Below are positions 1 to 64,000 of a stretch of DNA of 64,000 bases, one piece after another; positions within the stretch are counted from its first letter, which is position 1, and every line of letters begins with the position of its first letter. Under the pieces are notes generated by a model. It did no database searches and was not told where the DNA came from. It was given only the letters and a program-made list of their open reading frames with translations. Source of the stretch: Clostridia bacterium (GTDB lineage: Bacteria > Bacillota > Clostridia > RGIG6154); NCBI GenBank assembly GCA_017409875.1, contig JAFQRW010000011.1, positions 62,001-126,000 on the forward strand, written 5' to 3'. Position numbers and translations under genes: made by a program.

Positions 1-204
1 CCTGATTTAGTTATAAGAACTGCCGGGGAGTTAAGACTCAGTAATTTTCTTATCTGGCAGTCATCATATTCAGAGTTTTGGTTCACTGAAAAACTATGGC
101 CGGAATTTATGGAAGAAGATTTACAACAGGCTATTTGTGATTTTCAGGCGCGTAAACGCAAGTATGGTGGCTTGCTTGAAGTAGATAATAAAGCGGAGGA
201 ATAA
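1..204 (+). CDS. uppS: Undecaprenyl (isoprenyl) diphosphate synthase, C-terminal end only
   Basis: The first 67 codons of the window are the 3' end of an isoprenyl diphosphate synthase; the 5' part lies outside. The enzyme condenses isopentenyl diphosphate units onto farnesyl diphosphate to make the C55 lipid carrier used in wall synthesis. Visible family hallmarks are [11 protein letters not shown] (the conserved RTxGExRLSNF block), the [13 protein letters not shown] segment and the basic [10 protein letters not shown] tail. The stop codon is one base before the cdsA start, so the two are translationally close. The uppS-cdsA-dxr-rseP-ispG order is a common Firmicute arrangement, which supports the call. 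Confidence 0.95.
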
Positions 205-205
205 T

Positions 206-1015
206 ATGTTACAAAGAGTAATTACAGGTGCTTTGATAGCTGTTATTATAATTGCCATACTTTTTTCTAATGCTGCTGTTGTTAGTGCTTTTGTTGGATT
301 GCTTATTTTAGTGGCACAGTTTGAAATTTCTAAAGTTGTTGGCCTTGACAAAAAAGCTGAACTTGTTTGGTGCAACATATTATATTCTGCACTTTTTATA
401 ATTTTCATTTGTTTTGGGCAATTCAAATATATCGGTGTTCTTGCAGCGATATATATCGTTTTGCTATTCGTAGTTATGCTTTTTAACTATGAAAGAATTA
501 AGTTTTACGATCTGACTATTTCAATATTTTGTATGATATACATAACCGCGGCTATGCTTCATATTATCGTAGTAAGAAATATGGAGTTTGGCAACATCTA
601 TATTTTCGCAGTTTTTTTGGGTGCATTCGCAACAGATACATGTGCATATTTTATAGGAGTTTTGTTTGGTAAAAATAAACTTTGTGAGAAAATTAGCCCC
701 AAAAAGACAATAGAAGGAGCTTTGGGCGGTGAAATTGGCGTTATTTTGATAATGTTATTTTTTGGATATATTATAAATAAGATTACAAGTCTTAATGTGA
801 ATTATTTATTACTTGCTATTTTAGGTGCATTAAGCGGACTTGTATCGCAGTTGGGTGATTTGACAGCCTCTATAATTAAGAGGGAATTTAGTGTTAAAGA
901 TTACGGGCATATATTACCCGGACATGGTGGTGTTATGGATAGAATTGACAGCATCATTTTAACTGCACCGCTTGTATATTATTTTGTTACTTTTTTGCCG
1001 ATTTTTTCGGCGTAA
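206..1015 (+). CDS. cdsA: Phosphatidate cytidylyltransferase
   Basis: A 269-residue integral membrane protein with about eight hydrophobic segments. It converts phosphatidic acid and CTP to CDP-diacylglycerol, the branch point for phospholipid synthesis. The CDS signature lies near the C-terminus, around residues 219-246: an SIIKRE start, VKDYGHILPGHGG and then DRID, with the metal-binding aspartates present. The start ATG has the SD GCGGAGGA just upstream, overlapping the end of uppS. Length and topology are normal for the family. It sits between uppS and dxr in one tightly spaced operon. Confidence 0.96.
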   Translation: MLQRVITGALIAVIIIAILFSNAAVVSAFVGLLILVAQFEISKVVGLDKKAELVWCNILYSALFIIFICFGQFKYIGVLAAIYIVLLFVVMLFNYERIKFYDLTISIFCMIYITAAMLHIIVVRNMEFGNIYIFAVFLGAFATDTCAYFIGVLFGKNKLCEKISPKKTIEGALGGEIGVILIMLFFGYIINKITSLNVNYLLLAILGALSGLVSQLGDLTASIIKREFSVKDYGHILPGHGGVMDRIDSIILTAPLVYYFVTFLPIFSA

Positions 1016-1030
1016 ATATTTGGAGTTTAT

Positions 1031-2182
1031 ATGAAAAAGATTTCAATTCTTGGTTCTACAGGTTCAATCGGTACGCAAGCATTAGATGTTGTTGACAGAC
1101 AAAAAGATGAGTTTAAAGTTTGCGGCCTGTCTGCAAATAAAAATATTAAACTTTTAAGTGAACAAATCAGAAAATACAAACCTGAAAGTGCTGCTATTTT
1201 TGATGAATCACTTTACAAAGATCTTAAAACATCTGTAAACGATTGCGATACTAAAATTCTGTGCGGATTAGATGGTGTAAGAGAAGTTTCTGCTAATTCC
1301 GGTGCTGATATTGTTTTATCTGCGATTGTTGGTATTGCAGGACTTTTACCGACACTTGATGCTATTGATAATGGTATTGATATTGCTCTTGCAAACAAAG
1401 AGACGTTAGTTACAGCAGGAAAATTAGTTACTGATAGCGCAAAGAAAAAAGGTGTTAAGCTTTTACCTGTAGACAGTGAACACAGTGCTATATTTCAGTG
1501 CTTAAATGGTGAAAAACAAAAAAGTATAAAAAGAATTATCCTTACAGCTTCAGGCGGACCATTTTTTGGGAAAAAGCGCTTTGAACTTGAAAACGTAACT
1601 GTTTCAGATGCACTTAATCACCCTAATTGGAGTATGGGAAGCAAGATAACAATAGACAGTGCAACTCTTATGAATAAAGGTCTCGAATTTATAGAGGCAA
1701 AGTGGCTATTTGACGTTGAACCTGAAAAAATTGATATTGTTGTGCATAAACAGAGCATTATTCATTCAATGGTTGAGTTTACTGATGGAAGCATTCTTGC
1801 ACAGATGGGCAAACCTGATATGAGAACACCGATTAGCGTTGCTCTTAACTATCCGGACAGAGAAGTTTTGAATTCTTCTCCGTTGGATTTTTCTAAACTT
1901 AGTGCTCTTACATTTGATAAACCTGACTATATTACTTTCAAATGTCTTAGCCTTGCAATTGACACTGCAAAAATAGGCGGAACTGCTCCGGCATTTTTGA
2001 ATGGAGCAAATGAGGCTGCTGTTGAATTGTTTTTAAATGATAAAATCGGATTTTTAGATATTGGAGATTGCATTGAAGAAGCAATAAAATCTTATAAAAG
2101 CATTACAAACTATACTTTAAGTGATATTTTAACTGCGGATAAACAGGCAAGGGAGAAAATTTTGCAAATATGCGGAAGGTGA
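1031..2182 (+). CDS. dxr: 1-deoxy-D-xylulose 5-phosphate reductoisomerase
   Basis: This 383-residue enzyme carries out the first committed step of the MEP isoprenoid pathway: NADPH-dependent conversion of DXP to MEP. The NADPH-binding GSTGSIG is at residues 8-14. LANKETLVTAG, the metal-site PVDSEHSAIFQ and SGGPF lie in the middle, followed by NHPNWSMGSKITIDSATLMN. All are canonical. SD GGAG lies a few bases before the ATG. With ispG immediately downstream of rseP and ispH later in the window, three MEP-pathway genes are present here. Confidence 0.97.
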   Translation: MKKISILGSTGSIGTQALDVVDRQKDEFKVCGLSANKNIKLLSEQIRKYKPESAAIFDESLYKDLKTSVNDCDTKILCGLDGVREVSANSGADIVLSAIVGIAGLLPTLDAIDNGIDIALANKETLVTAGKLVTDSAKKKGVKLLPVDSEHSAIFQCLNGEKQKSIKRIILTASGGPFFGKKRFELENVTVSDALNHPNWSMGSKITIDSATLMNKGLEFIEAKWLFDVEPEKIDIVVHKQSIIHSMVEFTDGSILAQMGKPDMRTPISVALNYPDREVLNSSPLDFSKLSALTFDKPDYITFKCLSLAIDTAKIGGTAPAFLNGANEAAVELFLNDKIGFLDIGDCIEEAIKSYKSITNYTLSDILTADKQAREKILQICGR

Positions 2183-2186
2183 TTTT

Positions 2187-3194
2187 TTGTTAACTGTTGT
2201 TGTAGCTATCATAGTTTTTGGAATGTTAATTGGTGTTCACGAAGCGGGACACCTGATTGCTGCAAAACTGAATAAGGTTGAGGTTACTGAATTTGCTATT
2301 GGTATGGGACCGAAGATTTTTTCTTATCAGGGCAAAGAAACTTTATATTCACTCAGGCTGATACCGATTGGCGGATATTGCAAGCTTACGGGTGAGGACG
2401 ATAAAGTCGTTTCACCTGTTTCTTTTTCTGAAAAAAAACCGTTACAAAGACTAAGTGTTTTGGCTGCCGGAGCAATTATGAATCTTGTTTTAGGGTTTGT
2501 TGCTCTTGTTATTTTATTTAGCCCAAATCAATATATTTCTACACCTGTTGTAGATAAAGTTCTTGAAGAGGCTCCTGCATATTCTCAGGGGTTAGAACCG
2601 GGGGACAGGATTTTAAGTCTTAATTCTTCTGACGTTAAAATTGACTCGGATATTTCCTTTTTCCTCTATCGTAATGGTAATAAAGATATTGCAGTTACTG
2701 TAAAGCGAGGAGAGGAAAAATTAACTTTAAATATTACACCCATGTTGGATAATGGGACATACTATATCGGTTACACACCAAAACTTGTTGAAAACACTTT
2801 TTTTGAAACATTAAGGTATTCGTATCACTTTGAAGTATTTATTTCAAAAATGATAGTTGTTTCTATTGTTGATATGTTTACGGGAACCGTTTCAATAACC
2901 GAAACGTCCGGTCCGGTTGGAATTGTTAATGAAATTGGAAAAGCAGCACAACTTGGATTTAGAAATGTAATTTACCTTCTTGCTTTGATTTCTGTTAATT
3001 TAGGGTTGTTTAATCTTTTGCCGCTACCGGCTTTAGACGGGGGAAGAATATTTTTTGTTTTAATAGAATTTATCTTCCGAAAACCTGTTCCGCAAAAATA
3101 TGAGGCGTGGGTGCACGCACTTGGATTTTGTGCTTTGTTGGTACTGATGGTTCTAGTTACGTTTAATGATATATTTAAATTATTTGGCAATTAA
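2187..3194 (+). CDS. rseP: RIP-type zinc metalloprotease (site-2 protease)
   Basis: A 335-residue membrane protease that cleaves substrates within the membrane, such as anti-sigma factors and signal-peptide remnants. HEAGH (the HExxH zinc site) is at residues 18-22 in the first membrane segment. A PDZ-like domain follows at about 115-190, and the second active-site motif LPALDGGR is near 277-284 in the penultimate membrane helix. The start is TTG, chosen because GGAAGGTGA lies just upstream overlapping the end of dxr and the N-terminus begins directly with the first membrane helix. Its natural substrate here is not evident from the sequence. Confidence 0.95.
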   Translation: MLTVVVAIIVFGMLIGVHEAGHLIAAKLNKVEVTEFAIGMGPKIFSYQGKETLYSLRLIPIGGYCKLTGEDDKVVSPVSFSEKKPLQRLSVLAAGAIMNLVLGFVALVILFSPNQYISTPVVDKVLEEAPAYSQGLEPGDRILSLNSSDVKIDSDISFFLYRNGNKDIAVTVKRGEEKLTLNITPMLDNGTYYIGYTPKLVENTFFETLRYSYHFEVFISKMIVVSIVDMFTGTVSITETSGPVGIVNEIGKAAQLGFRNVIYLLALISVNLGLFNLLPLPALDGGRIFFVLIEFIFRKPVPQKYEAWVHALGFCALLVLMVLVTFNDIFKLFGN

Positions 3195-3206
3195 ATGAGG
3201 TTTACT

Positions 3207-4250
3207 ATGAGAAATACCAGAGAAATTCAAATAGGAAATATTAAAATAGGTGCAGGCAATAGAATTGCTATTCAATCTATGACAACAACAAAACCTTCAG
3301 ATTTAGAGCAAACTATCAGTCAGATTAAGGTGCTTGAATCTGCAGGTTGCGATATTGTTCGAGTTACTGTACCTACTGTTGATGATGCTAAATTTATAGA
3401 CAAAATTAAAGAAAAAATTTCAATTCCTTTAGTTGCAGATATACATTTTGATTATAAAATTGCTTTGGAATGTATTGAAAGAGGCATTGATAAAATAAGA
3501 ATTAATCCTGGAAATATTGGCGACAGAAACCGCGTTAAAGTATTAGCACAGAAAGCAAGCGCTTGTAATATACCAATACGAATTGGTGTAAACTCGGGCT
3601 CTGTTGATAAAGAAATATTAGAAAAGTACGGTGCACCAAATGAAGATGCTATGGTTGAGAGCGTTTTAAAGGAAATTAAAATTTTAGAAGATTGTGATTT
3701 TACAGATATTGTTCTTTCGCTAAAAGCATCAAATGTGATGACAACAGTTAAAGCCTACAGAAAAATATCCCAAATTGTTAATTACCCGTTACATATTGGA
3801 ATCACTGAGGCAGGAAGTGAATATTCGGGACTTGTTAAATCTTCTGTTGGGTTAGGAAGTCTCATTTTAGATGACATTGGTGATACTATGCGAGTTTCGC
3901 TTACTGCAGAACCTGAAAAAGAAATTTATGCAGCTAAAGAAATTCTTAAGGCATGTGGTAAGCTTGACAAAGGTGTTAATATTGTATCTTGCCCTACCTG
4001 CGGAAGATGCAACTATAATCTGATTGAGCTTGTTAAGAAAGTTGAACTATTAACTAAAAATATTGATAAAAACCTGACAGTTGCTGTTATGGGATGTATT
4101 GTTAACGGACCTGGTGAAGCAAAAGAAGCAGATCTTGGTGTTGCCGGCGGTCTTAACGAGTGTATTCTTTTTAAAAAAGGTCAGATTGTCAGGAAAATTC
4201 CCTTTAAAAATTTGTTAGATGAACTTATGAAAGAAATTATCGGAGCATAA
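3207..4250 (+). CDS. ispG: 4-hydroxy-3-methylbut-2-en-1-yl diphosphate synthase (flavodoxin)
   Basis: IspG (GcpE) catalyses the penultimate MEP-pathway step using a [4Fe-4S] cluster. The 347-residue form called here has the TIM-barrel start (REIQIGN, then IQSMTTTKPSD), the cluster region PTCGRCNYN and the downstream CIVNGPGEAKEAD with the third cluster cysteine. An in-frame ATG at 3195 touches the rseP stop. ATG 3207 is preferred because AATGAGG sits about seven bases before it, whereas nothing resembling an SD serves 3195. The coding ends are separated by one base from polC, so the operon continues. Confidence 0.96.
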   Translation: MRNTREIQIGNIKIGAGNRIAIQSMTTTKPSDLEQTISQIKVLESAGCDIVRVTVPTVDDAKFIDKIKEKISIPLVADIHFDYKIALECIERGIDKIRINPGNIGDRNRVKVLAQKASACNIPIRIGVNSGSVDKEILEKYGAPNEDAMVESVLKEIKILEDCDFTDIVLSLKASNVMTTVKAYRKISQIVNYPLHIGITEAGSEYSGLVKSSVGLGSLILDDIGDTMRVSLTAEPEKEIYAAKEILKACGKLDKGVNIVSCPTCGRCNYNLIELVKKVELLTKNIDKNLTVAVMGCIVNGPGEAKEADLGVAGGLNECILFKKGQIVRKIPFKNLLDELMKEIIGA

Positions 4251-4251
4251 A

Positions 4252-7200
4252 ATGAACTTTTTAGAACTTTTTAATGATGTGGTGGTATCGCCAATCATGC
4301 TTGTTACAAAAGTAACCAATATTAAATTAAAACCTGCTTCAAATTCGATGCAGGTTACTTTTACTGTTCCTGAAGAGCCTACCGATGCTGAAAAAAAAGA
4401 GCTCACTGATGCTATTTTGAATATTTATCCTGTAGACAGTGTTGATGCAACATTTAATGTCTTACCGCAAACCAAAAAAGTCAATCCTGTGCTTATCGGC
4501 AAACCACTGACAGGTGATGTTGAGATTGAAAAAATCTGCAATTTGGACCAGTATTACGGAAAGGCTGTAATTGAAGGCCTTGTTATTTCTACCGAAGAAA
4601 GAGAAACAAAAAGAGGTAAAATACTATTTAAATTTCAAGTAACTGACAAAACATCATCAATCACTTGCAAACTTCATATGACAAAGCCTGTTGCAGAAAA
4701 AATAAGCTCTCAGATTAAAACCGGAAAATATTTGAGAGTAATGGGCGAGGCATCGTATGATAAATATGATAACGAGGTTGGAATATTTGCTGATGCAGTT
4801 ACTATGATAGACGAGCCGCTTATTATAGACGACGCTGAGGAAAAAAGAGTTGAACTTCATTTACATACAAAAATGAGTGCTTTGGACAGCGTTATCGAAG
4901 TTGAAGATGCTGTAAAACGTGCTGCACAATGGGGTCACAAAGCGATTGCAATAACTGACCATGGTGTTGTGCAAGCATACCCGGATGCGTTGGATGCAGG
5001 CAAAAAGAATGGTGTGAAAATTATCTATGGCGCAGAGTGCTACCTTGTTGATGATGAAACCAAAATTGTAAAAGGATGCAAAAATTCCGGTTTAGATGAA
5101 AGCTTTATAGCTTTAGATATTGAAACAACTGGTTTAAGTCCGCTTACATCTTCAATCATTGAAATCGGTGCTGTAAAAATTGAAAAGGGTCAGATAACTG
5201 ATACTTATAGTCAGCTAATCGATCCCGGATTTCAAATCAGCAGCTTTACCACAGATTTAACCGGAATCACCAACGATATGTTATTGGGTATGCCTGACAT
5301 AAAAACTGCGCTACCTGAGTTTTTAGATTTTGCAGGAGACTTGCCGATTATTGCGCACAATGCTGATTTTGATTGCGGTTTTATTAAATATAATTGCGAT
5401 AAACTAGGCCTTACTTTTTCTAATACATCTATCGATACGTTAGAGCTTTGCAAAAGCACTCTTCCAGACTTGAAAAAGTTTAAGCTCGATATTGTTGCAA
5501 AATATTTTAAAATTAATATGGGAAGTCACCACAGAGCATTTGATGATGCAAGAACTTGTGGTATGATTTTTATAAAATCAAAAGAAACACTTGCAAAATT
5601 AGGCGTTGAAAATATTCAGCAGATAAATGCAAAATTTGTTCATTCTGATTACACTAAAGCAAATACATATCATATTGTTCTTTTAGTAAAGAATCAGACT
5701 GGTATGAAAAATTTGTATAGAATTATCTCCGAGTCACATCTTAATTATTTTTATAAAAGACCGAGAGTTCCTAAAAGAATACTTTCTCAGTACAGAGAAG
5801 GTTTAATTGTAGGTTCAGCATGCGAAGCAGGGGAACTGTTTCGGTCAGTTGTTGACGGTAAATGTCATGATGAATTGAGAAATATTGCTGAGTTTTACGA
5901 TTATCTTGAAATACAGCCGATAGGTAACAATAGGTTTATGTTAGAAGATGGCACTGTTGATAGCGTAGAGCAGTTGCAAGATTTTAATAGAATAATTATT
6001 GACCTTGCTAAAGAGATGAATAAACCCTATGTTGCTACTTGCGATGCTCACTTTTTAGATCCTGATGATAAGATTTTCAGGGCAATAATTCAAGCTGGTC
6101 AAAAGTATAAAGATGCAGATAATCAAGCTCCACTTTATTTTAGAAACACAACTGATATGCTAAAGGAATTTGAATATCTTGATGAAGAAACTGCCTATAA
6201 TGCGGTAGTTAAAAACACAAATTTAATTGCCGATATGATAGAGGATGATTTACAACCTATTCCTAAAAAAACGTATGCGCCTAAAATTGACGGAGCTGAG
6301 GATGACGTTAGAAATATTTCATACAAAACTGCTCACGAGATTTATGGTGAAGATATTCCTCAGTTTGTTCTTGACCGAATGGAAAAAGAACTTAATTCGA
6401 TTATTAATAACGGATTTTCAGTTATGTATGTAATTGCCCAAAAATTGGTTTGGAAGTCTTTGGAAGATGGGTATTTGGTTGGTTCGCGTGGTTCTGTTGG
6501 ATCGTCATTTATAGCGTTTTTAATGAAAATTACCGAGGTGAATTCACTCTGCCCTCATTATGTGTGTCCTAATTGTAAGCATAATGAGTTTATAACTGAC
6601 GGCAAATATGCTTGCGGTGTGGACATGCCTGATAAGGATTGCCCTGTGTGCGGCACAAAAATGAATAAGGACGGGTTTGATATTCCGTTTGAAACTTTTC
6701 TTGGTTTTCACGGCGAAAAAGACCCTGATATTGATCTTAACTTTTCAGGAGAGTATCAGGCAAAAGCTCATAAATACCTTGAAAACTTTTTTGGAAGCGA
6801 TCACGTGTTCAAGGCGGGAACTATTTCTACTCTTGCAGATAAAACTGCATACGGATATGTTGTCAACTATCTTTCAGAGAGAAATATTGTTGCTACCAAT
6901 GCCGAGAAAAACCGCCTTACAATAGGTTGTACCGGAGTTAGAAAGACTACAGGTCAGCACCCAGGTGGTATGGTGGTTGTTCCTGATGATATGGATATTT
7001 ACGATTTTTGTCCAATACACAGACCCGCAGATAAAACTGATGTTGATATCATAACAACCCACTTCGATTATAGTAAAATGAAGGGTACGCTTTTAAAATT
7101 TGATATATTAGGACATGACGACCCTACTGTTTTGCGTATGCTCTCCGATATCACTGGAATTGATGTTCAGAAAATACCGCTTGACGACCAGGATGTTATG

Positions 7201-8163
7201 AGTTTGTTCTCCAGTAATAAGATGCTGAAATATAAAGATGAACTCTATGACGAAGAGTATAATGAAATCATTGGAACTAATGGTTTACCTGAGTTTGGAA
7301 CTGGTTTTACTAAACAAATGTTGTTAGATACTTTGCCTACTACGTTTGGCGAATTAATAAGAATTTCAGGACTTTCACATGGTACTGACGTGTGGCTTAA
7401 TAATGCACAGGATTTAGTCCGTAATAAAATTGCCACTTTAAAAGAAGTAATTTGTACACGTGATGATATTATGGTAAATCTTATGTATATGGGTATGGAT
7501 GCACAAGATGCATTTGACATAATGGAATTTACAAGAAAAGGTAAATTTGCTCAGCATCAGGAATACATACCCAGAATGAAAGCAAGTAAAGTTCCTGACT
7601 GGTACATTGATTCTTGCCTTAAGATTAAGTATATGTTCCCAAAGGCACATGCAGCGGCGTATGTTATGATGGCATTCAGAATTGCGTGGTTTAAGGTTCA
7701 CAAACCTCTTGCTTTTTATATGACATATTTTACTGTGCGTGCAGACTTGTTTGATGCAAGTATTATGACAAAAGGGATAGAAAGAACACGACAAGAGATT
7801 AAAAAGCTTAGAGACAGTACTGAAAAACTTTCTGTTAAAGACTCTTCCGTGCTTACAATTTTAGAAGTTTGTAATGAAATGTATACAAGAGGCTTTGAAT
7901 TTGCTAAAATTGATTTATATAAGTCGGATGCAGTTAAATTCTTGCTTGATGAAAATGAGAAAATTTTACCTCCTCTTTCTGCTATGCCGGGACTTGGCGA
8001 AAATGCAGCTAAATCTATTGCAGAGGCAAGAGTAGACGGTGAATTTACTTCTATTGAAGACCTTAGAATGAGAAGTGGCGTTAATAAGACAGCAATCGAG
8101 GTTTTACGACAGGAAGGTTGCCTTGACGGAATGCAGGAATCTGCACAGATTACATTTTTTTAG
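4252..8163 (+). CDS. polC: DNA polymerase III alpha subunit, PolC type
   Basis: The main replicative polymerase of low-GC Gram-positives, 1303 residues. Domain order: a short N-terminal region and OB fold; a PHP domain beginning ELHLHTKMSALDS near residue 200 and interrupted, as in all PolC, by a DnaQ-like 3'-5' exonuclease (FIALDIETTGL near 284, HHRAFDDARTCG near 425); a zinc finger with CPHYVCPNC and CPVCGTK around 766-805; the polymerase palm with catalytic DPDIDLNF near 823; and a C-terminal helix-hairpin-helix region. The protein is somewhat shorter than the well-known Bacillus PolC, mainly because its N-terminal domain is reduced. All catalytic acids appear present. Confidence 0.98.
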   Translation: MNFLELFNDVVVSPIMLVTKVTNIKLKPASNSMQVTFTVPEEPTDAEKKELTDAILNIYPVDSVDATFNVLPQTKKVNPVLIGKPLTGDVEIEKICNLDQYYGKAVIEGLVISTEERETKRGKILFKFQVTDKTSSITCKLHMTKPVAEKISSQIKTGKYLRVMGEASYDKYDNEVGIFADAVTMIDEPLIIDDAEEKRVELHLHTKMSALDSVIEVEDAVKRAAQWGHKAIAITDHGVVQAYPDALDAGKKNGVKIIYGAECYLVDDETKIVKGCKNSGLDESFIALDIETTGLSPLTSSIIEIGAVKIEKGQITDTYSQLIDPGFQISSFTTDLTGITNDMLLGMPDIKTALPEFLDFAGDLPIIAHNADFDCGFIKYNCDKLGLTFSNTSIDTLELCKSTLPDLKKFKLDIVAKYFKINMGSHHRAFDDARTCGMIFIKSKETLAKLGVENIQQINAKFVHSDYTKANTYHIVLLVKNQTGMKNLYRIISESHLNYFYKRPRVPKRILSQYREGLIVGSACEAGELFRSVVDGKCHDELRNIAEFYDYLEIQPIGNNRFMLEDGTVDSVEQLQDFNRIIIDLAKEMNKPYVATCDAHFLDPDDKIFRAIIQAGQKYKDADNQAPLYFRNTTDMLKEFEYLDEETAYNAVVKNTNLIADMIEDDLQPIPKKTYAPKIDGAEDDVRNISYKTAHEIYGEDIPQFVLDRMEKELNSIINNGFSVMYVIAQKLVWKSLEDGYLVGSRGSVGSSFIAFLMKITEVNSLCPHYVCPNCKHNEFITDGKYACGVDMPDKDCPVCGTKMNKDGFDIPFETFLGFHGEKDPDIDLNFSGEYQAKAHKYLENFFGSDHVFKAGTISTLADKTAYGYVVNYLSERNIVATNAEKNRLTIGCTGVRKTTGQHPGGMVVVPDDMDIYDFCPIHRPADKTDVDIITTHFDYSKMKGTLLKFDILGHDDPTVLRMLSDITGIDVQKIPLDDQDVMSLFSSNKMLKYKDELYDEEYNEIIGTNGLPEFGTGFTKQMLLDTLPTTFGELIRISGLSHGTDVWLNNAQDLVRNKIATLKEVICTRDDIMVNLMYMGMDAQDAFDIMEFTRKGKFAQHQEYIPRMKASKVPDWYIDSCLKIKYMFPKAHAAAYVMMAFRIAWFKVHKPLAFYMTYFTVRADLFDASIMTKGIERTRQEIKKLRDSTEKLSVKDSSVLTILEVCNEMYTRGFEFAKIDLYKSDAVKFLLDENEKILPPLSAMPGLGENAAKSIAEARVDGEFTSIEDLRMRSGVNKTAIEVLRQEGCLDGMQESAQITFF

Positions 8164-8248
8164 TATATCATAGTTAATTTTTGCATAAATATAACATATA
8201 ACTATACGCGTGTGAAATGCTTGATTTTCATGCTTTAGGAGGGTATTT

Positions 8249-8890
8249 ATGGAAAAATTGTTTACTAACAATGAGGTGCGACTTGAGGGGATTGTCGATA
8301 GTGTCCCTGAGTACAGCCATGAGATATATGGTGAAGGTTTCTGCAAGCTGACATTAAAAGTTCCGAGGCTCAGCGATAATTATGACAGTATAATTCTGAC
8401 AGTTTCTGAAAGAATGCTTAGTAACTTTGATTTGTATATCGGAAGATATATGCAAGTTGATGGCCAGTTTCGTTCATACAATAATTATTCAAGTGAGGGA
8501 AACAAACTGATACTTACTGTGTTTGTAAAAAACATTTACGACATGACAGAGGATTTTGATTCTCCTAATTCGATTTATTTAAATGGGTTTATTTGCAAAC
8601 CTCCCGTGTATCGAACAACACCGTTTGGCAGAGAAATATGCGATGTTTTAGTAGCAGTAAACAGACAGTATGGTAAGTCTGATTATATCCCATGCATAAC
8701 ATGGGGAAGAAATGCTAAATTTACCGGAAACCTTGAGGTTGGTACTAATATAAAAATGTGGGGCAGGATTCAAAGCAGAAACTATAAGAAGAAAATTTCT
8801 GAAGAAGAATTTGTTGATAAAACTGCCTATGAAGTTTCTGTAACTAAGCTTGAAATAGTGAAATCTGAACAATTTAGTGAAAATATGTAA
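8249..8890 (+). CDS. Single-stranded DNA-binding-like protein with two OB folds
   Basis: A 213-residue protein with two SSB-like OB domains, roughly residues 5-100 (NEVRLEGIVDSVPEYS through GRYMQVDGQFRSYNN) and 108-205 (SIYLNGFICKPPVYRTTPFGREICDVLVAVNR through the CITWGRNAKF segment). The second half has the typical SSB look (change of function from DNA-strand sheets, then VxxxWG). It lacks the acidic C-terminal tail of housekeeping SSB, so it is probably an auxiliary SSB. A strong SD, GGAGGG, precedes the ATG. It lies between polC and the rimP operon and ends just before the rimP promoter. Confidence 0.75.
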   Translation: MEKLFTNNEVRLEGIVDSVPEYSHEIYGEGFCKLTLKVPRLSDNYDSIILTVSERMLSNFDLYIGRYMQVDGQFRSYNNYSSEGNKLILTVFVKNIYDMTEDFDSPNSIYLNGFICKPPVYRTTPFGREICDVLVAVNRQYGKSDYIPCITWGRNAKFTGNLEVGTNIKMWGRIQSRNYKKKISEEEFVDKTAYEVSVTKLEIVKSEQFSENM

Positions 8891-8907
8891 AAAATCTTTA
8901 TAAACAC

Positions 8908-8936
8908 TTGATTTTTTTAATTTAATGTGGTACAAT
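8908..8936 (+). promoter_or_regulatory. Sigma-A promoter of the rimP-nusA-infB operon
   Basis: TTGATT and TACAAT are separated by exactly 17 bases, with a TG one base before the -10 (extended -10). It sits between the SSB-like gene and rimP and is the only strong promoter visible for the long translation operon. Confidence 0.8.
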
Positions 8937-8962
8937 GCTATTAACATAAGATTTTACCAAAG

Positions 8963-8982
8963 GAGTGGGCAAAAGCTCACTC
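8963..8982 (+). promoter_or_regulatory. Hairpin in the rimP leader
   Basis: GAGTGGGC, loop AAAA and GCTCACTC form an 8-bp stem with one G-U pair, about 25 bases after the promoter -10 and about 40 bases before the rimP ATG, followed by TTTT. A short stem of this kind ahead of rimP is common in Firmicutes. It could be an attenuator-like element or a protein-binding site; the T run is too short for a firm terminator call. Confidence 0.6.
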
Positions 8983-9024
8983 TTTTGCGTTGTAATTAGT
9001 GTTTTAAACATTTCAGGAGGTATT

Positions 9025-9489
9025 ATGGCTAATAAAGTTGAAGAAATTGTCGAAAAGCTTGCCGAAAAAGTAGCTCATCCGCTCGGTATTATAATTTATG
9101 ATGTTGAGTTTAAAAAAGAAGGTTCTGAGTATTTTTTAAGAGTGTATATCGATAGAGAAGAATCTGCTGTATCGATTGATGATTGTGAGGCAGTTTCACG
9201 TCCACTAAGTGACCTTTTGGATGAAGAGGACCCTATACAGCAGGCATATTATCTTGAAGTGTCTTCTCCTGGGTTAGAGAGGAAATTGAAAAAGCAACGT
9301 GATTTTGACAGATTTATTGGAGAAAATGTCAATGTTAGTTTTTATGGGTCTTACGAGGGTAATAAAAACATTATTGGCAAACTTGGTAAAAGAAACGATT
9401 CTTCAACTCAGTTAGAGTTAGAAGATGGTAATATAATTGAAATTCCAAATGAAAAAATTTCATCAGTAAGATTAACTATTGATTTTTGA
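9025..9489 (+). CDS. rimP: Ribosome maturation factor RimP
   Basis: A 154-residue 30S-subunit assembly factor. The N-terminal alpha/beta domain (VEEIVEKLAEKVAHPLG, then IIIYDVEFKKEG) and the conserved DDCEAVSRPLSDLLDEEDPI and YYLEVSSPGLERKLKK stretches are clear, followed by a small Sm-like beta domain. An in-frame start exists at 8965 inside the leader hairpin, but ATG 9025 is preferred because AGGAGG lies four bases upstream and matches the family N-terminus. It is the first gene of the rimP-nusA-infB operon. Confidence 0.95.
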   Translation: MANKVEEIVEKLAEKVAHPLGIIIYDVEFKKEGSEYFLRVYIDREESAVSIDDCEAVSRPLSDLLDEEDPIQQAYYLEVSSPGLERKLKKQRDFDRFIGENVNVSFYGSYEGNKNIIGKLGKRNDSSTQLELEDGNIIEIPNEKISSVRLTIDF

Positions 9490-9503
9490 GGAGGTAACAT
9501 AAG

Positions 9504-10556
9504 GTGAACAGCAAAGAATTACTTAATGCGATTGCCATGCTTGAGAAGGAAAAAGGTATTGAAAGAGAGTATATGTTTCAGGCAATCGAGAGTGCGCTTG
9601 CAATAGCGTACAAAAGAAGCATCAAAGGAATTAAAGGTGCAGATTTAGTTGTTGAGCTTAACAGAGAAAATGGAGAAGTAACTTTGTATAAGCACTGCAA
9701 GGTAGTTGAAAATGGATTAGGTCAGGACGGAGAGTACGACTTAGACGAGGCAAAAGAAATTAATGAGGCTTATGAGATTGGCGATGTTGTCGTTGAAGAA
9801 ATAGATCAAACTCCTTTTTCAAGAATTGCGGCACAGACAGCAAAGCAAGTTATGTTGCAAAAACTTCGTGAAGCGGAAAGCGGCAAACTCTATACAGAAT
9901 TCAGAAAGAAAGAAAATACAGTTACTACTGGTATAGTTAAAAGAATTGATAAGAAAAATATTATAGTTGATGTTGGCAATTTTGAGGCAATTATTCCACC
10001 AAGCGAACAAATTGAAGGTGAGAAAATTGAACCGGGTGATAAGATTAAACTTTATGTTGCCAAGGTTAACAAAACTAATTACGGACCTGAAGTTATTGTT
10101 TCAAGAAGCAATGCAGGGATTGTTGGTAAACTTTTTGAAAATGAAGTTCCTGAAATTGGAGAAGGCATTGTTGAAATCAAAGCTATTTCACGCGAACCTG
10201 GCTCCAGAACAAAAATTGCAGTTTATGCAGAAAATTCTAATATCGACCCAATCGGCTCATGTGTTGGTCAGCGAGGAACAAGAGTCCAGAATGTTGTTGA
10301 TGCACTTGGCGGAGAAAAAATTGATATCATTAAATGGAGCGAAGACCCAGCTGAATTCATTCAGGCTGCCTTAAGTCCTGCAAAGGTTATCTCGATTGAT
10401 GTAAATGAAGATGAAAAAATGTGTACGGTTGTAGTTCCTGCTTTTCAGCTTTCACTTGCAATCGGAAGAGAGGGACAGAACGCAAGATTAGCAGCTAAAC
10501 TTACCGGATGGAAAATAGATATCAAAGCGGAAGACAATATTAATTTAGAGTTTTAA
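9504..10556 (+). CDS. nusA: Transcription termination/antitermination factor NusA
   Basis: A 350-residue RNA-polymerase-binding factor controlling pausing, termination and antitermination. Order: N-terminal polymerase-binding domain (residues 1-125), S1 domain (about 135-200, GIVKRIDKKNIIVDVGNFEAIIP), then two KH domains (about 230-345, including DPIGSCVGQRGTRVQNVV and AIGREGQNARLAAKLTGWKI). It lacks the extra acidic C-terminal repeats of proteobacterial NusA, as expected for Firmicutes. The start is GTG, supported by GAGGAGGTAAC upstream. Confidence 0.97.
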   Translation: MNSKELLNAIAMLEKEKGIEREYMFQAIESALAIAYKRSIKGIKGADLVVELNRENGEVTLYKHCKVVENGLGQDGEYDLDEAKEINEAYEIGDVVVEEIDQTPFSRIAAQTAKQVMLQKLREAESGKLYTEFRKKENTVTTGIVKRIDKKNIIVDVGNFEAIIPPSEQIEGEKIEPGDKIKLYVAKVNKTNYGPEVIVSRSNAGIVGKLFENEVPEIGEGIVEIKAISREPGSRTKIAVYAENSNIDPIGSCVGQRGTRVQNVVDALGGEKIDIIKWSEDPAEFIQAALSPAKVISIDVNEDEKMCTVVVPAFQLSLAIGREGQNARLAAKLTGWKIDIKAEDNINLEF

Positions 10557-10566
10557 GGGTAAATTT

Positions 10567-10827
10567 ATGAATGATAAGGTTAATTACAGAACTTGCGTGT
10601 GTTGTAAAAGCTTGAAATATAAGTATGATATGGCAAGAATAGCAGTAGTTGATGGCAAGGTAAGTTGCGATGTAAGCTTTAAGGCTGGAGGACGCGGAAT
10701 GTATATTTGTAGTCTAAAATGTCTTGAAAAGATTTCTTCATCCAAAAAGTTTTCGAAGATTTATAATTTGGTGTCAGATGAAGAAATTCTTAAATCTATA
10801 AAGGAAGTGCTCAAAAATGCAGAATAA
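10567..10827 (+). CDS. rnpM: YlxR-family RNA-binding protein (RNase P modulator)
   Basis: An 86-residue DUF448 protein with the typical RTCVCCKS start and the GRGMYICSLKCLEK motif. Family members in the nusA-infB operon bind RNA, and the Bacillus protein modulates RNase P. Its last 11 bases overlap the following L7Ae-type gene, indicating translational coupling. Confidence 0.9.
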   Translation: MNDKVNYRTCVCCKSLKYKYDMARIAVVDGKVSCDVSFKAGGRGMYICSLKCLEKISSSKKFSKIYNLVSDEEILKSIKEVLKNAE

Positions 10828-11116
10828 AGCAGAAAGACTTATTGGACTTGCAACAAGAGCCGGTAAAATTATAACAGGAATTGAATTATGTGAAAAAGCT
10901 GTTAAAACAAATAAAGCTAAACTTATTATTCTTGCAAGAGATATTTCAGAATCATCAAAAAAGGTTTTTATAGGTTCAGGAGTTGATACTATATATGTTG
11001 ACTCTAAAGAAAAACTTGGCAAATGCACGGGAAAAGAAGTAAGAAGCGTTGCTGTGATAACCGATAGTGATTTTTCAGACGCTGTCTTAAAGGCATATTT
11101 AAATAACGATATGTGA
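10817..11116 (+). CDS. ylxQ: L7Ae/L30e-family ribosomal-like protein YlxQ
   Basis: A 99-residue protein of the L7Ae/L30e/S12e/Gadd45 fold that binds kink-turn RNA. Signature segments are RLIGLATRAGKIITG near the N-terminus, AKLIILARDISESSKKV, and GKCTGKEVRSVAVITDSDFS. It starts inside the 3' end of rnpM and is followed by infB, the normal Firmicute order. Confidence 0.92.
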   Translation: MQNKAERLIGLATRAGKIITGIELCEKAVKTNKAKLIILARDISESSKKVFIGSGVDTIYVDSKEKLGKCTGKEVRSVAVITDSDFSDAVLKAYLNNDM

Positions 11117-11155
11117 TTTATATTGCGTCTTGATACAAGAAAGCGAGGAATTTTA

Positions 11156-13486
11156 ATGCTACAAAAAGTAAGAGTACATGAACTTGCAAAAGATTTAAAT
11201 ATGACAAGCAAAGATGTTATAAGCATTTTAGAGCAGTTTGGTATAGCTGTTAAAGGTTATATGACTGTTTTAGAAGAAAATCAGCTTGATTTAATCTTTG
11301 AAATGCTGTCACAAAAATTTGACAAGGGCGGTAAATTTGACATTTTAAACAGCACTATGCAGTATGGTGTAATTGTCAGAAAAGAAGAACCTAAGCCGGA
11401 GAAAAAAGAAGAAACTGTCGTAGAGGCTAAAAAAGAAGATTCAAGCGAACAAAAACCTAAAAAGCAGTCAAATCCGCATCCTTTTGAAAAATCTGAGAAG
11501 AAGAAGCAATCACAACCTCAGCAAAAGAAAGAGCGTGTTAACGTTGTTGTAAATACACGTTCAGAAGCTATCGATGTTAATCGAATAGAAAAAGTTGAAC
11601 AAATCGAGGAAATGGTTTCGGATAAAATCAAGGATAATGTTCAAAATAAACAGAAAATCAAAAAAGGACAAAACAGATTTGGAAGAAAAGACAACAAGCC
11701 TTTGCAACAGGTTAAAAAAGCAATTCCAAAGCCTGTAAAACTTGAGGTAGAAATTCCGGATTCTATTTCTGTCGGTGAGCTTGCATCAAGACTTAAAAAG
11801 ACTGCTGCAGAAGTAGTTAAGAAGTTGTTTATGTTAGGTCAGATGGCTGCAGTGAGTGATATTATTGATTTTGATACAGCTGCCATTGTTGCCGAGGAAT
11901 TTGGTGCTATTGTAACAAAAGAAGTTATTATAACCGCAGAAGAGTCTCTTTTGATTGACATTGAAGACAAAGAAGAAGATTTGCTTCCACGTAGTCCGGT
12001 AGTTTGTGTTATGGGACACGTTGACCATGGTAAGACAAGTCTTTTGGATAAAATCAGAAGTACACATGTTACTGATGGTGAAGCCGGGGGCATTACACAG
12101 CATATTGGTGCATATAGAGTTAATCTTAATGGCAAAGAATTAACCTTCCTCGACACTCCAGGACATGAAGCTTTCACAGCAATGCGCGCAAGAGGTGCTC
12201 AGGTTACCGATATTGCAATTTTGGTTGTGGCAGCTGATGACGGTATTATGCCTCAGACTATTGAAGCAATCAACCATGCAAAAGCTGCAGGAGTAAGCGT
12301 AATTGTCGCTGTAAATAAATGCGATAAAGAAGCTGCTAACCCTGACAGAGTTTTGCAGGAGTTAACAGAATATGAATTAATACCTGAACAGTGGGGTGGA
12401 GATACTATTTGTGTAAATGTGTCTGCACTTACAGGTCAGGGTATTGATGAACTTTTAGAAATGCTTCTTTTGGTTGCAGATGTAAGAGAATTAAAAGCTA
12501 ACCCGAACAGAGAGGCAAGAGGAACTGTTATTGAATCAAAACTTGACAAAGGAAGAGGTCCTGTTGCAACTGTTTTAGTACAAAATGGTACTCTTAAAAT
12601 TGGTGATATTGTTGTTGTTGGAACATCTATTGGTAGAGTTCGTGCTATGATGGACGACAGAGGAAACAGAGTTAAAACTGCTGAACCTTCAGTTCCTGTA
12701 GAAATTCTTGGTCTTTCAAGCGTTCCAAGTGGTGGTGATCTTTTCTATGTTGTTGAAAATGAAAAGAAAGCCCGTGATGTTGTTGACGAAAGAATTGCTA
12801 AGCAAAAAGAAGAGGCATTGCAGGCAACACAAAAAGCATCTCTTGAGTCTTTGTTCAGCCAGATTGAACAGGGCAAGATGAAAGAATTAAATATTATCAT
12901 CAAGGCTGACGTTCAAGGCTCAGTTGAAGCAGTTAAGCAGTCTCTAGAAAAACTCAGCAACGATGAAGTAAGAATCAGAATAATTCATGGCGGTGTTGGC
13001 GGTATCAATGATTCTGATGTTATGCTCGCATCTGCTTCTAATGCTATTATTGTTGGATTTAACGTTCGACCTGATTCAAATGCTATTTCAAGCGCTGAAA
13101 AAGCAGAGGTTGAAATTCGTCTTTACAGAGTTATTTATACTGCAATAGAAGAAATTGAAGCTGCTATGAAAGGTATGCTTGACCCTGAATTTAAAGAAGT
13201 TGTACAAGGTCATGCTGAAATCAGGCAAACTTTCAAGGTTTCTGGTGTGGGAACTATTGGCGGCTCTTATGTATTAGACGGTAAGATTTCAAGGAATTCG
13301 CAGGTTCGTATCGTTCGTGACAGTATTGTAATTCACGAAGGTGTCTTAGATTCACTTAAGAGATTTAAAGATGATGTTAAAGAAGTTGCAAGCGGTTACG
13401 AATGCGGTATCGGTATTGAAAACTTCAACGATATCAAAGAAGGCGATATAGTTGAAAGCTTTATAATGGAAGAAATTAAACGTTAA
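11156..13486 (+). CDS. infB: Translation initiation factor IF-2
   Basis: This 776-residue GTPase positions initiator tRNA on the ribosome. The N-terminal IF2-N helix ([18 protein letters not shown]), a Lys/Glu-rich linker (about residues 75-185) and a second IF2-N domain precede the G domain with GHVDHGKTS (near residue 287), DTPGHEAF and NKCD. Domains II, III and the fMet-tRNA-binding IV complete it. An in-frame TTG at 11123 gives eleven extra residues that do not belong to the family; ATG 11156 has GCGAGGA upstream and the canonical N-terminus [11 protein letters not shown]. Confidence 0.97.
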
Positions 13487-13500
13487 CGAAAGGAACTGGT

Positions 13501-13851
13501 ATGGCAAAATTCAGACAACAAAAAATTGATGAAGAAATCAAAAGAGAATTGTGCTCAATTTTACCAATGCTCAAAGACCCCCGATTTGACGGCGTTTTAA
13601 TGTCTGTTGTATCTGTGATTGTTACAAAGGATCTGAAATATGCAAAGGTTTATATTTCTGCTTTTACTGATGACGATAAGAAAAAAGAAGTCTTAAAAGG
13701 ACTTAATAGCAGTAGCGGCTTTATAAGAAAAGAAATTTCTTCGCGTACCAAATTAAGATATACTCCGGAATTAAACTTTGTTATTGATGATTCGATAGAG
13801 TATGGTTCTCATATTAATCAAATTATTAACAAACTAAACGGTGAACAGTGA
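13501..13851 (+). CDS. rbfA: 30S ribosome-binding factor RbfA
   Basis: A 116-residue KH-like cold-shock and 16S maturation factor. Hallmarks: RQQKIDEEIKRELCSIL at the N-terminus, a DPRFDGVLMSVVSVIVTKDLKYAKVYIS core, and the RTKLRYTPELNFVIDDSIEYG tail. SD GAAAGGAA lies before the ATG. The stop overlaps the next start (TGATG), coupling it to the DHH phosphoesterase. Confidence 0.95.
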   Translation: MAKFRQQKIDEEIKRELCSILPMLKDPRFDGVLMSVVSVIVTKDLKYAKVYISAFTDDDKKKEVLKGLNSSSGFIRKEISSRTKLRYTPELNFVIDDSIEYGSHINQIINKLNGEQ

Positions 13852-14801
13852 TGGAAAATATAGTAAGCGTATTAAGTTCGTGTGAAAAAGTTGCGATTTT
13901 TGTTCATACTTCAGCTGATGCTGATGCATTGGGAAGCGCATTTTCTCTTAAGTACGTTCTTGAAAAGAATGACAAAGCCGCAGATGTATATCTAAATGAA
14001 AAAGTGAGTGAAAGATTAAGTTTTTTACAGAAATTTTGCTTGCTTGAATATCAGTTGGGTGAATTAAAGGACGGCTATGACCTTTTTGTTGCACTCGACT
14101 GCGGAGATGAAGGAAGACTTGGTGTTTATAAAGATTGTTTTGTTAGCTTTGATAAAACTGTCAATATTGATCACCATTTTACTAACAAAGAATATGCAAA
14201 ATATAATTATGTAGACGGAAATGCTTCTGCTACCGGCGAAATCATAACAGATTTATTAAGCAAGATGAATTTTACATTAGATAAAAATATAGCTGCGCTT
14301 TTATATGCGGCAATTTCTTCTGATACCGGTTGCTTTGCATATTCAAATGTTACAAAAAAAACTCATGTTCTGGCAGGTAAGTTGCTTGAATTTGGCATTG
14401 ACAGTGCTGAAATTAACAGATTATTGTTTAAAACATTTTCACTTCTTGAATTAAAACTACAGTCGTTTGTTATTGAAAATATGAAAGTTTTCCACAACGG
14501 AAAGCTTGCGGTTGCAGCTATTACGGAAAATCAACTTAAAAAATTTGGCGCATCTTATGAGCATACTGAAGGACTTGTAGATATTTTAAGAAGTGTTAAA
14601 GATGTTGAAATAGGTTGTTTAATAAAAGAGCAAGATGGGAAAACAAAAGGCAGCATCAGAACTAACACATTTGTTGATGCTGCAGAGATTTCTGCCATCT
14701 TTGGTGGTGGAGGACATAAGAGGGCTGCAGGATTTTCAACTGAATTATCAGTTGAGGATACATTGAATAAATTTGTAGAAATTACTAAGGATTTGTTTTA
14801 G
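13851..14801 (+). CDS. nrnA: DHH-family oligoribonuclease / pAp phosphatase
   Basis: A 316-residue bifunctional nanoRNase/3'-phosphoadenosine 5'-phosphate phosphatase. The DHH domain shows HTSADADALGSA near residue 19, DCGDEGRLG and the eponymous DHHFTNK. DHHA1 at the C-terminus has GSIRTNTFVDAAEIS and FGGGGHKRAAGF. A GTG three bases upstream is in frame, but the ATG overlapping the rbfA stop is more likely. The rbfA-nrnA-truB-ribF order is standard. Confidence 0.93.
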   Translation: MENIVSVLSSCEKVAIFVHTSADADALGSAFSLKYVLEKNDKAADVYLNEKVSERLSFLQKFCLLEYQLGELKDGYDLFVALDCGDEGRLGVYKDCFVSFDKTVNIDHHFTNKEYAKYNYVDGNASATGEIITDLLSKMNFTLDKNIAALLYAAISSDTGCFAYSNVTKKTHVLAGKLLEFGIDSAEINRLLFKTFSLLELKLQSFVIENMKVFHNGKLAVAAITENQLKKFGASYEHTEGLVDILRSVKDVEIGCLIKEQDGKTKGSIRTNTFVDAAEISAIFGGGGHKRAAGFSTELSVEDTLNKFVEITKDLF

Positions 14802-14812
14802 GAGGAACCCTA

Positions 14813-15517
14813 TTGACAGGAATTGTTAACATAAACAAACCTTATGGCAAGAGTTCACACTTCGTTGTAGCTGTTGTACGTAGGGTAACGGGGATTAAAA
14901 AAGTTGGTCATACAGGAACTCTTGACCCTTTGGCAACCGGTGTGCTGCCGATTTGTATCGGCAGAGAGTCTACTAAGCTTTCACAAAAGATTATGGATGG
15001 CACTAAGTGCTACAGGGCAGTGCTTCAGCTTGGTATAACTACTACTACTCAAGACAGCGAAGGGGAAATTATTTCCCAAAAAGACGTTAATGTTTCTTTG
15101 GACGATATAACTGAGGCTGTTAATAGCTTTGTTGGTCAAATAAGTCAAATTCCGCCCATGTACAGCGCCGTTAAAATTAACGGACAAAAATTGTACAAGC
15201 TTGCAAGAGAAGGCAAAGAGGTTGAAAGAGAGCCAAGAAAAATCAATATTTATTCTATTGAAATATTAAATACAGATTTAAATCTTAATCAGATAGAACT
15301 TAATATTTCATGTTCTAAAGGTACATATATAAGAACACTTTGCAATGATATTGGTGAAAAGTTAGGATGCGGAGGATATATGGCATCGTTAGTAAGAACA
15401 AAAAGTAGCTGTTTTTGTATTGAAAACAGTTTTACATTGGACGAATTTGAGCAAATGTGGAAAAACGGAGAGTATGAAAAGGTGCTTATTCCGCCTGAAA
15501 CCTTTATTGAGGAGTAA
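14813..15517 (+). CDS. truB: tRNA pseudouridine(55) synthase
   Basis: The 234-residue enzyme makes pseudouridine 55 in the T loop of tRNAs. The catalytic Asp is in GTLDPLATGVLP (around residue 38), with GIVNINKPYGKSS at the N-terminus and the later YKLAREGKEVEREPR and CSKGTYIRTLCNDIG motifs. The start is TTG, chosen for AGGAGG upstream and the family N-terminus. The protein is shorter than enteric TruB because it lacks the extended C-terminal PUA region; this is usual in Firmicutes. Confidence 0.94.
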   Translation: MTGIVNINKPYGKSSHFVVAVVRRVTGIKKVGHTGTLDPLATGVLPICIGRESTKLSQKIMDGTKCYRAVLQLGITTTTQDSEGEIISQKDVNVSLDDITEAVNSFVGQISQIPPMYSAVKINGQKLYKLAREGKEVEREPRKINIYSIEILNTDLNLNQIELNISCSKGTYIRTLCNDIGEKLGCGGYMASLVRTKSSCFCIENSFTLDEFEQMWKNGEYEKVLIPPETFIEE

Positions 15518-15520
15518 ACT

Positions 15521-16444
15521 ATGAGAGTGATATATGCTGATGAAAAATTGTGCTTGAATAACACTGTGGTTATTCTTGGCAATTTTGATGGTGTGCACAT
15601 TGCTCATCAGTCGCTAATTAAAGAGGCTGTAAAAATTGCCGAAAAAAAATCTTTGTCATCTGTAGTTTATACCTTCAGTGAGCATCCTCAAAAGAAATTA
15701 TTTGGAGATATTAAAACAATAACTTTAAATTCTGAAAAAGAAAAAATTTTTTCTGACTTAGGTGTGGATGTTTTGGTTTATCAACACCCAACCAAAGATT
15801 TTTTAAATATTCCACCTGAAGATTTTATATCAGACATTTTGGTAAAATCTCTTGGTACAAAGGTAATCGTCGTTGGTGAGCATTATTCTTTTGGTTGTAA
15901 TGCTTCGGGTAATAGTAACCTTTTGAAAACTTTTTCAAGCAAATTTGGTATTGTAACACACATTATGCCTCTGATTTTTAATGACGGTGAGTTAGTGTCA
16001 AGTTCAAATATAAGAAAACATATTGTTAGCGGTGAAATAACCCGCGCAAACAAATTGCTTGGGAGAGAGTTTTGTATATCCGGAAAAATTGAGCACGGCA
16101 ATCAGATGGGAAACAAAATGGGATTTCCAACTGCAAATATTAGCTTGATGACAGAAAAGGTTATTCCAAAGTATGGTGTATATGCGTGCAGTGTTCTTAT
16201 TGAAAACACACGTTACCAGGGGATTGCAAATATTGGTGTAAAACCTACTTTTGACGGTGAAATTCCTTTAATAGAAGTGCATTTATTTAATACAAACGAA
16301 AATTTTTATGAGAAAAATGCAACTGTAAATCTTTATGAGTTCATCAGAGAAGAAATTAAATTTTCTGATATATATTCTTTAAAAAATCAAATTGAGATTG
16401 ATGTAAAATCAGTAAAAGAATATTTTTCATATAACCTCAAATAA
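15521..16444 (+). CDS. ribF: Bifunctional riboflavin kinase / FAD synthetase
   Basis: 307 residues. The N-terminal FMN adenylyltransferase half has GNFDGVHIAHQ (near residue 20), FSEHPQK, and later SSSNIRKHI. The C-terminal flavokinase half has KMGFPTANIS, PKYGVYAC and GIANIGVKPTF. Together they convert riboflavin to FMN and then FAD. Its stop codon lies inside a strong hairpin that separates the operon from gpr. Confidence 0.95.
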   Translation: MRVIYADEKLCLNNTVVILGNFDGVHIAHQSLIKEAVKIAEKKSLSSVVYTFSEHPQKKLFGDIKTITLNSEKEKIFSDLGVDVLVYQHPTKDFLNIPPEDFISDILVKSLGTKVIVVGEHYSFGCNASGNSNLLKTFSSKFGIVTHIMPLIFNDGELVSSSNIRKHIVSGEITRANKLLGREFCISGKIEHGNQMGNKMGFPTANISLMTEKVIPKYGVYACSVLIENTRYQGIANIGVKPTFDGEIPLIEVHLFNTNENFYEKNATVNLYEFIREEIKFSDIYSLKNQIEIDVKSVKEYFSYNLK

Positions 16445-16476
16445 TAAAAGTGTCCCTAATGGACACTTTTATTATT
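16440..16476. terminator. Long hairpin between ribF and gpr
   Basis: AATAATAAAAGTGTCC pairs perfectly with its reverse complement across a 5-base loop (16-bp stem). Because the arms are A-rich on the left and T-rich on the right, it can act as an intrinsic terminator in either direction. The right arm ends only about a dozen bases before the gpr ATG and directly abuts its SD. Confidence 0.75.
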
Positions 16477-16489
16477 TGGAGTGAAATTT

Positions 16490-17404
16490 ATGCTTAGAAC
16501 AGACCTTGCTTTAGAAGCAAAAGAAATGTACCACGAAAAAGTAGGGGATACAACTGAAATTGAGGGCGTTGTTGCTGACAGTAAAGAAATTGATGGCGTT
16601 ATAGTAACACATGTGGAGATTTTAAACGAAAAAGGTAGCAACAATATTGGTAAACCTGTTGGGAATTATTATACTTTGGAAATACCTGAGTTTAAGGAGA
16701 TAGGGTATGCATATTATCATCTTGTTTCCGAACTGCTAAGCGAATACTTAAAAAAAATATTGCCATGCATGCAAGGCAAAACTGCACTCGTGGTTGGACT
16801 GGGCAATAGGCATATAACATCAGATGCACTTGGCCCTTTTGCAGTAGATAAGCTTATAGTAACAAGACATCTTTTTGAACTTGCACCCAAAAGTGTTGGT
16901 GCTCTGGGCTCTCTTTGTGCGGTTTCTCCTGGAGTATTAGGAGGGACGGGTATAGAAACAGCAGAAATAATTAAAGGTGTGTGTGATAAGATAAAGCCTG
17001 ACGCAGTAATAGTGATAGACGCACTTGCTTCAAGAAAGACTGAGAGAGTTGCAACAACAATTCAAATGTCAGATACAGGGATAAATCCCGGGTCAGGAAT
17101 TGGCAATCACCGTAAAGAGATTACAAAAAGGTATCTTGGTGCGCCTGTGGTTTCAATTGGAGTTCCTATGGTGGTTGATTCGTTAACCATAGCTTATGAT
17201 GCAATTGATGAAATAGGTATGATTGAAAAAACTGAAATATTAAATAAAATCGGTAAAAAAAAACAAGACGAAAACGCCTTGTTTATTGTAACGCCTAAAG
17301 ACATAGATAAGCTAACAACTCAAATGGCAAACATCATATCAAGTGCAATCAACATAACTCTTCACAATATAAAAATTGAAGAAATTGATAGCTATCTGGG
17401 ATAA
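16490..17404 (+). CDS. gpr: Spore germination protease GPR
   Basis: A 304-residue aspartate-type protease that degrades small acid-soluble spore proteins during germination. It is made as a zymogen; the N-terminal RTDLALEAKEMY resembles the autoprocessing and SASP cleavage consensus. Other family features are VVGLGNRHITSDALGP, the VSPGVLGGTGIET and VIDALASRKTERVATTIQ blocks, and DTGINPGSGIGNHRKEI. An in-frame GTG at 16481 would leave no SD spacing; ATG 16490 has TTGGAG eight bases upstream. Expression in the forespore would be expected, but I see no convincing sigma-G promoter between the hairpin and the gene. Confidence 0.95.
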   Translation: MLRTDLALEAKEMYHEKVGDTTEIEGVVADSKEIDGVIVTHVEILNEKGSNNIGKPVGNYYTLEIPEFKEIGYAYYHLVSELLSEYLKKILPCMQGKTALVVGLGNRHITSDALGPFAVDKLIVTRHLFELAPKSVGALGSLCAVSPGVLGGTGIETAEIIKGVCDKIKPDAVIVIDALASRKTERVATTIQMSDTGINPGSGIGNHRKEITKRYLGAPVVSIGVPMVVDSLTIAYDAIDEIGMIEKTEILNKIGKKKQDENALFIVTPKDIDKLTTQMANIISSAINITLHNIKIEEIDSYLG

Positions 17405-17587
17405 TTAATCGCTTAAATTACTAATTTTTACAGTTCTCTTTTTTCGTATTTCTCTTTTTGTTAAATCTTCTTTATAACGCTTACATGCACAATTATTATT
17501 TAAAACACCATATTTCGAGCAAAGAACCTCATCTGTAACAAGAACTGTTGCATAAACGCAGGTATCGCAAATATTGATATTTTCCAT
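17405..17587 (-). CDS. Small cysteine-rich protein
   Basis: A 60-residue, probably cytosolic protein with five cysteines: CDTC near the N-terminus, then LCSKYG and CACKRY, followed by a basic tail. The spacing suggests a small zinc or disulfide knuckle. Similar short CxxC proteins are frequent in Clostridia, but I cannot assign a function. It is real on the evidence of a GAGGTG SD before the ATG and a promoter with ideal spacing upstream. It converges on gpr, ending one base after it. Confidence 0.75.
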   Translation of the reverse strand: MENINICDTCVYATVLVTDEVLCSKYGVLNNNCACKRYKEDLTKREIRKKRTVKISNLSD

Positions 17588-17620
17588 ACAAACACCTCGT
17601 AATTTAGTATTTATACTGTT

Positions 17621-17649
17621 ATTATATCAGAAAAGAGCAGTGTTTGCAA
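17621..17649 (-). promoter_or_regulatory. Sigma-A promoter of the small Cys-rich gene
   Basis: Reading the minus strand, TTGCAA and TATAAT are separated by 17 bases, about 35 bases before the ATG at 17587. It is back-to-back with the promoter of the flippase gene. Confidence 0.7.
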
Positions 17650-17669
17650 TATATACTGCTTTAAAAGTG

Positions 17670-17698
17670 TTGATTTGGTAATAAAAATTTGTTATAAT
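17670..17698 (+). promoter_or_regulatory. Sigma-A promoter of the spoVB-like gene
   Basis: TTGATT and TATAAT are separated by 17 bases and end about 37 bases before the TTG start of the flippase gene. The spacing is ideal, indicating vegetative expression of this MOP-family transporter. Confidence 0.75.
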
Positions 17699-17735
17699 AT
17701 ATAAAGTTAAAATAGTTTTTATGGAGGTGGATGTT

Positions 17736-19322
17736 TTGGGAAATGTTAAAAAACAAACTTTTTTGCAAGGTGCATTGATAATTGCTATAGCACACATTTT
17801 TGTCAAAATTATTGGTGCGTTATTTAAAATTCCGTTGACAAGGTTTATTTTAGGACCTGACGGAATTGGAATTTATAATTCTTCCTATACAATTTATAAT
17901 GTACTTTTTATTGTTTCTACAGCAGGTCTGCCAGTCGCAATATCAAAAATGGTTAGTGAAAGTATTGCCAAAAAAAACTATAATGAGGCATTAAAGATTT
18001 TTAATGTATCAAGGATAATACTATTTGTTTTAGGTGCTTTAGGATTTTGCGTGCTTTTGTTTGGCGCAACCGCATTTGCCGAATTTTTAAAAATTCCCAG
18101 TGCCGGAATTGCTATTATGTCAATGGCACCAAGTTTATTTTTTGTTTCACTGATGAGTTCTTATCGCGGCTTTTACCAGGGAATGTCAAATATGATGCCA
18201 ACTGCAATTTCCGAAGTAATAGAATCATTTGGCAAAATGTTTGTCGGACTTGCTCTTGCATACATATTTTTAAGTTATGGTGTGGAATATGCTGCTTCAG
18301 GTGCGATTTTAGGTGTTTCAACCGGTACATTTATTGCTGCTGCTTTTTTAATGTTATATTGGAAAAAACTGCAACCGGATGTTAAAAAAATGTGCACTCA
18401 GGATGCAAAAACAAGCTCGTCAAAAAGCATAGCATCAAAATTAGTTAAACTTGCAATCCCCATTACATTAGGGGCTTCTGTTTTTACATTAGCAAGCGTT
18501 ATTGATTTAACAATGATAATGAGACAGCTTGCTGACCTTGGGTTTGACGAAGATGCAAGAAAAACAATGTATGGATATTATTCAGGCTATGCAGTGACTA
18601 TGTTTAATCTTCCGCCGACAATTATTGCGTCTCTTGCAGTAAGTATAGTTCCTGCTATATCTTCTGCTTTGGTTAATCGTGATGCAGTTACAGCAACAAA
18701 AACTGTTGAAACGGCAATAAGAATTACTTTTTTGATTGCTTTGCCATGTGCTATTGGTATGTCGGTTTTGTCAGGGCCTATTTTAAATCTCGCTTTTGGA
18801 GATACAGGAGCTGAATTGCTGCTCGCTATTCTTGCGTACGGTGTTATTTTTGTTAGTGTTGTAATGGTTGCAAATGCAATCATACAGGCTAAAGGAAATG
18901 TGTGGGTTCCTGTTATCAATATGTGCATAGGCGGCATCGTTAAGGTTGTTGTTAATTATATATTGGTTGGCAATATCAATATTAATATTAATGGGGCGCC
19001 TGTTGGTACAGTTTTATGTTATTTAACTACTGCAGTGCTTGATATTGTTGCTATCAATAAATACTTTACACCTAAATATGGCGTTTCGTTTTTTGTTAAA
19101 ACAATAATTTCTGCGATAATAATGGGTGTATGTGCAAAATATCTTTATAGCGGTTTAGTATCAGTTACTTCATCAAATAATATTTCGCTTTTAGTTTCGG
19201 TAGTATGCGCGGTCCTCATATATTTCGGCCTTATTATTGTGTTTAAAGCGGTTGAAAGACAGGATTTAGAGGCAATGCCTTTTGGTGAAAAGCTGGTAAA
19301 ATTACTTAATAATTTTTTATAA
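17736..19322 (+). CDS. Polysaccharide/lipid flippase of the MOP superfamily, SpoVB-like
   Basis: A 528-residue polytopic membrane protein with about 14 hydrophobic segments. The N-terminus (QGALIIAIAHIFVKIIGALFK, then IPLTRFILGPDGIGIYN) is typical of the SpoVB/YtgP/MurJ-like branch that flips lipid-linked wall precursors. YRGFYQGMSNMMPTA is another family block. I prefer TTG 17736 over ATG 17721, because GGAGGTGG overlaps the ATG and is correctly spaced for the TTG. It could be SpoVB (cortex synthesis) or the vegetative paralogue; the sigma-A promoter favours vegetative expression. Confidence 0.85.
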   Translation: MGNVKKQTFLQGALIIAIAHIFVKIIGALFKIPLTRFILGPDGIGIYNSSYTIYNVLFIVSTAGLPVAISKMVSESIAKKNYNEALKIFNVSRIILFVLGALGFCVLLFGATAFAEFLKIPSAGIAIMSMAPSLFFVSLMSSYRGFYQGMSNMMPTAISEVIESFGKMFVGLALAYIFLSYGVEYAASGAILGVSTGTFIAAAFLMLYWKKLQPDVKKMCTQDAKTSSSKSIASKLVKLAIPITLGASVFTLASVIDLTMIMRQLADLGFDEDARKTMYGYYSGYAVTMFNLPPTIIASLAVSIVPAISSALVNRDAVTATKTVETAIRITFLIALPCAIGMSVLSGPILNLAFGDTGAELLLAILAYGVIFVSVVMVANAIIQAKGNVWVPVINMCIGGIVKVVVNYILVGNINININGAPVGTVLCYLTTAVLDIVAINKYFTPKYGVSFFVKTIISAIIMGVCAKYLYSGLVSVTSSNNISLLVSVVCAVLIYFGLIIVFKAVERQDLEAMPFGEKLVKLLNNFL

Positions 19323-19406
19323 TACCAATTTGTGCCATTTAAATGCAAAATTTAACTGCATATATAAAAAAATATTCAATTTTTTTGGAAAAATTTAAAA
19401 AAAACC

Positions 19407-19435
19407 TTGAATATTGCGAAAAAATTGTTTATAAT
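19407..19435 (+). promoter_or_regulatory. Sigma-A promoter of the HU gene
   Basis: TTGAAT and TATAAT with a 17-base spacer, giving a leader of about 75 bases before the hup ATG. The rest of the 19323-19518 gap is A/T-rich, with no gene visible. Confidence 0.8.
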
Positions 19436-19518
19436 AGATTTAGTTGTTGTTGGTAAAATGGCGTTTGCCTTTTATATATTCCAATTTGTTAAATTAAAAA
19501 AATAGGAGGTGTTTGTTA

Positions 19519-19791
19519 ATGAATAAGACAGAACTTATTGCTGCTATTGCTGAAAAAGCAGAACTCTCTAAGAAAGATGCTGAAAAAGCATTAGCTGCTT
19601 TCATCGCAAGTGTTGAAGGTGCTTTAGCAAAGAATGACAAAGTTCAGTTGGTTGGCTTTGGTACATTTGAAGTTAAAACAAGAGCTGCTAGAAAGGGTAG
19701 AAATCCTCGTACAAAACAGGAAATTACAATCCCTGCTTCAAAAGCTCCAGCTTTCAAGGCTGGTAAAGCATTTAAAGATGCTATAAAATAA
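19519..19791 (+). CDS. hup: DNA-binding protein HU
   Basis: A 90-residue histone-like protein. It starts [20 protein letters not shown], contains the [20 protein letters not shown] core and the [16 protein letters not shown] beta-arm with the conserved intercalating proline, and ends [12 protein letters not shown]. The ATG is preceded by AGGAGGTG. A TTG two codons upstream is in frame but poorly spaced. It is monocistronic by its own promoter and terminator. Confidence 0.97.
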
Positions 19792-19803
19792 TAGCGCCTA
19801 AGA

Positions 19804-19833
19804 AGACAGTTCGGTTTCGGACTGTCTTTTTTC
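19804..19833 (+). terminator. Intrinsic terminator of hup
   Basis: AAGACAGTTC and GGACTGTCTT pair across a 6-base loop and run straight into TTTTTT. Confidence 0.9.
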
Positions 19834-19854
19834 TATAAAAAATATGGAGGAAAA

Positions 19855-20100
19855 ATGCGAGTAGACAAATTCTTAAAAGTATCACGGCTAATTAAAAGAC
19901 GTACTGTTGCTAACGAAGCCTGTGATAAAGGACGAGTTGCGATTAATGGTAAAGTCGTTAAAGCTTCTGCTATTGTTAAAGTTGGTGATATTCTGACAAT
20001 TCAACTTGGTGAGAAAGCGATTAAAGCCGAAATATTAAAAATTGATGAAAAACACGTAACTAAAGATGACGCAACATCAATGTACAGACAATTTGATTAA
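19855..20100 (+). CDS. rqcP: S4-domain RNA-binding protein RqcP (YabO)
   Basis: An 81-residue S4-domain protein: MRVDKFLKVSRLIKRRTVAN, then GRVAINGKVVKASAIVKVGD. The Firmicute homologue binds stalled 50S subunits with RqcH and supports poly-alanine tailing in ribosome quality control. It lies between hup and yabP, as in Bacillus (yabO-yabP-yabQ-divIC). SD GGAGG is right before the ATG. Confidence 0.9.
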   Translation: MRVDKFLKVSRLIKRRTVANEACDKGRVAINGKVVKASAIVKVGDILTIQLGEKAIKAEILKIDEKHVTKDDATSMYRQFD

Positions 20101-20101
20101 G

Positions 20102-20148
20102 GTATAAAATTCTCCTTTGCTAAATAGAATTTAAAAAAAGCAAAGGAG
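20102..20148 (+). promoter_or_regulatory. Hairpin with embedded candidate sigma-E promoter before yabP
   Basis: CTCCTTTGCT (20112-20121) pairs perfectly with AGCAAAGGAG (20139-20148). The right arm contains the yabP SD (GGAG). A sigma-E-like promoter overlaps the hairpin: GTATAAA at 20102-20108, a 14-base spacer and AATAGAAT at 20123-20130 in the loop. A start about seven bases later would skip the left arm. It could simply be a terminator followed by read-through; both readings fit the bases. Confidence 0.5.
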
Positions 20149-20155
20149 TTTTATT

Positions 20156-20446
20156 ATGGAGGAAAAGAAAAATATAAAAAGCGAGTCAGTTCATAACGTT
20201 ATTATGGAAAACAGAGAATCGCTTAGTATTTCTGGTGTAGAAGATGTTGAAACATTCAACGAAGAAAAAGTAGTACTAATAACACAAATGGGAGCACTTT
20301 CAGTAGAGGGGAGCAATCTTCACATTAATAAGCTTTCTGTAGAAACAGGAGAACTGCAAGTGGAAGGCGAAATCAATTCAATAATATATTTAGGAGATGA
20401 GTTTTCTAATTCTAAACAAGGTTTTTTCGCGAGATTATTTCAGTAA
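20156..20446 (+). CDS. yabP: Sporulation protein YabP
   Basis: A 96-residue YabP/YqfC-family protein made in the mother cell during sporulation. The family core is present: HNVIMENRESLSISGVEDVE, then FNEEKVVLITQMGALSVEG and GELQVEGEINSIIYLGD. No membrane helix is seen apart from a weakly hydrophobic C-terminus. It directly precedes yabQ and divIC. Its SD is buried in the hairpin described just upstream, so its translation may depend on which promoter made the message. Confidence 0.93.
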   Translation: MEEKKNIKSESVHNVIMENRESLSISGVEDVETFNEEKVVLITQMGALSVEGSNLHINKLSVETGELQVEGEINSIIYLGDEFSNSKQGFFARLFQ

Positions 20447-20459
20447 CAAGGAGTAAAAT

Positions 20460-21017
20460 ATGACAAATTCATTTTGCTCTGAGATAAAAGTGTTAGTTTG
20501 CTGCATAATTCTTGGTATAGCCTCTGGTGTAATTTTTGATTTTTTTCGTGCGTTGAGGTATGGTACAGTTGTTAAGCATTTTACAATTATCGTCCATGAT
20601 GGGATTTTTTATTTGTTAACTGCGATGCTAACATTTAAAGTACTCCTTTTTATAAACGGTGCTCAATTAAGGTTTTATATGCCTGTTTCGGCGTTGATTG
20701 GGTTTATATTTTACAGACTGATTATCAGTCAACAAATACTATTGCTATTTGTTAATATAAAAAAATTGCTTGTTTCTGTACTGAAAATCACCTTTAAAAT
20801 TGCTGTGCTTCCTGTGGTAAAAATATTAAAATGGTTGCTCACTCCTGTTTTGCTATTAAAACGCAAAATTTTGATAAAAAAAGATAAAATTGCATTGACA
20901 TTTGATAGATTTTGTTTTAAAATAAAGTGTAATGTTTTAAAGTTGTTTGGTGGCAGAAAAATTTGCAAGGAGCGTAAGCCGTGTCGAAAAAAACAAAGAC
21001 CACAAAAAAGAGTTTAA
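20460..21017 (+). CDS. yabQ: Spore cortex biosynthesis protein YabQ
   Basis: A 185-residue membrane protein with about four N-terminal helices and a very basic C-terminal tail. ASGVIFDFFRALRYG and DGIFYLLTAMLTFKVL match the YabQ family, which is needed for cortex formation in the outer forespore membrane. SD CAAGGAG lies before the ATG. The last 37 bases overlap the divIC gene in another frame, a compact arrangement conserved in this locus. Confidence 0.93.
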   Translation: MTNSFCSEIKVLVCCIILGIASGVIFDFFRALRYGTVVKHFTIIVHDGIFYLLTAMLTFKVLLFINGAQLRFYMPVSALIGFIFYRLIISQQILLLFVNIKKLLVSVLKITFKIAVLPVVKILKWLLTPVLLLKRKILIKKDKIALTFDRFCFKIKCNVLKLFGGRKICKERKPCRKKQRPQKRV

Positions 21018-21271
21018 TTATTTTAGTTATCCCTTTGGTTGTTTTAGTTTATTTTTGCGTTACTTTTGTTCAACAGCAAATTACTATTAGTCAACTATCT
21101 GATAGAGAAAAATCTATCAGAACTGAAATCCAAGCCCAAGAGGAACTAAAAAAAGAAATTGATAAAGAAATGCAACCTGAAAACGAACTTAAAAGAGTTG
21201 AAAAGATTGCTCGTGATAAGCTTGGGTTTTTGAAAAAAAATGAACGTTTGTTTGTTGATTCATCAAGATAA
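20981..21271 (+). CDS. divIC: Septum formation initiator DivIC/FtsB family
   Basis: A 96-residue bitopic division protein: a short basic cytoplasmic start (SKKTKTTKKS), one membrane helix (about residues 12-30, LIILVIPLVVLVYFCVTF), a coiled coil (about 35-75) and a C-terminal KIARDKLGFLKKNERLF motif shared by FtsB/DivIC. The GTG start has AAGGAG nine bases upstream inside yabQ. It would complex with DivIB/FtsQ and FtsL at the septum. Confidence 0.9.
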   Translation: MSKKTKTTKKSLIILVIPLVVLVYFCVTFVQQQITISQLSDREKSIRTEIQAQEELKKEIDKEMQPENELKRVEKIARDKLGFLKKNERLFVDSSR

Positions 21272-21313
21272 AAACGATTTGCTTAAGGTATTGCCAAGGA
21301 GGATTTTTAGTTT

Positions 21314-21739
21314 ATGCAGCTTGAAGTAGGTAGCATTTTAGAAGGTAAAGTTACAGGAATTACAAATTTTGGTGCGTTTGTTCAGATTAATGACAGCAAA
21401 ATTACCGGTCTTGTACATATTTCAGAAGTATCTTTAGATTATGTTAAAGATATAAATGAACATCTTAAAGTTAACGACAGTGTTAAGGTTAAGGTTGTTT
21501 CAGTTGCACCGGGAGGTAAAATCAGCCTCTCTATCAAGAAGGTTCAGGAAGAAGAGCGTGCTTTAAAAGCTTCAAGACCTGCTGATGTTGAAATGTTCAC
21601 AAAACCTGCAACCACCGACCTTTCGTTTGAGGATAAGATCAACCGTTTCAAATCTGACAGTGATGAGAGATTGCAAACGCTTAAACGCAACTTTGAATCA
21701 AAGCGTGGAAGTTATGGTGGAAGACGTCAGAGTTATTAA
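21314..21739 (+). CDS. S1-domain RNA-binding protein (YabR-like)
   Basis: 141 residues with one S1 domain at about residues 1-75 (LEVGSILEGKVTGITNFGAFV through GGKISLSIKKVQEE), followed by a charged, basic tail. This single-S1 protein follows divIC in many Firmicutes (YabR in Bacillus). SD AAGGAGG precedes the ATG. A role on the ribosome or polynucleotide phosphorylase-type RNA binding is likely but unspecified. Confidence 0.85.
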   Translation: MQLEVGSILEGKVTGITNFGAFVQINDSKITGLVHISEVSLDYVKDINEHLKVNDSVKVKVVSVAPGGKISLSIKKVQEEERALKASRPADVEMFTKPATTDLSFEDKINRFKSDSDERLQTLKRNFESKRGSYGGRRQSY

Positions 21740-21749
21740 AAAATTTTAG

Positions 21750-21780
21750 CTTTCCCTATTGTTTTAGGGAAAGTTTTTTT
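21750..21780 (+). terminator. Intrinsic terminator after the S1-domain gene
   Basis: CTTTCCCTA and TAGGGAAAG form a 9-bp stem with a 6-base loop, followed by seven T residues. Confidence 0.9.
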
Positions 21781-21813
21781 ATTTAAATGATGTTAAGGTG
21801 ACTACCCAAAAGT

Positions 21814-21848
21814 AAACTCAGAATATAATGCTGGGTTTATTTTTTTTG
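21814..21848 (+). terminator. Second hairpin with T tract upstream of sigK
   Basis: AAACTCAG and CTGGGTTT (one G-U pair) flank a 9-base loop and are followed by a run of eight T. It would add a second barrier to read-through into sigK, consistent with keeping sigma-K off in vegetative cells. Confidence 0.5.
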
Positions 21849-21899
21849 GACTTGCAAGCTGTAACAATATAATCATATACTTTACAAAGGAGGATTTTA

Positions 21900-22580
21900 A
21901 TGTTTTTGTTATTTAGCTCTGCACTAAGTCAGGTGTTTTTTTTGCTTTCGTATGTTTCAACTTCAAATTCTTTTCCAAAACCACTTTCTGCAAAACAGGA
22001 AAAAGAGGCTTTGGAAAGACTAAAAAACGGCGATACAACCGCAAGAAATCTCTTGATTGAAAAAAATTTAAGACTTGTTGCATTTATTGCAAAAAAGTAT
22101 TCTTCGCAAAACTATGATGCAGATGACTTGATTTCTATTGGCACAATTGGTTTAATTAAAGCAATAAACACATTTGACCAAAACAAAGGTATACGACTTG
22201 CTACATACGCTTCAAGATGTATAGATAATGAAATTTTGATGGTGATAAGAAATGGTAAAAAACTTATGAACGAAGTGTCTTTAGAGGAGCCTATTGGTAT
22301 TGACAAAGAAGGAAATGAGATTAGTTTTATTGATATTATAGCAAAAGACGACGATGATGTGATTGAGTCAGTTGAGATAGGAACGCAAGTAAAGAAGATG
22401 TACTCAGCTATTGAAAATGTATTAGACGAACGAGAAAAAAAGGTAATTATGTACCGATACGGATTAAATAATTTTGAGGAAAAAACTCAGCGCGAAATTG
22501 CAAAACTGTTAGGAATTTCAAGATCTTATGTGTCAAGAATAGAAAAAAAGGCTTTAAAGAAACTTAGAACACAATTTTAA
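21900..22580 (+). CDS. sigK: Late mother-cell sigma factor sigma-K (pro-sigma-K), intact
   Basis: A 226-residue sigma-70-family factor directing late mother-cell (coat and cortex) transcription. The hydrophobic N-terminus (residues 1-20) is a pro-sequence removed by SpoIVFB-type protease; SNSFPKPLSAKQEKEAL follows. Region 2 (RLVAFIAKKYSSQNYDADDL, then [15 protein letters not shown]) and region 4 (YRYGLNNFEEKTQREIAKLL, then GISRSYVSRIEKKALKKL) are complete. No skin-type prophage interrupts the gene. SD AAAGGAGG precedes the ATG; two hairpins upstream should insulate it. Confidence 0.93.
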   Translation: MFLLFSSALSQVFFLLSYVSTSNSFPKPLSAKQEKEALERLKNGDTTARNLLIEKNLRLVAFIAKKYSSQNYDADDLISIGTIGLIKAINTFDQNKGIRLATYASRCIDNEILMVIRNGKKLMNEVSLEEPIGIDKEGNEISFIDIIAKDDDDVIESVEIGTQVKKMYSAIENVLDEREKKVIMYRYGLNNFEEKTQREIAKLLGISRSYVSRIEKKALKKLRTQF

Positions 22581-22639
22581 ATAATGAATATTTAATTAAG
22601 AAACTACCAAAACTAAGAAAAAACACAAGGTGAACAGAA

Positions 22640-23305
22640 TTGTTAATATCTTTAATCAGAACTTTGATTTTGTATTTTTCTATTATAATTGTTTTCAGGT
22701 GTATGGGAAAACGCCAAATAGGAGAACTTCAACCAAGTGAATTAATCCTTGCAATTATGGTGTCAGATATCGCCACTGTCCCAATGGAGTCCACGGGCAA
22801 GCCGCTTTTAAGCGGAATTATACCAATAATAACATTGATGACTGCTGAAATTGCACTTTCGTTTCTGTCTCAAAAAAGTGAAAATATCAGAAAACTACTC
22901 ACTGGCTCGGCGAGCCTGATAATAAATAAAGGTAAAATTGATATAAAGGAACTAAAAAGGCTTAGAGTAAACATTGACGATTTGTCTGAAGAACTCAGAA
23001 TGAATGGTTACTCAAGCATCTCAGAGATTGAATATGCAATTTTAGAGACGAATGGAGAAATCAGTATTATACCAAAATCTAATGTAAGACCAATATGTGC
23101 AGATGATTTAGGCTTGGATGTGAAACAATCCAGCCTTTATAAGAATATAATTAAAGACGGAAAATTGGAGCAAAATAATTTAAAAGAAATAGGTAAAGAT
23201 GTTAAATGGGTTGATGATATTGTTGCAAGTGAGGGAACAAGTATTAAAAATGTTTTTTTGATGTCATCAGATGGGGAAACATATTTTTTACAACGTAAGG
23301 AGTAG
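22640..23305 (+). CDS. DUF421/YetF-family membrane protein
   Basis: A 221-residue protein with three N-terminal membrane helices and a C-terminal cytosolic alpha/beta domain. RCMGKRQIGELQPSELILAI and MVSDIATVPM are the conserved DUF421 block; INKGKIDIKELKRLRVNIDD lies in the soluble domain. Members of this YetF/SpoVA-associated group occur in spore formers, with unknown biochemistry. The TTG start has AAGGTGAACAG upstream. The next gene, a DUF4363-type protein two bases downstream, is its usual partner. Confidence 0.85.
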   Translation: MLISLIRTLILYFSIIIVFRCMGKRQIGELQPSELILAIMVSDIATVPMESTGKPLLSGIIPIITLMTAEIALSFLSQKSENIRKLLTGSASLIINKGKIDIKELKRLRVNIDDLSEELRMNGYSSISEIEYAILETNGEISIIPKSNVRPICADDLGLDVKQSSLYKNIIKDGKLEQNNLKEIGKDVKWVDDIVASEGTSIKNVFLMSSDGETYFLQRKE

Positions 23306-23307
23306 AG

Positions 23308-23688
23308 ATGAAAAGTTTTATATTTTCAACCTGTTTTTTTGCATTAATGCTATCAGGAATAATTTTTTATCATATAAGTTTAGAACACAAAGCGGACAAA
23401 ATTAATACAATTACTAAAGAAATAGAAAGCAGTATATTAAATCGTGATGTTGAAAAAGTAGATAAAAAAATTGAAGATTTAAGTAACAAGTTTTCTGAAA
23501 TGCAAAATTGGATAATGGCATTTGAAGATCATGACCAAATTCTGACAATGGCACAATGCGTTGAGGGGATGAAGTCATATTGCGAGTATTTTAATGCTAA
23601 TGAAATTTTAACTGAGCTTTACAAATTCAGATTTCTTCTGAATTACTCAGTTCAAAGTGTAAAGCCTACAATTAAAAATATATTATAA
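23308..23688 (+). CDS. DUF4363-like membrane-anchored protein
   Basis: A 126-residue protein with one N-terminal membrane helix (residues 4-22) and an all-helical extracytoplasmic domain beginning HKADKINTITKEIESSI. The pattern of paired helices with NWIMAFEDHDQIL fits the DUF4363 family, which accompanies DUF421 genes in clostridia. SD AAGGAG precedes the ATG. Function unknown. Confidence 0.75.
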   Translation: MKSFIFSTCFFALMLSGIIFYHISLEHKADKINTITKEIESSILNRDVEKVDKKIEDLSNKFSEMQNWIMAFEDHDQILTMAQCVEGMKSYCEYFNANEILTELYKFRFLLNYSVQSVKPTIKNIL

Positions 23689-23715
23689 ACAGTCGCATAT
23701 TGCGATTGTTTTTTG
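23688..23715 (+). terminator. Terminator after the DUF421-DUF4363 pair
   Basis: AACAGTCGCA, loop TAT and TGCGATTGTT form a 10-bp stem with one G-U pair, followed by TTTT. It separates this pair from the spoIIIA operon. Confidence 0.85.
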
Positions 23716-23769
23716 TTCTAATAATGTACAAGCAGCATATATTTAAACATAGATTAAACGGAGGAAAAA

Positions 23770-24645
23770 ATGATATATAACTATTTTCCTGAAGAAATCA
23801 GGTTGTGTTTTAAAAAAGCTATTGAAAAGCTTAATACTCTTGAGGAAATAAGAGTGAGAAGCGAAAAAAATGTAGTGCTTTATGCTGCAGGTAACAAATT
23901 TTTTGTAACACCTGATGGTCATCTGACAAAAAACGCACAAGCGGGAATTAAAGTGCACCAAATACAGATCGACGAAATATTAAAACTGATGACACAAAAC
24001 TCTTTGTACTCTGTCCAAGATGAGATTAAAAAGGGATTTATCACTTTAAAAAATGGTTCAAGAGTCGGGTTGTGCGGAAAATGTGTAGTAAACCATGATA
24101 AAGTTGAGTTTATAAAGAATATATCAAGTATAAATATTAGAATTGCTAAAGAAGTAAAGGACTGTGCATTAGAGGTTTTTAAGCAAATATACACATATCC
24201 AAAAAACGTTTTGATTGTTTCGCCTCCAGGATATGGTAAAACAACGCTGTTAAGAGACATTATAAGGCTTGCTTCAAACGGCGGAGAAAATGTTTCAATA
24301 GTTGACGAAAGATGTGAGCTTGCACCAATAATAAATGGACAATCGGTATTTGATATTGGTGAAAATACTGATGTTATATGTGATTTACCAAAAAATCTTG
24401 GAATTGAAATGGTGTTAAGAAGTATGAATCCACAAATTATTGCAACAGATGAAATTGCAACAAAGGAGGATTTTGATGCAATATTTAAGGCTATAAATTC
24501 TGGTGTTAAAATTTTTGCAACATTTCACGGAAATAGCAAAGAAGATTATTTTAAAAAGTTTTGTAGTGATAATAAAATAATGTTTGACAACTATATATAT
24601 ATCCATAAAGATACCTCATCTAAAAGATACATACGATTTGAATAA
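23770..24645 (+). CDS. spoIIIAA: Stage III sporulation protein AA (secretion-type ATPase)
   Basis: A 291-residue ATPase of the mother-cell side of the SpoIIIA-SpoIIQ channel, related to type II/IV secretion ATPases. Walker A is PPGYGKTTLL (near residue 155), Walker B/Asp-box IVDERCELAP follows, and GIEMVLRSMNPQIIATDEIA is a family hallmark. SD ACGGAGG precedes the ATG. It is the first gene of the eight-gene operon; I could not identify a convincing sigma-E promoter in the 54 bases after the upstream terminator. Confidence 0.95.
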   Translation: MIYNYFPEEIRLCFKKAIEKLNTLEEIRVRSEKNVVLYAAGNKFFVTPDGHLTKNAQAGIKVHQIQIDEILKLMTQNSLYSVQDEIKKGFITLKNGSRVGLCGKCVVNHDKVEFIKNISSINIRIAKEVKDCALEVFKQIYTYPKNVLIVSPPGYGKTTLLRDIIRLASNGGENVSIVDERCELAPIINGQSVFDIGENTDVICDLPKNLGIEMVLRSMNPQIIATDEIATKEDFDAIFKAINSGVKIFATFHGNSKEDYFKKFCSDNKIMFDNYIYIHKDTSSKRYIRFE

Positions 24646-24659
24646 AGGTGGAGATTAAG

Positions 24660-25163
24660 ATGAAAGTTATTGGAGCAAGTTTAATAATAGTTTCTTGTGG
24701 ATTTTACGGACTTAACTTTTATAAAAAGTGTATCTCAAATATAAAATACACTCAAGGTTTAATAAGTGGTTTTGAATTTATTAAAAGTGAAATATTTTTT
24801 TCTCAGCTGATTTTATGTGAAGCTTTTTTAAAGAGCAAAGTCTTTGCGGGAAGTGCAAATGCTTTTTTTGAACTTATTGGCAATGAAACAAGTCGTGAAG
24901 GTGTAGCATTAAATAAAGCGTTTGAGAAATGTTCATACATACTAAAAGCCAATACAAACAGGCAGGTATATTGCATAACAAAAGATGCAATTTTACAGCT
25001 TGGTACAAGTGATGCAGAGTGCCAGACTAAACTTTTGGAAAGCACAATAGATAAATTAAAAAAATCCTTAGAATTGCAAAACGCTTTTTGTGCAAAAGAA
25101 GGGATGATGTGCAAAAAAATTGGTTTTGTTTTAGGAATGGCTGTTTCACTACTGCTAATTTAA
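24660..25163 (+). CDS. spoIIIAB: Stage III sporulation protein AB
   Basis: A 167-residue protein with hydrophobic N- and C-terminal helices flanking a helical domain, resembling the GspF-like part of secretion systems. KVIGASLIIVSCGFYGLNFY at the start and the C-terminal GMMCKKIGFVLGMAVSLLLI are typical. ATG 24660 is chosen over the in-frame GTG 24648, since AAGGTGGAG lies properly before the ATG. Confidence 0.93.
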   Translation: MKVIGASLIIVSCGFYGLNFYKKCISNIKYTQGLISGFEFIKSEIFFSQLILCEAFLKSKVFAGSANAFFELIGNETSREGVALNKAFEKCSYILKANTNRQVYCITKDAILQLGTSDAECQTKLLESTIDKLKKSLELQNAFCAKEGMMCKKIGFVLGMAVSLLLI

Positions 25164-25187
25164 AAAATAAAACAAAAGGAGAAAACA

Positions 25188-25382
25188 ATGGATGTTGATT
25201 TGATTTTCAAGATTGCAGCTGTTGGAATTTTGGTTGCTGTTTTAAATCAGTTGTTATCCAAATCAGGACGGGATGAACAAGCCATGCTTGTCACTTTAGC
25301 AGGTCTTATTGTTGCACTGCTTGCTATGATTAGCGAGATTAAAAATTTGTTTGATATAGTTAAGGACACATTTGGGTTTTAA
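25188..25382 (+). CDS. spoIIIAC: Stage III sporulation protein AC
   Basis: A 64-residue membrane protein with two helices. It starts MDVDLIFKIAAVGILVAVLN and ends with the EIKNLFDIVKDTFGF block that is strongly conserved in SpoIIIAC. SD AAAGGAGAA precedes the ATG. It is a component of the mother-cell channel ring. Confidence 0.95.
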   Translation: MDVDLIFKIAAVGILVAVLNQLLSKSGRDEQAMLVTLAGLIVALLAMISEIKNLFDIVKDTFGF

Positions 25383-25384
25383 CT

Positions 25385-25771
25385 ATGAATATAATACAGA
25401 TGCTTGGCTTGGCACTTTCGACTGTGGTACTCACTAATGTGCTTAAGCAATACCGACCTGAATTTGCAACTGTTGTTATTACGATATTAGGTGCTTTGTT
25501 TTTTGTGTACATTTCTTCAAGTGTTACAAAAATTTTTGATTATATAAGCAGAATTTGTAATTATACCGGCATAAATATCATATATATTGAAGTGATGTTT
25601 AAAGTTATTGGTGTTTCGTACATATGTGAATTTGTATCAGCGGTGTGTAAAGATGCAGGCGTAAGTTCTGTAGCTGTAAAAGTGGATATTGCGGGTAAAT
25701 TAATAATTTTATTAGCTTCAATGCCGGTTTTTAAAGAACTAATAAACATAATAATCGGGATTGCCACTTAG
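25385..25771 (+). CDS. spoIIIAD: Stage III sporulation protein AD
   Basis: A 128-residue protein with four hydrophobic segments. IYIEVMFKVIGVSYICEFVS followed by KDAGVSSVAVKVDIAGKLII is diagnostic of SpoIIIAD. It follows spoIIIAC by two bases. Confidence 0.94.
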   Translation: MNIIQMLGLALSTVVLTNVLKQYRPEFATVVITILGALFFVYISSSVTKIFDYISRICNYTGINIIYIEVMFKVIGVSYICEFVSAVCKDAGVSSVAVKVDIAGKLIILLASMPVFKELINIIIGIAT

Positions 25772-25781
25772 GAGAAGTGAA

Positions 25782-26900
25782 ATGAAAAAAATACTAATGA
25801 TTAGTCTTTTGGTGTTAGTTAATTTCGTAAGCATAAGTGTTTGTGCGCAAGATAGTATAATTGAGATGTATAACGAAATCGGAATTGATGATATGATTTC
25901 TTCGGCTCAGGAAAACTTTCCGGAATTTGATGGTGAAGAGATAGTTAATATGCTTTCAAGCGGCACAGCTTTTGATAACAAAAAGATATTAGATATTATA
26001 ACAGATTTCCTCTTTAAAAACACAAAGAAATTGACCAAAGCATTTATTCTGATTGTAGTGGTAGGTTATGTTATAAGTGTTGTACATACAACAAGTTTGG
26101 CGTTTGGCGGTGGAAGTGCTCAAATCGCTTTTTTGGTGGGTTATACTATATTTTCAGGCATGCTGATTTCAGTCATTGCAGAAATTATTTCACCTGCCAA
26201 AGAAACAATTCAAACATTAATAACGATGATTAAAGCAATAATACCAACTTTACTTACTTTGATGACATTTAGCGGAGGTGCTAACACATCGGTTTTAATG
26301 TCATCTTTGTTGGTTTCAATGATAAATGTTATATCATTAATTCTTGGAAATTTTTTAATAAATATAATCATGGCAACACTGGCACTTTCTGTTGCAGATA
26401 AAATGTCTGATCGAATTAACATAACGTCTGCTATAAAATCATTAAAACACTTCGTAAAATGGGTACTTTTGTTTTGTATGGCAATTTACAGCGGAATATA
26501 TGGTGTTTACGGGCTTGCAGGTTCTGCACTTGACAGCAGACTTGGCAAGGCTACCAGGTTCGCAGTTGGCAGCAGCGTACCTATAGTTGGTGGGGTAGTA
26601 TCAGATTCTATTGAGGTTATTTTGGGGACAGTTGGTGCAGTAAGAAGCTTAACAGGTGTAGTAGGTATAATAGCTATTTGTGCAGTGGCGCTTTATCCGA
26701 TTTTAAAAACCGCACTTGTAATGTGGCTTTTAAGGTTATCAGCGGCTGTTTTAGAACCGGTTTCCGATAAAAGAATTGTGCAGCTTACCACAGATATTGC
26801 GGACAGTGTTTCTGCCATATTTGCGATATTAGTTTCAGTTAGTCTTTTGTTTATCGGATGTGTTGGGGTAATTCTGATAAGCGGTAATTTTATATCATGA
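25782..26900 (+). CDS. spoIIIAE: Stage III sporulation protein AE
   Basis: A 372-residue polytopic protein with an N-terminal signal-like helix, a short extracytoplasmic region and about seven membrane helices. IPTLLTLMTFSGGANTSVLM and VSDSIEVILGTVGAVRSLTG are typical family regions. The chosen ATG 25782 has GGAGAAGTGA upstream; an in-frame start at 25761 lies inside spoIIIAD and is less likely. Confidence 0.95.
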   Translation: MKKILMISLLVLVNFVSISVCAQDSIIEMYNEIGIDDMISSAQENFPEFDGEEIVNMLSSGTAFDNKKILDIITDFLFKNTKKLTKAFILIVVVGYVISVVHTTSLAFGGGSAQIAFLVGYTIFSGMLISVIAEIISPAKETIQTLITMIKAIIPTLLTLMTFSGGANTSVLMSSLLVSMINVISLILGNFLINIIMATLALSVADKMSDRINITSAIKSLKHFVKWVLLFCMAIYSGIYGVYGLAGSALDSRLGKATRFAVGSSVPIVGGVVSDSIEVILGTVGAVRSLTGVVGIIAICAVALYPILKTALVMWLLRLSAAVLEPVSDKRIVQLTTDIADSVSAIFAILVSVSLLFIGCVGVILISGNFIS

Positions 26901-26908
26901 GGTAGATT

Positions 26909-27343
26909 ATGAGTGAAATCCTTCTTTTGATAGCAGGAACTGTTGTTGCTATTAATCTGGTGTATGTATTGCTTCCAAATGGAAGTTTTGAAAAGTACAG
27001 CAGATACACATTTGGACTTATCTTAATTTTAGTGTTTATCGGAACTTTAACAAACGCTGAGATTTCAAGTCAGGTTCTTGACTTTGACAGTCAAATGCCG
27101 GTTTATAACAATGACGGTATAAAAGAGACTATTAATAATCAAACAGAAAAGCTTATCGAAAGTAAAATAAAAGAACAACTGACTGAAAATAACATAGTCA
27201 TTGATAATCTGTACGTGTTTTTAGAAGAAAACGAACTTGAAAAAGTGGTTGTTATTCCGAAAAATAAAAATGAGTCTGAAAAAATTTGTGATATTATTTC
27301 TTCATTTTGTGACATACAAAAAGAAATAATCATTATAGAATAA
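26909..27343 (+). CDS. spoIIIAF: Stage III sporulation protein AF
   Basis: A 144-residue protein: two N-terminal membrane helices (about residues 4-20 and 30-50, with the conserved LLPNGSFEKYSRYTFGLILI) and a C-terminal ring-building domain ending in a KNESEKICDIISSFCDIQKE region. SD GAGGTAGATT is upstream. Its position between AE and AG confirms the call. Confidence 0.92.
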   Translation: MSEILLLIAGTVVAINLVYVLLPNGSFEKYSRYTFGLILILVFIGTLTNAEISSQVLDFDSQMPVYNNDGIKETINNQTEKLIESKIKEQLTENNIVIDNLYVFLEENELEKVVVIPKNKNESEKICDIISSFCDIQKEIIIIE

Positions 27344-27352
27344 GGTGGAAAA

Positions 27353-27814
27353 ATGAATTTCAAAAACACTGTTGATAAATTCATGAATAAAAAAGTCTTA
27401 ATTGCAGTTTTTTTGATTGGGATACTAATAATGCTATTTCCTGATTTTAAAAATGAAGATGGGGAAAAGCTTTCAAAAATGGAGCATAGTGAAAAAATTG
27501 ACGTTGCAAGTCTTGAAAAAACATTAAAAAGAATTGATGGAATTGATGACGTGGATGTATTTATTTCATATTGTGACAACGGCACCATAAACTACGCTTA
27601 TGACACAAGAAGCAGTAATAATCAACGTGAACTTGAAATTAAAATGAGTGATAAAAAACCGGTAATTTCTAGAGCGCTAAATCCTAAAATCAATGGGGTT
27701 TTGGTGGTAGTTGAGGGTGCATATATTGATGAACCTGAGTTGTATAGTATAGTTAAAGCTGCTACAGGTGTACCTTTGCACAGAATTTGTATTAAGATTT
27801 GTAAAGGAGAATAA
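27353..27814 (+). CDS. spoIIIAG: Stage III sporulation protein AG
   Basis: 153 residues, one N-terminal membrane helix and a ring-forming extracytoplasmic domain. KINGVLVVVEGAYIDEPELY, then SIVKAATGVPLHRICI, is the conserved C-terminal block of SpoIIIAG, the large ring protein in the intermembrane space. SD AAGGTGG precedes the ATG. Confidence 0.94.
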   Translation: MNFKNTVDKFMNKKVLIAVFLIGILIMLFPDFKNEDGEKLSKMEHSEKIDVASLEKTLKRIDGIDDVDVFISYCDNGTINYAYDTRSSNNQRELEIKMSDKKPVISRALNPKINGVLVVVEGAYIDEPELYSIVKAATGVPLHRICIKICKGE

Positions 27815-27816
27815 GT

Positions 27817-28326
27817 ATGAAAATGTTTGCAAACAAAAAGTTTATATCCTTTGTTATGGTTGCAGTTTTGCTTTTTGCAGGATTTGTTAACAGAAATTAC
27901 AAAAAACCAGAAGATAATCAAACTGCAAAAATTTTAGGAGAAGCTGCTTATGTAAATAATAATATTAAGATTCAAGAAAGTGATGAATTAAAAAGTGCCA
28001 GAAATCTGAGAGAAAAATCACGAGACCAAACCAGTGAAATGCTACGTGAAATAATTGATAATCCAAGCACAACAGACGAGGGAAGAAAAAGTGCAGAACA
28101 GGCGTTTATTGAATTGGCGAAATCAATAAAAAACGAAGCAGACTGTGAAGCAATTTTAAATCAAAAGGGGTTTAATAACGTAGTCGTTACAATTACGGAA
28201 AATAGTGCAAACGTATCTATCGAAACCAAGGATTTAATGAACACCGAAATTGCACAGATAACTGAAACTGTATCTACTATTACAGGCTTTGAGTCAGAAA
28301 AGATAAAAATTTTATCTAGTGATTGA
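27817..28326 (+). CDS. spoIIIAH: Stage III sporulation protein AH
   Basis: A 169-residue bitopic protein with an N-terminal helix (about residues 8-24) and the C-terminal YscJ-like domain that interlocks with SpoIIQ across the engulfment gap: REIIDNPSTTDEGRKSAEQA, AILNQKGFNNVVVTITENSA and the final TITGFESEKIKI. SD AAAGGAGAA lies before the ATG. The stop codon overlaps the -35 of the next promoter. Confidence 0.94.
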   Translation: MKMFANKKFISFVMVAVLLFAGFVNRNYKKPEDNQTAKILGEAAYVNNNIKIQESDELKSARNLREKSRDQTSEMLREIIDNPSTTDEGRKSAEQAFIELAKSIKNEADCEAILNQKGFNNVVVTITENSANVSIETKDLMNTEIAQITETVSTITGFESEKIKILSSD

Positions 28327-28351
28327 TATTCAGTCAAGTTTGTGCTATAAT
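28323..28351 (+). promoter_or_regulatory. Sigma-A promoter of the Asp23-SEDS-PBP operon
   Basis: TTGATA and TATAAT are separated by 17 bases. The -35 overlaps the spoIIIAH stop codon, so a vegetative operon begins directly at the end of the sporulation operon without an intervening terminator. Confidence 0.8.
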
Positions 28352-28405
28352 AATCTTGCAAGGATGAAATAATAACTGTAATTTTAGTTTTAGGAGGAAC
28401 AAAAG

Positions 28406-28756
28406 ATGATTGAAAAACAAAATAATTTTGGTGAAGTCAGAATTTCCGATGAAGTTATTTCTGTAGTTTCTTCAATTGCAGTAGGAGATGTTGAAGGTGT
28501 TGTTGGCATTTACGATGCAGGGAAAACAGGTTTGTTTGGCATAAAGTCAGCATCTAAAGGCGTATCAGCCGAAATGAAAGATAATGTTATTTCTGTCGAC
28601 ATTGACATTGTTGTGAAATACGGTGTTAAAATGCAGGAAGTATCCTGGGAAATTCAAAGCAAAGTTAAAAATGCTGTAGAAACCATGACGGGAATTATGG
28701 TGCAGAAAGTTAACGTAAATGTTAAAGGAATAGAAATTCCGGAAACAAGTGAATAA
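28406..28756 (+). CDS. Asp23/Gls24-family envelope stress response protein
   Basis: A 116-residue DUF322 protein (YloU/AmaP-associated type): ISDEVISVVSSIAVGDVEGV near the N-terminus and VKNAVETMTGIMVQKVNVNV near the C-terminus define the family. It is cytosolic with no membrane helix and is usually recruited to the membrane by a partner. AGGAGG precedes the ATG. The next gene starts on the base after its stop, suggesting a link to wall elongation or septation. Confidence 0.92.
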   Translation: MIEKQNNFGEVRISDEVISVVSSIAVGDVEGVVGIYDAGKTGLFGIKSASKGVSAEMKDNVISVDIDIVVKYGVKMQEVSWEIQSKVKNAVETMTGIMVQKVNVNVKGIEIPETSE

Positions 28757-29977
28757 ATGGGTCTTTTTAATACGAAACGACCTATCATAATGATTATCCT
28801 GATAAATATATTAGGATATGCACTCTTGTCGTTTTTTGGGCACAATTATGATACCGATATGTTGTATGTAGGGCTTGCTGTTATCGGCATGCTCTGCTTT
28901 TCGTATATTTTAACATCTAAATTTGGCGTTCAGGATGGATATATTTTTCTTATAGTTGCTATGCTTTTTTCAATTGGTGAGATAATGCTATACAGAATTG
29001 ATAGCTTTTATGGACACAGGCAATTAAGATGGCTTGCTGTGAGTTTACTGTGTTTTTTTGTAGTTTATTTTGTGATTATGAAATTTAATTTCTGGTCTAA
29101 AATAGGATATGCTTACTACATTTTTGCAGTTGCTTTGTTAGTGGCTACTATATTTTTAGGCACAACCAGGGGAGGAGCAAAAAACTGGATTTTCTTTGGA
29201 AATTTCGGATTTCAACCATCTGAGATAGCAAAATTGCTAGTTGTATTTTTTCTTGCTGACAGATTCAATCGCCCTGAAAAATATCGTATAAGTAATATAG
29301 GCGAAGGCGTTGTTACTTCTGCTTTGGTATACATATTAATAGGTGTTATGCTTTTACAAAGAGAATGGGGTACTTCAATACTGATTTTTTTAGTTTTCAT
29401 TTCGCTTATGTATATTTTTGGAGAAAAGAAGCGAATTATTTTTGGAAATCTGTTTTTAGGTTGTGTTGTGTGCATACTGGGAGCTTTGATAGTTCCTCAT
29501 ATAAAGGTAAGAATTGATGTATGGCTTGATCCTTGGGCAGATATGACTGGTAAAGGGTATCAGATTACTCAGTCTTTGTTTGCAATAGGTTCAGGTGGCT
29601 TTTTTGGAAGCGGGATTGGTTTAGGAAGTCCTGAATATATTCCTGAAGTGCATTCTGATTTTATTTTTTCAGCAATTTGCGAAGAATTTGGAATTCTTGG
29701 CGGTGTTGCGGTGATTATGCTGTATTTTTTACTTGTATATAGAGGAATTCGCATATCAATGAAGGTTAATAACATTTTTTACAGATGTATTGCTGCAGGA
29801 GTAAGTATCTTATTTGGTTTTCAGACTTTTATAATTTTAGGCGGTGTAATTAAACTAATACCTTTGACTGGAATTACCTTACCTTTTATAAGCTATGGTG
29901 GCAGCTCTTTATTGATAAGCTTTGCGGCAGTTGCAGTTCTTGAGGCGATTGCAAACAGAAACGAAACCGTGCGATAA
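28757..29977 (+). CDS. SEDS-family peptidoglycan glycosyltransferase (FtsW/RodA/SpoVE)
   Basis: A 406-residue polytopic protein with about ten membrane helices. TRGGAKNWIFFGNFGFQPSE, then SEIAKLLVVFFLAD, is the SEDS signature, and VHSDFIFSAICEEFGILGG followed by a C-terminal GITLPFISYGGSSLL are the other invariant parts. It polymerises lipid II glycan strands together with the class B PBP encoded next. RodA versus FtsW identity cannot be fixed from sequence by eye; the pairing with a short PBP suggests a dedicated SEDS-bPBP couple. Confidence 0.93.
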   Translation: MGLFNTKRPIIMIILINILGYALLSFFGHNYDTDMLYVGLAVIGMLCFSYILTSKFGVQDGYIFLIVAMLFSIGEIMLYRIDSFYGHRQLRWLAVSLLCFFVVYFVIMKFNFWSKIGYAYYIFAVALLVATIFLGTTRGGAKNWIFFGNFGFQPSEIAKLLVVFFLADRFNRPEKYRISNIGEGVVTSALVYILIGVMLLQREWGTSILIFLVFISLMYIFGEKKRIIFGNLFLGCVVCILGALIVPHIKVRIDVWLDPWADMTGKGYQITQSLFAIGSGGFFGSGIGLGSPEYIPEVHSDFIFSAICEEFGILGGVAVIMLYFLLVYRGIRISMKVNNIFYRCIAAGVSILFGFQTFIILGGVIKLIPLTGITLPFISYGGSSLLISFAAVAVLEAIANRNETVR

Positions 29978-30005
29978 AGTGATTTTTTATTAGGAAGTGG
30001 TTTTC

Positions 30006-31451
30006 TTGAAAAAAAGTCAATTAGATAAAAATGGTAGTATTTACAAAGAAGAAACACGTTTAATAGTGTTGCTTTGCATTGTTGGATTGCTATTTTTGTG
30101 TCTTGTTGGATATTTGACTTACATTGAAGTCTTTTCAAAGGAAGAGTTTATTAACAACGCTTTCAACCAAAGACAATGGAAACAAGAAGAAAATACATTG
30201 CGGGGAGATATTGTAGACAGAGATGGGGTTATTCTTGCATATAGCACAATGAACTATGATGAAAAAACTCAGACAAGAGAATATCCGTATAACAAGCTAT
30301 ATACACATTTGGTGGGATATACGTCTAAAATTTATGGCAAATCTCAGATTGAACTTGCATACAATAAACAATTAGCAGGACTTACAGATTTGACAGGGTT
30401 ATCTGATTTAACTGAACAAATAAGCGGCAACAAAAAAGGAGATACAGTTACTTTAACAATTTCCAATAAACTGCAAAATGCAGCTTCTAAAGTTATGGGA
30501 AACAGAAATGGCGCTGTTGTTGCAATTCAACCTAAAACCGGCGAAGTTTTATGTATGCTCAGCAATCCTTCTTTTTCTCCGGATAGCCAGTCTTTACAAG
30601 AAAAATGGTCATTACTAAATGATGATGAAACATCTCCGTTTGTTGCAAGAGCAACTAATGGGTTGTATGCTCCGGGTTCTATTTTCAAAACAATTCTTTT
30701 GTGTGCAGCGCTTGACAATGAACTCGAAAATATTGAAATTGATGATAATGGTGAATATACTGTTGGGAATAAAACTTTTACCAACAGTGGACAAAAAGCA
30801 TTCGGCAGAATTTCTCTCGAAGAATCTTATGCTGTTTCAAGTAATGTCGCATTTATGCAAACAGGCGATATACTCGGGCAGGAAACTGTTAAAAACTATA
30901 TGAAAAAATTTAAGATTGCTGATAAAATACCTTTTGAACTAACAGTTGCAAAAAGTAGATTTGACTATGATGAAACATTAAATAAGGCCGATTTTGCGCA
31001 GCTTTGTATCGGTCAAGGGAAACTTTTAGTAACACCGTTTCAGATGGCGCTTATGGTATCGGGTATTGCAAACAATGGAATTCTTCAAAAACCTTATATC
31101 GTCAGCAAAGTTACAAGCAGCCTTGGCATAGCAGTCGAAAGCACAAAACCTCAAATTTGGGATAGAATTGTTTCCGCATCTACTGCTGCTAAAGTCACAG
31201 AGTATATGACAACTGTAGTTGACAGTGGGACAGGCTATAATGCTAAAATTAACGGTATAAAAGTTGCAGGGAAAACAGGAACTGCTGAAAATGAAGTCGA
31301 AGGTAAAGAACATACCTGGTTTGTTGGGTTTGCGCCTGCTGACGACCCCACTATTGCAGTTGCTGTTATTTGTGAGTATAGTGGTAATACCGGCGGCAGC
31401 GATTGCGCACCGGTTGCTGCACAGTTGTTTAAAACGTGGTTAAACAACTAA
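30006..31451 (+). CDS. Class B penicillin-binding protein (peptidoglycan transpeptidase)
   Basis: A 481-residue bitopic transpeptidase with a basic cytoplasmic start, one membrane helix near residues 18-38, a pedestal region and a C-terminal transpeptidase domain. Active-site motifs are GSIFKT (SxxK, near 225), SSNVAF (SxN, near 280) and GKTGTAEN (KTG, near 421). I prefer TTG 30006 to GTG 29997, because AGGAAGTGG overlaps the GTG and is correctly spaced for the TTG. It crosslinks strands made by the adjacent SEDS enzyme. Confidence 0.92.
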   Translation: MKKSQLDKNGSIYKEETRLIVLLCIVGLLFLCLVGYLTYIEVFSKEEFINNAFNQRQWKQEENTLRGDIVDRDGVILAYSTMNYDEKTQTREYPYNKLYTHLVGYTSKIYGKSQIELAYNKQLAGLTDLTGLSDLTEQISGNKKGDTVTLTISNKLQNAASKVMGNRNGAVVAIQPKTGEVLCMLSNPSFSPDSQSLQEKWSLLNDDETSPFVARATNGLYAPGSIFKTILLCAALDNELENIEIDDNGEYTVGNKTFTNSGQKAFGRISLEESYAVSSNVAFMQTGDILGQETVKNYMKKFKIADKIPFELTVAKSRFDYDETLNKADFAQLCIGQGKLLVTPFQMALMVSGIANNGILQKPYIVSKVTSSLGIAVESTKPQIWDRIVSASTAAKVTEYMTTVVDSGTGYNAKINGIKVAGKTGTAENEVEGKEHTWFVGFAPADDPTIAVAVICEYSGNTGGSDCAPVAAQLFKTWLNN

Positions 31452-31476
31452 AAATTACATTTTTGGAGGTAACATA

Positions 31477-32895
31477 ATGTATAACGTAAAATCGATGAAA
31501 GCTGAGGAGTTTATTTCACACCATGAAATTATTGAAACTCTTAAATATGCTGAAGAAAATAAAAATAATATAGAATTAGCTAAATCTATTTTGAAGAAGG
31601 CGGAACAATGTAAGGGATTGTCTCATCGTGAAGCCTCAGTTTTGCTCGCTTGTGAAGATAAAGACATAATAAATGAAATATACACCCTTGCTAACAAGAT
31701 TAAAAAAGAGCTATATGGCAATCGAATTGTAATGTTTGCTCCGTTATATCTTTCAAACTATTGCGTAAACGGTTGCGTATATTGCCCGTATCACGCAAAA
31801 AACAAACAAATACCAAGAAAAAAACTCACACAACAGGAAGTAGAACGCGAAGTAATTGCTCTTCAGGATATGGGGCATAAACGTCTTGCTATTGAAGCAG
31901 GTGAAGATCCGGTTAACAATCCGATTGAGTACATTTTAGAGTGCGTTAAAACTATATACAGCGTTAAACACAAAAATGGTGCAATAAGACGTGTTAATGT
32001 CAATATTGCAGCCACAACTGTAGAAAACTACAGAAAACTAAAAGAAGCAGAAATTGGAACATATATCTTGTTTCAGGAAACTTATCATAAAGAAAGCTAT
32101 GAAAAACTTCACCCAACTGGCCCTAAACATGATTATGCATATCATACTGAAGCAATGGACAGGGCAATGGAAGGTGGAATTGACGATGTTGGTTTAGGCG
32201 TGCTTTTTGGGCTTGAGATGTATAAATACGAATTTGCCGGTCTTTTAATGCATGCTGAACATTTAGAAGCAGTACACGGTGTTGGCCCCCACACCATTAG
32301 CGTGCCTAGAATTAAACGTGCCAGCGATATTGACCCTGATGTTTTTGACAATGGAATTGATGATGATATATTTGCAAAAATTATTGCCTGCATAAGAATT
32401 GCTGTACCTTATACAGGCATGATAATTTCTACCCGTGAAAGCAAAGAATGCCGTGAAAAGGTGCTTCCTCTTGGAATTTCGCAAATAAGTGGTGGCTCAA
32501 GAACGAGCGTAGGTGGATATTATGAACCGGAGGCAGAAGACGATAATTCAGAACAGTTTGACGTCAGCGACAAAAGGACTTTGGACGAAGTAGTAAGATG
32601 GTTAATGCAATTAGGTTACATTCCAAGCTTTTGCACAGCATGTTACCGTTTAGGCAGAACAGGTGACAGATTTATGCAGCTTTGCAAGGCAGGACAGATT
32701 CAAAATTGCTGCCACCCAAATGCTTTAATAACTCTAAAGGAGTTTTTGGAAGACTATGCTTCACCTGCTACCAAAGAAATAGGTGACAAGTTAATTGACG
32801 TTGAATTAAAAAATGTTCCTAATGAAAAAGTCAGAAAGATTGCTGAGCAAAATCTTTCTGACATTAAAAGTGGATTACGTGATTTTAGATTCTAA
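31477..32895 (+). CDS. hydG: [FeFe] hydrogenase H-cluster radical SAM maturase HydG
   Basis: A 472-residue radical-SAM tyrosine lyase that makes the CO and CN ligands and iron synthon of the [FeFe]-hydrogenase active site. The radical-SAM cluster is CVNGCVYC (CxxxCxxC near residue 96), followed by the ThiH-like barrel. The C-terminal auxiliary cluster motif is CTAC, 22 residues and then CC, matching HydG's CX2CX22C and separating it from ThiH. SD GGAGG precedes the ATG. No hydE, hydF or hydrogenase gene is adjacent; the organism is inferred to carry them elsewhere. Confidence 0.93.
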   Translation: MYNVKSMKAEEFISHHEIIETLKYAEENKNNIELAKSILKKAEQCKGLSHREASVLLACEDKDIINEIYTLANKIKKELYGNRIVMFAPLYLSNYCVNGCVYCPYHAKNKQIPRKKLTQQEVEREVIALQDMGHKRLAIEAGEDPVNNPIEYILECVKTIYSVKHKNGAIRRVNVNIAATTVENYRKLKEAEIGTYILFQETYHKESYEKLHPTGPKHDYAYHTEAMDRAMEGGIDDVGLGVLFGLEMYKYEFAGLLMHAEHLEAVHGVGPHTISVPRIKRASDIDPDVFDNGIDDDIFAKIIACIRIAVPYTGMIISTRESKECREKVLPLGISQISGGSRTSVGGYYEPEAEDDNSEQFDVSDKRTLDEVVRWLMQLGYIPSFCTACYRLGRTGDRFMQLCKAGQIQNCCHPNALITLKEFLEDYASPATKEIGDKLIDVELKNVPNEKVRKIAEQNLSDIKSGLRDFRF

Positions 32896-33224
32896 ACAAG
32901 TTTTAAGATGTAATATGTAATTAACAAAGTAATTATAACAAGAACTATTGCAATTGCCATAAAAATCAATGCGGCAGATGCGTAGTTCTTTTTATTTACA
33001 TTAGTTTTGGAAGATGCAGCCCAAACGATAAATGTAATAATGTTAATTATCGGAATTATCGAAATCAAAAACATCAAAAAGTAGTCTGATATTTTGAGCA
33101 TTCGTATTTTTTTAGTTTGTGGTAAAGTGGCAAAAGCTCTTTGTTTAAGAGTTAGCGGCACACCGCAGTTTTTACAAAAAGTATCATTTTCATTTATTGT
33201 TTTTCCACATGTAGGACAGTTCAT
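32892..33224 (-). CDS. Zinc-ribbon membrane protein
   Basis: 110 residues. The N-terminal zinc ribbon has CPTCGK and CKNCGV (residues 3-22). Two membrane helices follow at about 45-68 and 82-108 (FLISIIPIINIITFIVWAAS and ALIFMAIAIVLVIITLLIT). Its stop overlaps the hydG stop (convergent). It starts inside the end of the upstream phosphoesterase gene with a 4-base overlap, so the two minus-strand genes form an operon. Function unknown. Confidence 0.8.
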   Translation of the reverse strand: MNCPTCGKTINENDTFCKNCGVPLTLKQRAFATLPQTKKIRMLKISDYFLMFLISIIPIINIITFIVWAASSKTNVNKKNYASAALIFMAIAIVLVIITLLITYYILKLV

Positions 33225-33694
33225 ATTCTTACTCCTTTTATAATATCTAACCCGAATTTTCCGTTCTCAATTTCGATAACACCATACGAACAGTGGCTGT
33301 CTCTTGGCCTTGAGATGCTTCCGGGATTTAGTAATGTGATTTTGTTTTCAGTTACTATTTCGCTTATATGTGTATGTCCGCAAAGAATTATACTGCAATT
33401 TTCGTCTTCGGCGATTTTAAAAAGTGATTTTTTGCTATATACGTGCCCGTGACAACAAAAAATCCTTACTCCATCGATTTCTACAACAGTTTCAAGAGGG
33501 GTGGAAAATTCAAAATCGTTATTACCACGGATCTTGATAAATTCTAAATCGGGATATATATAACTTAACTCTTCTGCATCTTTGATATGGTCGCCAAGAT
33601 GGATGACCATATCAACACCTATCAGATTCTCCAATACTTTTAAAGAGTTATCAATGTTTCTGTGGGTGTCTGAAAAAACAACAATTCGCTTCAA
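33221..33694 (-). CDS. YfcE/MJ0936-type metallophosphoesterase
   Basis: A 157-residue calcineurin-like phosphoesterase, probably a phosphodiesterase using two metal ions. The motifs are in order: FSDTHRN (D-x-H), HLGDHIKDAE (GDxx), GNNDFE (GNxD) and GHTHISE (GHTH). Several starts are in frame: ATG 33706 has no SD, whereas TTG 33694 has GGTGA six bases upstream and gives the family N-terminus MKRIVVFSDTH. It is followed by the zinc-ribbon gene. Confidence 0.88.
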   Translation of the reverse strand: MKRIVVFSDTHRNIDNSLKVLENLIGVDMVIHLGDHIKDAEELSYIYPDLEFIKIRGNNDFEFSTPLETVVEIDGVRIFCCHGHVYSKKSLFKIAEDENCSIILCGHTHISEIVTENKITLLNPGSISRPRDSHCSYGVIEIENGKFGLDIIKGVRI

Positions 33695-33748
33695 AAAAAT
33701 CACCATAAATAGTTTAGTATATAAATTAAAATTTGTCAATATTAAGTA

Positions 33749-33776
33749 ACACGTTGATTTGATAATTCATATTATG
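33749..33776 (+). promoter_or_regulatory. Possible sigma-K-type promoter of the 27-residue ORF
   Basis: AC followed 15-17 bases later by CATATTATG, close to the sigma-K pattern (AC, then CATAnnnTA). It lies about 45 bases before the small ORF. Two short motifs in A/T-rich DNA occur by chance, so this is tentative. Confidence 0.25.
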
Positions 33777-33818
33777 AAATGAGAACTGCGGTTCAAAAAA
33801 GTAATAGGAGGAATTATT

Positions 33819-33902
33819 ATGTATAACAAAAACTGTGAAAAAGGAATGGACACAAGCATTTTATTCTTCATTTTGGTATTCTTAATTCTTTTTGGTTGCT
33901 AA
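33819..33902 (+). CDS. 27-residue hydrophobic small protein
   Basis: A tiny ORF with a strong SD (TAGGAGGAATTATT then ATG). The product begins MYNKNCEKGMDTSI and continues as one membrane helix rich in Phe, Leu and Ile, ending FGC. The hydrophobic Phe/Leu stretch resembles the small YjcZ-like or coat-associated proteins of spore formers, but similarity at this length proves little. It stands alone between the phosphoesterase promoter region and a perfect hairpin. Confidence 0.6.
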   Translation: MYNKNCEKGMDTSILFFILVFLILFGC

Positions 33903-33916
33903 CATATTTGTAAAAT

Positions 33917-33944
33917 GGATGCCATACAATTTAGTATGGCATCC
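33917..33944 (+). terminator. Perfect 11-bp hairpin after the small ORF
   Basis: GGATGCCATAC and GTATGGCATCC pair perfectly over a 6-base loop. There is no T run after it, so it may be an mRNA 3'-end stabiliser or processing site rather than a classical terminator. Confidence 0.55.
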
Positions 33945-33970
33945 TAACAGAAAGGAAGATGTGACTTAAT

Positions 33971-34207
33971 TTGTTTGGAAATAACATTGACCCTCTTGCA
34001 TTAGAGAAAATATCTCGGCTGATTAATTCACCGGGAGGCAATGAACTTAAAAAGCAACTTAAGAATATTGATAGAGATTCACTAATGAAGATGTTTGGTC
34101 AGCTGAATGTTTCGAAAAAAGACATTGAAAATTTCAGCGACAAAATTAAAGAAACATCTCAAGAAGATCTTTTGAATGAAATTTTAAAAAAGGTGAGGAA
34201 AGAGTAA
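33971..34207 (+). CDS. Small helical protein of unknown function
   Basis: 78 residues, no membrane helix, highly charged and predicted helical: LALEKISRLINSPGGNELKK, then a DSLMKMFGQLNVSKKDIENF segment. I do not recognise the family. The TTG start has AAGGAAG some 12 bases upstream. The following gene starts four bases after its stop and also contains an SNPDAMKNI-type helix, so the two are probably translated together. Confidence 0.65.
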   Translation: MFGNNIDPLALEKISRLINSPGGNELKKQLKNIDRDSLMKMFGQLNVSKKDIENFSDKIKETSQEDLLNEILKKVRKE

Positions 34208-34210
34208 ATT

Positions 34211-34585
34211 ATGGACAGCAACGCAATGAATTTGTTTAGCAGTTTACTTTCAAATCCGGATGCTATGAAAAATATAAAAGATATTATAGGAAACGTAGAT
34301 TCTGGCAATAAAAATGAAGAAATTAGTGAACAGAATAATTTGAATTCTTTTCAGCCTAAAAATGATTTGAATTTTTTAAATGATATTTTAAGTCAAAGCA
34401 AAAATAATGATTTATTGAGAAAAGTAAATAACGCTTACAATGTTTACTCAAACAATTCCACACCAGGAATAAAACTGTTAGAGGCTCTTGCGCCATATCT
34501 AAGCAGCAAACGTGTAAACAATCTCGAGAAGGTTAAGACAGTAATAAAGATGACGAATGCCGTTTCTGAATTTAATAAAAAATAA
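34211..34585 (+). CDS. Clostridial conserved protein with C-terminal LLEALAPYLSSKR motif
   Basis: 124 residues with an N-terminal helix (LFSSLLSNPDAMKNIKDIIG), an Asn/Ser-rich linker (about 30-75) and a C-terminal helical motif PGIKLLEALAPYLSSKRVNN followed by LEKVKTVIKM. The pattern 'LL-ALKPYLS-KR-EK-DKAIK' recurs in small proteins of spore-forming Firmicutes; I know no assigned function. It is flanked by small unknown genes in the same direction. Confidence 0.7.
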   Translation: MDSNAMNLFSSLLSNPDAMKNIKDIIGNVDSGNKNEEISEQNNLNSFQPKNDLNFLNDILSQSKNNDLLRKVNNAYNVYSNNSTPGIKLLEALAPYLSSKRVNNLEKVKTVIKMTNAVSEFNKK

Positions 34586-34600
34586 TGTATTGGAGGAACT

Positions 34601-34861
34601 ATGGACAGGAGGTATTACAGACAATACGAGAATTTCGATACCGTAGTGCCAAGGATTGAGGATTTTCCGGTACTTAATTCTGAGTCTAGTGAAAAGGAAC
34701 GTGATGTTGAAGTAAAAGGCATTACAAACCCACTAAAACATTTAAAGCTGGATGATTTGGTTTTGCTTGGAGTAATTGCTCTGCTATTGGCAGAAGAAGA
34801 AAAAGATATAACTGTAATACTCGGTGTTGCATTTTTGTTTCTTGCCGAGTACATATTTTAA
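34601..34861 (+). CDS. Small membrane protein with acidic turn between two helices
   Basis: 86 residues. A charged N-terminus (MDRRYYRQYENFDTVVPRIE) is followed by two hydrophobic helices around DDLVLLGVIALLLAEEEKDI and VILGVAFLFLAEYIF. Clostridial spore formers commonly have short proteins of this 'DDL-LL-LLL-E-(D/E)' shape. SD TGGAGGA precedes the ATG. It is the last gene of a small unit closed by a strong terminator. Confidence 0.7.
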   Translation: MDRRYYRQYENFDTVVPRIEDFPVLNSESSEKERDVEVKGITNPLKHLKLDDLVLLGVIALLLAEEEKDITVILGVAFLFLAEYIF

Positions 34862-34886
34862 AACCGCACTCTATGTGCGGTTTTTT
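34860..34886. terminator. Bidirectional terminator
   Basis: AAAACCGCAC and GTGCGGTTTT form a 10-bp stem with a 5-base loop and A/T flanks on both sides. It ends the small-protein unit on the plus strand and the YihY gene on the minus strand, whose stop codon lies within it. Confidence 0.9.
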
Positions 34887-35659
34887 AAATTAATAAAGTA
34901 TGCGTTAATGTGTCCTCCACCAATTATTACAATTGAACAGATATAAAGCCATAAAAGCAATACAATAACACTACCCATCGTGCCATATAATTTTGAATAA
35001 TCAGCAATTTGACTTACATAATATGAAAAGAACATTGAAGAAAGCGAAAGACCTGCAGTTGCAAAAATAGCACCGGGTACAGCTTCTGAAAATGTAATTC
35101 TTTTTGGTGGCAAGATCATATATAAAAGAACCATATCTACAATAATGATTATAATTGTTGCAAAAACGGTAATGGTATGTGACAAATAAGTTACATCTAT
35201 ATATCTTGATATAAAGCTAAGCCCGATGTTAAGAATAAGCACTGCAAAAAAGGAAAATACAATCACAAGTAAAACAGCTATAGTTATTATTATAGAAATT
35301 ATTCTGATAAAAAGTCTGCTTTTGGTATTGCCTTTAGGGTAACTTTCTGCAAATGTAACCTTTAAAGAGTTAAATAGCATTGAAGACGCCCAAAGAGCGA
35401 TGAATGAGTAAAGAACAGTGCTTGCAGATGAAGGATTAAGCGTAATTGTTAAAAAATTATCGTAAATAACATCAAAAGTTATTCCAGGGAAAACGTATTT
35501 TAAACTGTCAAGAAAATTTACTACAGACAACGAAAAAACAGACAGAATCCTTGTAATAATATATATGAATGGGAATAAAGACAGCAAAAAATAATATGCC
35601 ACCTGGGCAGAACGCATAAAAATGTCTTTTTTTAGTAAGTAAATAAAAAATTGTTTCAT
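34871..35659 (-). CDS. YihY/BrkB-family membrane protein
   Basis: A 262-residue protein with about six membrane helices. The family pattern is clear: RSAQVAYYFLLSLFPFIYII near the N-terminus, LWASSMLFNSLKVTFAESYP in the middle, and a C-terminal YSKLYGTMGSVIVLLLWLYI followed by GGGHINAYF. Despite the old name 'ribonuclease BN', the family is an envelope membrane protein of unresolved role. Upstream in-frame starts exist at 35671 and 35689; ATG 35659 is preferred for GATGGGG upstream. Confidence 0.9.
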   Translation of the reverse strand: MKQFFIYLLKKDIFMRSAQVAYYFLLSLFPFIYIITRILSVFSLSVVNFLDSLKYVFPGITFDVIYDNFLTITLNPSSASTVLYSFIALWASSMLFNSLKVTFAESYPKGNTKSRLFIRIISIIITIAVLLVIVFSFFAVLILNIGLSFISRYIDVTYLSHTITVFATIIIIIVDMVLLYMILPPKRITFSEAVPGAIFATAGLSLSSMFFSYYVSQIADYSKLYGTMGSVIVLLLWLYICSIVIIGGGHINAYFINLKNRT

Positions 35660-35722
35660 AGCTAACCCCATCTCTTGACATATTTTCAAATATATAGTAC
35701 AATATATTGTGTGGTTTTATAT

Positions 35723-35780
35723 ATTTATGTGTTCTATACATTTATGTGTTCTATACATTTATGTGTTCTATACATTTATT
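35723..35780. repeat. 17-bp tandem repeat, 3.4 copies
   Basis: The unit ATTTATGTGTTCTATAC is repeated exactly three times and followed by a partial copy. It lies in the divergent gap between the YihY gene and the topoisomerase B gene. A perfect 12-base palindrome, ACAATATATTGT, lies just to the left (35699-35710). Together they may form an operator or promoter region for one or both genes, or be a polymorphic microsatellite-like repeat. Confidence 0.9.
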
Positions 35781-35833
35781 ATAAGCAATATACAAGATAA
35801 AATCAAGTGTTTTTGAAAGGTGATGAATTTTAA

Positions 35834-37798
35834 GTGAAAAAAACGGAGTATGGTAACGAGAGCATTACTTCATTAAAAGGCGCCGACAGAGTCAGATTAA
35901 GACCAGGGGTTATGTTTGGTTCAGACGGCATTGAAGGCTGCCAACATTCTGTTTTTGAAATATTATCAAACTCGATAGATGAAGCCAGAGAAGGATATGG
36001 AAATTTAATTGTTCTTGAACGCTTTGCTGATAACTCTATTAAAGTTACTGATAAAGGCAGAGGTATTCCGGTTGATTATAATGAAAAAGAAGAGCGTTAC
36101 AACTGGGAACTTGTGTTTTGTGAACTTTATGCAGGTGGTAAATATAAAAATAATTCTGATGAAAACTATGAGTTCTCTTTGGGCTTAAATGGTCTTGGCG
36201 CATGCGCAACACAATATGCTTCTGAGTATATGGATGTTGTTGTAAATCGTGATGGTTTTAAGTATTCTCTGCATTTTGAAAAAGGTGAAAATTTTGGTGG
36301 CCTTTTTAAAGAAGCCACAGATAGTAAATTAACTGGCACACAAATAACATGGAAGCCTGATAACGAAGTTTTTACCGACATTAATATTCCTTCTGAATAT
36401 TTTATCAGCGTGATGAAAAAGCAAGCTGTTGTTAATAAAGGTCTAAAATTCAAATTTATTGATCATAAAGAAAACACAAATTTTGAATTTGTATATCCTG
36501 ATGGAATTGTTGACTATATAAAAGAAATTGAAAATGAAAAAAGCTTTTCGGAAGTAAAATTTATTGAAACTGAGAAAAAAGGACGAGATAGGGAAGATAA
36601 ACCTGAATATAAAGTAAAGCTTTCTTGTGCTTTTGCTTTTAATAACGAAGTTAATCTTATTGAGTACTATCATAATTCCAGTTTTTTGGAGCATGGTGGT
36701 TCTCCGGACAAAGCTGTTAAAAATGCTTTTGTTCATTCCGTTGATAAACTGATTAAGAATTCTAACAAATATAAAAATAATGAGACCAAAATCACTTTTG
36801 TAGATGTTGAAGACAGTTTGATTTTTGTTTCCAACAGTTTTTCTACAATAACCAGTTATGAAAACCAAACGAAAAAAGCTATCAGCAATAAGTTTATTCA
36901 GGATATGATGACGGAATTTTTAAAGGAACAGCTTGATATTTTCTTTATAGAAAACAAAACTGTTGCTGATAAGGTTGCTGATCAAATACTTTTAAATAAG
37001 CGTTCAAGAGAAAATGCCGAAAAAGCAAAGATTTCATATAAAAAGAAATTAAGCGGAAATACTGATGTTACTAACAGAGTTCAAAAATTTATTGATTGCA
37101 GAACCAAAGATGTTACAAAAAGAGAAGTGTATATAGTAGAGGGTGACTCTGCTATGGGTTCTTGCAAGCAAGGCCGTGATGCTGAATTTCAGGCTATTAT
37201 TCCGGTAAGAGGTAAAATACTCAACTGCTTAAAGGCAGATTATTCTAAGATTTTTTCAAGCGAAATTATTACAGATTTGCTCAAAGTTTTAGGATGCGGT
37301 GTCGAAATTAAGACTAAACACTCACAGGAAATGTTTGATTTAAACGCTTTGAGATGGAACAAAGTAATTATTTGCACTGATGCTGATGTTGACGGATTTC
37401 AGATAAGAACGCTGATTCTTACAATGCTTTATGCCCTCGTTCCCACACTGATTAAGGCAGGCAAGGTTTTTATTGCAGAATCGCCGCTTTTTGAAATCAC
37501 ATCGAAAAATGAAACGTTTTTTGCATATAACGAAGCTGAAAAAGCAGAAATACTAAAAAAACTTGAAGGACAGAAGTATTCTATACAGCGTTCAAAAGGT
37601 CTTGGCGAAAATGAGCCGGATATGATGTGGAGAACGACAATGAATCCTGAAACAAGAAGACTTATTAAAGTTATGCCGCAAGATGAAGAAACTACAAGAA
37701 GAATGTTTGATATTCTTTTAGGAGATAATTTACAAGGCAGAAAAGATTACATTGCGGAATTTGGTAGTAAATATTTAGAACTTGCTGATATTTCGTAA
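35834..37798 (+). CDS. Divergent type IIA DNA topoisomerase, B subunit (ParE/GyrB-like)
   Basis: 654 residues: GHKL ATPase (ILSNSIDEA near residue 40, DKGRGIPVDY, LGLNGLGACATQY), transducer with QTKKAISN, and a TOPRIM domain with EGDSAMGSCKQGRD (near 436) and DADVDGFQIRTL. The canonical sequence in these places is VVDNAVDEA, GGLHGVGASVVN and EGDSAGGSAKQGRD, so the ATP lid and TOPRIM loop are unusual while catalytic Glu, Asp and DxD residues remain. GTG start with AAGGTGATG upstream. It acts with the next gene's product to pass one duplex through another. Confidence 0.9.
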   Translation: MKKTEYGNESITSLKGADRVRLRPGVMFGSDGIEGCQHSVFEILSNSIDEAREGYGNLIVLERFADNSIKVTDKGRGIPVDYNEKEERYNWELVFCELYAGGKYKNNSDENYEFSLGLNGLGACATQYASEYMDVVVNRDGFKYSLHFEKGENFGGLFKEATDSKLTGTQITWKPDNEVFTDINIPSEYFISVMKKQAVVNKGLKFKFIDHKENTNFEFVYPDGIVDYIKEIENEKSFSEVKFIETEKKGRDREDKPEYKVKLSCAFAFNNEVNLIEYYHNSSFLEHGGSPDKAVKNAFVHSVDKLIKNSNKYKNNETKITFVDVEDSLIFVSNSFSTITSYENQTKKAISNKFIQDMMTEFLKEQLDIFFIENKTVADKVADQILLNKRSRENAEKAKISYKKKLSGNTDVTNRVQKFIDCRTKDVTKREVYIVEGDSAMGSCKQGRDAEFQAIIPVRGKILNCLKADYSKIFSSEIITDLLKVLGCGVEIKTKHSQEMFDLNALRWNKVIICTDADVDGFQIRTLILTMLYALVPTLIKAGKVFIAESPLFEITSKNETFFAYNEAEKAEILKKLEGQKYSIQRSKGLGENEPDMMWRTTMNPETRRLIKVMPQDEETTRRMFDILLGDNLQGRKDYIAEFGSKYLELADIS

Positions 37799-37811
37799 TA
37801 CGGAGGATTTT

Positions 37812-39986
37812 ATGAATTTTACTGAACAAAAAATAGCGGATACTCTTGAAACTAATTATATGCCTTATGCAATGAGTGTTATTGTATCAAGAGCTATACC
37901 TGAAATTGATGGATTTAAACCATCGCACCGAAAGCTTTTATACACTATGTATAAAATGGGTCTTCTAACCGGTCAAAAGACCAAGTCTGCAAATGTTGTA
38001 GGACAAACTATGCGTCTCAATCCTCATGGTGATATGGCTATATATGAAACTATGGTGCGTCTTACAAGAGGTAATGCAGCTTTGTTGCATCCTTTTGTTG
38101 ACTCAAAGGGCAACTTCGGTAAACAGTTTTCAAGAGATATGGCGTTTGCGGCTTCAAGATATACTGAAGTAAAGCTTGATGAAATATGTAAAGAGCTTTT
38201 TTCAGAGATTGACAAAGATTCTGTTGAGTTTCAGGATAACTATGATGCTACAATGAAAGAGCCAAAGTTACTCCCGGTTACTTTCCCTAATATTTTAGTT
38301 AATCCTAATGAGGGAATTGCCGTTGGTATGGCAAGCAAAATATGCAGCTTTAACTTGCGTGAAATTTGCGAGGCTACCGTTGCATATATGCGAGATGAAA
38401 AAGTTGACCTGATACCTATTATCAAAGCTCCTGATTTTCCTGGCGGAGGTCAAATTTTGTATGATGAAGACCAAATGCGTACGATTTATGAGACTGGCAG
38501 GGGTAGTTTTAAAATTCGCTCAAAATACAATTATGACAAGAAAAACAACGTAATAGAAATTACTGAAATACCGTATTCTACTACGGCTGAAGTTATCATT
38601 GATAAAGTAATAGAACTTATTAAAGCCGGAAAGCTCAAAGATGTTACTGATATACGTGACGAAACTGACTTATCGGGCCTTAAAATTGCTATTGACGTAA
38701 AACGCAATGTCGATATTGAAAAGCTTATGTCAATACTGTTTAAAACAACTACGCTTCAAGATACATTCAGCTGCAATTTTAATCTTTTGATTGATGGTAT
38801 GCCAAAGGTACTTGGCGTTAAAGAAATATTAAAAGAATGGGTAAGGTTTCGCGTTGATTGCGTAAGGAGAACCTTAAGGTTTGATTTATCAAAAAAAGAG
38901 GCAAAACTGCATTTGCTTAAGGGCTTAGAAAAGATTTTGCTTGATATTGACAAAGCTATTAAAATCATTCGCGAAACTGAAAAAGACGCTTTGGTTGTTC
39001 CTTCTCTTATGGAGGGCTTTGGAATTGATGAAATACAAGCAAACTTTGTCGCAGAAATTAAACTTAGAAATTTAAACAAAGAATACTTGCTTAAAAATAT
39101 TGTCGATATTGCTGATTTAGAAAGAGAAATTGATGATATTAGAATTACTCTCGAGAGTGACAGACGCATTAAAAACTTAATTTCAAAACAGCTTCAGGAA
39201 ATTTCAAAAAAATATGGTAAAGACAGACTAACAGGAATCATTTCTGCTGAAGAAAATCAAATCGAGTATACGCCTGAAAAGTATATTGATGATTTTTCAC
39301 TTAAAGTTTTTGTTACAAAACAAGGGTATATTAAAAAAGTTTCGCTTGTTTCCCTTCGTGCAAGTAATGTGCAGAAATTAAAAGATACTGATGAGATAAT
39401 GCAGGAAATTGAAACCTCAAACAAAGAAGAGCTGTTGCTATTTTCTAATCAATGTAATGTTTATAAAGTGAAAATATATGATATTCCCAGCGTTAAGGCA
39501 AGCGATTTAGGTGAGTATATGGCTAACTTACTTGGACTTGAAGAAGGTGAAATGATAGTCTATGCCGTTGTTGCCGGCGAGTATCGTGGATATATGGTAT
39601 TTGGGTTTGAAGATGGCAGAACGTGCAAAGTACCGCTCAGCGCATACATTACAAAGACAAACAGAAAAATGTTGACAAAAGCTTATTCTGACCATAGTGT
39701 GTTAGTTGGCTCGGTATACATTCCGGAAGATAGAGACCTTGTTGCTTTTGGTAGCAATGAAAAAGCCCTTGTCTTTAATACTTCAATGATTCCGGAAAAA
39801 GTGACAAGAAGTTCCCAGGGTGTAAAAACGTTTAATCCCGGAAAACGTGGTAAGATGATCAATCTTATATTATTTGAAAAATCCGGAATTTCAGATGCAA
39901 AACCATACAAATCGCGTAATCTTCCTGCTGCAGGTGCAAAACTGATAGCTGAGGATAAAGACGGTGAGCAACTATCTTTAATTTAA
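37812..39986 (+). CDS. Divergent type IIA DNA topoisomerase, A subunit (ParC/GyrA-like)
   Basis: 724 residues: a breakage-reunion domain beginning IADTLETNYMPYAMSVIVSR, with HRKLLYTMYKMGL, the gate motif LNPHGDMAIYETM and the catalytic tyrosine in FAASRYTE (about residue 117). A coiled coil (about 370-470) and a six-bladed C-terminal domain follow. No clear GyrA box (QRRGGKG) is visible; SSQGVKTFNPGKRGK occupies a related position, favouring a topoisomerase IV-like rather than supercoiling activity. ATG 37812 has CGGAGG upstream; the longer frame from 37782 overlaps the B-subunit gene. Confidence 0.9.
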   Translation: MNFTEQKIADTLETNYMPYAMSVIVSRAIPEIDGFKPSHRKLLYTMYKMGLLTGQKTKSANVVGQTMRLNPHGDMAIYETMVRLTRGNAALLHPFVDSKGNFGKQFSRDMAFAASRYTEVKLDEICKELFSEIDKDSVEFQDNYDATMKEPKLLPVTFPNILVNPNEGIAVGMASKICSFNLREICEATVAYMRDEKVDLIPIIKAPDFPGGGQILYDEDQMRTIYETGRGSFKIRSKYNYDKKNNVIEITEIPYSTTAEVIIDKVIELIKAGKLKDVTDIRDETDLSGLKIAIDVKRNVDIEKLMSILFKTTTLQDTFSCNFNLLIDGMPKVLGVKEILKEWVRFRVDCVRRTLRFDLSKKEAKLHLLKGLEKILLDIDKAIKIIRETEKDALVVPSLMEGFGIDEIQANFVAEIKLRNLNKEYLLKNIVDIADLEREIDDIRITLESDRRIKNLISKQLQEISKKYGKDRLTGIISAEENQIEYTPEKYIDDFSLKVFVTKQGYIKKVSLVSLRASNVQKLKDTDEIMQEIETSNKEELLLFSNQCNVYKVKIYDIPSVKASDLGEYMANLLGLEEGEMIVYAVVAGEYRGYMVFGFEDGRTCKVPLSAYITKTNRKMLTKAYSDHSVLVGSVYIPEDRDLVAFGSNEKALVFNTSMIPEKVTRSSQGVKTFNPGKRGKMINLILFEKSGISDAKPYKSRNLPAAGAKLIAEDKDGEQLSLI

Positions 39987-39993
39987 AAAACTG

Positions 39994-40022
39994 TTGATAT
40001 TTTATACAATATATGGTAAAAT
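39994..40022 (+). promoter_or_regulatory. Sigma-A promoter of yajC
   Basis: TTGATA and TAAAAT separated by 17 bases, starting eight bases after the topoisomerase A stop codon. Confidence 0.7.
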
Positions 40023-40052
40023 AATATAAAAATATTTTGGAGGTGCATTTAT

Positions 40053-40382
40053 ATGCCAATGGATCAATTTGTAGCGCAGTACGGTATGTGGATTTATCTT
40101 ATTTTTATCATTGCAATTTTTTATTTTATTCTTATAAGGCCGCAAAGAAAAAAAGATAAAGAACACAAGAATATGATTTCATCTTTAAAAAAGGGTGATC
40201 AGATTTTAACTATTGGTGGATTTTATGCCAAAGTTGTTTCACTCAAAGACGATGCTCTTACAGTTATGTTGGGGGATACAAAAGTAAAAATTGAACTCGG
40301 TGCTGTTAAAACTGTTATTAAGTCAAATAATAATGCTGAAGCAGCTTTAGAAGAAGAAACAAACGAAGAAACAGCTGAGTAA
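40053..40382 (+). CDS. yajC: Preprotein translocase subunit YajC
   Basis: A 109-residue SecDF-associated membrane protein. One helix (about residues 12-30, MWIYLIFIIAIFYFILIRPQ) precedes the family signature RPQRKKDKEHKNMISSLKKG and DQILTIGGFYAKVVSL. The tail is Glu-rich. TTTGGAGG precedes the ATG. It is vegetative by promoter, and a terminator-like hairpin separates it from the next gene. Confidence 0.95.
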   Translation: MPMDQFVAQYGMWIYLIFIIAIFYFILIRPQRKKDKEHKNMISSLKKGDQILTIGGFYAKVVSLKDDALTVMLGDTKVKIELGAVKTVIKSNNNAEAALEEETNEETAE

Positions 40383-40387
40383 TTAAT

Positions 40388-40450
40388 GAATAATTAGCAC
40401 ATTCCTTGCATAGTATTTAATAACTTATGCCGCAGGGAGTGTGTTTTTTT
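40388..40450 (+). promoter_or_regulatory. Terminator hairpin with embedded candidate sigma-E promoter after yajC
   Basis: CACATTCCTTGC (40398-40409) pairs with GCAGGGAGTGTG (40432-40443; two G-U pairs), followed by seven T: a good yajC terminator. The same bases carry a sigma-E-like promoter: GAATAAT (40388-40394), a 14-base spacer and CATAGTAT (40409-40416). Initiation about seven bases further on lies in the loop. The right arm contains the SD (AGGGAG) of the following gene. The geometry matches the yabP upstream region. Confidence 0.55.
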
Positions 40451-40871
40451 GAGCAAAATTTCTTATATTAAGTCTATCGATAATTCACAACAAAACATAA
40501 ATTTTAAGCGAGCATTTAAAGGAGTGCTTATATCAATTTTTGTTAATATAGCGTTATTGATACTGCTCGCTGTGATAATAACATATTCCAACCTTGAAAT
40601 CGATTATGCACCGTTAATTGGCAAAAGCATTTTCTATCTTGGTGCATTTCTTAGTGGCTTTTTTTCAAGTCTTGGAATTAAAAATAATGGTTGGATATTA
40701 GGGTTGCTTTCGGGAATTGTTTATTCACTGACAATTTTGTTGTTTGGTGCGTTAGCATCCGAAAATTTTAGTTTCAAGCTTTCATTAATTACAACGCCTG
40801 CGTTAGCAATTATTTTAGGAGTAATCGGTGGTATTGCCGGGATAAATGTTAGAATAAAAAAAAGAAAATAA
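40449..40871 (+). CDS. YrzE/TIGR04086-family membrane protein
   Basis: A 140-residue protein with four membrane helices and basic ends: FKRAFKGVLISIFVNIALLI, GKSIFYLGAFLSGFFSSLGI, NNGWILGLLSGIVYSLTILL and a last Gly/Ile-rich helix before RIKKRK. Length, topology and its place right after yajC match the TIGR04086/YrzE group found in spore formers. The TTG start overlaps the T run of the upstream terminator, and its SD is the hairpin's right arm, so vegetative read-through should barely express it. Confidence 0.8.
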   Translation: MSKISYIKSIDNSQQNINFKRAFKGVLISIFVNIALLILLAVIITYSNLEIDYAPLIGKSIFYLGAFLSGFFSSLGIKNNGWILGLLSGIVYSLTILLFGALASENFSFKLSLITTPALAIILGVIGGIAGINVRIKKRK

Positions 40872-40900
40872 AAAAATGCTGCTTAGTGCAGCATTTTTTT
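40872..40900. terminator. Terminator after the YrzE-like gene
   Basis: AAAAATGCTGC and GCAGCATTTTT form an 11-bp stem with a 5-base loop followed by more T; A/T symmetry allows both directions. Confidence 0.92.
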
Positions 40901-40931
40901 ATTTGACATCATTTTGTTTTGTGGTTTTTGC

Positions 40932-40960
40932 TTGAATTATTCTATATAATATGTTATAAT
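40932..40960 (+). promoter_or_regulatory. Sigma-A promoter with a long untranslated leader
   Basis: TTGAAT and TATAAT with a 17-base spacer. The predicted start is about 345 bases before the serine hydrolase ATG, so the transcript has an unusually long leader or encodes an RNA. Confidence 0.7.
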
Positions 40961-41073
40961 TGACACATACAGAATTTTATTTCATAAAATTCTTGAGAGC
41001 TGACGCTCTTTTCTGCTCTTTCGAGCACTGTGTCAATTGACGGCGTCGCAAAAATGCCCTTGCAAGCAAGCAT
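40954..41073 (-). CDS. Possible 39-residue protein on the minus strand
   Basis: An ORF starting MLACKGIFATPSIDTVLERA and ending FYEIKFCMCQL, with a well-placed SD (CCAGGAGTAAAA before ATG). Composition looks protein-like, with a helical middle and three cysteines. Its stop overlaps the -10 of the plus-strand promoter, so both cannot easily be used together. The duplicated copy of its 5' region has the SD but ATA instead of ATG. No function can be suggested. Confidence 0.3.
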   Translation of the reverse strand: MLACKGIFATPSIDTVLERAEKSVSSQEFYEIKFCMCQL

Positions 41074-41315
41074 TTTTACTCCTGGTAAAATGATTTTGCG
41101 GCATCTAAATTGTGCACGAATTTTATAATAAACACAACTTTAAAATGTCCTTGGGAGAAAGTATTTTTACTCCTCATTGAACGTTTTCTTGGGATGCAAA
41201 TCGTTCCACTGGTATTAATGTGGATTTTTGAATGTTTGTAGATATAAATTGCTTCAATATCTTGTTTGCCGTGAAATAGTAATCTATTCTAATAAAATTT
41301 TCAGGAAGTGTATTT
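40960..41315 (+). ncRNA. Candidate structured leader or noncoding RNA (or dispersed repeat) upstream of the serine hydrolase
   Basis: The stretch has no convincing plus-strand ORF. AATTGACACA near 40959-40968 pairs with TGTGTCAATT at 41031-41040, enclosing three hairpins: AGAATTTTA/TAAAATTCT, AGAGC/GCTCT and GCTC/GAGC. A second part (41046-41099) folds with CGCAAAA/TTTTGCG, an ATGC/GCAT stem and TTTTAC/GTAAAA. Part of this is duplicated 91 bases later. It fits a leader RNA, but a MITE-like repeat or a small minus-strand gene are real alternatives. Confidence 0.4.
41054..41204. repeat. Direct repeat of about 60 bp, offset 91 bp
   Basis: Copies at 41054-41113 and 41145-41204 align without gaps and share about 42 of 60 bases by hand count, including an identical 12-base ATTTTTACTCCT. 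In both, the bases left and right of the loop can pair (AAAATGC/GCATTTT in copy 1; a G-U-containing version in copy 2), so the hairpin is partly preserved despite the divergence. Confidence 0.7.
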
Positions 41316-42455
41316 ATGTTTGAAAAATTAAAAAAGTTTTGTGATTCATTTTTAGAGCTTGGTGTTCCTGGTTTTGATTTAGTTATCTATAAAGACGGGG
41401 AATGTATTCTCAGATATATGAATGGATACAGTGACGTTGAAAATAATGTTAAAATGAATGGAAACGAAAGATACAATATCTACTCCTGTTCAAAGGTTAT
41501 CACTTGTACAGCGGCTTTACAGTTGCTTGAAAAAAGGTTGTTTTCACTTGAAGATAAACTTTCCGACTATATGCCCGAATTTAATGAAATGACGGTCAAG
41601 ACTGACGATGGCGTCATAAAGGCTAAAAATCAAATTTTAATAAAGCACTTATTTGAAATGACAGCAGGCTTTTCCTATAACTGCTGTTCACCTCAGTTAA
41701 AAAGATGCGTTGATGAAACTGTCGGCAAATGTCCTACTAGTGAGGTAATGAAGTGTCTTGCTAAAGAACCGCTACTATTTGAACCTGGTGACAGATGGGA
41801 GTATAGTTTATGCCATGATGTTTTAGCGGCTTTAGTTGAGGTTGTTTCAGGTGAAAAATTTGAAAACTATGTTAAAAAGAATATTTTTGAAGTTGTTGGA
41901 ATGAAAGATTCTACATTTATGTTGCCTGAAGCAGAAATTGAAACAATCGCACCGCAATATAGGTTTGAAGATGGTAAGGCGGTCAATATAGGTAAGCATA
42001 TATCTAATTATAAAATTGGCACTGAATATGCATCGGGCGGTGCGGGTGGTATTTCTACTGTAGATGATTATATAAAGTTTTTAGAGTGTTTACGCACATA
42101 TAAACTCTTAAAACCTGAAACAGTTAAGTTGATGATGACTGACCGATTAACAGATGAACAAAAAGGGACGTACTGGACAAAGGATACTCACGGTTATGGT
42201 TTGGGTGTGCGTTGCCCTAATGGCGATAAAAAATATATTGATTTTGGCTGGGGTGGTGCTGCAGGTGCATACTTAGCTGTTGATACTCAAAATGCAATTT
42301 CAATTTATTTTGCTACACATTTATTGTCTTCGCCTGCACAGGGATTACGTTCGATGCTTTATAGATTTGTAAAAGCAGAACTGATTGATAACAACGACTT
42401 TGAAGATTTGCTTAAATCTTTGAAAGAATTGTACGATTATAACTTAACCTATTAA
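41316..42455 (+). CDS. Serine hydrolase, beta-lactamase class C / esterase family
   Basis: A 379-residue penicillin-binding-protein-like hydrolase. The nucleophile motif SCSK (SxxK) is near residue 62 in YNIYSCSKVITCTAALQLLE, a YS motif (WEYSLCHDVLAAL) near 165 supplies the second catalytic residue, and a GWGGAAGAY segment occupies the third-motif position. No signal peptide is visible, so it is probably cytosolic. The substrate cannot be predicted: peptidase, esterase and amidase members exist. SD CAGGAAG lies before the ATG, behind a very long leader. Confidence 0.85.
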   Translation: MFEKLKKFCDSFLELGVPGFDLVIYKDGECILRYMNGYSDVENNVKMNGNERYNIYSCSKVITCTAALQLLEKRLFSLEDKLSDYMPEFNEMTVKTDDGVIKAKNQILIKHLFEMTAGFSYNCCSPQLKRCVDETVGKCPTSEVMKCLAKEPLLFEPGDRWEYSLCHDVLAALVEVVSGEKFENYVKKNIFEVVGMKDSTFMLPEAEIETIAPQYRFEDGKAVNIGKHISNYKIGTEYASGGAGGISTVDDYIKFLECLRTYKLLKPETVKLMMTDRLTDEQKGTYWTKDTHGYGLGVRCPNGDKKYIDFGWGGAAGAYLAVDTQNAISIYFATHLLSSPAQGLRSMLYRFVKAELIDNNDFEDLLKSLKELYDYNLTY

Positions 42456-42519
42456 TATGCCACCAGACATTAAGCGCAGGTTATAGCGGAAGAATTATTA
42501 AAATTAAAGGAGATACGAT

Positions 42520-42771
42520 ATGAATTACGATGAAACTGTTAAATTTAAAGTAACAAAAGATGTTAAAGATCGTGCCAGAGAAATTATGAGCTTAGTTTAT
42601 GGTGCCTTAAAGGAAAAGGGCTATAATCCGGTAAATCAAATAGTAGGTTATTTTCTTTCGGGTGACCCTTCATATATAACAAGCCATCAGAACGCACGCT
42701 CAATTATTACCAAGCTTGAACGTGATGAACTTTTGGAAGAAATTGTTAAGTATTACATTAAAGAGGATTAA
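42520..42771 (+). CDS. ireB: IreB-family regulatory phosphoprotein (UPF0297)
   Basis: An 83-residue member of the UPF0297/IreB family, a small dimeric substrate of a PASTA-type Ser/Thr kinase in Gram-positives. The conserved [20 protein letters not shown] start, [20 protein letters not shown] and [14 protein letters not shown] blocks are all present. SD AAAGGAG precedes the ATG. The usual neighbours (alaS, ruvX) are absent; murJ follows nine bases later. Confidence 0.93.
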
Positions 42772-42779
42772 AAAATTCC

Positions 42780-44321
42780 ATGAATAAGGTTTTTAAAACT
42801 ATATCCGGCATGTTTATAATTATGTTGCTTGCAAAAGTTTTAGGACAAGCACGCGAAGTATTACTTGCATGGTTTTATGGCACCGGTACGCAGGCTTCTG
42901 CATTTTTAACTGCTTCGCAGATACCGCTTAACTTTTTTGATATGATTTTAGGACTTGCTATTGTTTCAGCATTTGTGCCTGTTTTTAATGAGTACTATCA
43001 AAAAGAAGGTGAGACGGAAGCTAATAGGTTTGCGAACAACTTTATTGGCGTTGTTTTGATAATTTCTGCTGCTTTGGCTGCTATTGGAATTATATTTTCA
43101 GATTTTGTTATAAAAGTTATTGCTTCGGGGTTTGATACACAAACAGCACGTCTTGCGTCAAACCTTTTAAAGATTATGTTTCCATCTCTTATATTTACAG
43201 CGGTTGCTTATTCTTACGCGGGAATTGTTCAGTCTTATGGCGAATTTAAGCTTCCTGCGGCTATGAGTATCGCTTCAAATCTTGTTGCCATACTCTATTT
43301 TTTAGTGTTTAATGATATTGGAGGAATATTTGGTTTGTCTGTTGCAATGCTTATCGGATGGGGATTGCAGCTTATTATACTTATTCCTGCATTAATCAGG
43401 TTTAAATACCGGTTTGGCTTATCATTTGACTTTCTTCATCCTGGTATGAAGAAGGTTTACAAACTTGCCTTACCAATTCTATTAAGTTCGTGGGTTCAGC
43501 CGCTAAATGTGATGATAAATCTGTATCTTGCATCGTTTATTGATGGCGGCAATGCAGTCAGCTATATTAACTATGCAAACAAACTGTACATAATTATTGT
43601 CGGTGTTTTCGCTATGTCGGTTACTAATTTGATTCTACCGAGGCTTTCAAGACTTTTTGCTGACAACCAAACAAAAGAAAGTGCAGATGTTATTACTTCG
43701 TCACTTAGAGCAGGAATTTTATTTATCGTTCCTGTTATGTTTTTATTTTTAATTTTTTCCTATCAAATTGTTGAAATTGTATATATGAGAGGCGCTTTTG
43801 ACAGTAAATCTGTTTATATGACTTCAACGGCACTTTTCTTTTATAGCTTTGGTATGCTTGGTTACGGATTGCAGGAAATATTAAATAAAAGTTTTTATTC
43901 CATGCAAAACTCTGTTGTTCCAATGAAGAATGCTTTTTTTACCATTGTAATTAACATTGCTTTGAGCTTTTTACTTTACAGACAAATGGGGGTAGGTGGA
44001 TTAGCACTTTCATCTGCTATTGCATCTGTTTTCAGCGCAGTTAATCTTACCATTCAAATCAAAAGAAAAGTTAAACAAATTAAATTAAGAGATATCATCA
44101 GTTTATTGATTAAGGCTACTGTCTGTGCTGGTGTATCTTGCCTGATTTCTAGAGTTTTGTACACGTTCTTGATTTCATTATATACTCCGGGATTTTTTGT
44201 GAAATTTACAGTGCTTGCTTTGAGTGTGCTTTTCACTTTTGTGATTTATATTGCCGGATTACTTATCTTGCGTGTTAAGGATTTCAAAAATATTCTGAAA
44301 AGAGGTGTGGATAGTGATTAA
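42780..44321 (+). CDS. murJ: Lipid II flippase MurJ (MviN family)
   Basis: A 513-residue membrane protein with about 14 helices. The N-terminal MLLAKVLGQAREVLLAWFYG and GLAIVSAFVPVFNEYYQ, with conserved Arg and Glu residues in the central cavity region, are MurJ features. It flips lipid-linked peptidoglycan precursors; in this context it may also serve a polysaccharide cluster. The ATG has only a weak SD, as ireB ends just upstream. The 3' end overlaps the next gene by eight bases. Confidence 0.88.
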   Translation: MNKVFKTISGMFIIMLLAKVLGQAREVLLAWFYGTGTQASAFLTASQIPLNFFDMILGLAIVSAFVPVFNEYYQKEGETEANRFANNFIGVVLIISAALAAIGIIFSDFVIKVIASGFDTQTARLASNLLKIMFPSLIFTAVAYSYAGIVQSYGEFKLPAAMSIASNLVAILYFLVFNDIGGIFGLSVAMLIGWGLQLIILIPALIRFKYRFGLSFDFLHPGMKKVYKLALPILLSSWVQPLNVMINLYLASFIDGGNAVSYINYANKLYIIIVGVFAMSVTNLILPRLSRLFADNQTKESADVITSSLRAGILFIVPVMFLFLIFSYQIVEIVYMRGAFDSKSVYMTSTALFFYSFGMLGYGLQEILNKSFYSMQNSVVPMKNAFFTIVINIALSFLLYRQMGVGGLALSSAIASVFSAVNLTIQIKRKVKQIKLRDIISLLIKATVCAGVSCLISRVLYTFLISLYTPGFFVKFTVLALSVLFTFVIYIAGLLILRVKDFKNILKRGVDSD

Positions 44322-46191
44322 AAAGTCTCTTTTATTAAATTATATTATTCTTTTATGTTCTAAGCTTTGTGTATTAATTACTGAGAGTAAAACATGGCAT
44401 TTTTTTGCTGTCTGCAACAATAAATTTAACAAATCTGCTAATAACAGCTTTTTCGTAAGAATTTGTTCAAAAGCTGATAATTTAGATATTGCATACAAAA
44501 ACAGATTAGGGAAAATTTCTGGTTGTTTGTCGCGATTTTTTAATAAGATTTTTTCAGCTCTTGCAAGATCCGTACATGGCAGTTTGATTATCGTAAAAGC
44601 TAATGATATATGTAAATGTTTCTTTAATATTCCGTTGATTTTTCCAGGAATCACTTTAATAATATGGGGTGGGGTATCTTGTATTCTGTCTCATTTTACT
44701 CTGTCAGAAAATGCTGCATTATATTTGTCAATATTGTTGGTTGTAATAGGCGTTATATTAGTTTTTTTGAGAAAAAGTGCAAATTGCTTACTGCATGAAT
44801 CTTTTTTTGTAGCAAAATTTCTTGCTTTGCTAAGTTTAAAACTGCCGAATGATTCAACCCCGTCTAAGTACCATAGTTATAAAGATGCTGTTCATATTGG
44901 CATTATACTTTCTTTAGTGACTTGCGTTTTTGGCATTTTACCTGTCGCTATATCTGTCGTTTTATTTGCAATAATAGCTTTTGGATTTTGCTTTACATCA
45001 TTTGTTGCATGGGTTTACATTTGCGTTTTACCTTTTATGCCAACGATGGTTATGGTTTTAGGTGGTCTTGCACTGTTGTTATGTATTGTTATTAAGTCTG
45101 TTTTTGGGTATAAATCGAAAATGTTTAATGACACCTATACACTTAATATGTTTTTTCTATTTATGGGCATTGCTTTTGCAATCGCGGCAGTTTTTTCGTA
45201 TGCCAGAACCTCAAGTGTAAAAATTGCTTTGGTGTATATCGCTTTTTTATGCGCTACTTATGCACTTATAAGATTACTGTCAACTAAAAAAATGCTATTG
45301 ACCGTCATTAATGGAATTTCTGTTTTTTCAATTCCGGTTTCATTGTTTGGAATTTTCCAGCATTTTACCGGATTTGATGAGCAAAACACTTGGATTGATA
45401 CAGAAATGTTTGATGAAATATCTGGGCGTGTAGTATCTTTTTTTGGAAATCCCAATGTTTTTGGTGAATACTTAATTTTGGTTATTCTAACTTCACTTAT
45501 ATGCTTTTTTATTATGAATAACAAGTATGTTAAACTGTTGCACCTTTTAGCCGTTGGATTTTCCGGTGTAGCGCTTATTTTTACTTATTCTAGAGGTTGT
45601 TGGATAGGCGTTTTATTTGCAATCGTCATATTTTTATTTATGAGTAAAAGAAAAGTATTTGCAGCATTTTGCGTGCTGGGTATGTGCTCAGTCTTCTTTC
45701 TACCTGACTCCATTATCACTCGTTTTACCAGTGTGGGAAATCTTGCTGACAGCTCGACTTCGTACAGGGTGTATATTTGGGAAGGGACATTAAAAATGCT
45801 AAAAGATTTCTGGGTAACAGGAATCGGGTTAGGATCTGATGCGTTTAATGCTATATATCCTTTGTATGCATATTCTGCTATAACGGCCCCGCACCCTCAC
45901 AACTTGTATTTAGTAATTTTAACTGAAACAGGTATGGTTGGCGCCGTCGCATTTTTAACAATTATTGTTTTCTATTATAAAAGACTATTTTCGGTTGTGA
46001 AAAATTCAAACGATAACACTTTAAAAATAATTGCATCTGGACTTGTTGCAGCTATGAGCGGCTTTTTGCTGCAAGGTATGTTTGATAATGTGTGGTATAA
46101 TTACAGAGTATTCTTACTATTTTGGATTTACATTGCTATAGGTGCAGTTGTTGATGTGGTTTCAAGGAGGTTTGACAGTGGCGAAAATTAA
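44314..46191 (+). CDS. O-antigen ligase / polymerase (Wzy-like) membrane protein
   Basis: A 625-residue protein with at least ten membrane helices. The C-terminal half is the O-antigen ligase domain: FFGNPNVFGEYLILVILTSL, FTYSRGCWIGVLFAIVIFLF, TSYRVYIWEGTLKML and the catalytic-region PHPHNLYLVILTETGMVG. The N-terminal 130 residues are an unfamiliar Cys- and Lys-rich extension. GTG 44314 is preferred because AGAGGTG is well spaced before it. It probably joins or polymerises a lipid-linked glycan made by the neighbouring glycosyltransferase. Confidence 0.85.
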   Translation: MIKKSLLLNYIILLCSKLCVLITESKTWHFFAVCNNKFNKSANNSFFVRICSKADNLDIAYKNRLGKISGCLSRFFNKIFSALARSVHGSLIIVKANDICKCFFNIPLIFPGITLIIWGGVSCILSHFTLSENAALYLSILLVVIGVILVFLRKSANCLLHESFFVAKFLALLSLKLPNDSTPSKYHSYKDAVHIGIILSLVTCVFGILPVAISVVLFAIIAFGFCFTSFVAWVYICVLPFMPTMVMVLGGLALLLCIVIKSVFGYKSKMFNDTYTLNMFFLFMGIAFAIAAVFSYARTSSVKIALVYIAFLCATYALIRLLSTKKMLLTVINGISVFSIPVSLFGIFQHFTGFDEQNTWIDTEMFDEISGRVVSFFGNPNVFGEYLILVILTSLICFFIMNNKYVKLLHLLAVGFSGVALIFTYSRGCWIGVLFAIVIFLFMSKRKVFAAFCVLGMCSVFFLPDSIITRFTSVGNLADSSTSYRVYIWEGTLKMLKDFWVTGIGLGSDAFNAIYPLYAYSAITAPHPHNLYLVILTETGMVGAVAFLTIIVFYYKRLFSVVKNSNDNTLKIIASGLVAAMSGFLLQGMFDNVWYNYRVFLLFWIYIAIGAVVDVVSRRFDSGEN

Positions 46192-47296
46192 AGTATTAAA
46201 TGTAACAAGTGATCACAACATTGGTGGAGCGGGACGTTGTATATTAACTTTTTTACAACACTATGATAGTGAAAAATTTGATGTAACTGTTGTTGTACCA
46301 TACGGAAGCGAGTTAATTTCATATATTGAGGCAACTAAAACAAGAATTATACAAACAGCCGGGCTTGAAAATAAGTCATATTCTAATCAGGCTGTCAAAG
46401 AACTTATAAAAATATTCAGACATGAAAAACCAGATGTGGTGCATACGCATGCTAGTTTTTCTGCAAGAATTGCTGCGAAAGCTTGCGGTATCCCGATTGT
46501 TTATACGCGTCATAGTGTTTTTCCAAATTCTCCGAAAATTAGCAAGGGGATCGGTAAGATAATAAACGGATTTGTAAATAATATTACATCCAATCGCATA
46601 ATTGCAGTTGCGCAGGCTGCAATGGACAACCTTACTGAAGCAGGTGTATGCGATAAAAAAATTACTGTAATTAAAAACGGGGTTAAACCAATAAAAAGAT
46701 TTACCGAACAGGATTTAGAAAACGCTAAACAGTTTTATGGTTTGAAATCAGAATTTGTTTTTGCGATGATTGCAAGAGTCGAGGATATTAAAGGACACGA
46801 TTTTTTCTTAGATGCTGCCAAAAGCATTATTAAAGATTATGATAATGTAAAATTTATGATTTGCGGAACGGGAAGTTATCTTGAGCATATCAAAAATCGT
46901 GTGGATGCTGAGGGATTGGCAGATCATGTTCTTGTTACGGGTTATATCAAGGATGTGACGTCGGTTATGAATGTTATTGATGTCAATGTTAATGCCTCTT
47001 ATGGCACAGAAGCTACCAGTCTGTCACTCCTGGAAGGAATGAGTATTGGGACGCCTATTATAGCTTCCGATTATGGCGGGAATCCTGAGTTGGTAGTTGA
47101 TGGTTTAAATGGTCTTTTATTTAAAAGTAAAGACAGCTTGGAACTTGAAAAAAATATGCGAAGGCTTTTAGATGATTCTGAATTGTATAAAAAGCTTTCA
47201 TTGGGTGCAGAAAAACTCTATAATGAAAAATATACTGCAGATATTTATGCTCGGAATATTGAAGATGTTTATGTATCTTTGGTAAGGAGAAAGTAA
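46178..47296 (+). CDS. Family 4-type glycosyltransferase (GT-B fold)
   Basis: A 372-residue retaining glycosyltransferase. N-terminal VLNVTSDHNIGGAGRCILTF is the acceptor-side glycine-rich loop; KPDVVHTHASFSARIAA and a C-terminal Glu-x7-Glu-type region, SLSLLEGMSIGTPIIASDYG, bind the nucleotide sugar. The GTG start has AAGGAGG seven bases upstream within the ligase gene, giving a 14-base overlap. It works on the cytoplasmic face, upstream of the flippase and ligase in the same operon. Confidence 0.9.
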   Translation: MAKIKVLNVTSDHNIGGAGRCILTFLQHYDSEKFDVTVVVPYGSELISYIEATKTRIIQTAGLENKSYSNQAVKELIKIFRHEKPDVVHTHASFSARIAAKACGIPIVYTRHSVFPNSPKISKGIGKIINGFVNNITSNRIIAVAQAAMDNLTEAGVCDKKITVIKNGVKPIKRFTEQDLENAKQFYGLKSEFVFAMIARVEDIKGHDFFLDAAKSIIKDYDNVKFMICGTGSYLEHIKNRVDAEGLADHVLVTGYIKDVTSVMNVIDVNVNASYGTEATSLSLLEGMSIGTPIIASDYGGNPELVVDGLNGLLFKSKDSLELEKNMRRLLDDSELYKKLSLGAEKLYNEKYTADIYARNIEDVYVSLVRRK

Positions 47297-47297
47297 T

Positions 47298-47762
47298 ATG
47301 AAAAAATTTAAATTTAATTTTGTTGATACCATTATAATTTTAATGGTTTTAGCTGTAATTACCGTTGGATGGTTGTTTATAAATAATCGCTCAAGTGACG
47401 GTAGTTCTTCCAAGTTTAGTTATGATATACTTTTAAAAGAAATTCCCATTGAAACCGTTAATGCCATTACAAAAGGAAGCGATGTTTTTGATGGTGTTAA
47501 GATAATAAATATTGGCGTTATAAACGATTTTTCGTATAAAAAATCTCAATACTATGAATATAGCGAGCAAACAGGAGAGTATGTGTTTACTGAGGTTCCT
47601 GATATGTATGATGTAACAATTAATGTGCAGGCTGGCGGTACTTTTTCTGGTTTGACCCATATTGTCAATGAATATGAAATTTATGTTGGTAAAGCTGTAG
47701 ATATAAAAAGTGTAGGGTTTGTGGGACATGGCGTAATTGTTGCCGTTAACGAGGTGGAGTAA
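47298..47762 (+). CDS. Membrane-anchored DUF4330-like protein, first paralogue
   Basis: A 154-residue protein with one N-terminal helix (VDTIIILMVLAVITVGWLFI) and an extracytoplasmic beta-rich domain: GSDVFDGVKIINIGVI, YDVTINVQAGG and GKAVDIKSVGFVGHGVIVAV. The next gene has the same architecture and matching motifs at matching positions. The pattern fits DUF4330, found in envelope clusters; function unknown. SD AAGGAGAAAG precedes the ATG. Confidence 0.72.
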   Translation: MKKFKFNFVDTIIILMVLAVITVGWLFINNRSSDGSSSKFSYDILLKEIPIETVNAITKGSDVFDGVKIINIGVINDFSYKKSQYYEYSEQTGEYVFTEVPDMYDVTINVQAGGTFSGLTHIVNEYEIYVGKAVDIKSVGFVGHGVIVAVNEVE

Positions 47763-47763
47763 T

Positions 47764-48228
47764 ATGAAAAAGAAATTCAATATAATTGATTTGATTGTAA
47801 TAGTGTTTTTATGTGCAGTTATTCTGTTTGTTGCTCATAAATTTTCTCACAACACTATTGTAAAAGATAATAACAATAACACAGATATACTCTACACTCT
47901 CAAGATAGAAGATATTATGGATCTTACAGTAAAAGCTGTTCCTGATTCGGGTAATATCTATGATAAAGATGGCAACGCTCTTGGAAGAATAATTAAAAAA
48001 GATGTGTCAAATGCAGAAAAAATTAAAGTTAAAGCTGACGGGCACTACACCAAAGCAATAATTCCTGATAAATTTGATGTTTTGCTTACGGTTGAGGCAA
48101 ACGCAGTTATTAAAAACGAAGGATACTTCATTGAAGGGAAGAAAAATATAGGTTCAGGCAGCGAATTAACTGTCAAAGCACCTGATATTGAATTCCTTGC
48201 CCATGTAATCGAAATCACGGATAAATAA
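47764..48228 (+). CDS. Membrane-anchored DUF4330-like protein, second paralogue
   Basis: 154 residues; helix IIDLIVIVFLCAVILFVAHK, then GNIYDKDGNALGRIIKK, FDVLLTVEANAVI and a final IEFLAHVIEITDK. It is the same length as the preceding protein and collinear with it, pointing to a tandem gene duplication. ATG 47764 (ACGAGGTGGAGTA upstream) is chosen; a longer frame from 47737 overlaps the first paralogue. A terminator follows. Confidence 0.72.
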   Translation: MKKKFNIIDLIVIVFLCAVILFVAHKFSHNTIVKDNNNNTDILYTLKIEDIMDLTVKAVPDSGNIYDKDGNALGRIIKKDVSNAEKIKVKADGHYTKAIIPDKFDVLLTVEANAVIKNEGYFIEGKKNIGSGSELTVKAPDIEFLAHVIEITDK

Positions 48229-48231
48229 TAC

Positions 48232-48258
48232 AAACGCCCTCGAACAACGAGGGTGTTT
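48232..48258. terminator. Terminator after the polysaccharide cluster
   Basis: AAACGCCCTCG and CGAGGGTGTTT pair (one G-U) over a 5-base loop. On the minus strand it would equally serve as the original terminator of tRNA-Arg before the island inserted. Confidence 0.85.
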
Positions 48259-48262
48259 TGTT

Positions 48263-48280
48263 TGGCACACCCAAAGGGAT
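48263..48280. repeat. Distal attachment-site repeat of the tRNA-Arg island
   Basis: These 18 bases (TGGCACACCCAAAGGGAT) match the 3' end of the tRNA-Arg(CCU) gene at 51825-51842 with a single mismatch, in the same orientation. They cover the CCA end, acceptor strand and part of the T stem: the usual crossover segment for tyrosine integrases that use tRNA 3' ends. Confidence 0.75.
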
Positions 48281-48360
48281 AGTCGGCTGAGCCGTCTCGT
48301 GATTGCCGACCCAAAGGCTTTTGCTTTTCGGTACCCGGCTACGCACCTGAAAACTTAAAA

Positions 48361-48406
48361 GCAAATTAGGGGCGAGCAAATTAGGGACGGAGCAAATTAG
48401 GGACGT
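48361..48406 (+). repeat. Three tandem copies of a 15-16-bp GCAAATTAGGGACG unit
   Basis: Units start at 48361, 48376 and 48392, differing by one or two bases. The last leads directly into the left inverted repeat of the RAYT element; a single inverted, degenerate copy closes the right end near 49265-49277. Confidence 0.85.
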
Positions 48407-48481
48407 GCCTGTTTTTACACGTTTTGTTTGACTATAAATTAAAAATATAGTATAATCCAAATCACAAGGGAGTGAATGATA

Positions 48482-49240
48482 ATGAGCAGACCACCAAGAG
48501 TGTTAAGTGAAACAGGATTATACCATATTATTTTTCGAGGAATTAACCATCAGAATTTATTTGAAGATAACCAAGATTATGAAAAGTTGCTTGAAATAAT
48601 AGAAATAATAAAGAAAGATGAAAAATTTGAAATTTATGCGTATTGCTTAATGACAAACCATGTGCATATGTTTATTAAAGAGCAAAATATGGGGGACATT
48701 AAAAAGATAGTTCATAAAATATTAACCCGTTATGTTGCGTGGTACAATCATAAGTATAAGCGAAGCGGTAGTTTAATAGGAAACAGATATAAAAGTGAGC
48801 CCATTGAAGATGATGTGTATTACTTGTCTTTAATAAGGTACATCCATCAGAATCCTGTTAAAGCTGGGATTGTTAAGTGCATTGATGAATACAAATGGAG
48901 TAGTTATAATGATTATATAAAATTATCTCAAAAGCTTATCAACATAAAATTTGCGTTAGATATGTTGTCTGGGGACAGAAGTCTTGCGCTGGCATTATTT
49001 AAGGAGCTACATAATTTGGTAGAGGAAATTGATTTTTCGATATCCAATACAAAAAAATTATCCGATGAACAGTTACGAAGAAAGATATATAAATTGACAA
49101 AGCTTCAGGGTTATGAAATATCCACAAAGCCAAAGTCTGAAAGAAATGAAGTCCTATCTTTATTACGCCGTAACGGATTTACAATAGGACAATTGGAGAG
49201 GTTAACCGGAATTTCAAGAGGAATAATTAGCAGAACATAA
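48482..49240 (+). CDS. REP-associated tyrosine (Y1) transposase
   Basis: A 252-residue HUH-type nuclease. MSRPPRVLSETGLYHIIFRG is the classic RAYT start. The HUH pair is H60-V-H62 in CLMTNHVHMFI, and the likely catalytic tyrosine is Y120 in LIRYIHQNPVKAG. The C-terminal 60 residues contain a helix-turn-helix (FTIGQLERLTGISRGIISR). ATG 48482 has GGGAG nine bases upstream; an ATG two codons earlier is too close. The gene is intact, so the transposase may still be functional. Confidence 0.9.
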   Translation: MSRPPRVLSETGLYHIIFRGINHQNLFEDNQDYEKLLEIIEIIKKDEKFEIYAYCLMTNHVHMFIKEQNMGDIKKIVHKILTRYVAWYNHKYKRSGSLIGNRYKSEPIEDDVYYLSLIRYIHQNPVKAGIVKCIDEYKWSSYNDYIKLSQKLINIKFALDMLSGDRSLALALFKELHNLVEEIDFSISNTKKLSDEQLRRKIYKLTKLQGYEISTKPKSERNEVLSLLRRNGFTIGQLERLTGISRGIISRT

Positions 49241-49387
49241 AATGTGCAAAAACAGGCACGTCCCTATTTTTATTTGCAATTTATGGCATAGGATGGGGCG
49301 ATGACGCAACACCATTGTATGCGGTTGGTGGCAAAAAAGCTGAAAATGCATATAACAAAATGAAAAAATTTATGGAGGATGAAATTG

Positions 49388-49588
49388 ATGAGTTTGACGG
49401 AAGCAGAGAAAATTTTGAAAGCTGGCTTAACAGTTACCTCGTTACCAAAGGGACAACAAGCGATAATATTTCTGATGATGGAAACAGAAGAGCAAGCGTT
49501 GAAGATGGCTCGATTCATAGCGGACAACAAGCAAGCGACGGAAAAAGAACTGATGGCGGAAGCACAGAAAATAGCAAAGATAACTTGA
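49388..49588 (+). CDS. Small acidic protein, module gene B1
   Basis: 66 residues (MSLTEAEKILKAGL..., then a TEEQALKMARFIADNKQATE segment and a KELMAEAQKIAK tail), probably all-helical. Start ATG lies nine bases after GGAGG of an ATGGAGG box. It overlaps the long frame in another phase, and here the small frame looks the more protein-like. B2 and B3 share its layout. Possible roles are immunity or antitoxin protein, or phage head accessory; none is proven. Confidence 0.6.
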   Translation: MSLTEAEKILKAGLTVTSLPKGQQAIIFLMMETEEQALKMARFIADNKQATEKELMAEAQKIAKIT

Positions 49589-49885
49589 CTGTAAATAATG
49601 AGGGTAATATACCTAATAAAAACAGTTTAAAGACAAAAATTAAGTATTCACCCACAGGGATAAAATTACCATCAAACGAATACGCAAAATTTCATTCAAG
49701 TACAAGCACGGATTATTATAAAGCGTATAAGACACACGAGGGATTACAGTATCAAAGTTGTGTAACCGATGACACTCACATACTTTACATATATGAAGAT
49801 GGTGGATTTGGTAAGTATAATGTTGTAGCAAGAGTTGATTATAAATATGGCGATGTTGCTACTAAGATTATGGAGGTATTAAATA

Positions 49886-50125
49886 ATGAAAAGCATTACC
49901 AAATTACAGGAGTCGTTAACTATATACTTGAAACATTTGAAGTTAGACGAAGCGGCTATACTGTTTATAATACTTACACTAAAAAGCGAATCAGCTCAAG
50001 AGGCGATGGTACTTTATTTGAGGGAACACAAGAATCCCACGCAGGAAGAGTTGATGCAAGCAGCAGTGGAATTTCAGGAAATAAGCGAGAAGCTGGGGTT
50101 AACGGAAACACAGACAGAGGAGTAA
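49886..50125 (+). CDS. Small acidic protein, module gene B2
   Basis: 79 residues: MKSITKLQESLTIYLKHLKL, then AILFIILTLKSESAQEAM and the conserved-looking NPTQEELMQAAVEFQEISEK tail ending TEE. ATGGAGG with a nine-base gap precedes the ATG. The 'hydrophobic core - x - EEAxx - N(P/Q)(T/A)xEELM' pattern aligns with B1 and B3. It overlaps the composite frame by another phase. Confidence 0.6.
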   Translation: MKSITKLQESLTIYLKHLKLDEAAILFIILTLKSESAQEAMVLYLREHKNPTQEELMQAAVEFQEISEKLGLTETQTEE

Positions 50126-50401
50126 ACGAGAATGCAAGTTATTCGTTGAAACAGTGGCACACGGGGTTAAGCAAACCACGAGCTGTAATGGTTGAAAATT
50201 GGATTCGCCGTGCTGGTAGTCCAGAAAGCAAGAGAATTGCCAAGGATACTTATTGGTATAGCGGCAGACTTGACGGAAGAGATTTGCTTGTCTTATATAG
50301 CACAGAGAATGCCGACAGCCCTACTATTTTATATTTGGCACGCGGGAAAAAAGCAAAAGTAGAATTAAATTCATTGTTAAATTATATGGAGGATTTTGAA
50401 A

Positions 50402-50638
50402 GTGGAAAGAGAAAACGTTTTGTCAGAAAATCGGAGATTGCTGATAAGGTACTTGGCGGAGATTGGTTGCAAAAGAAGCACAGTATGGCACATAACAATG
50501 ATAGATCTGGAAAGCGAGGAAGCAATACTGGATATGCTTCAGTTTTGCAAGGAAAATCATCCAAACTTATCGGAAGCCCAGCTTTTAGAAATGTCATCGA
50601 AGATTGCTTTAGAATACAAGAAAGAGACGGAGGAGTAA
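50402..50638 (+). CDS. Small acidic protein, module gene B3
   Basis: 78 residues starting at GTG, again nine bases after the GGAGG of ATGGAGG (a TTG two codons earlier is also in frame). VWHITMIDLESEEAILDMLQ and NHPNLSEAQLLEMSSKIALE align with B1 and B2, and the end TEE is shared with B2. A GGAGGAGTAA at its stop could serve as SD for the following phage frame. Confidence 0.58.
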   Translation: MERENVLSENRRLLIRYLAEIGCKRSTVWHITMIDLESEEAILDMLQFCKENHPNLSEAQLLEMSSKIALEYKKETEE

Positions 50639-51697
50639 ATAAAAATCATTCCCTCAAAGGTGGCATACAAAATCCATCAAAGTGGACAAAGGAGTTTCTT
50701 GACACTATTGAAGATGTGAGAGACGGTAAAAAGAATGCTGAAAGCAGACTTTACAAGTATGTTGAAGATGGAACATTAAGCACTAAAGATTATGATGAAT
50801 TGATAGAAAAGTATGGTGCTATCCCAAGTGGTGAAAGACCACACAGAGAGGTGCAGGTTCCACGAAAAACAGCAGACGGGAAAAAGGTATCACAGACAGT
50901 ACGCACAATTCTTGAAGCGAAGGCAACACCTGATGAGGCTGTACCTACTATTGAGAAGATGGTAGAAGATGGCATTTTTTCTTATGATGCCTATACGGAC
51001 AAGCAGGCAATAAAAGATGCCGAAGATTATCTTAAAGAGTACGGATGGGAGAAAAGTTATAAAAATTGGTTTAATGATGTAGAAAAGGGTATAGTGTCCA
51101 AGCAACATACTGCAATGGGATGGGCGCTATACAACAATGCAGCAAATACTGTTGAGGCATCAACATCAGAAAGTGAGAGAAAAACAGCAGTTCGGACCTC
51201 TCTTGAAATTTTAGATGCAATGGCAAAACATCAGCGAAGTGCCGCACAAGCATTGCAGGCTACACGAATACTCAAAAAGCTCTCACCTGAAACTCAATTA
51301 TACGGAGTGCAAAAAAGTGTGCAGGCGTTACAAAAGGAATTGATTGACAGGTACGGAAACAGAGCACCAGACCTTAAAATTGATGAAGTGCTTGCGGCAG
51401 AGTTTTTAAATGCGGGAACAGAGGATGAAAGACTGGCAGCAGAAATAGAAATTTACAGGGACATAGGCAGACAGGTACCATCCGATTGGCTGGATAAGTG
51501 GAACGCGGCCAGATATATTGCGATGCTTGCAAACCTGCGTACTCACGGCAGAAACATTTTGGGCAATGCGTTTTTTGCTCCTGTTGTTATTGCAAAGAAT
51601 TTAACTGCTACTGCTATAGAGGCAGCTGTTTATCGAATTTCGGGTAAAAAAGTTTCTTGATATCCTTGAAAAATTTACAAAAATCAATGACATGCAG

Positions 51698-51731
51698 GGC
51701 AGGGGAATGTATCTCCTGCCTATATTTTTTT
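51698..51731 (+). terminator. Intrinsic terminator after the phage remnant
   Basis: GGCAGGGGA and TCTCCTGCC pair (one G-U) over a 5-base loop, followed by TATA and seven T. Confidence 0.75.
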
Positions 51732-51774
51732 GCAATAATGGACAAATAACGGACAAAATTGTGTTTGAGGTAAA

Positions 51775-51817
51775 AAGTAAAAAACAACCGCTCTGTAGAA
51801 ATGGCTCTACAAAGCGG
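51775..51817 (-). terminator. Terminator of tRNA-Arg(CCU)
   Basis: On the minus strand CCGCT and AGCGG, extended by TGTAG/CTACA with one mismatch between, form a stem followed by TTGTTTTTTAC. It lies inside the island boundary, so it is either element-borne or replaces the original one at 48232-48258. Confidence 0.65.
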
Positions 51818-51824
51818 TCTGCTG

Positions 51825-51842
51825 TGGCGCACCCAAAGGGAT
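51825..51842. repeat. tRNA-proximal attachment-site repeat
   Basis: TGGCGCACCCAAAGGGAT, the 3' end of tRNA-Arg(CCU), repeated with one mismatch at 48263-48280. GGACAAATAA-C-GGACAAA direct repeats lie nearby at about 51740-51760 and could be integrase arm sites. Confidence 0.75.
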
Positions 51843-51901
51843 TCGAACCCCCGACCTGCGGTTTAGGAAACCGTCGCTCTATCCTGCTGAGCTATGGATG
51901 C
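51825..51901 (-). tRNA. tRNA-Arg (anticodon CCU), CCA encoded
   Basis: A 77-nt cloverleaf on the minus strand: acceptor GCATCCA/TGGGTGC, D arm GCTC/GAGC, anticodon loop TTCCTAA with CCU, and T loop TTCGAAT. The anticodon stem has one A-C mismatch at its base and the T stem has two G-U pairs. The 3' CCA is encoded. It decodes the rare AGG codon, and its 3' end is the integration site of the island. Confidence 0.93.
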
Positions 51902-51952
51902 AAAACTTAACACATTATAATATAAAAACTTGTTTTTGTCAATGAATTAGCA

Positions 51953-51977
51953 AAAATTTAGCACCATTAAAGGTGCT
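51953..51977 (-). terminator. Hairpin 3' of tRNA-Arg(CCG)
   Basis: On the minus strand AGCACC and GGTGCT pair over a 6-base loop and are followed by AAATTTTT, four bases after the tRNA end. It separates the two tRNA genes. Confidence 0.6.
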
Positions 51978-51979
51978 TT

Positions 51980-52056
51980 TGGAGCGCCCGATGGGATTCG
52001 AACCCACTACCTTCAGAGTCGGAGTCTGATACTCTATCCAGGTGAGCTACGGGCGC
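51980..52056 (-). tRNA. tRNA-Arg (anticodon CCG), CCA encoded
   Basis: A 77-nt tRNA on the minus strand: acceptor GCGCCCG/CGGGCGC, D arm GCTC/GAGT, anticodon stem TCAGA/TCTGA with loop CTCCGAC (anticodon CCG) and T loop TTCGAAT within GTGGG/CCCAT-type stems. The CCA is encoded. Confidence 0.94.
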
Positions 52057-52102
52057 AAAATGTAAATATATTTTAAGATAAAATAGTACTGTTGTCAAGA
52101 TA

Positions 52103-52801
52103 TTAATCAATTAATTTCGATATTTCACTTTTCAATCTTGATATTATCCTTTTTTCTAATCTGGAAATATATGATTGTGATATTCCAAGCATATCTGCGA
52201 CTTCTTTTTGAGTTTTTTCTTCAGTATTCTTTAAGCCAAATCTTAACTGCATAATTGTTTTTTCACGATTAGATAATTTTTCCATAGCCTGTTTCAAAAG
52301 TTGTTTATCTGTTTCTTCATCCAACGATTTTTGAATCATATCTGCATCTGAACCTAATATATCCGAAAGAAGTAATTCGTTCCCGTCGTGGTCTGTGTTA
52401 AGTGGTTCATCAATGGATATTTCCTGCCTTTGCGAACTAACTTTTCTAAGATGCATAAGTATTTCGTTTTCAATACACCTTGATGCGTAAGTTGCAAGCT
52501 TTATGTTTTTTTCAGGATTAAATGTATTGATTGCCTTTATAAGACCGATTGTACCGATGGAAATCAGATCTTCAATATTAATACCTGTGTTTTCAAATTT
52601 TTTTGCTATGTATACTACCAATCGCAAATTGTGTTCAATTAATATTTTTTTTGCCTGTTCGTCATTGATTGAGTTTAGAAGCTTGTGTTCTTCTTCACGA
52701 GGCAACGGTGCAGGGAGATTGTCACAACCTCCTATGTAAAATATTGTTTCCTTGCATCCTGTAAAAAAACTAATGATTTTTTTTAACAAATTTTTAAACA
52801 T
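52103..52801 (-). CDS. sigE: Early mother-cell sigma factor sigma-E (pro-sigma-E)
   Basis: A 232-residue sigma factor that starts mother-cell gene expression. The N-terminal pro-sequence (residues 1-25, amphipathic and hydrophobic) ends near the YIGG processing site ([14 protein letters not shown]). Regions 2 ([20 protein letters not shown], then [14 protein letters not shown]) and 4 ([19 protein letters not shown] and [13 protein letters not shown]) are intact. ATG 52801 has GGAGAA upstream; the longer frame to 52852 lies inside spoIIGA. The two genes overlap by eight bases, as expected for a protease-substrate pair. Confidence 0.96.
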
Positions 52802-53621
52802 AAATATTCTCCGTTTCTTTAAAACTGATAGTATTTCGTTCAATTTGTGCACGGCTTAAGATTATATCGTAATCACTGTAAAAGTCTTGATCACTTATGC
52901 CGATAATAGCATTAGCTATTATGCCATCAACTGTAATACTGTCAGGCTTTATAACAGGCATTACCCCCGTGCCTAATACAGTAGTACACTGTATATAATC
53001 AGTAGGTGATGTTTGTAAGTTAAAAAAGTCCTTCAAACACCTTTTGCTAACAATAAAAACCGGAAGATTTGTTTTTTTATCAACTAAATTATTTCCACTA
53101 TCATAAAATCCTATTAATGTTATACTTTTGTTGTTGTATGATATCTTTACAGCCTTGTAAGCATCCTTTATCAGAAATTGTCTTGATAAAAATTTTAGTA
53201 TGTATTTGCATAATAAATATAATATAAAGATAGCTAGGCATATTTCAGCATAAGCAACAGTGCCGTATTTTGCATCTTTAACTGTAAAGAGATTGCCCGG
53301 CAAGTTTATTGCTGCAAAAATCCCCGACAGAATTAGTGCGTAAATCCAAAAAACAGCAACAAGTTTAATAGTTTGCTTTAAACTTATTTTATCAACAGAA
53401 TAATAACACATTAATAAAGGAGCTGTTATTTTAAATAAAATAAATATGTACCTGTAAGAAAACATTAGCGGCAAGGAAATTATTGCTGCTAAAATACTTA
53501 CAATAATTATTCTCAGTCTGTTAATTTCAAGTTTACTTGTTTTTAAACTGAAAAATATTAAAGTGTAATTAATAATAAAGTTGTTTAATAAAAAAGTATC
53601 AATATAAAATACGCTGCCCAT
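52794..53621 (-). CDS. spoIIGA: Pro-sigma-E processing aspartic protease SpoIIGA
   Basis: A 275-residue protein with about five N-terminal membrane helices and a C-terminal cytosolic aspartic-protease domain; the catalytic FYDSGNNL is near residue 175, followed by [15 protein letters not shown]. It cleaves pro-sigma-E after a forespore signal. ATG 53621 is preferred, with AAGTGGTGA six bases upstream, over the in-frame GTG pair. Upstream lies a candidate Spo0A-controlled promoter. Confidence 0.94.
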
Positions 53622-53652
53622 TTTATTCACCACTTATTAATTTGATATTAAA

Positions 53653-53686
53653 ATTATAGCATAGCCCAGATAATTTTTTTGTCGTT
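53653..53686 (-). promoter_or_regulatory. Candidate Spo0A-dependent spoIIG promoter
   Basis: On the minus strand TATAAT (53653-53658) is preceded, 21 bases away, by ACGACA. Overlapping the latter, plus-strand TTTGTCGTT (53678-53686) matches seven of nine bases of the 0A box. The long spacer and adjacent 0A box resemble the spoIIG promoter class. Confidence 0.45.
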
Positions 53687-53705
53687 TTTAACGGAAACAA
53701 TCCAA

Positions 53706-54629
53706 TTAATTAATAGTACTTAAAACGGTGTTTGGAAAATACTTGAGCAAAATTTTTTGATAGTCCATTCCTTTTTTTGCGTATTCGTTTGCACCGCATT
53801 GACTCATTCCCACGCCATGTCCATATCCATAAACTTCAAAAATATATTCATCCTTGTTTTTCTTAACGGAAAAATTTGCTGAACGTAAGTTTAGTTTATT
53901 TCTAACATCCTGTCCGGTATAGATATTGCCAAAAATATTAATTTCTTTAACATTTCCGCCGTCGGTTCTGGAAATAATACTTATGTTTGTGTCCGCATTG
54001 TCACTAAAGTAGTTTTTTAATTCCGTCTGCTTTAAAGAAACAGTACTCAAATATCCATTCACATTTTTATCTAATTCACTATCTACGTTTATCAGGTAGG
54101 GGAGTTGTTCGCTCCACACATCAGATGATTTTTCGGTTCGTCCTGAAGAAATGGCATGAAATGCCGCAAGTATAGGTTCATTGTTGTATGTTAAAATTTG
54201 ATTTTGCGTTTTTTTAGATAACGTTCTGTACCTTTTACAAAGTTGCTTTGCGTTTTCTCCGTACGTTTTCTCTTCGTCGCCTGGCAACAAAAATGCTGTG
54301 CAATGGTTGAAGTCCGTGCAAACGTCTGCTCCGTTATGTTCTGAAATTTTTTTACCCAATTTCCTGTACGCATAAGTTCTCACTGCAACCGCCTGAGCCA
54401 TTATGGCGTCATCTTCAAATGATGAGGGTACTTCTTTTGCTGTTGCACGCCAAACATATTCTTCGAACGGCATAGAGATAATGTTTTTACTGCCTTTATC
54501 TAATACTAAAATTGTTATTTCATTCTTATCTTGTTTTTTTTGAATTCTGTTGTGACATAAAAATAGGATTATTGGTATTAAAATTATAATTAAAATGCAA
54601 TTAAAAATATATAAACTTTCACTTTTCAC
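53706..54629 (-). CDS. spoIID: Stage II sporulation protein D (peptidoglycan lytic transglycosylase)
   Basis: A 307-residue membrane-anchored murein hydrolase that drives engulfment together with SpoIIM/P. One N-terminal helix (IFNCILIIILIPIILFL) precedes the SpoIID domain: MPFEEYVWRATAKEVPSSFE with the catalytic Glu, AQAVAVRTYAYRKLG, SSGRTEKSSDVW, and the C-terminal GYGHGVGMSQCGANEYAKKG. The GTG start has GAGGTG upstream. It is immediately followed downstream by spoIIGA and sigE in the same orientation. Confidence 0.95.
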   Translation of the reverse strand: MKSESLYIFNCILIIILIPIILFLCHNRIQKKQDKNEITILVLDKGSKNIISMPFEEYVWRATAKEVPSSFEDDAIMAQAVAVRTYAYRKLGKKISEHNGADVCTDFNHCTAFLLPGDEEKTYGENAKQLCKRYRTLSKKTQNQILTYNNEPILAAFHAISSGRTEKSSDVWSEQLPYLINVDSELDKNVNGYLSTVSLKQTELKNYFSDNADTNISIISRTDGGNVKEINIFGNIYTGQDVRNKLNLRSANFSVKKNKDEYIFEVYGYGHGVGMSQCGANEYAKKGMDYQKILLKYFPNTVLSTIN

Positions 54630-54678
54630 ACTTTACACCTCGAGGCTTTTAAAAAAATATCCGTGTAATTATATTCAC

Positions 54679-54707
54679 TTGACAAAAATTATAGAAATGT
54701 GTATACT
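54679..54707 (+). promoter_or_regulatory. Sigma-A promoter of citrate synthase
   Basis: A consensus TTGACA, 17-base spacer, then TATACT; the start would fall about 45 bases before the gltA ATG. It diverges from spoIID. Confidence 0.85.
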
Positions 54708-54759
54708 ATTTTTGTGAATTTTTTAACATTTTTAATTGCGAAATATAGGAGATAATGTA

Positions 54760-56133
54760 ATGAATAATAAATTTTTAGAAAATAATAAAATCGATAATCA
54801 TTTAGATAACCTTATCAATTTGGCTGAAAGAATGGATGTTATTCCGAGTGAATTGTACAACAAATATAATGTTAAACGTGGTTTGAGAAATTCTGATGGA
54901 ACGGGCGTTTTAGTAGGACTTACTTCTATTGGAGAGGTACATGGCTACACGATTGAAGATAGTGATAAAATTCCTGCTGACGGCAAATTGCTCTACCGTG
55001 GACTTGAACTTAAACAATTAGTTAAAGGATGTTTAAATGATAGTAGACACGGTTTTGAAGAAATATGTTTTTTGATACTATTCGGCGTTCTTCCAAACAA
55101 AGAACAGCTATCTGAATTCAAAGATTTGTTAGTTGAATTAAGAACTTTGCCTAATAATTTTATTGAGGATATGATTTTGAAGGCACCGAGTCCTAATGTT
55201 ATGAACAAGCTTGCACGATCTGTTTTAGCGCTGTATTCTTATGATTCTAATCCTGATGATGTTTCAGTTAAAAATACTTTAATTCAATCTATTGGTTTGA
55301 TAGCAAAATTCCCAGTTTTAATTGCTAATGCTTATTCTGTTAAAAGACATGCTTACGACGATGAGAGCCTTTATATTCACAATCCAAATCCTGACCTTGA
55401 TATTGCTGAGAACTTTTTATATATGATCAGGCCTAATCGTGAATTCACGAAAGAAGAGGCTGATATTTTAGACTTGTGTCTAATGGTTCATGCTGAGCAT
55501 GGTGGTGGTAATAACTCTGCTTTTACTACACATGTAGTTTCTTCAACAGGCACAGATACATACTCTGCAATTTCTGCTGCTATTGGCGCTTTAAAAGGTC
55601 CAAAGCATGGCGGAGCTTCGCTATCTGTTACTGAAATGTTTGAAGATATTAAAGAGCACGTTTCTGATTGGAAAAATGAATCTGAAGTTGAAGAATATCT
55701 TACCAAAATTGCAAAAAGAGAAGCTTTTGACAGAACTGGATTAATTTATGGTATGGGACACGCTATTTATACACTATCCGATCCGAGAGCAGTAATGCTT
55801 AAGTCAAAAGCCAGAGAACTTGCATGGCTAAAAGGAAGAGAAGATGAATTTGAGCTGTATGAATTAGTGGAAAAATTATCACCTGTTGTCTTTAAGAAAA
55901 TTAAAGGCGATTCAAAAGTTTTGTGCGCAAATGTCGATTTCTATTCTGGATTTATTTACAGCATGCTTGGTATTACTAAAGATTTGTATATACCGCTTTT
56001 TGCAATGTCGAGAATTGTAGGTTGGTGCGCTCACAGAATAGAGGAAATTATTTCTGGTGGAAAAATTATGAGACCTGCTTACAAAAGTGTTACTCATAAA
56101 GCAGAATATACCTCTCTTAATGACAGAAATTAA
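54760..56133 (+). CDS. gltA: Citrate synthase
   Basis: A 457-residue (Si)-citrate synthase condensing acetyl-CoA and oxaloacetate. The catalytic regions show MVHAEHGGGNNSAFTTHVVS (His), GALKGPKHGGASLSVTEMFE, GMGHAIYTLSDPRAVMLK (His) and VDFYSGFIYSMLGI (Asp). An N-terminal extension of about 40 residues is longer than in short archaeal-type enzymes. ATG 54760 has AGGAGATAATGTA upstream. The rest of the TCA cycle is not in this window; in anaerobes the enzyme usually feeds glutamate synthesis. Confidence 0.92.
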   Translation: MNNKFLENNKIDNHLDNLINLAERMDVIPSELYNKYNVKRGLRNSDGTGVLVGLTSIGEVHGYTIEDSDKIPADGKLLYRGLELKQLVKGCLNDSRHGFEEICFLILFGVLPNKEQLSEFKDLLVELRTLPNNFIEDMILKAPSPNVMNKLARSVLALYSYDSNPDDVSVKNTLIQSIGLIAKFPVLIANAYSVKRHAYDDESLYIHNPNPDLDIAENFLYMIRPNREFTKEEADILDLCLMVHAEHGGGNNSAFTTHVVSSTGTDTYSAISAAIGALKGPKHGGASLSVTEMFEDIKEHVSDWKNESEVEEYLTKIAKREAFDRTGLIYGMGHAIYTLSDPRAVMLKSKARELAWLKGREDEFELYELVEKLSPVVFKKIKGDSKVLCANVDFYSGFIYSMLGITKDLYIPLFAMSRIVGWCAHRIEEIISGGKIMRPAYKSVTHKAEYTSLNDRN

Positions 56134-56203
56134 TTTATTACTATCTATTGATTTTTTGTGTTTAAGAGTAAAATATCTATATAAATTTCATGAGGTATTT
56201 TAA

Positions 56204-56917
56204 ATGAGAATTCATAAGTTTCTTGCTGAGTGTGGTGTTGCTTCAAGGCGTGCTTCTGAAAAAATGGTTCGAGATGGAAGAGTGTTTGTCAATGGTTCTG
56301 CTTCAGTGATCGGGCAAGACATTGATGAAACTAACGATATTATCACAGTTGACGGCAAGATAATAACTAATACAAACAAAAAACTATATATTATGTTATA
56401 TAAACCAACAGAGGTTGTTTCGACATCTGTTGATGACAGGGGCAGAAAAACTGTTATTGACTTGATAAAACATGATATAAGCCAACGCATATTTTGTGTA
56501 GGAAGGCTTGATTACAACACAGAGGGTTTGATTCTGCTTACAAACGATGGTGATTTTGCAAACATAGTAACTCATCCCAAAAATAAAATTTCAAAAACAT
56601 ATCTTGCGAGAGTAAAGGGTGGACTTCTTACGAAAGAAGATATTAAAATTTTGCGTAACGGTGTTATGCTTGAGGATGGAAAAACTGCTCCTGCAAAAGT
56701 GTATGTTGAAGATGTTTATAATGATAATACATCTTTGGTGAAAATTACTATTTGTGAGGGAAGAAACAGACAAGTACGAAGAATGTTTGATGCTGTAAAT
56801 CATCCTGTTATAAATCTTAAAAGGATAGAAGTTGGCGGTGTTTCTCTCGGCAATCTGCCATATGGAAAGTGGCGCCATCTCACACAATCAGAGATTCATA
56901 AAATTTTAAATAATTAA
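56204..56917 (+). CDS. rluB: RsuA/RluB-family 23S rRNA pseudouridine synthase
   Basis: A 237-residue enzyme. The S4 domain (RIHKFLAECGVASRRASEKM) is followed by the synthase domain with catalytic Asp in VGRLDYNTEGLILLTNDGDF (about residue 104) and GRNRQVRRMFDAVNHPV. Probably pseudouridine 2605-type in 23S rRNA, by similarity to RluB. SD GAGG lies before the ATG. Confidence 0.9.
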   Translation: MRIHKFLAECGVASRRASEKMVRDGRVFVNGSASVIGQDIDETNDIITVDGKIITNTNKKLYIMLYKPTEVVSTSVDDRGRKTVIDLIKHDISQRIFCVGRLDYNTEGLILLTNDGDFANIVTHPKNKISKTYLARVKGGLLTKEDIKILRNGVMLEDGKTAPAKVYVEDVYNDNTSLVKITICEGRNRQVRRMFDAVNHPVINLKRIEVGGVSLGNLPYGKWRHLTQSEIHKILNN

Positions 56918-56932
56918 ACGTGGGAAAATTAA

Positions 56933-57799
56933 ATGAAAAATGTTTTAAAACAGATTGAACAATTTTATTCATCTTTTAGTAAGGGACAGAAAAAAATTGC
57001 TGATTATATAATTAATCAGTATGATAAAGCTGCATATATTACAGCCGCAAAATTGGGCAAAGAGGTTGATGTCAGCGAATCAACCGTAGTTCGTTTTGCG
57101 GTTACTCTTGGTTATGAGGGTTTTCCTGAGTTGCAGTCTGCACTTCGTGAAATTATTAAAACTAAACTTACGGCATTACAACGATTTGAAATTCTATCTG
57201 ATAAAATGAACAATGAAGATGTTTTGACTAAAATTATGTCCGGAGATATTTCAAAGCTTAAAGTCACGATGGAAAATTTGAATAGAGATGATTTTGATGG
57301 TTCTGTAGATGCGATTTTAAAAGCTAAAACTATTTATATTTTAGGTGTTAGAAGTGCCTCTTCATTAGCTTCGTTTATGGGCTTTTATTTTAACCTTTTA
57401 TTTGACAATGTTAAAATTGTTCAGACAACCAGTATAAGTGAAGTATTTGAGCAAATTTTAAGAGTTGGGGAAAACGATGTTGTAATTGGCATTACTTTCC
57501 CAAGATATTCGAGAAGAACAGTAAAAGCTTTGGAGTATGCTAAAAGCAGGAATGCAGCGGTTGTTGCAATTACTGACACATCCAAATCGCCGATTGTACC
57601 TTATTCTGATTACAAATTATATGCAAAAAATGATACAGCATCGTTTGTTGATTCTTTGGTTGCACCAATGAGTATAATCAATGCTCTTATTGCTGCACTT
57701 GGTATGCAAAAAAAAGAAGAAACATCAACAATTTTTAATAAATTAGAAAAAATTTGGGAACAGTACGATGTCTACAATAAGGAGCACAGTGATGAATGA
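56933..57799 (+). CDS. MurR/RpiR-family transcriptional regulator
   Basis: 288 residues. N-terminal HTH_6 domain (SFSKGQKKIADYIINQYDKA, then DVSESTVVRFAVTLGYEGFP) and a C-terminal SIS sugar-isomerase domain (ILGVRSASSLASFMGFYFNL, then VIGITFPRYSRRTVKALEYA). It likely responds to a phosphosugar. Its target operon is not evident. The following BaiN-like gene overlaps its end by eight bases, so they are co-translated, perhaps simply for operon economy. Confidence 0.92.
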   Translation: MKNVLKQIEQFYSSFSKGQKKIADYIINQYDKAAYITAAKLGKEVDVSESTVVRFAVTLGYEGFPELQSALREIIKTKLTALQRFEILSDKMNNEDVLTKIMSGDISKLKVTMENLNRDDFDGSVDAILKAKTIYILGVRSASSLASFMGFYFNLLFDNVKIVQTTSISEVFEQILRVGENDVVIGITFPRYSRRTVKALEYAKSRNAAVVAITDTSKSPIVPYSDYKLYAKNDTASFVDSLVAPMSIINALIAALGMQKKEETSTIFNKLEKIWEQYDVYNKEHSDE

Positions 57800-59042
57800 T
57801 AACTTTTATCACGTTGCAGTTATTGGTGGAGGAGCCTCTGGCATGATGGCGGCAGTTTCTGCAGCATTTAATGGTGCAAAAGTTGTGCTGTTTGAAAAAA
57901 ATTCAATGCTTGGTAGGAAGGTTCGCATCACAGGAAAAGGCAGATGCAATGTTACTAATGCTTGTAATGATACAGTGTTTTTTGAAAACATTCCAAGAAA
58001 TGCTAAATTCATGTACAGCCCATATTATCATTTTACCAATGAAGATTTGCAAAACTTCTTTATCAATAACGGTCTTGAATTAAAAACTGAACGTGGAGAC
58101 AGGGTTTTTCCGAAATCTGACAAAGCAGCAGATGTTGTTAAGATATTTGAACGTTTGATTTCTGATTTGGATATTAAGGTTGTTTATTCTAAGATTGTTT
58201 CAATTGAAATGATTTCTGATAATTCCTTTAAACTTGTTGACAAAACAAACACTACATTTTCTTCAAACAGCGTAATTATTGCAACAGGTGGGATATCCTA
58301 TCCACTTACTGGTTCGACAGGCGATGGATACAAATTTGCTAAGCAATTTGGGCACACAATTACTAAACTTAAACCATCTTTAGTGCCAATAGAAATTCTT
58401 GAAGAATATTGCTCCGAATTACAGGGACTTTCTCTTAAAAATGTAGCCCTTAAGATGCACGCAGGAGACAGATGTGTATATTCCGACTTTGGTGAAATGA
58501 TGTTTACACATTTTGGCGTTACAGGACCGATAGTTCTTAGTGCAAGTTCTCATATTAAAAATCAACAAAAATATAAAATCTTTATCGATTTAAAACCGGC
58601 ACTGTCGCATGAAGTTTTGGACAAGAGATTACTCAGAGATTTTAACGAGTTTATTAATAAAAACTTTTCTAACTCTTTAGAAATGCTATTGCCAAGAAAA
58701 ATAATTCCTGTTATAATTAAACTATCTGAGATAGATCCGTTTAAAAAGGTTAATTCAATTACAAAACAAGAACGAGCTAAACTTGTTAATTCAATTAAAA
58801 ATTTGCCATTAACCGTTAGGGGACTAAGGCCAATTAGTGAGGCTATTATTACTTCAGGCGGAATTAACATAAACGAGGTAAATCCATCTACAATGGAATC
58901 GAAAATATGCAGCAATTTGTATTTCTGCGGTGAAGTTTTAGATGTTGATGCTTATACAGGTGGATTTAACTTACAAATTGCCTTTTCAACCGGATATTTA
59001 GCCGGTGAAAAGGCTGCACAAAGCACTTTAGGAGGGTTTTAA
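57792..59042 (+). CDS. HI0933/BaiN-family NAD(P)/FAD-dependent oxidoreductase
   Basis: A 416-residue flavoprotein. The FAD-binding VAVIGGGASGMMAAVSAAFN is near residue 10; GRKVRITGKGRCNVTNAC, ATGGISYPLTGSTGDGYKFA and the C-terminal FCGEVLDVDAYTGGFNLQIA, AFSTGYLAG are family hallmarks. Substrate unknown: relatives include a bile-acid enzyme, but most are uncharacterised. ATG 57792 has AAGGAGCACAG upstream. Its position ahead of cmk-plsC-ispH is common in Clostridia. Confidence 0.88.
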   Translation: MNDNFYHVAVIGGGASGMMAAVSAAFNGAKVVLFEKNSMLGRKVRITGKGRCNVTNACNDTVFFENIPRNAKFMYSPYYHFTNEDLQNFFINNGLELKTERGDRVFPKSDKAADVVKIFERLISDLDIKVVYSKIVSIEMISDNSFKLVDKTNTTFSSNSVIIATGGISYPLTGSTGDGYKFAKQFGHTITKLKPSLVPIEILEEYCSELQGLSLKNVALKMHAGDRCVYSDFGEMMFTHFGVTGPIVLSASSHIKNQQKYKIFIDLKPALSHEVLDKRLLRDFNEFINKNFSNSLEMLLPRKIIPVIIKLSEIDPFKKVNSITKQERAKLVNSIKNLPLTVRGLRPISEAIITSGGININEVNPSTMESKICSNLYFCGEVLDVDAYTGGFNLQIAFSTGYLAGEKAAQSTLGGF

Positions 59043-59710
59043 TGAAAATTGCTATTGACGGGCCGTCAGGCGCAGGTAAAAGCACAATTTCAAAATGTGT
59101 TGCAGCAAAACTTGGTTTTGTGTATATTGATACTGGTGCAATGTATCGAACCATTGGATTAAGTGCAGTTAACAATAAGTTTGATACAAAAAAAGATATT
59201 GAAAGTATTATAAAAATGCTTGATGAAATAAACATTGATATTTCGCTTGATGCTTCAGGACAAAGAATGTATTTAAATGGTAATGATGTGACCGATTTAA
59301 TTCGCACGCCTGAAGTGTCTGCTGCAGCGTCTGATGTTGCAGTTATTCCTGAAGTCAGAATTAAACTCGTTGAATTACAAAGAAAACTTGCTGAAGGTAA
59401 AAATGTAATTATGGACGGAAGGGATATTGCAACCTATGTTCTTCCTGATGCAGAAATAAAAATTTTCCTCACTGCTTCTGCAGAAAGTCGAGCTGAAAGA
59501 AGATATAAAGAGTTGCTTTCCAGAGGAATATCTACTACATTTGAGCAGGTTCTCATTGATGTTAATAATCGTGACGAAAATGACAGCAAACGTGAGTTTA
59601 GCCCTTTAAAAGTTGACGATAACGCTAAAATTATTGACACCACAGGCAATTCACTGGAAGAATCTATTACGGTTATTAAAGAATTTATTATTAAAGAGAT
59701 GAGTAAATAA
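59042..59710 (+). CDS. cmk: Cytidylate kinase
   Basis: A 222-residue (d)CMP kinase. P-loop GPSGAGKST at residues 7-15, YIDTGAMYRTIGLSA, and NVIMDGRDIATYVLPDAEIK with the LID region RAERRYKELL. The start overlaps the previous stop (TAATG). Normal length. Confidence 0.96.
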   Translation: MKIAIDGPSGAGKSTISKCVAAKLGFVYIDTGAMYRTIGLSAVNNKFDTKKDIESIIKMLDEINIDISLDASGQRMYLNGNDVTDLIRTPEVSAAASDVAVIPEVRIKLVELQRKLAEGKNVIMDGRDIATYVLPDAEIKIFLTASAESRAERRYKELLSRGISTTFEQVLIDVNNRDENDSKREFSPLKVDDNAKIIDTTGNSLEESITVIKEFIIKEMSK

Positions 59711-60283
59711 ATGAAAAAAATTATTATTGCGGTAGTCAAAGCATTTTTAAAAGTTATATATCGACCAATCGTCATTGGCGCACAGAATCTTGAAACTGTA
59801 GGTGGATTTGTTTTAACCGCTAATCATAGAAGTAATTGGGATGTTTTGGTTTTATATGCTTTCTTAAATAAAGAATTATATTTTATGGCAAAAGCAGATC
59901 TATTTAAAAACAAGTTTTTTGGCTGGTTTCTGAAAAAATTTGGTGCATTTCCTGTTAAAAGAGGCGCTAATGATCTGGGAGCTATCAAACACGCAATACA
60001 TATTTTAAACGACGGCAAAATTTTAGGAATTTTTCCTCAGGGAAAACGTACTGATGAATTTAATGTGGATGATGCAAAAGCAGGGGCTGTTTTAATTGCT
60101 TCAAGGTGTAAAAAACCTGTAATACCTGTTGCTATTAGCGGTGAATACAAACTTGGTAGCAAAATTTGCATTAATATAGGCAGCCCGATTTATTTCGGTG
60201 AGCAAAAACTTTCACCTGAAGAGTTAAATTCTAATACTGTTGTTGTTATGGAGAAAATTAAGGAGCTTTCTGAAACTGTATGA
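59711..60283 (+). CDS. plsC: 1-acyl-sn-glycerol-3-phosphate acyltransferase
   Basis: A 190-residue membrane-bound acyltransferase for phosphatidic acid synthesis. The catalytic HX4D is NHRSNWD (about residue 40); the substrate-binding motif reads FPQGKRTDEF (near 105) instead of the usual FPEGTRS, so the conserved Glu is Gln. A later VIPVAISG block is standard. It starts directly after the cmk stop and overlaps ispH by four bases. Confidence 0.88.
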   Translation: MKKIIIAVVKAFLKVIYRPIVIGAQNLETVGGFVLTANHRSNWDVLVLYAFLNKELYFMAKADLFKNKFFGWFLKKFGAFPVKRGANDLGAIKHAIHILNDGKILGIFPQGKRTDEFNVDDAKAGAVLIASRCKKPVIPVAISGEYKLGSKICINIGSPIYFGEQKLSPEELNSNTVVVMEKIKELSETV

Positions 60284-62271
60284 GAGTAATTTCAGCAAAA
60301 ACCGCCGGGTTTTGTTATGGCGTTAACAGAGCTGTTAATCTGCTAAATGATGAAATTTTAATTTCTGATAATATAAAAACGTATGGTCCAATTATTCACA
60401 ATACATCGGTTGTAGATTCGTTTGCACAAAAAGGTGTTGAAGTTGTAGAAAATGCAGCTGGAATTTCACATATTGATACCGTTTTGATTCGTTCTCATGG
60501 TGTTTCTAAACTTGAAATGACTGAAATTGAAAAAAAATCTTTAAAAATTGTTGATGCGACCTGTCCTTTTGTAAAAAAAATTCATAATGTAGTTGAAAAA
60601 TACTACAATTTAGGTTATAATATATACGTTGTCGGTGATATCAATCATCCAGAGGTGCGTGGCATACTTGGTTGGTGTAATAATGATGCCAAAGTTATTT
60701 CCTCTGTCGAGGAAGTTAAATCAAGTATTTCTTCTTTACAAAAACTTTGTGTTGTTTCCCAGACAACTTTTGAAAGAAAAAATTGGGAAGAGATTTCCAG
60801 AGAAATTCTTAAATTTAACGCAAATGCAGTTATTATTGATACTGTTTGCAATGCAACTTTAGAAAGACAAAATGAAGTTGTTAAGCTATCTGAAATTTGC
60901 GACGCGATTATTGTTATTGGGGACAAAAAAAGTTCAAATAGCAAACGTCTTGCAGATGTTGCAAAGAAAAAATGCAAAAATGTTTTCTTTGTGCAGGACA
61001 AAAATGAACTTACTCCTGATATGGACAAGTTCAATGTGGTTGGTGTTACTGCAGGCGCTTCAACGCCTGCGTGCATAATAAAGGAGGTAGTAAACATGTT
61101 AGAAGAAAGAGAAATGAATTTTGAGGAGGCAATTGAAAGCACTTTAAAACCTTTAAATACAGGGGATATTGTCAAGGGCAAAATTTTTAAAATTACGCCC
61201 ACTGAAGTGTATGTAGGTCTTGATACCAAAGCTGATGGTATTATTCCTGCGGATCAGGTAACAATCAAGCCGAATGTAAATATCGAAGATATTTTAACAG
61301 TTGGCCAGGAAGTTGAAGCTTTTGTTGTTCGTGTTAATGATATTGAAGGTTATGTAACACTTTCAATGAGAAAGCTTGAATCAATGGCAGCACAGAAAGA
61401 AATTAATGAAGCTTTTGAAAATAAAACACCTGTTACCGGTGTTGTTACAGAAGTTGTTAAAAGTGGTATTATAGTTGTGGCTTTAGGTACAAAAGTTTTT
61501 GTTCCTGCTTCACTTGCTACTGAAAGATATACTGATGACTTGACACCAATGATAGGTAAAGAAGTAACTTTAAGACTTATCGATTTTGATAGAAGAAGGC
61601 GTAAAGTTGTTGGTTCTATCAAAGCGCTTTTACTCGAAGAAAAGAAGAAAAAATCTGAAGCTTTCTGGAACACTATTGAAGAAAGCCAGGTTATTAAAGG
61701 CGTCGTTAAATCAATTACTAACTTTGGTGTTTTTGTTGACATTGGCGGAGTAGATGGTTTAGTACATATTACTGAACTTTCTTGGCAGCATATTAAGCAT
61801 CCTTCTGAGGTTGTTAAAGTTGGTGATATTTTAGAAGTTACTGTTTTGAGTTTTGATAAAGAAGCTAAAAAGATTTCTTTAGGGCACAAAAAAGCTGAAG
61901 ATAATCCATGGAATAAAATTGTTGAAACAATTAAAGAAGGCGATATAGTTGATTGTAAAATTGTACGTCTCCTTCCATTTGGTGCTTTTGCTGAAATCAT
62001 TCCAGGTGTTGATGGCTTGATTCATATTTCACAGATTTCAAACAAAAGAATTGCAAAGCCGGCTGATGTCTTAGAACTTGGTCAAGAGGTTCAGGCTAAA
62101 GTTGTTGACATTAATAATGAAACTCAAAAGATTGGTTTGAGTATGCGTGCTCTCATTGAAGATGTTGAAGTTCCTGAAGCAACTGAAGAAGTTGCTGTTG
62201 AAACTGATGAAGCTCCCGTACAGGAAAGCGAAGTGGCTGAAACTGTTGAAGAGGCTGCTTCAGAAGAATAA
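60280..62271 (+). CDS. ispH: Fused HMBPP reductase (IspH) and S1-domain protein (RpsA-like)
   Basis: 663 residues. The IspH half (1-270) has the three cluster cysteines in TAGFCYGVNRAV (C12), DATCPFVKKIH (about C92) and DTVCNATLERQ (about C191), plus SHGVSK and the TAGASTPACIIKEV signature; it is the last MEP enzyme. The second half (about 290-640) has four S1 domains: GDIVKGKIFKITPTEVYVGL, TGVVTEVVKSGIIVVALG, GVVKSITNFGVFVDIGGVDG and CKIVRLLPFGAFAEIIPGVD, then an acidic tail. Such fusions are typical of Clostridia. An internal start may also yield the S1 part alone. Confidence 0.93.
   Translation: MRVISAKTAGFCYGVNRAVNLLNDEILISDNIKTYGPIIHNTSVVDSFAQKGVEVVENAAGISHIDTVLIRSHGVSKLEMTEIEKKSLKIVDATCPFVKKIHNVVEKYYNLGYNIYVVGDINHPEVRGILGWCNNDAKVISSVEEVKSSISSLQKLCVVSQTTFERKNWEEISREILKFNANAVIIDTVCNATLERQNEVVKLSEICDAIIVIGDKKSSNSKRLADVAKKKCKNVFFVQDKNELTPDMDKFNVVGVTAGASTPACIIKEVVNMLEEREMNFEEAIESTLKPLNTGDIVKGKIFKITPTEVYVGLDTKADGIIPADQVTIKPNVNIEDILTVGQEVEAFVVRVNDIEGYVTLSMRKLESMAAQKEINEAFENKTPVTGVVTEVVKSGIIVVALGTKVFVPASLATERYTDDLTPMIGKEVTLRLIDFDRRRRKVVGSIKALLLEEKKKKSEAFWNTIEESQVIKGVVKSITNFGVFVDIGGVDGLVHITELSWQHIKHPSEVVKVGDILEVTVLSFDKEAKKISLGHKKAEDNPWNKIVETIKEGDIVDCKIVRLLPFGAFAEIIPGVDGLIHISQISNKRIAKPADVLELGQEVQAKVVDINNETQKIGLSMRALIEDVEVPEATEEVAVETDEAPVQESEVAETVEEAASEE
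61051..61098 (+). promoter_or_regulatory. Internal hairpin, SD and ATG at the IspH/S1 boundary
   Basis: GCAGGCG (61051-61057) and CGCCTGC (61064-61070) form a perfect 7-bp hairpin. Ten bases later AAAGGAGG (61080-61087) lies eight bases before an in-frame ATG at 61096 (codon 273), exactly between the last IspH motif and the S1 half. It is a better SD than that of the full-length gene. Confidence 0.6.
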
Positions 62272-62286
62272 TTTTTATGATAAGTA

Positions 62287-62317
62287 TGGGTGGGTTTTGT
62301 TACCCGCCCAACTTTTT
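62287..62317 (+). terminator. Terminator after ispH-rpsA
   Basis: TGGGTGGG and CCCGCCCA pair (one G-U) over an 8-base loop, followed by ACTTTTT. The next gene begins 30 bases further on; I saw no strong promoter for it in that gap. Confidence 0.8.
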
Positions 62318-62347
62318 AAATTATTAATTAATAAGAATGGTGATAGT

Positions 62348-63586
62348 ATGAGTATTATCAGAGATATAAATCTGCATGAACATGGCAGAATGAAAATTGA
62401 TTGGGTCAAGAAAAATATGCCACTTTTAAACAGTATTGAGGCAGATTTTTCAAAATCCAAGTGCCTTAGTGGTATTAAGATAGCTATGTGCATTCATGTT
62501 GAAGCAAAAACCGCATATTTAGCTGAAGTTTTAAAGGCAGCCGGCGCTGATGTTAGACTTACTGGATGTAATCCGCTTTCTACTCAAGACGACGTTGCTG
62601 CAGCGCTCGCAAAAAACGGACTGGAAGTTTTTGCATGGCATGGTGCAACAGTAGATGAATATAACTGTCATTTAAAGAAAACTCTTGAGTTTAATCCTGA
62701 TATATTTTTAGATGACGGAGGAGATGTTACAAATTTATTGCATGACGAGTTTTCATCTATGGAAGTGTGGGGGGGAAGCGAAGAAACCACCACCGGTATC
62801 CATAGACTTCATTCAAGGGAAAAAGCTGGCAAATTGCGTTTCCCTGTAGTTTCTGTGAATGATGCTGATTGTAAGCACTTGTTTGACAACAGATATGGAA
62901 CAGGGCAATCTGTTTGGAATGCAATCAATAAAACAACAAATCTTATTGTTGCAGGCAAAAATGTTGTAATTGCAGGCTATGGTTGGTGTGGAAAAGGTTG
63001 TGCTATGCGTGCCAAAGGGCTTGGTGCGAATGTTATTGTATGCGAAATTGATCCAATTAAGGCTATTGAGGCTGTAATGGACGGTTTTAGAGTTATGACG
63101 ATGAATGAAGCAAGCAAAATTGGAGATATATTTGTTACTGTTACAGGTTGTGAGCGTGTAATTCATAAAGAACACTACAAAAATATGAAAGACGGCGTTA
63201 TCCTTTCAAATGCAGGGCATTTTGATGTAGAAGTCAACATACCTGAACTTAAAGAAATGGCTACAGAAGTTAAATGCGTGCGTGATAATGTTATGGGATA
63301 TAAAATGCCTGACGGCAGATGGATTAATGTTTTAGCTGAAGGTCGTCTTGTTAATCTTGCATCCGGCGATGGACATCCTGCTGAAATTATGGATATGAGC
63401 TTTGCTATTCAGGCACTCACAATGAAATATATAGCAGAACATCACAATGAAATGACCAACAAAGTTTATGATGTGCCAAAAGAACTGGATAATTATGTAG
63501 CAAATCTCAAATTAGCTACAATGGGAATTACTATTGATAAACTAACTGATAAGCAGGCAGCATACTTGAATTCTGCTGCACATTAA
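62348..63586 (+). CDS. ahcY: Adenosylhomocysteinase
   Basis: A 412-residue S-adenosyl-L-homocysteine hydrolase, recycling the product of methyltransferases to adenosine and homocysteine. AMCIHVEAKTAYLAEVLKAA, the EETTTGIHRL block, an NAD-binding VVIAGYGWCGKGCAMRAKGL and SNAGHFDVEVN are canonical. The enzyme belongs to the shorter form lacking the roughly 40-residue insertion. ATG 62348 has GGTGATAGT upstream. Longer upstream frames run through the ispH tail in another phase and were not used. Confidence 0.95.
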   Translation: MSIIRDINLHEHGRMKIDWVKKNMPLLNSIEADFSKSKCLSGIKIAMCIHVEAKTAYLAEVLKAAGADVRLTGCNPLSTQDDVAAALAKNGLEVFAWHGATVDEYNCHLKKTLEFNPDIFLDDGGDVTNLLHDEFSSMEVWGGSEETTTGIHRLHSREKAGKLRFPVVSVNDADCKHLFDNRYGTGQSVWNAINKTTNLIVAGKNVVIAGYGWCGKGCAMRAKGLGANVIVCEIDPIKAIEAVMDGFRVMTMNEASKIGDIFVTVTGCERVIHKEHYKNMKDGVILSNAGHFDVEVNIPELKEMATEVKCVRDNVMGYKMPDGRWINVLAEGRLVNLASGDGHPAEIMDMSFAIQALTMKYIAEHHNEMTNKVYDVPKELDNYVANLKLATMGITIDKLTDKQAAYLNSAAH

Positions 63587-63608
63587 TTTTGAACGGAGAA
63601 TCACTTTA

Positions 63609-64000
63609 ATGATATACAATTTACCTGTACTTCCTTTGCGTGGAATTGTAGTTTTCCCGGGTATACAGATTCACTTTGATGTTGAGAGAAAATCATCTAT
63701 TGCTGCAATTAAAGAGGCGTTTAAAAATGAACAACTTGTTTTTTTAGTTTCTCAAAAAGATGCTTCTGTTGACAAGCCAACTCCAAATGATATATATCAT
63801 CATGGAACTCTAGCAAAAATTTCTCATTTTATTAAAACATCAGAAAATACATATAGAGTTGTTGTTACAAGCAAATATAAGGCATATGCAAACGAAATTA
63901 AACCTGGTAATGGATTTATGCTATGTGACGCACAAAAGTGCGAAATTACCAATGATCTTAATTTGGATATCCCTGAGGATTTGCAGAAATACCGGGAACT
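63609..64000 (+). CDS. lon: ATP-dependent protease Lon, N-terminal part only
   Basis: The first 130 codons of a gene running off the window. MIYNLPVLPLRGIVVFPGIQ, then HFDVERKSSIAAI and VFLVSQKDASVD, are the LON substrate-recognition domain. SD GGAGAA precedes the ATG. The ATPase and serine-lysine protease domains would lie beyond 64000, so this could in principle be a Lon-domain-only protein, though a full-length Lon is most likely. Confidence 0.85.
   Translation, partial: MIYNLPVLPLRGIVVFPGIQIHFDVERKSSIAAIKEAFKNEQLVFLVSQKDASVDKPTPNDIYHHGTLAKISHFIKTSENTYRVVVTSKYKAYANEIKPGNGFMLCDAQKCEITNDLNLDIPEDLQKYRE

Follow-up and report, generated by a model that had tools for sequence, protein, structure and literature searches.

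An anti-Shine-Dalgarno arm inside a sigma-E-like promoter: a probable read-through insulator ahead of yabP in Clostridia

In the window (the whole stretch of 64,000 nucleotides that was analysed), the Shine-Dalgarno sequence (SD) of the sporulation gene yabP, a spore-cortex gene, lies in the right arm of a perfect hairpin whose left arm is contained in the -35/-10 spacer of a sigma-E-like promoter. We propose that this element probably combines a sporulation promoter with a read-through insulator, which would silence yabP in vegetative cells by termination or by masking of the SD. The source genome comprises 1.46 Mb in 23 contigs. The parts of the yabP locus are as follows.

19855..20100, + strand: S4-domain gene (RqcP), co-oriented, 55 bp upstream of yabP
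20101..20108, + strand: sigma-E-like -35, GGTATAAA (motif trained on other genomes' yabP promoters)
20109..20121, + strand: 13-bp promoter spacer with the whole left arm inside (direct reading and motif)
20112..20121, + strand: left arm CTCCTTTGCT, the anti-SD (direct reading and RNA fold)
20122..20130, + strand: sigma-E-like -10, AAATAGAAT, within the loop (trained motif)
20122..20138, + strand: loop of 17 nt (direct reading and RNA fold)
20136..20138, + strand: predicted transcription start at about 20137 (from the position of the -10)
20139..20148, + strand: right arm AGCAAAGGAG (direct reading and RNA fold)
20142..20148, + strand: yabP SD, AAAGGAG, entirely inside the right arm (direct reading)
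20149..20155, + strand: TTTTATT, SD-start spacer and possible U-tract (direct reading)
20156..20446, + strand: yabP, ATG at 20156 (TIGR02892)
20460..21017, + strand: yabQ (TIGR02893)

YabP is identified by TIGR02892 with 91.4 bits against a cut-off of 75.4. The upstream S4-domain protein, which we take to be RqcP, matches the related Hsp15 and TlyA models of NCBIfam below cut-off, and the reading frame downstream of yabQ is, judging from gene order, presumably DivIC-like. All ten positions of the stem are paired, five of them as GC pairs, the tail is TTTTATTA, and the SD ends seven bases (TTTTATT) before the ATG. The initial annotation had described this 10-bp stem (20112-20121 with 20139-20148) and the SD in its right arm, which direct reading confirms; the promoter halves that it named, GTATAAA at 20102-20108 and AATAGAAT at 20123-20130, are 14 bases apart and placed correctly. 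Its further claim, that the left arm sits in the spacer of a sigma-E-type promoter and the -10 in the loop, agrees with the trained motif, which finds GGTATAAA-N13-AAATAGAAT with 13.4 bits; the -10 deviates from this motif at its first bases. A spacer of 13 fits a sigma-E promoter, the B. subtilis logo having the -35 at positions 1-8 and the -10 at positions 21-30 of a 30-bp span like that at yabP (PMC517825). Compared with Rfam, the element matches no curated family; the single sub-threshold match, to BSnc120 (19762-19846), is outside the element and falls at a separate terminator-like hairpin with a T run (19804-19827) between the HU gene and the S4 gene. That hairpin is absent from our terminator scan because its loop is 10.

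A second locus in the window, at 40388-40451 in the initial annotation, was said to share this geometry, and the order of its parts is indeed that of yabP, with an arm of 14 pairs including G-U pairs.

40053-40382: yajC, directly upstream of the TIGR04086 gene
40387..40394, + strand: -35, TGAATAAT (promoter motif)
40396..40409, + strand: left arm, mostly within the spacer 40395-40407
40408..40416, + strand: -10, GCATAGTAT (promoter motif)
40432..40445, + strand: right arm including the SD, then a T run
40449..40871, + strand: TIGR04086 membrane protein gene (family match)

Would such hairpins be expected by chance in this genome? The yabP hairpin folds as RNA with -15.3 kcal/mol (z -3.4), a value equalled by 0/200 shuffles, and the complementarity of its upstream DNA to the SD segment has z -6.1, with p at the lowest value that 200 shuffles allow. 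Ranking used the window and 20 further stretches, about 427 kb of the 1.46 Mb (~29%), with 412 ORF calls of which 336 were scored after weak-SD and edge ORFs had been dropped. Here yabP is the most extreme of the 336 genes (z -5.3) and the gene at 40449 is second (z -5.2), while the sample as a whole, with 19/336 genes at p ≤.05, is at chance level. Over the whole genome, the pattern CTCCTT-N8..36-AAGGAG-N3..12-ATG has two matches, yabP and a rubrerythrin gene, and its backwards control has 0. The yabP hairpin is not a product of chance. At the rubrerythrin gene (L116:1490-1546; G000:C7:76485) the stem is CCTCCTTTTTTTT/AAAAAAAGGAGG, with the SD as its right arm and T7 and the ATG behind it: a terminator-like stem fused with the SD as at yabP, at a non-sporulation gene. 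The gene upstream of it is presumably methionyl-tRNA synthetase-like.

How far does the layout extend beyond this genome? Among genomes of relatives, 76/99 were matched for yabP. The 30 loci listed (one of them the window's own), 40 more that were fetched and a further 25 taken from named contigs give 95 yabP loci, that is 94 and the window, which L026 duplicates. Five of them (L035, L044, L046, L048 and L055) had no usable upstream DNA or start and were left out of the test on 90 loci. Compared with dinucleotide-shuffled upstream DNA, the hairpin has p ≤.05 in 27/90 loci (4.5 expected) and p ≤.01 in 8/90; at the other 63/90 this shuffle test found no significant hairpin, and it found none at L031, L033 and L034, which belong to the window's family (genus label g2). 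A rerun that also omitted L008 and L056 (doubtful starts) gave 25/88 significant loci, of which the 18 with genome labels span 12 families. Significant yabP hairpins are therefore found in at least 12 families, and their arm sequences differ; in G003, of the same family as the window, the layout is kept with another arm pair (L032).

The left arm matches the SD of its own gene. Mean pairing of yabP loci with their own SD is -12.2 compared with -9.8 (sd 0.26) with the SDs of other species, and 0/2000 SD permutations reach the own-SD value. When the window is withheld from training, the yabP loci yield the two-block motif GTCATAAT-N13-GCATATAAT, which is present in nearly all of them and allows the pairing to be placed relative to the promoter. 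From this positional test L021 and L054, all loci with a motif score under 11 and then 8 near-duplicates were left out. In the 77 non-redundant loci, own-SD pairing has one sharp peak, located in the -35/-10 spacer directly before the -10, where own pairing is -8.30 against -6.27 for permuted pairs (z -8.3); for windows whose start is 22 to 58 bases upstream of the -10, z ranges from -0.1 to -3.4.

Which other genes carry this layout? The TIGR04086 hairpin, more frequent than that of yabP, has p ≤.05 in 14/31 loci and p ≤.01 in 9/31, these being the first 30 listed and the window's own. Among 60 genomes searched for both TIGR04086 and yabP, 48 have both, 8 have neither and 4 are discordant, all four of these being under 83% complete. 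TIGR04086 is probably a sporulation gene, as yet unstudied; a literature search that covered few subscription journals found no paper on it. Further families were passed through the same pipeline with the first 30 loci listed for each (29 for yerC, L417 at a contig edge being omitted). At p ≤.05, yunB, first met via an unbiased pattern in another genome, reaches 7/30. In the best yunB cases the arm is again upstream of the CATA element, and the -35, compared by eye, resembles what we take to be the sigma-K type (AC). By the same threshold and among the loci listed, bofA (2/30), spoIVA (3/30) and yqfC (2/30) are at background, ylmC/ymxH (4/30, p.06) is near it, and the vegetative control yerC has 1/29. 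The layout therefore marks some sporulation genes and not all. Two single loci depart from their families. The bofA gene of the source genome (L096:4432) has a sigma-E-like promoter, TGAATATA-N13-ACATATTAT, with a left arm in and around the spacer (p.03) despite the background level of its family. At a YerC/TrpR-like gene (L110:19567-19659) the SD forms a hairpin with a left arm that lies before a sigma-A-like promoter; here the nested promoter is a vegetative one, in a case not recurrent among relatives. The recurrence suggested in the initial annotation is borne out, as a geometry, in other Clostridia at yabP, TIGR04086 and yunB and is not supported as a general rule, given the background families and the 63 yabP loci lacking a significant hairpin; nor is it confined to sporulation, since a hairpin over the SD also precedes the rubrerythrin gene and, with the sigma-A-like promoter in its loop, the YerC gene.

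A class-wide pattern was also searched. Counts of the version that does not include a promoter were not used, because the facing SDs of divergent genes form palindromes and some genomes have repeated boxes. Such boxes, SD-hairpin leaders that repeat as near-identical palindromes before several genes per genome, were seen in G221, G113, G179, G347 (family label f53) and G008, as CTCCTTCTTGGCAAGAATT...CCAAGGAGGAG...ATG and CTCCTTTCTGG...CAGAAAGGAG...ATG. With CATANNNT required in the gap, the pattern is found in 93/391 genomes, against 85/391 when the left arm is reversed and non-complementary. Raw frequency hardly differs from the control; placement and gene identity do. Correct placement (ATG 3-15 nt past the SD, outside a long ORF) holds for 10/30 loci listed and 3/30 control loci (p.06). 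Sporulation families account for 5/16 test loci with an ORF (three YlmC/YmxH, one YyaC and one YtxC below cut-off) and for 0/9 control loci, the tenth control locus being the same PdaA-like site as one test locus. In a second set, chosen by eye for longer stems, 15/20 sites have an ORF and 4 are sporulation-like: YunB, SipL/SPOCS and, below cut-off, PdaA-like and CwlD-like (one site repeats the first set).

The spoIVA gene of the source genome is itself split, by 21,874 bp (G000:C10:155785-179122; L100 from 9785, L101 to 13122). The junctions share a 9-bp repeat, TATACATAT, and the joined gene gives a gapless alignment of 488 residues, 63% identical to the SpoIVA of G003. Next to the C-side junction is a gene for a large serine recombinase with Resolvase, Recombinase and zinc-ribbon domains, and the cargo, judged from 10 scanned proteins, is polysaccharide synthesis-like, not phage. 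The insert looks like a skin-type gene-intervening element; among the abstracts listed by a literature search, such elements are described in sigK, spsM, gerE and yabG, and a spoIVA case was not found there.

How could the yabP element work? In growing cells, polymerase leaving the upstream gene would copy both arms, and the stem would hide the yabP SD in the read-through RNA, so that little YabP is made; where a T run follows, as at yabP, the stem may also terminate transcription. In the sporulating mother cell, sigma-E polymerase would start inside the loop or just beyond it, at about 20137. The stem needs an RNA that contains 20112-20121, and the sporulation message, which would begin at the right arm and have no left arm, should therefore not form it and would leave the SD free. 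The 13-bp spacer between -35 and -10, in which sigma-E accepts many sequences, would be used to carry the anti-SD arm. Predicted openness of the yabP SD is.63 in the native message and.14 in the read-through. By a strict count, an SD closed in the read-through and open in the native message is found in 8/25 yabP loci with a significant hairpin, 9/60 without one and 4/25 TIGR04086 loci, and openness thresholds separate yabP hairpin loci poorly from non-hairpin loci. At the second locus, where the earlier idea of silencing confined to read-through fares less well, the SD of the native message is predicted to be closed (.10) by a different local fold.

The upstream neighbour is in keeping with read-through as the selective reason. 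The yabP hairpin is significant in 17/38 loci where a co-oriented rqcP homologue ends no more than 150 bp away and in 8/50 others, where the homologue is farther away or not found (Fisher p.004, in a test that ignores phylogeny), and this association with a close upstream gene fits the proposed role against read-through. A cruder, ORF-based neighbour call did not reproduce it; such calls are not considered reliable, since some rqcP homologues detected by homology search had escaped them. What would a stop at yabP mean for the genes behind it? In B. subtilis, yabPQ is under sigma-E control inside a longer unit, yabMNOPQ-divIC-yabR (PMC1925097). Inside yabQ, at 20895-20923, the window has a sigma-A-like TTGACA-N17-TAAAAT (11/12 matches) upstream of the DivIC-like gene and likely its own vegetative promoter, so a stop at yabP need not starve that gene.

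The same neighbourhood could suit a simpler explanation, in which the hairpin serves the hup-rqcP unit as its intrinsic terminator, overlaps promoter and SD because the gap is just 55 bp, and masks the SD as a by-product. A T run follows the arm (TTTTATTA at yabP, seven T at the second locus), hairpin loci are T-richer in the SD-start spacer than non-hairpin loci (p.016 and.023), and a close upstream gene is what a terminator would serve. But with 17 nt the loop is longer than is usual for a terminator, and the generic scan found none at yabP, as it allowed loops of 3-8 only and excluded longer ones. At least four T in a row occur in the SD-start spacer of 7/25 yabP and 7/14 TIGR04086 hairpin loci, which may thus terminate too, whereas 18/25 and 7/14 have no such run and more likely only mask. 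Moreover, a terminator could do without the SD, whereas the arms here follow its sequence. We therefore regard a terminator with incidental masking as unlikely, although it deserves more weight than the explanations that follow.

Could the hairpin act on the native message in sporulation, for example by reducing its translation? The small RBS hairpin of sigG cuts translation 2-4-fold (PMC5942855), and L031, L033 and L034 have, by eye, short hairpins downstream of the -10. At yabP the left arm lies between -35 and -10, ahead of every start available to the yabP promoter, which makes regulation of the native message very improbable. About as improbable is a DNA operator for a repressor, SpoIIID or another dimer, across the promoter: palindromes over -10 elements are typical of operators and SpoIIID represses yabPQ in B. 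subtilis (PMC517825), but an operator would keep its sequence, and the arms vary between genomes, each tracking its own SD. A pyrimidine-rich spacer and a purine-rich SD might also be complementary by chance, to which the pyrimidine content of other sigma-E spacers (.51-.63) and the better scores of even mismatched pairs in the spacer might point. This is possible for single loci and contradicted at family level: the own-versus-other permutations and composition-preserving spacer shuffles exclude it for both yabP and TIGR04086 (shuffle z -6.1 and -7.3 in the spacer; -0.9 and -1.4 for a window that begins 40 upstream), and spoIVA, bofA and yqfC fail despite similar spacers. We give it next to no credence.

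The proposed read-through insulator at yabP may belong to a wider class. Plausibly, though we stop just short of calling it probable, some mother-cell genes of sporulating Clostridia carry insulators nested in their promoters. The sigma-E or sigma-K spacer would be double-coded, read as DNA by the polymerase of sporulation and as an anti-SD arm of the RNA in vegetative read-through, and such insulators would be gained and lost repeatedly where a housekeeping gene is close upstream. If true, this would explain how developmental genes behind constitutive genes are silent without a separate terminator or repressor. It would provide a rule for sequence scans (an anti-SD in the promoter spacer, a start site in the loop) and a compact design in which a gene is switched by the choice of start site.

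Parts of this arrangement have precedents. As in intrinsic terminators, the stem is followed by a T-rich stretch at many loci; unlike them, its right arm is the SD, its long loop (17 nt) contains the -10, and most yabP loci lack a T run. The B. subtilis sigG gene (spoIIIG), the sole sporulation case recognised in a literature search for the combination (one that covered few subscription journals), has a large leader hairpin proposed to block translation of spoIIG read-through, which cannot form on the PsigG transcript (PMC5942855). Like yabP, it is a sporulation gene behind another operon, but as described there the stem has 20+ bp, the gene is a forespore gene and the upstream operon is itself a sporulation operon, whereas here the stem has 10 bp, its arm takes up the promoter spacer, the genes are mother-cell genes with vegetative genes in front of them, and a T run sometimes follows. 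In phage T4, a hairpin hides the I-TevI ribosome binding site only in long early and middle transcripts, and the late promoter starts inside the hairpin, so that late messages have no left arm; I-TevII, I-TevIII, segB and mobE of phage Aeh1 are of the same kind (PMC2988022). The likeness to yabP, a paired SD in the read-through and a nested promoter, is predicted for yabP. The phage promoter is a late one and the excerpted account describes no terminator role, while the yabP arm lies within the spacer between -35 and -10 of a sporulation promoter, in a layout shared by several genes. The masking logic has a known example in T4 I-TevI and a proposed one in B. subtilis sigG; what is new, as far as can be told, is the arm in the promoter spacer and its recurrence at yabP, TIGR04086 and yunB.

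Follow-up and report, generated by a model that had tools for sequence, protein, structure and literature searches.

In Rhs and CdiA polymorphic toxin loci, displaced toxin tips are separate gene fragments. The locus described here resembles such toxin-tip/immunity arrays in that cassettes of a variable domain and a small partner stand in tandem, but its domains stay in one open frame which reads through each partner gene. In the MuF polymorphic toxins of temperate phages, a toxin domain is followed by a small ORF that has been proposed as an immunity gene (Jamet et al. 2017, PMC5576092). The order of a phage-encoded domain and a small candidate partner ORF is the same here; however, the small ORF of the MuF systems lies downstream of the toxin gene end, whereas here it is nested in a continuing frame and there are several per protein. 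The MuF domain had no match in the intact relative L002/L010 at E≤0.01. The polyvalent proteins that Iyer et al. (2017, PMC5512222) defined in phages and conjugative elements are likewise giant, multidomain and encoded in the virion gene region, and the relatives studied here share their ART-PolyVal and metallopeptidase-like parts. Unlike the proteins of that study, in which the word "overlap" and the phrase "immunity protein" do not occur, the effector modules here carry nested out-of-frame partner genes. In overprinted genes of viruses and bacteria (reviewed in PMC8227390), too, one piece of DNA encodes two proteins in different frames, whereas here overprinting is reiterated along one gene, with one partner per effector module and a conserved ribosome-binding site. 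We found no report in the open-access literature of out-of-frame partner genes nested in polyvalent-type proteins.

The window (the whole 64,000-nt stretch of Clostridia DNA that was analysed) contains a polyvalent frame on the plus strand at 49231..51660, with 809 open codons from stop to stop (open to 51657) or 781 codons counted from the first TTG. It aligns with residues 1383-2088 of the intact 2756-aa protein of viral contig L010 (61% identity over 726 aligned residues). The window copy is not intact. Its N-terminus is lost, and the truncated end of the frame adjoins an upstream IS200/REP-type Y1 transposase gene (48476..49240, plus strand; 254 aa; Pfam Y1_Tnp, E=1.4e-15). The conserved C-terminal part (50641..51660, plus strand; 90% identity to L010 and 70% to the related phage L011) is broken off at 51660, near a tRNA-Arg (CCT) gene identified by ARAGORN on the minus strand at 51825..51901. 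Part of the 3' end of this tRNA is repeated at 48263..48280 (no strand assigned; 17 of 18 bases), where it forms an att-like left border, and this copy pairs as repeat family D9 with 51825-51842 inside the tRNA gene, which is the probable attachment site and right border of the remnant. Judged from these sequence features, the locus is a decayed phage-derived element beside an attachment site in a gut-type bacterium, and it is best explained as what is left of a temperate phage's giant polyvalent protein, a multi-effector, virion-associated product. The source genome (1.46 Mb, 98% complete) holds no second copy of the locus. Upstream of the transposase gene, at 48360-48408, an 18-nt repeat, AGCAAATTAGGG, is present three times in tandem.

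Three small ORFs are nested in the +1 frame of the polyvalent gene, all on the plus strand: B1 (49388..49588, 66 codons), B2 (49886..50125, 79 codons) and B3 (50402..50638, 78 codons, GTG start). Their GGAGG ribosome-binding sites lie at 49374..49378, 49872..49876 and 50388..50392. As an earlier, sequence-only reading of this DNA had noticed, each start is exactly 9 nt past its GGAGG at a spacing of about 500 bp (498 and 516 bp), and the SLK-type junctions that it saw at the module starts are there. That reading also held that the three genes share layout and motifs, and this similarity proved to be statistical homology. A profile built from B3 relatives and run on all ORFs of the collected loci recovered B2 (E=1e-4) and B1 (E=3e-4), and the three are thus paralogues. 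Of the small partners, which had been described as acidic, B2 and B3 are so (net charge -6 each), whereas B1 (0) and the first L010 copy (+2) are not.

Each B gene follows a segment of the polyvalent frame that we call A. A3 (50137..50400, plus strand; beginning SLKQWHTGL) has relatives in L010 (two copies), L013, L014, L015 and L147, each followed by a nested partner. A1 (49270..49387, plus strand) is a C-terminal piece of an A3-type domain, matching A3 profile positions 50-86 (i-E=5e-4), and the A1/B1 pair is a fragment only. The segments before B1 and B3 are thus of one domain type. B2 is preceded by another type, A2 (49597..49990, plus strand), whose conserved end, EVRRxGYxVYNT, overlaps the first B2 codons. 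The A2/B2 pair is kept in remnant L206, with 62% identity to the window in A2 and 53% in B2. Opposite each B gene the A frame encodes a hydrophilic linker and, for B2, also the conserved A2 end.

The intact relatives show how these segments are arranged in a complete gene. The 2756-aa protein of L002/L010 contains the domains A3, A2-like and A3, and behind each of its two A3 domains stands a B3 gene in the +1 frame with the layout GGAGG-N9-ATG, while the long frame runs uninterrupted through both. Intact relatives have the long frame as a single unbroken protein of 2233-3640 aa that reads through the small genes. The small genes are therefore nested (overprinted), and the suggestion that the modules are merely displaced fragments of a broken gene is not supported. 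The neighbourhood is that of a phage virion region. Both L010 and L011 have a gene for an internal virion protein (phrog_511; E about 1e-59 for L010) upstream of the polyvalent gene, and in L011 an integrase gene lies behind the polyvalent gene. An assignment as phage head genes with accessories, also considered in the sequence-only reading, is near the mark, given that intact relatives stand behind this virion protein gene. L010 is a very long protein with at least two effector-type domains, as a polyvalent protein should be. PF18760 (ART-PolyVal) was detected in L002 and L085; the match in the L010 protein (E=3e-5) is below Pfam's cut-off, and that in L085 has E=3e-41.

Searches with the A3 profile found the A3/B3 pair in distant Clostridia genomes (L013, L014 and L015, of which L013 and L015 are goat gut MAGs) and in viral contig L147, where the contig end truncates the A3 domain. 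Weak A3 matches in L016 and L023 were judged unrelated. The earlier proposal to look for the same pairs behind large proteins in relatives was thus borne out in L010, L013, L014, L015 and L147, and tandem cassettes of a variable domain and a small partner in a decayed phage-derived locus are what the pairs in an intact phage protein and other genomes bear out. Neither a lack of homologues nor a conserved long frame devoid of small genes, the two outcomes named beforehand as contrary, was seen; the long frame is conserved and the small genes are nested in it. A genome-wide search with the B3 DNA pattern returned only the contigs of L013 and L015, both known before, and tblastn of B2, the C-terminal part of the polyvalent frame and V (a second nested family, below) against phage records matched nothing.

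We examined whether both frames of the overlaps are under constraint. Within the A3 domain, comparison of the window with L010 copy 1 at A-frame codon positions 1/2/3 gave 31/21/44, the third positions being most variable. In the B3 overlap the same comparison gave 25/16/10; here A third positions are the least variable and B third positions the most. Fisher tests of this codon-position switch gave P=0.004 (window and L010 copy 1), P=0.003 (window and L013) and P=3e-5 (L010 copy 1 and L013), with P<0.05 in six of six pairs. The same switch was seen between the window and L206 for A2/B2 (23/18/49 in A2 upstream, 29/17/43 in B2). The A frame is preserved as well. When B codons were redrawn synonymously and A-frame stops counted for nine module partners (from the window, L010 and three genomes), 3.5-7.6 stops were expected per gene and none was seen, although the per-gene probabilities cannot simply be multiplied because the nine copies are related. 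Domains downstream of the B genes are always in the A frame. Dual coding of the overlap, with both frames constrained, is thus well supported by the sequence comparisons.

Since all the small frames are shifted by +1 against A, we considered whether ribosomal frameshifting from the A frame could produce A-B fusion proteins. Every core copy, however, has an SD and a start codon, the spacing is exactly 9 in the eight core copies, and variable A codons spell out the ribosome-binding site before the start. Frameshifting as a route to B is scarcely credible, and we rejected it on the conservation of the SD and start.

Nested SD-led ORFs could also arise by chance, in which case the polyvalent frame alone would be translated and the +1 ORFs would be by-products. 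Taken together, nested SD ORFs are as many in polyvalent genes as the null predicts (36 vs 38), which agrees with this explanation. We then counted protein-like ORFs, namely nested ORFs in the +1 frame with at least 50 codons, an SD and at least 12% acidic residues, in polyvalent gene sets drawn by two motifs (LSERF and ART) independent of the nested genes, with synonymous-codon shuffles as the null. The LSERF-motif set, which takes in L130, an L010 relative with two nested ORFs, contained 8 against 0.3 expected (maximum of 2 in 60 shuffles). The independent ART-motif set contained 4 against 0.1 expected (shuffle maximum 1), and none was present in 146 other long frames from these loci, where 0.7 were expected. 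As the acidic filter was picked after the first list was seen, it is the ART-motif set and the control frames that carry the weight. Protein-like nested ORFs are therefore more than 25-fold over the null, with none in other genes; moreover, substitutions in the overlap track the B codon, and B folds confidently in prediction. A chance origin is the least probable of the explanations considered, and the B1-B3-type genes are very probably real, dual-coded genes.

The nested genes comprise at least two unrelated families. Family B occurs in the window, L010, L013-L015, L147, L148, L180 and others. Family V ("NGxxVRIPxxKxxxW" proteins) occurs in L044, L055, L074, L102, L108, L125 and L170, in the linker before the metallopeptidase region of other polyvalent proteins; one example is the nested +1 ORF on the minus strand of L108 at 10454-10666. 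As V precedes the metallopeptidase region and does not lie behind an A2/A3-type domain, some nested genes may be something other than antidotes. Polyvalent genes with additional SD-led +1 ORFs nested in them, for which no family was detected, occur in L085 (3995-4207, plus strand) and on the minus strands of L060 (8848-9039), L080 (2106-2297) and L143 (6290-6463). A junction string, D-I-R-[YF]-S, recurs after ART-type domains in polyvalent proteins of L026-L184 (IRYS 78 vs 1.6 expected) and could be a processing or linker signal; a general processing motif, "[YFHW]SL", was rejected, being only mildly enriched (178 vs 137).

A function of B independent of the adjacent domain (e.g. anti-defence or host takeover), with B hitch-hiking in polyvalent linkers, would fit the location of the unrelated family V in a different linker. 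B-like small genes also stand alone outside polyvalent frames in Clostridia genomes (L192/L210 and L196/L212), and these are possibly domesticated partners. Nevertheless, the partner type tracks the domain type: B3-type is always behind A3-type (seven pairs, with the A3 of L147 truncated) and B2-type behind A2-type (two pairs). The cassette is also present or absent as a unit. L011, although its C-terminal flank is 70% identical, lacks the A2/A3 module as well as any nested gene, so that domain and partner are gained or lost as one cassette. An unlinked function of B is improbable.

The small gene lies directly behind an A2/A3-type domain, as it would in a toxin-immunity cassette. Neither A2 nor A3 matched a known toxin family in Pfam and other sequence searches, and A and B sequences had no credible match in Pfam, PHROGs, NCBIfam or PDB. 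An AF2 model of the L010 B3 relative, from an alignment of five sequences only, is a four-helix protein (pLDDT 87.7). Foldseek with this model found no match in the PDB and one promising viral match, A0A8S5NB41, an uncharacterised phage protein of 64 aa (TM 0.78/0.88, E=0.06). The A3 model (helix, four strands, helix) is of low confidence (pLDDT about 50), and that of the A2-A3 stretch is too poor for use (pLDDT 36.8).

Small helical proteins which are specific to the preceding module and made with a virion protein could also be adaptors or chaperones for packaging or solubility, keeping the domain unfolded or bringing the polyprotein into the head, and the charge of B, which is not consistently acidic, fits such a role. 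Most domains of polyvalent proteins, however, lack a gene of this kind; the ART and metallopeptidase domains of the same proteins have no partner of their own. A chaperone would also be of little use once its domain is gone, yet B is intact in domain-less remnants. Among 391 genomes of the class searched for family B, 18 gave a match. Remnants L206, L207 and L208 have A-frame stops within the overlap and an intact B, while L189, L207 and L208 have lost the A3 domain itself and kept B. No case of the reverse, with an A3 domain present and B broken, turned up. By sequence, then, B is a gene that survives as an orphan after domain loss, with the reservation that this rests on three or four loci and that B is short. 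A chaperone or adaptor role is rather unlikely, though less so than an unlinked function.

We slightly favour the interpretation that A1-A3 have their cognate immunity (antitoxin) proteins in B1-B3, and a toxin/immunity nature of the modules is plausible. We infer that B is translated in vivo, that A2 and A3 are toxic, and that B binds and neutralises them. The effector modules would be cassettes of an effector domain and then a small partner gene, which starts with its own Shine-Dalgarno sequence inside the last helix codons of the effector domain. The stretch of the partner gene serves the polyvalent frame as the linker to the next module. Internal initiation on the shared mRNA would yield B each time the producing cell makes the polyprotein, and B would bind the effector domain. 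Because B would have no covalent link to the injected protein, the recipient would receive the effector without the antidote. An array of effector-immunity cassettes would account for the cognate pairs, for co-translation, for the survival of orphans and for the gain and loss of cassettes. More tentatively, we propose as a general feature of phage polyvalent proteins one overprinted cognate antidote per effector module, which would double as a linker, be inseparable from its effector by recombination and always be made with it, while the effector alone is injected.

Gene callers usually miss nested genes of the B kind, which are covered by no family in Pfam, PHROG or NCBIfam. The orphan B copies suggest that bacteria may retain the partners as protection. 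If confirmed, these data would mean that phage effector proteins hide partner genes within their own coding sequence, and they would provide a natural case of repeated overprinting along one gene. Nested partners would then flag the toxic ones among unknown domains and explain how the producing cell tolerates them.
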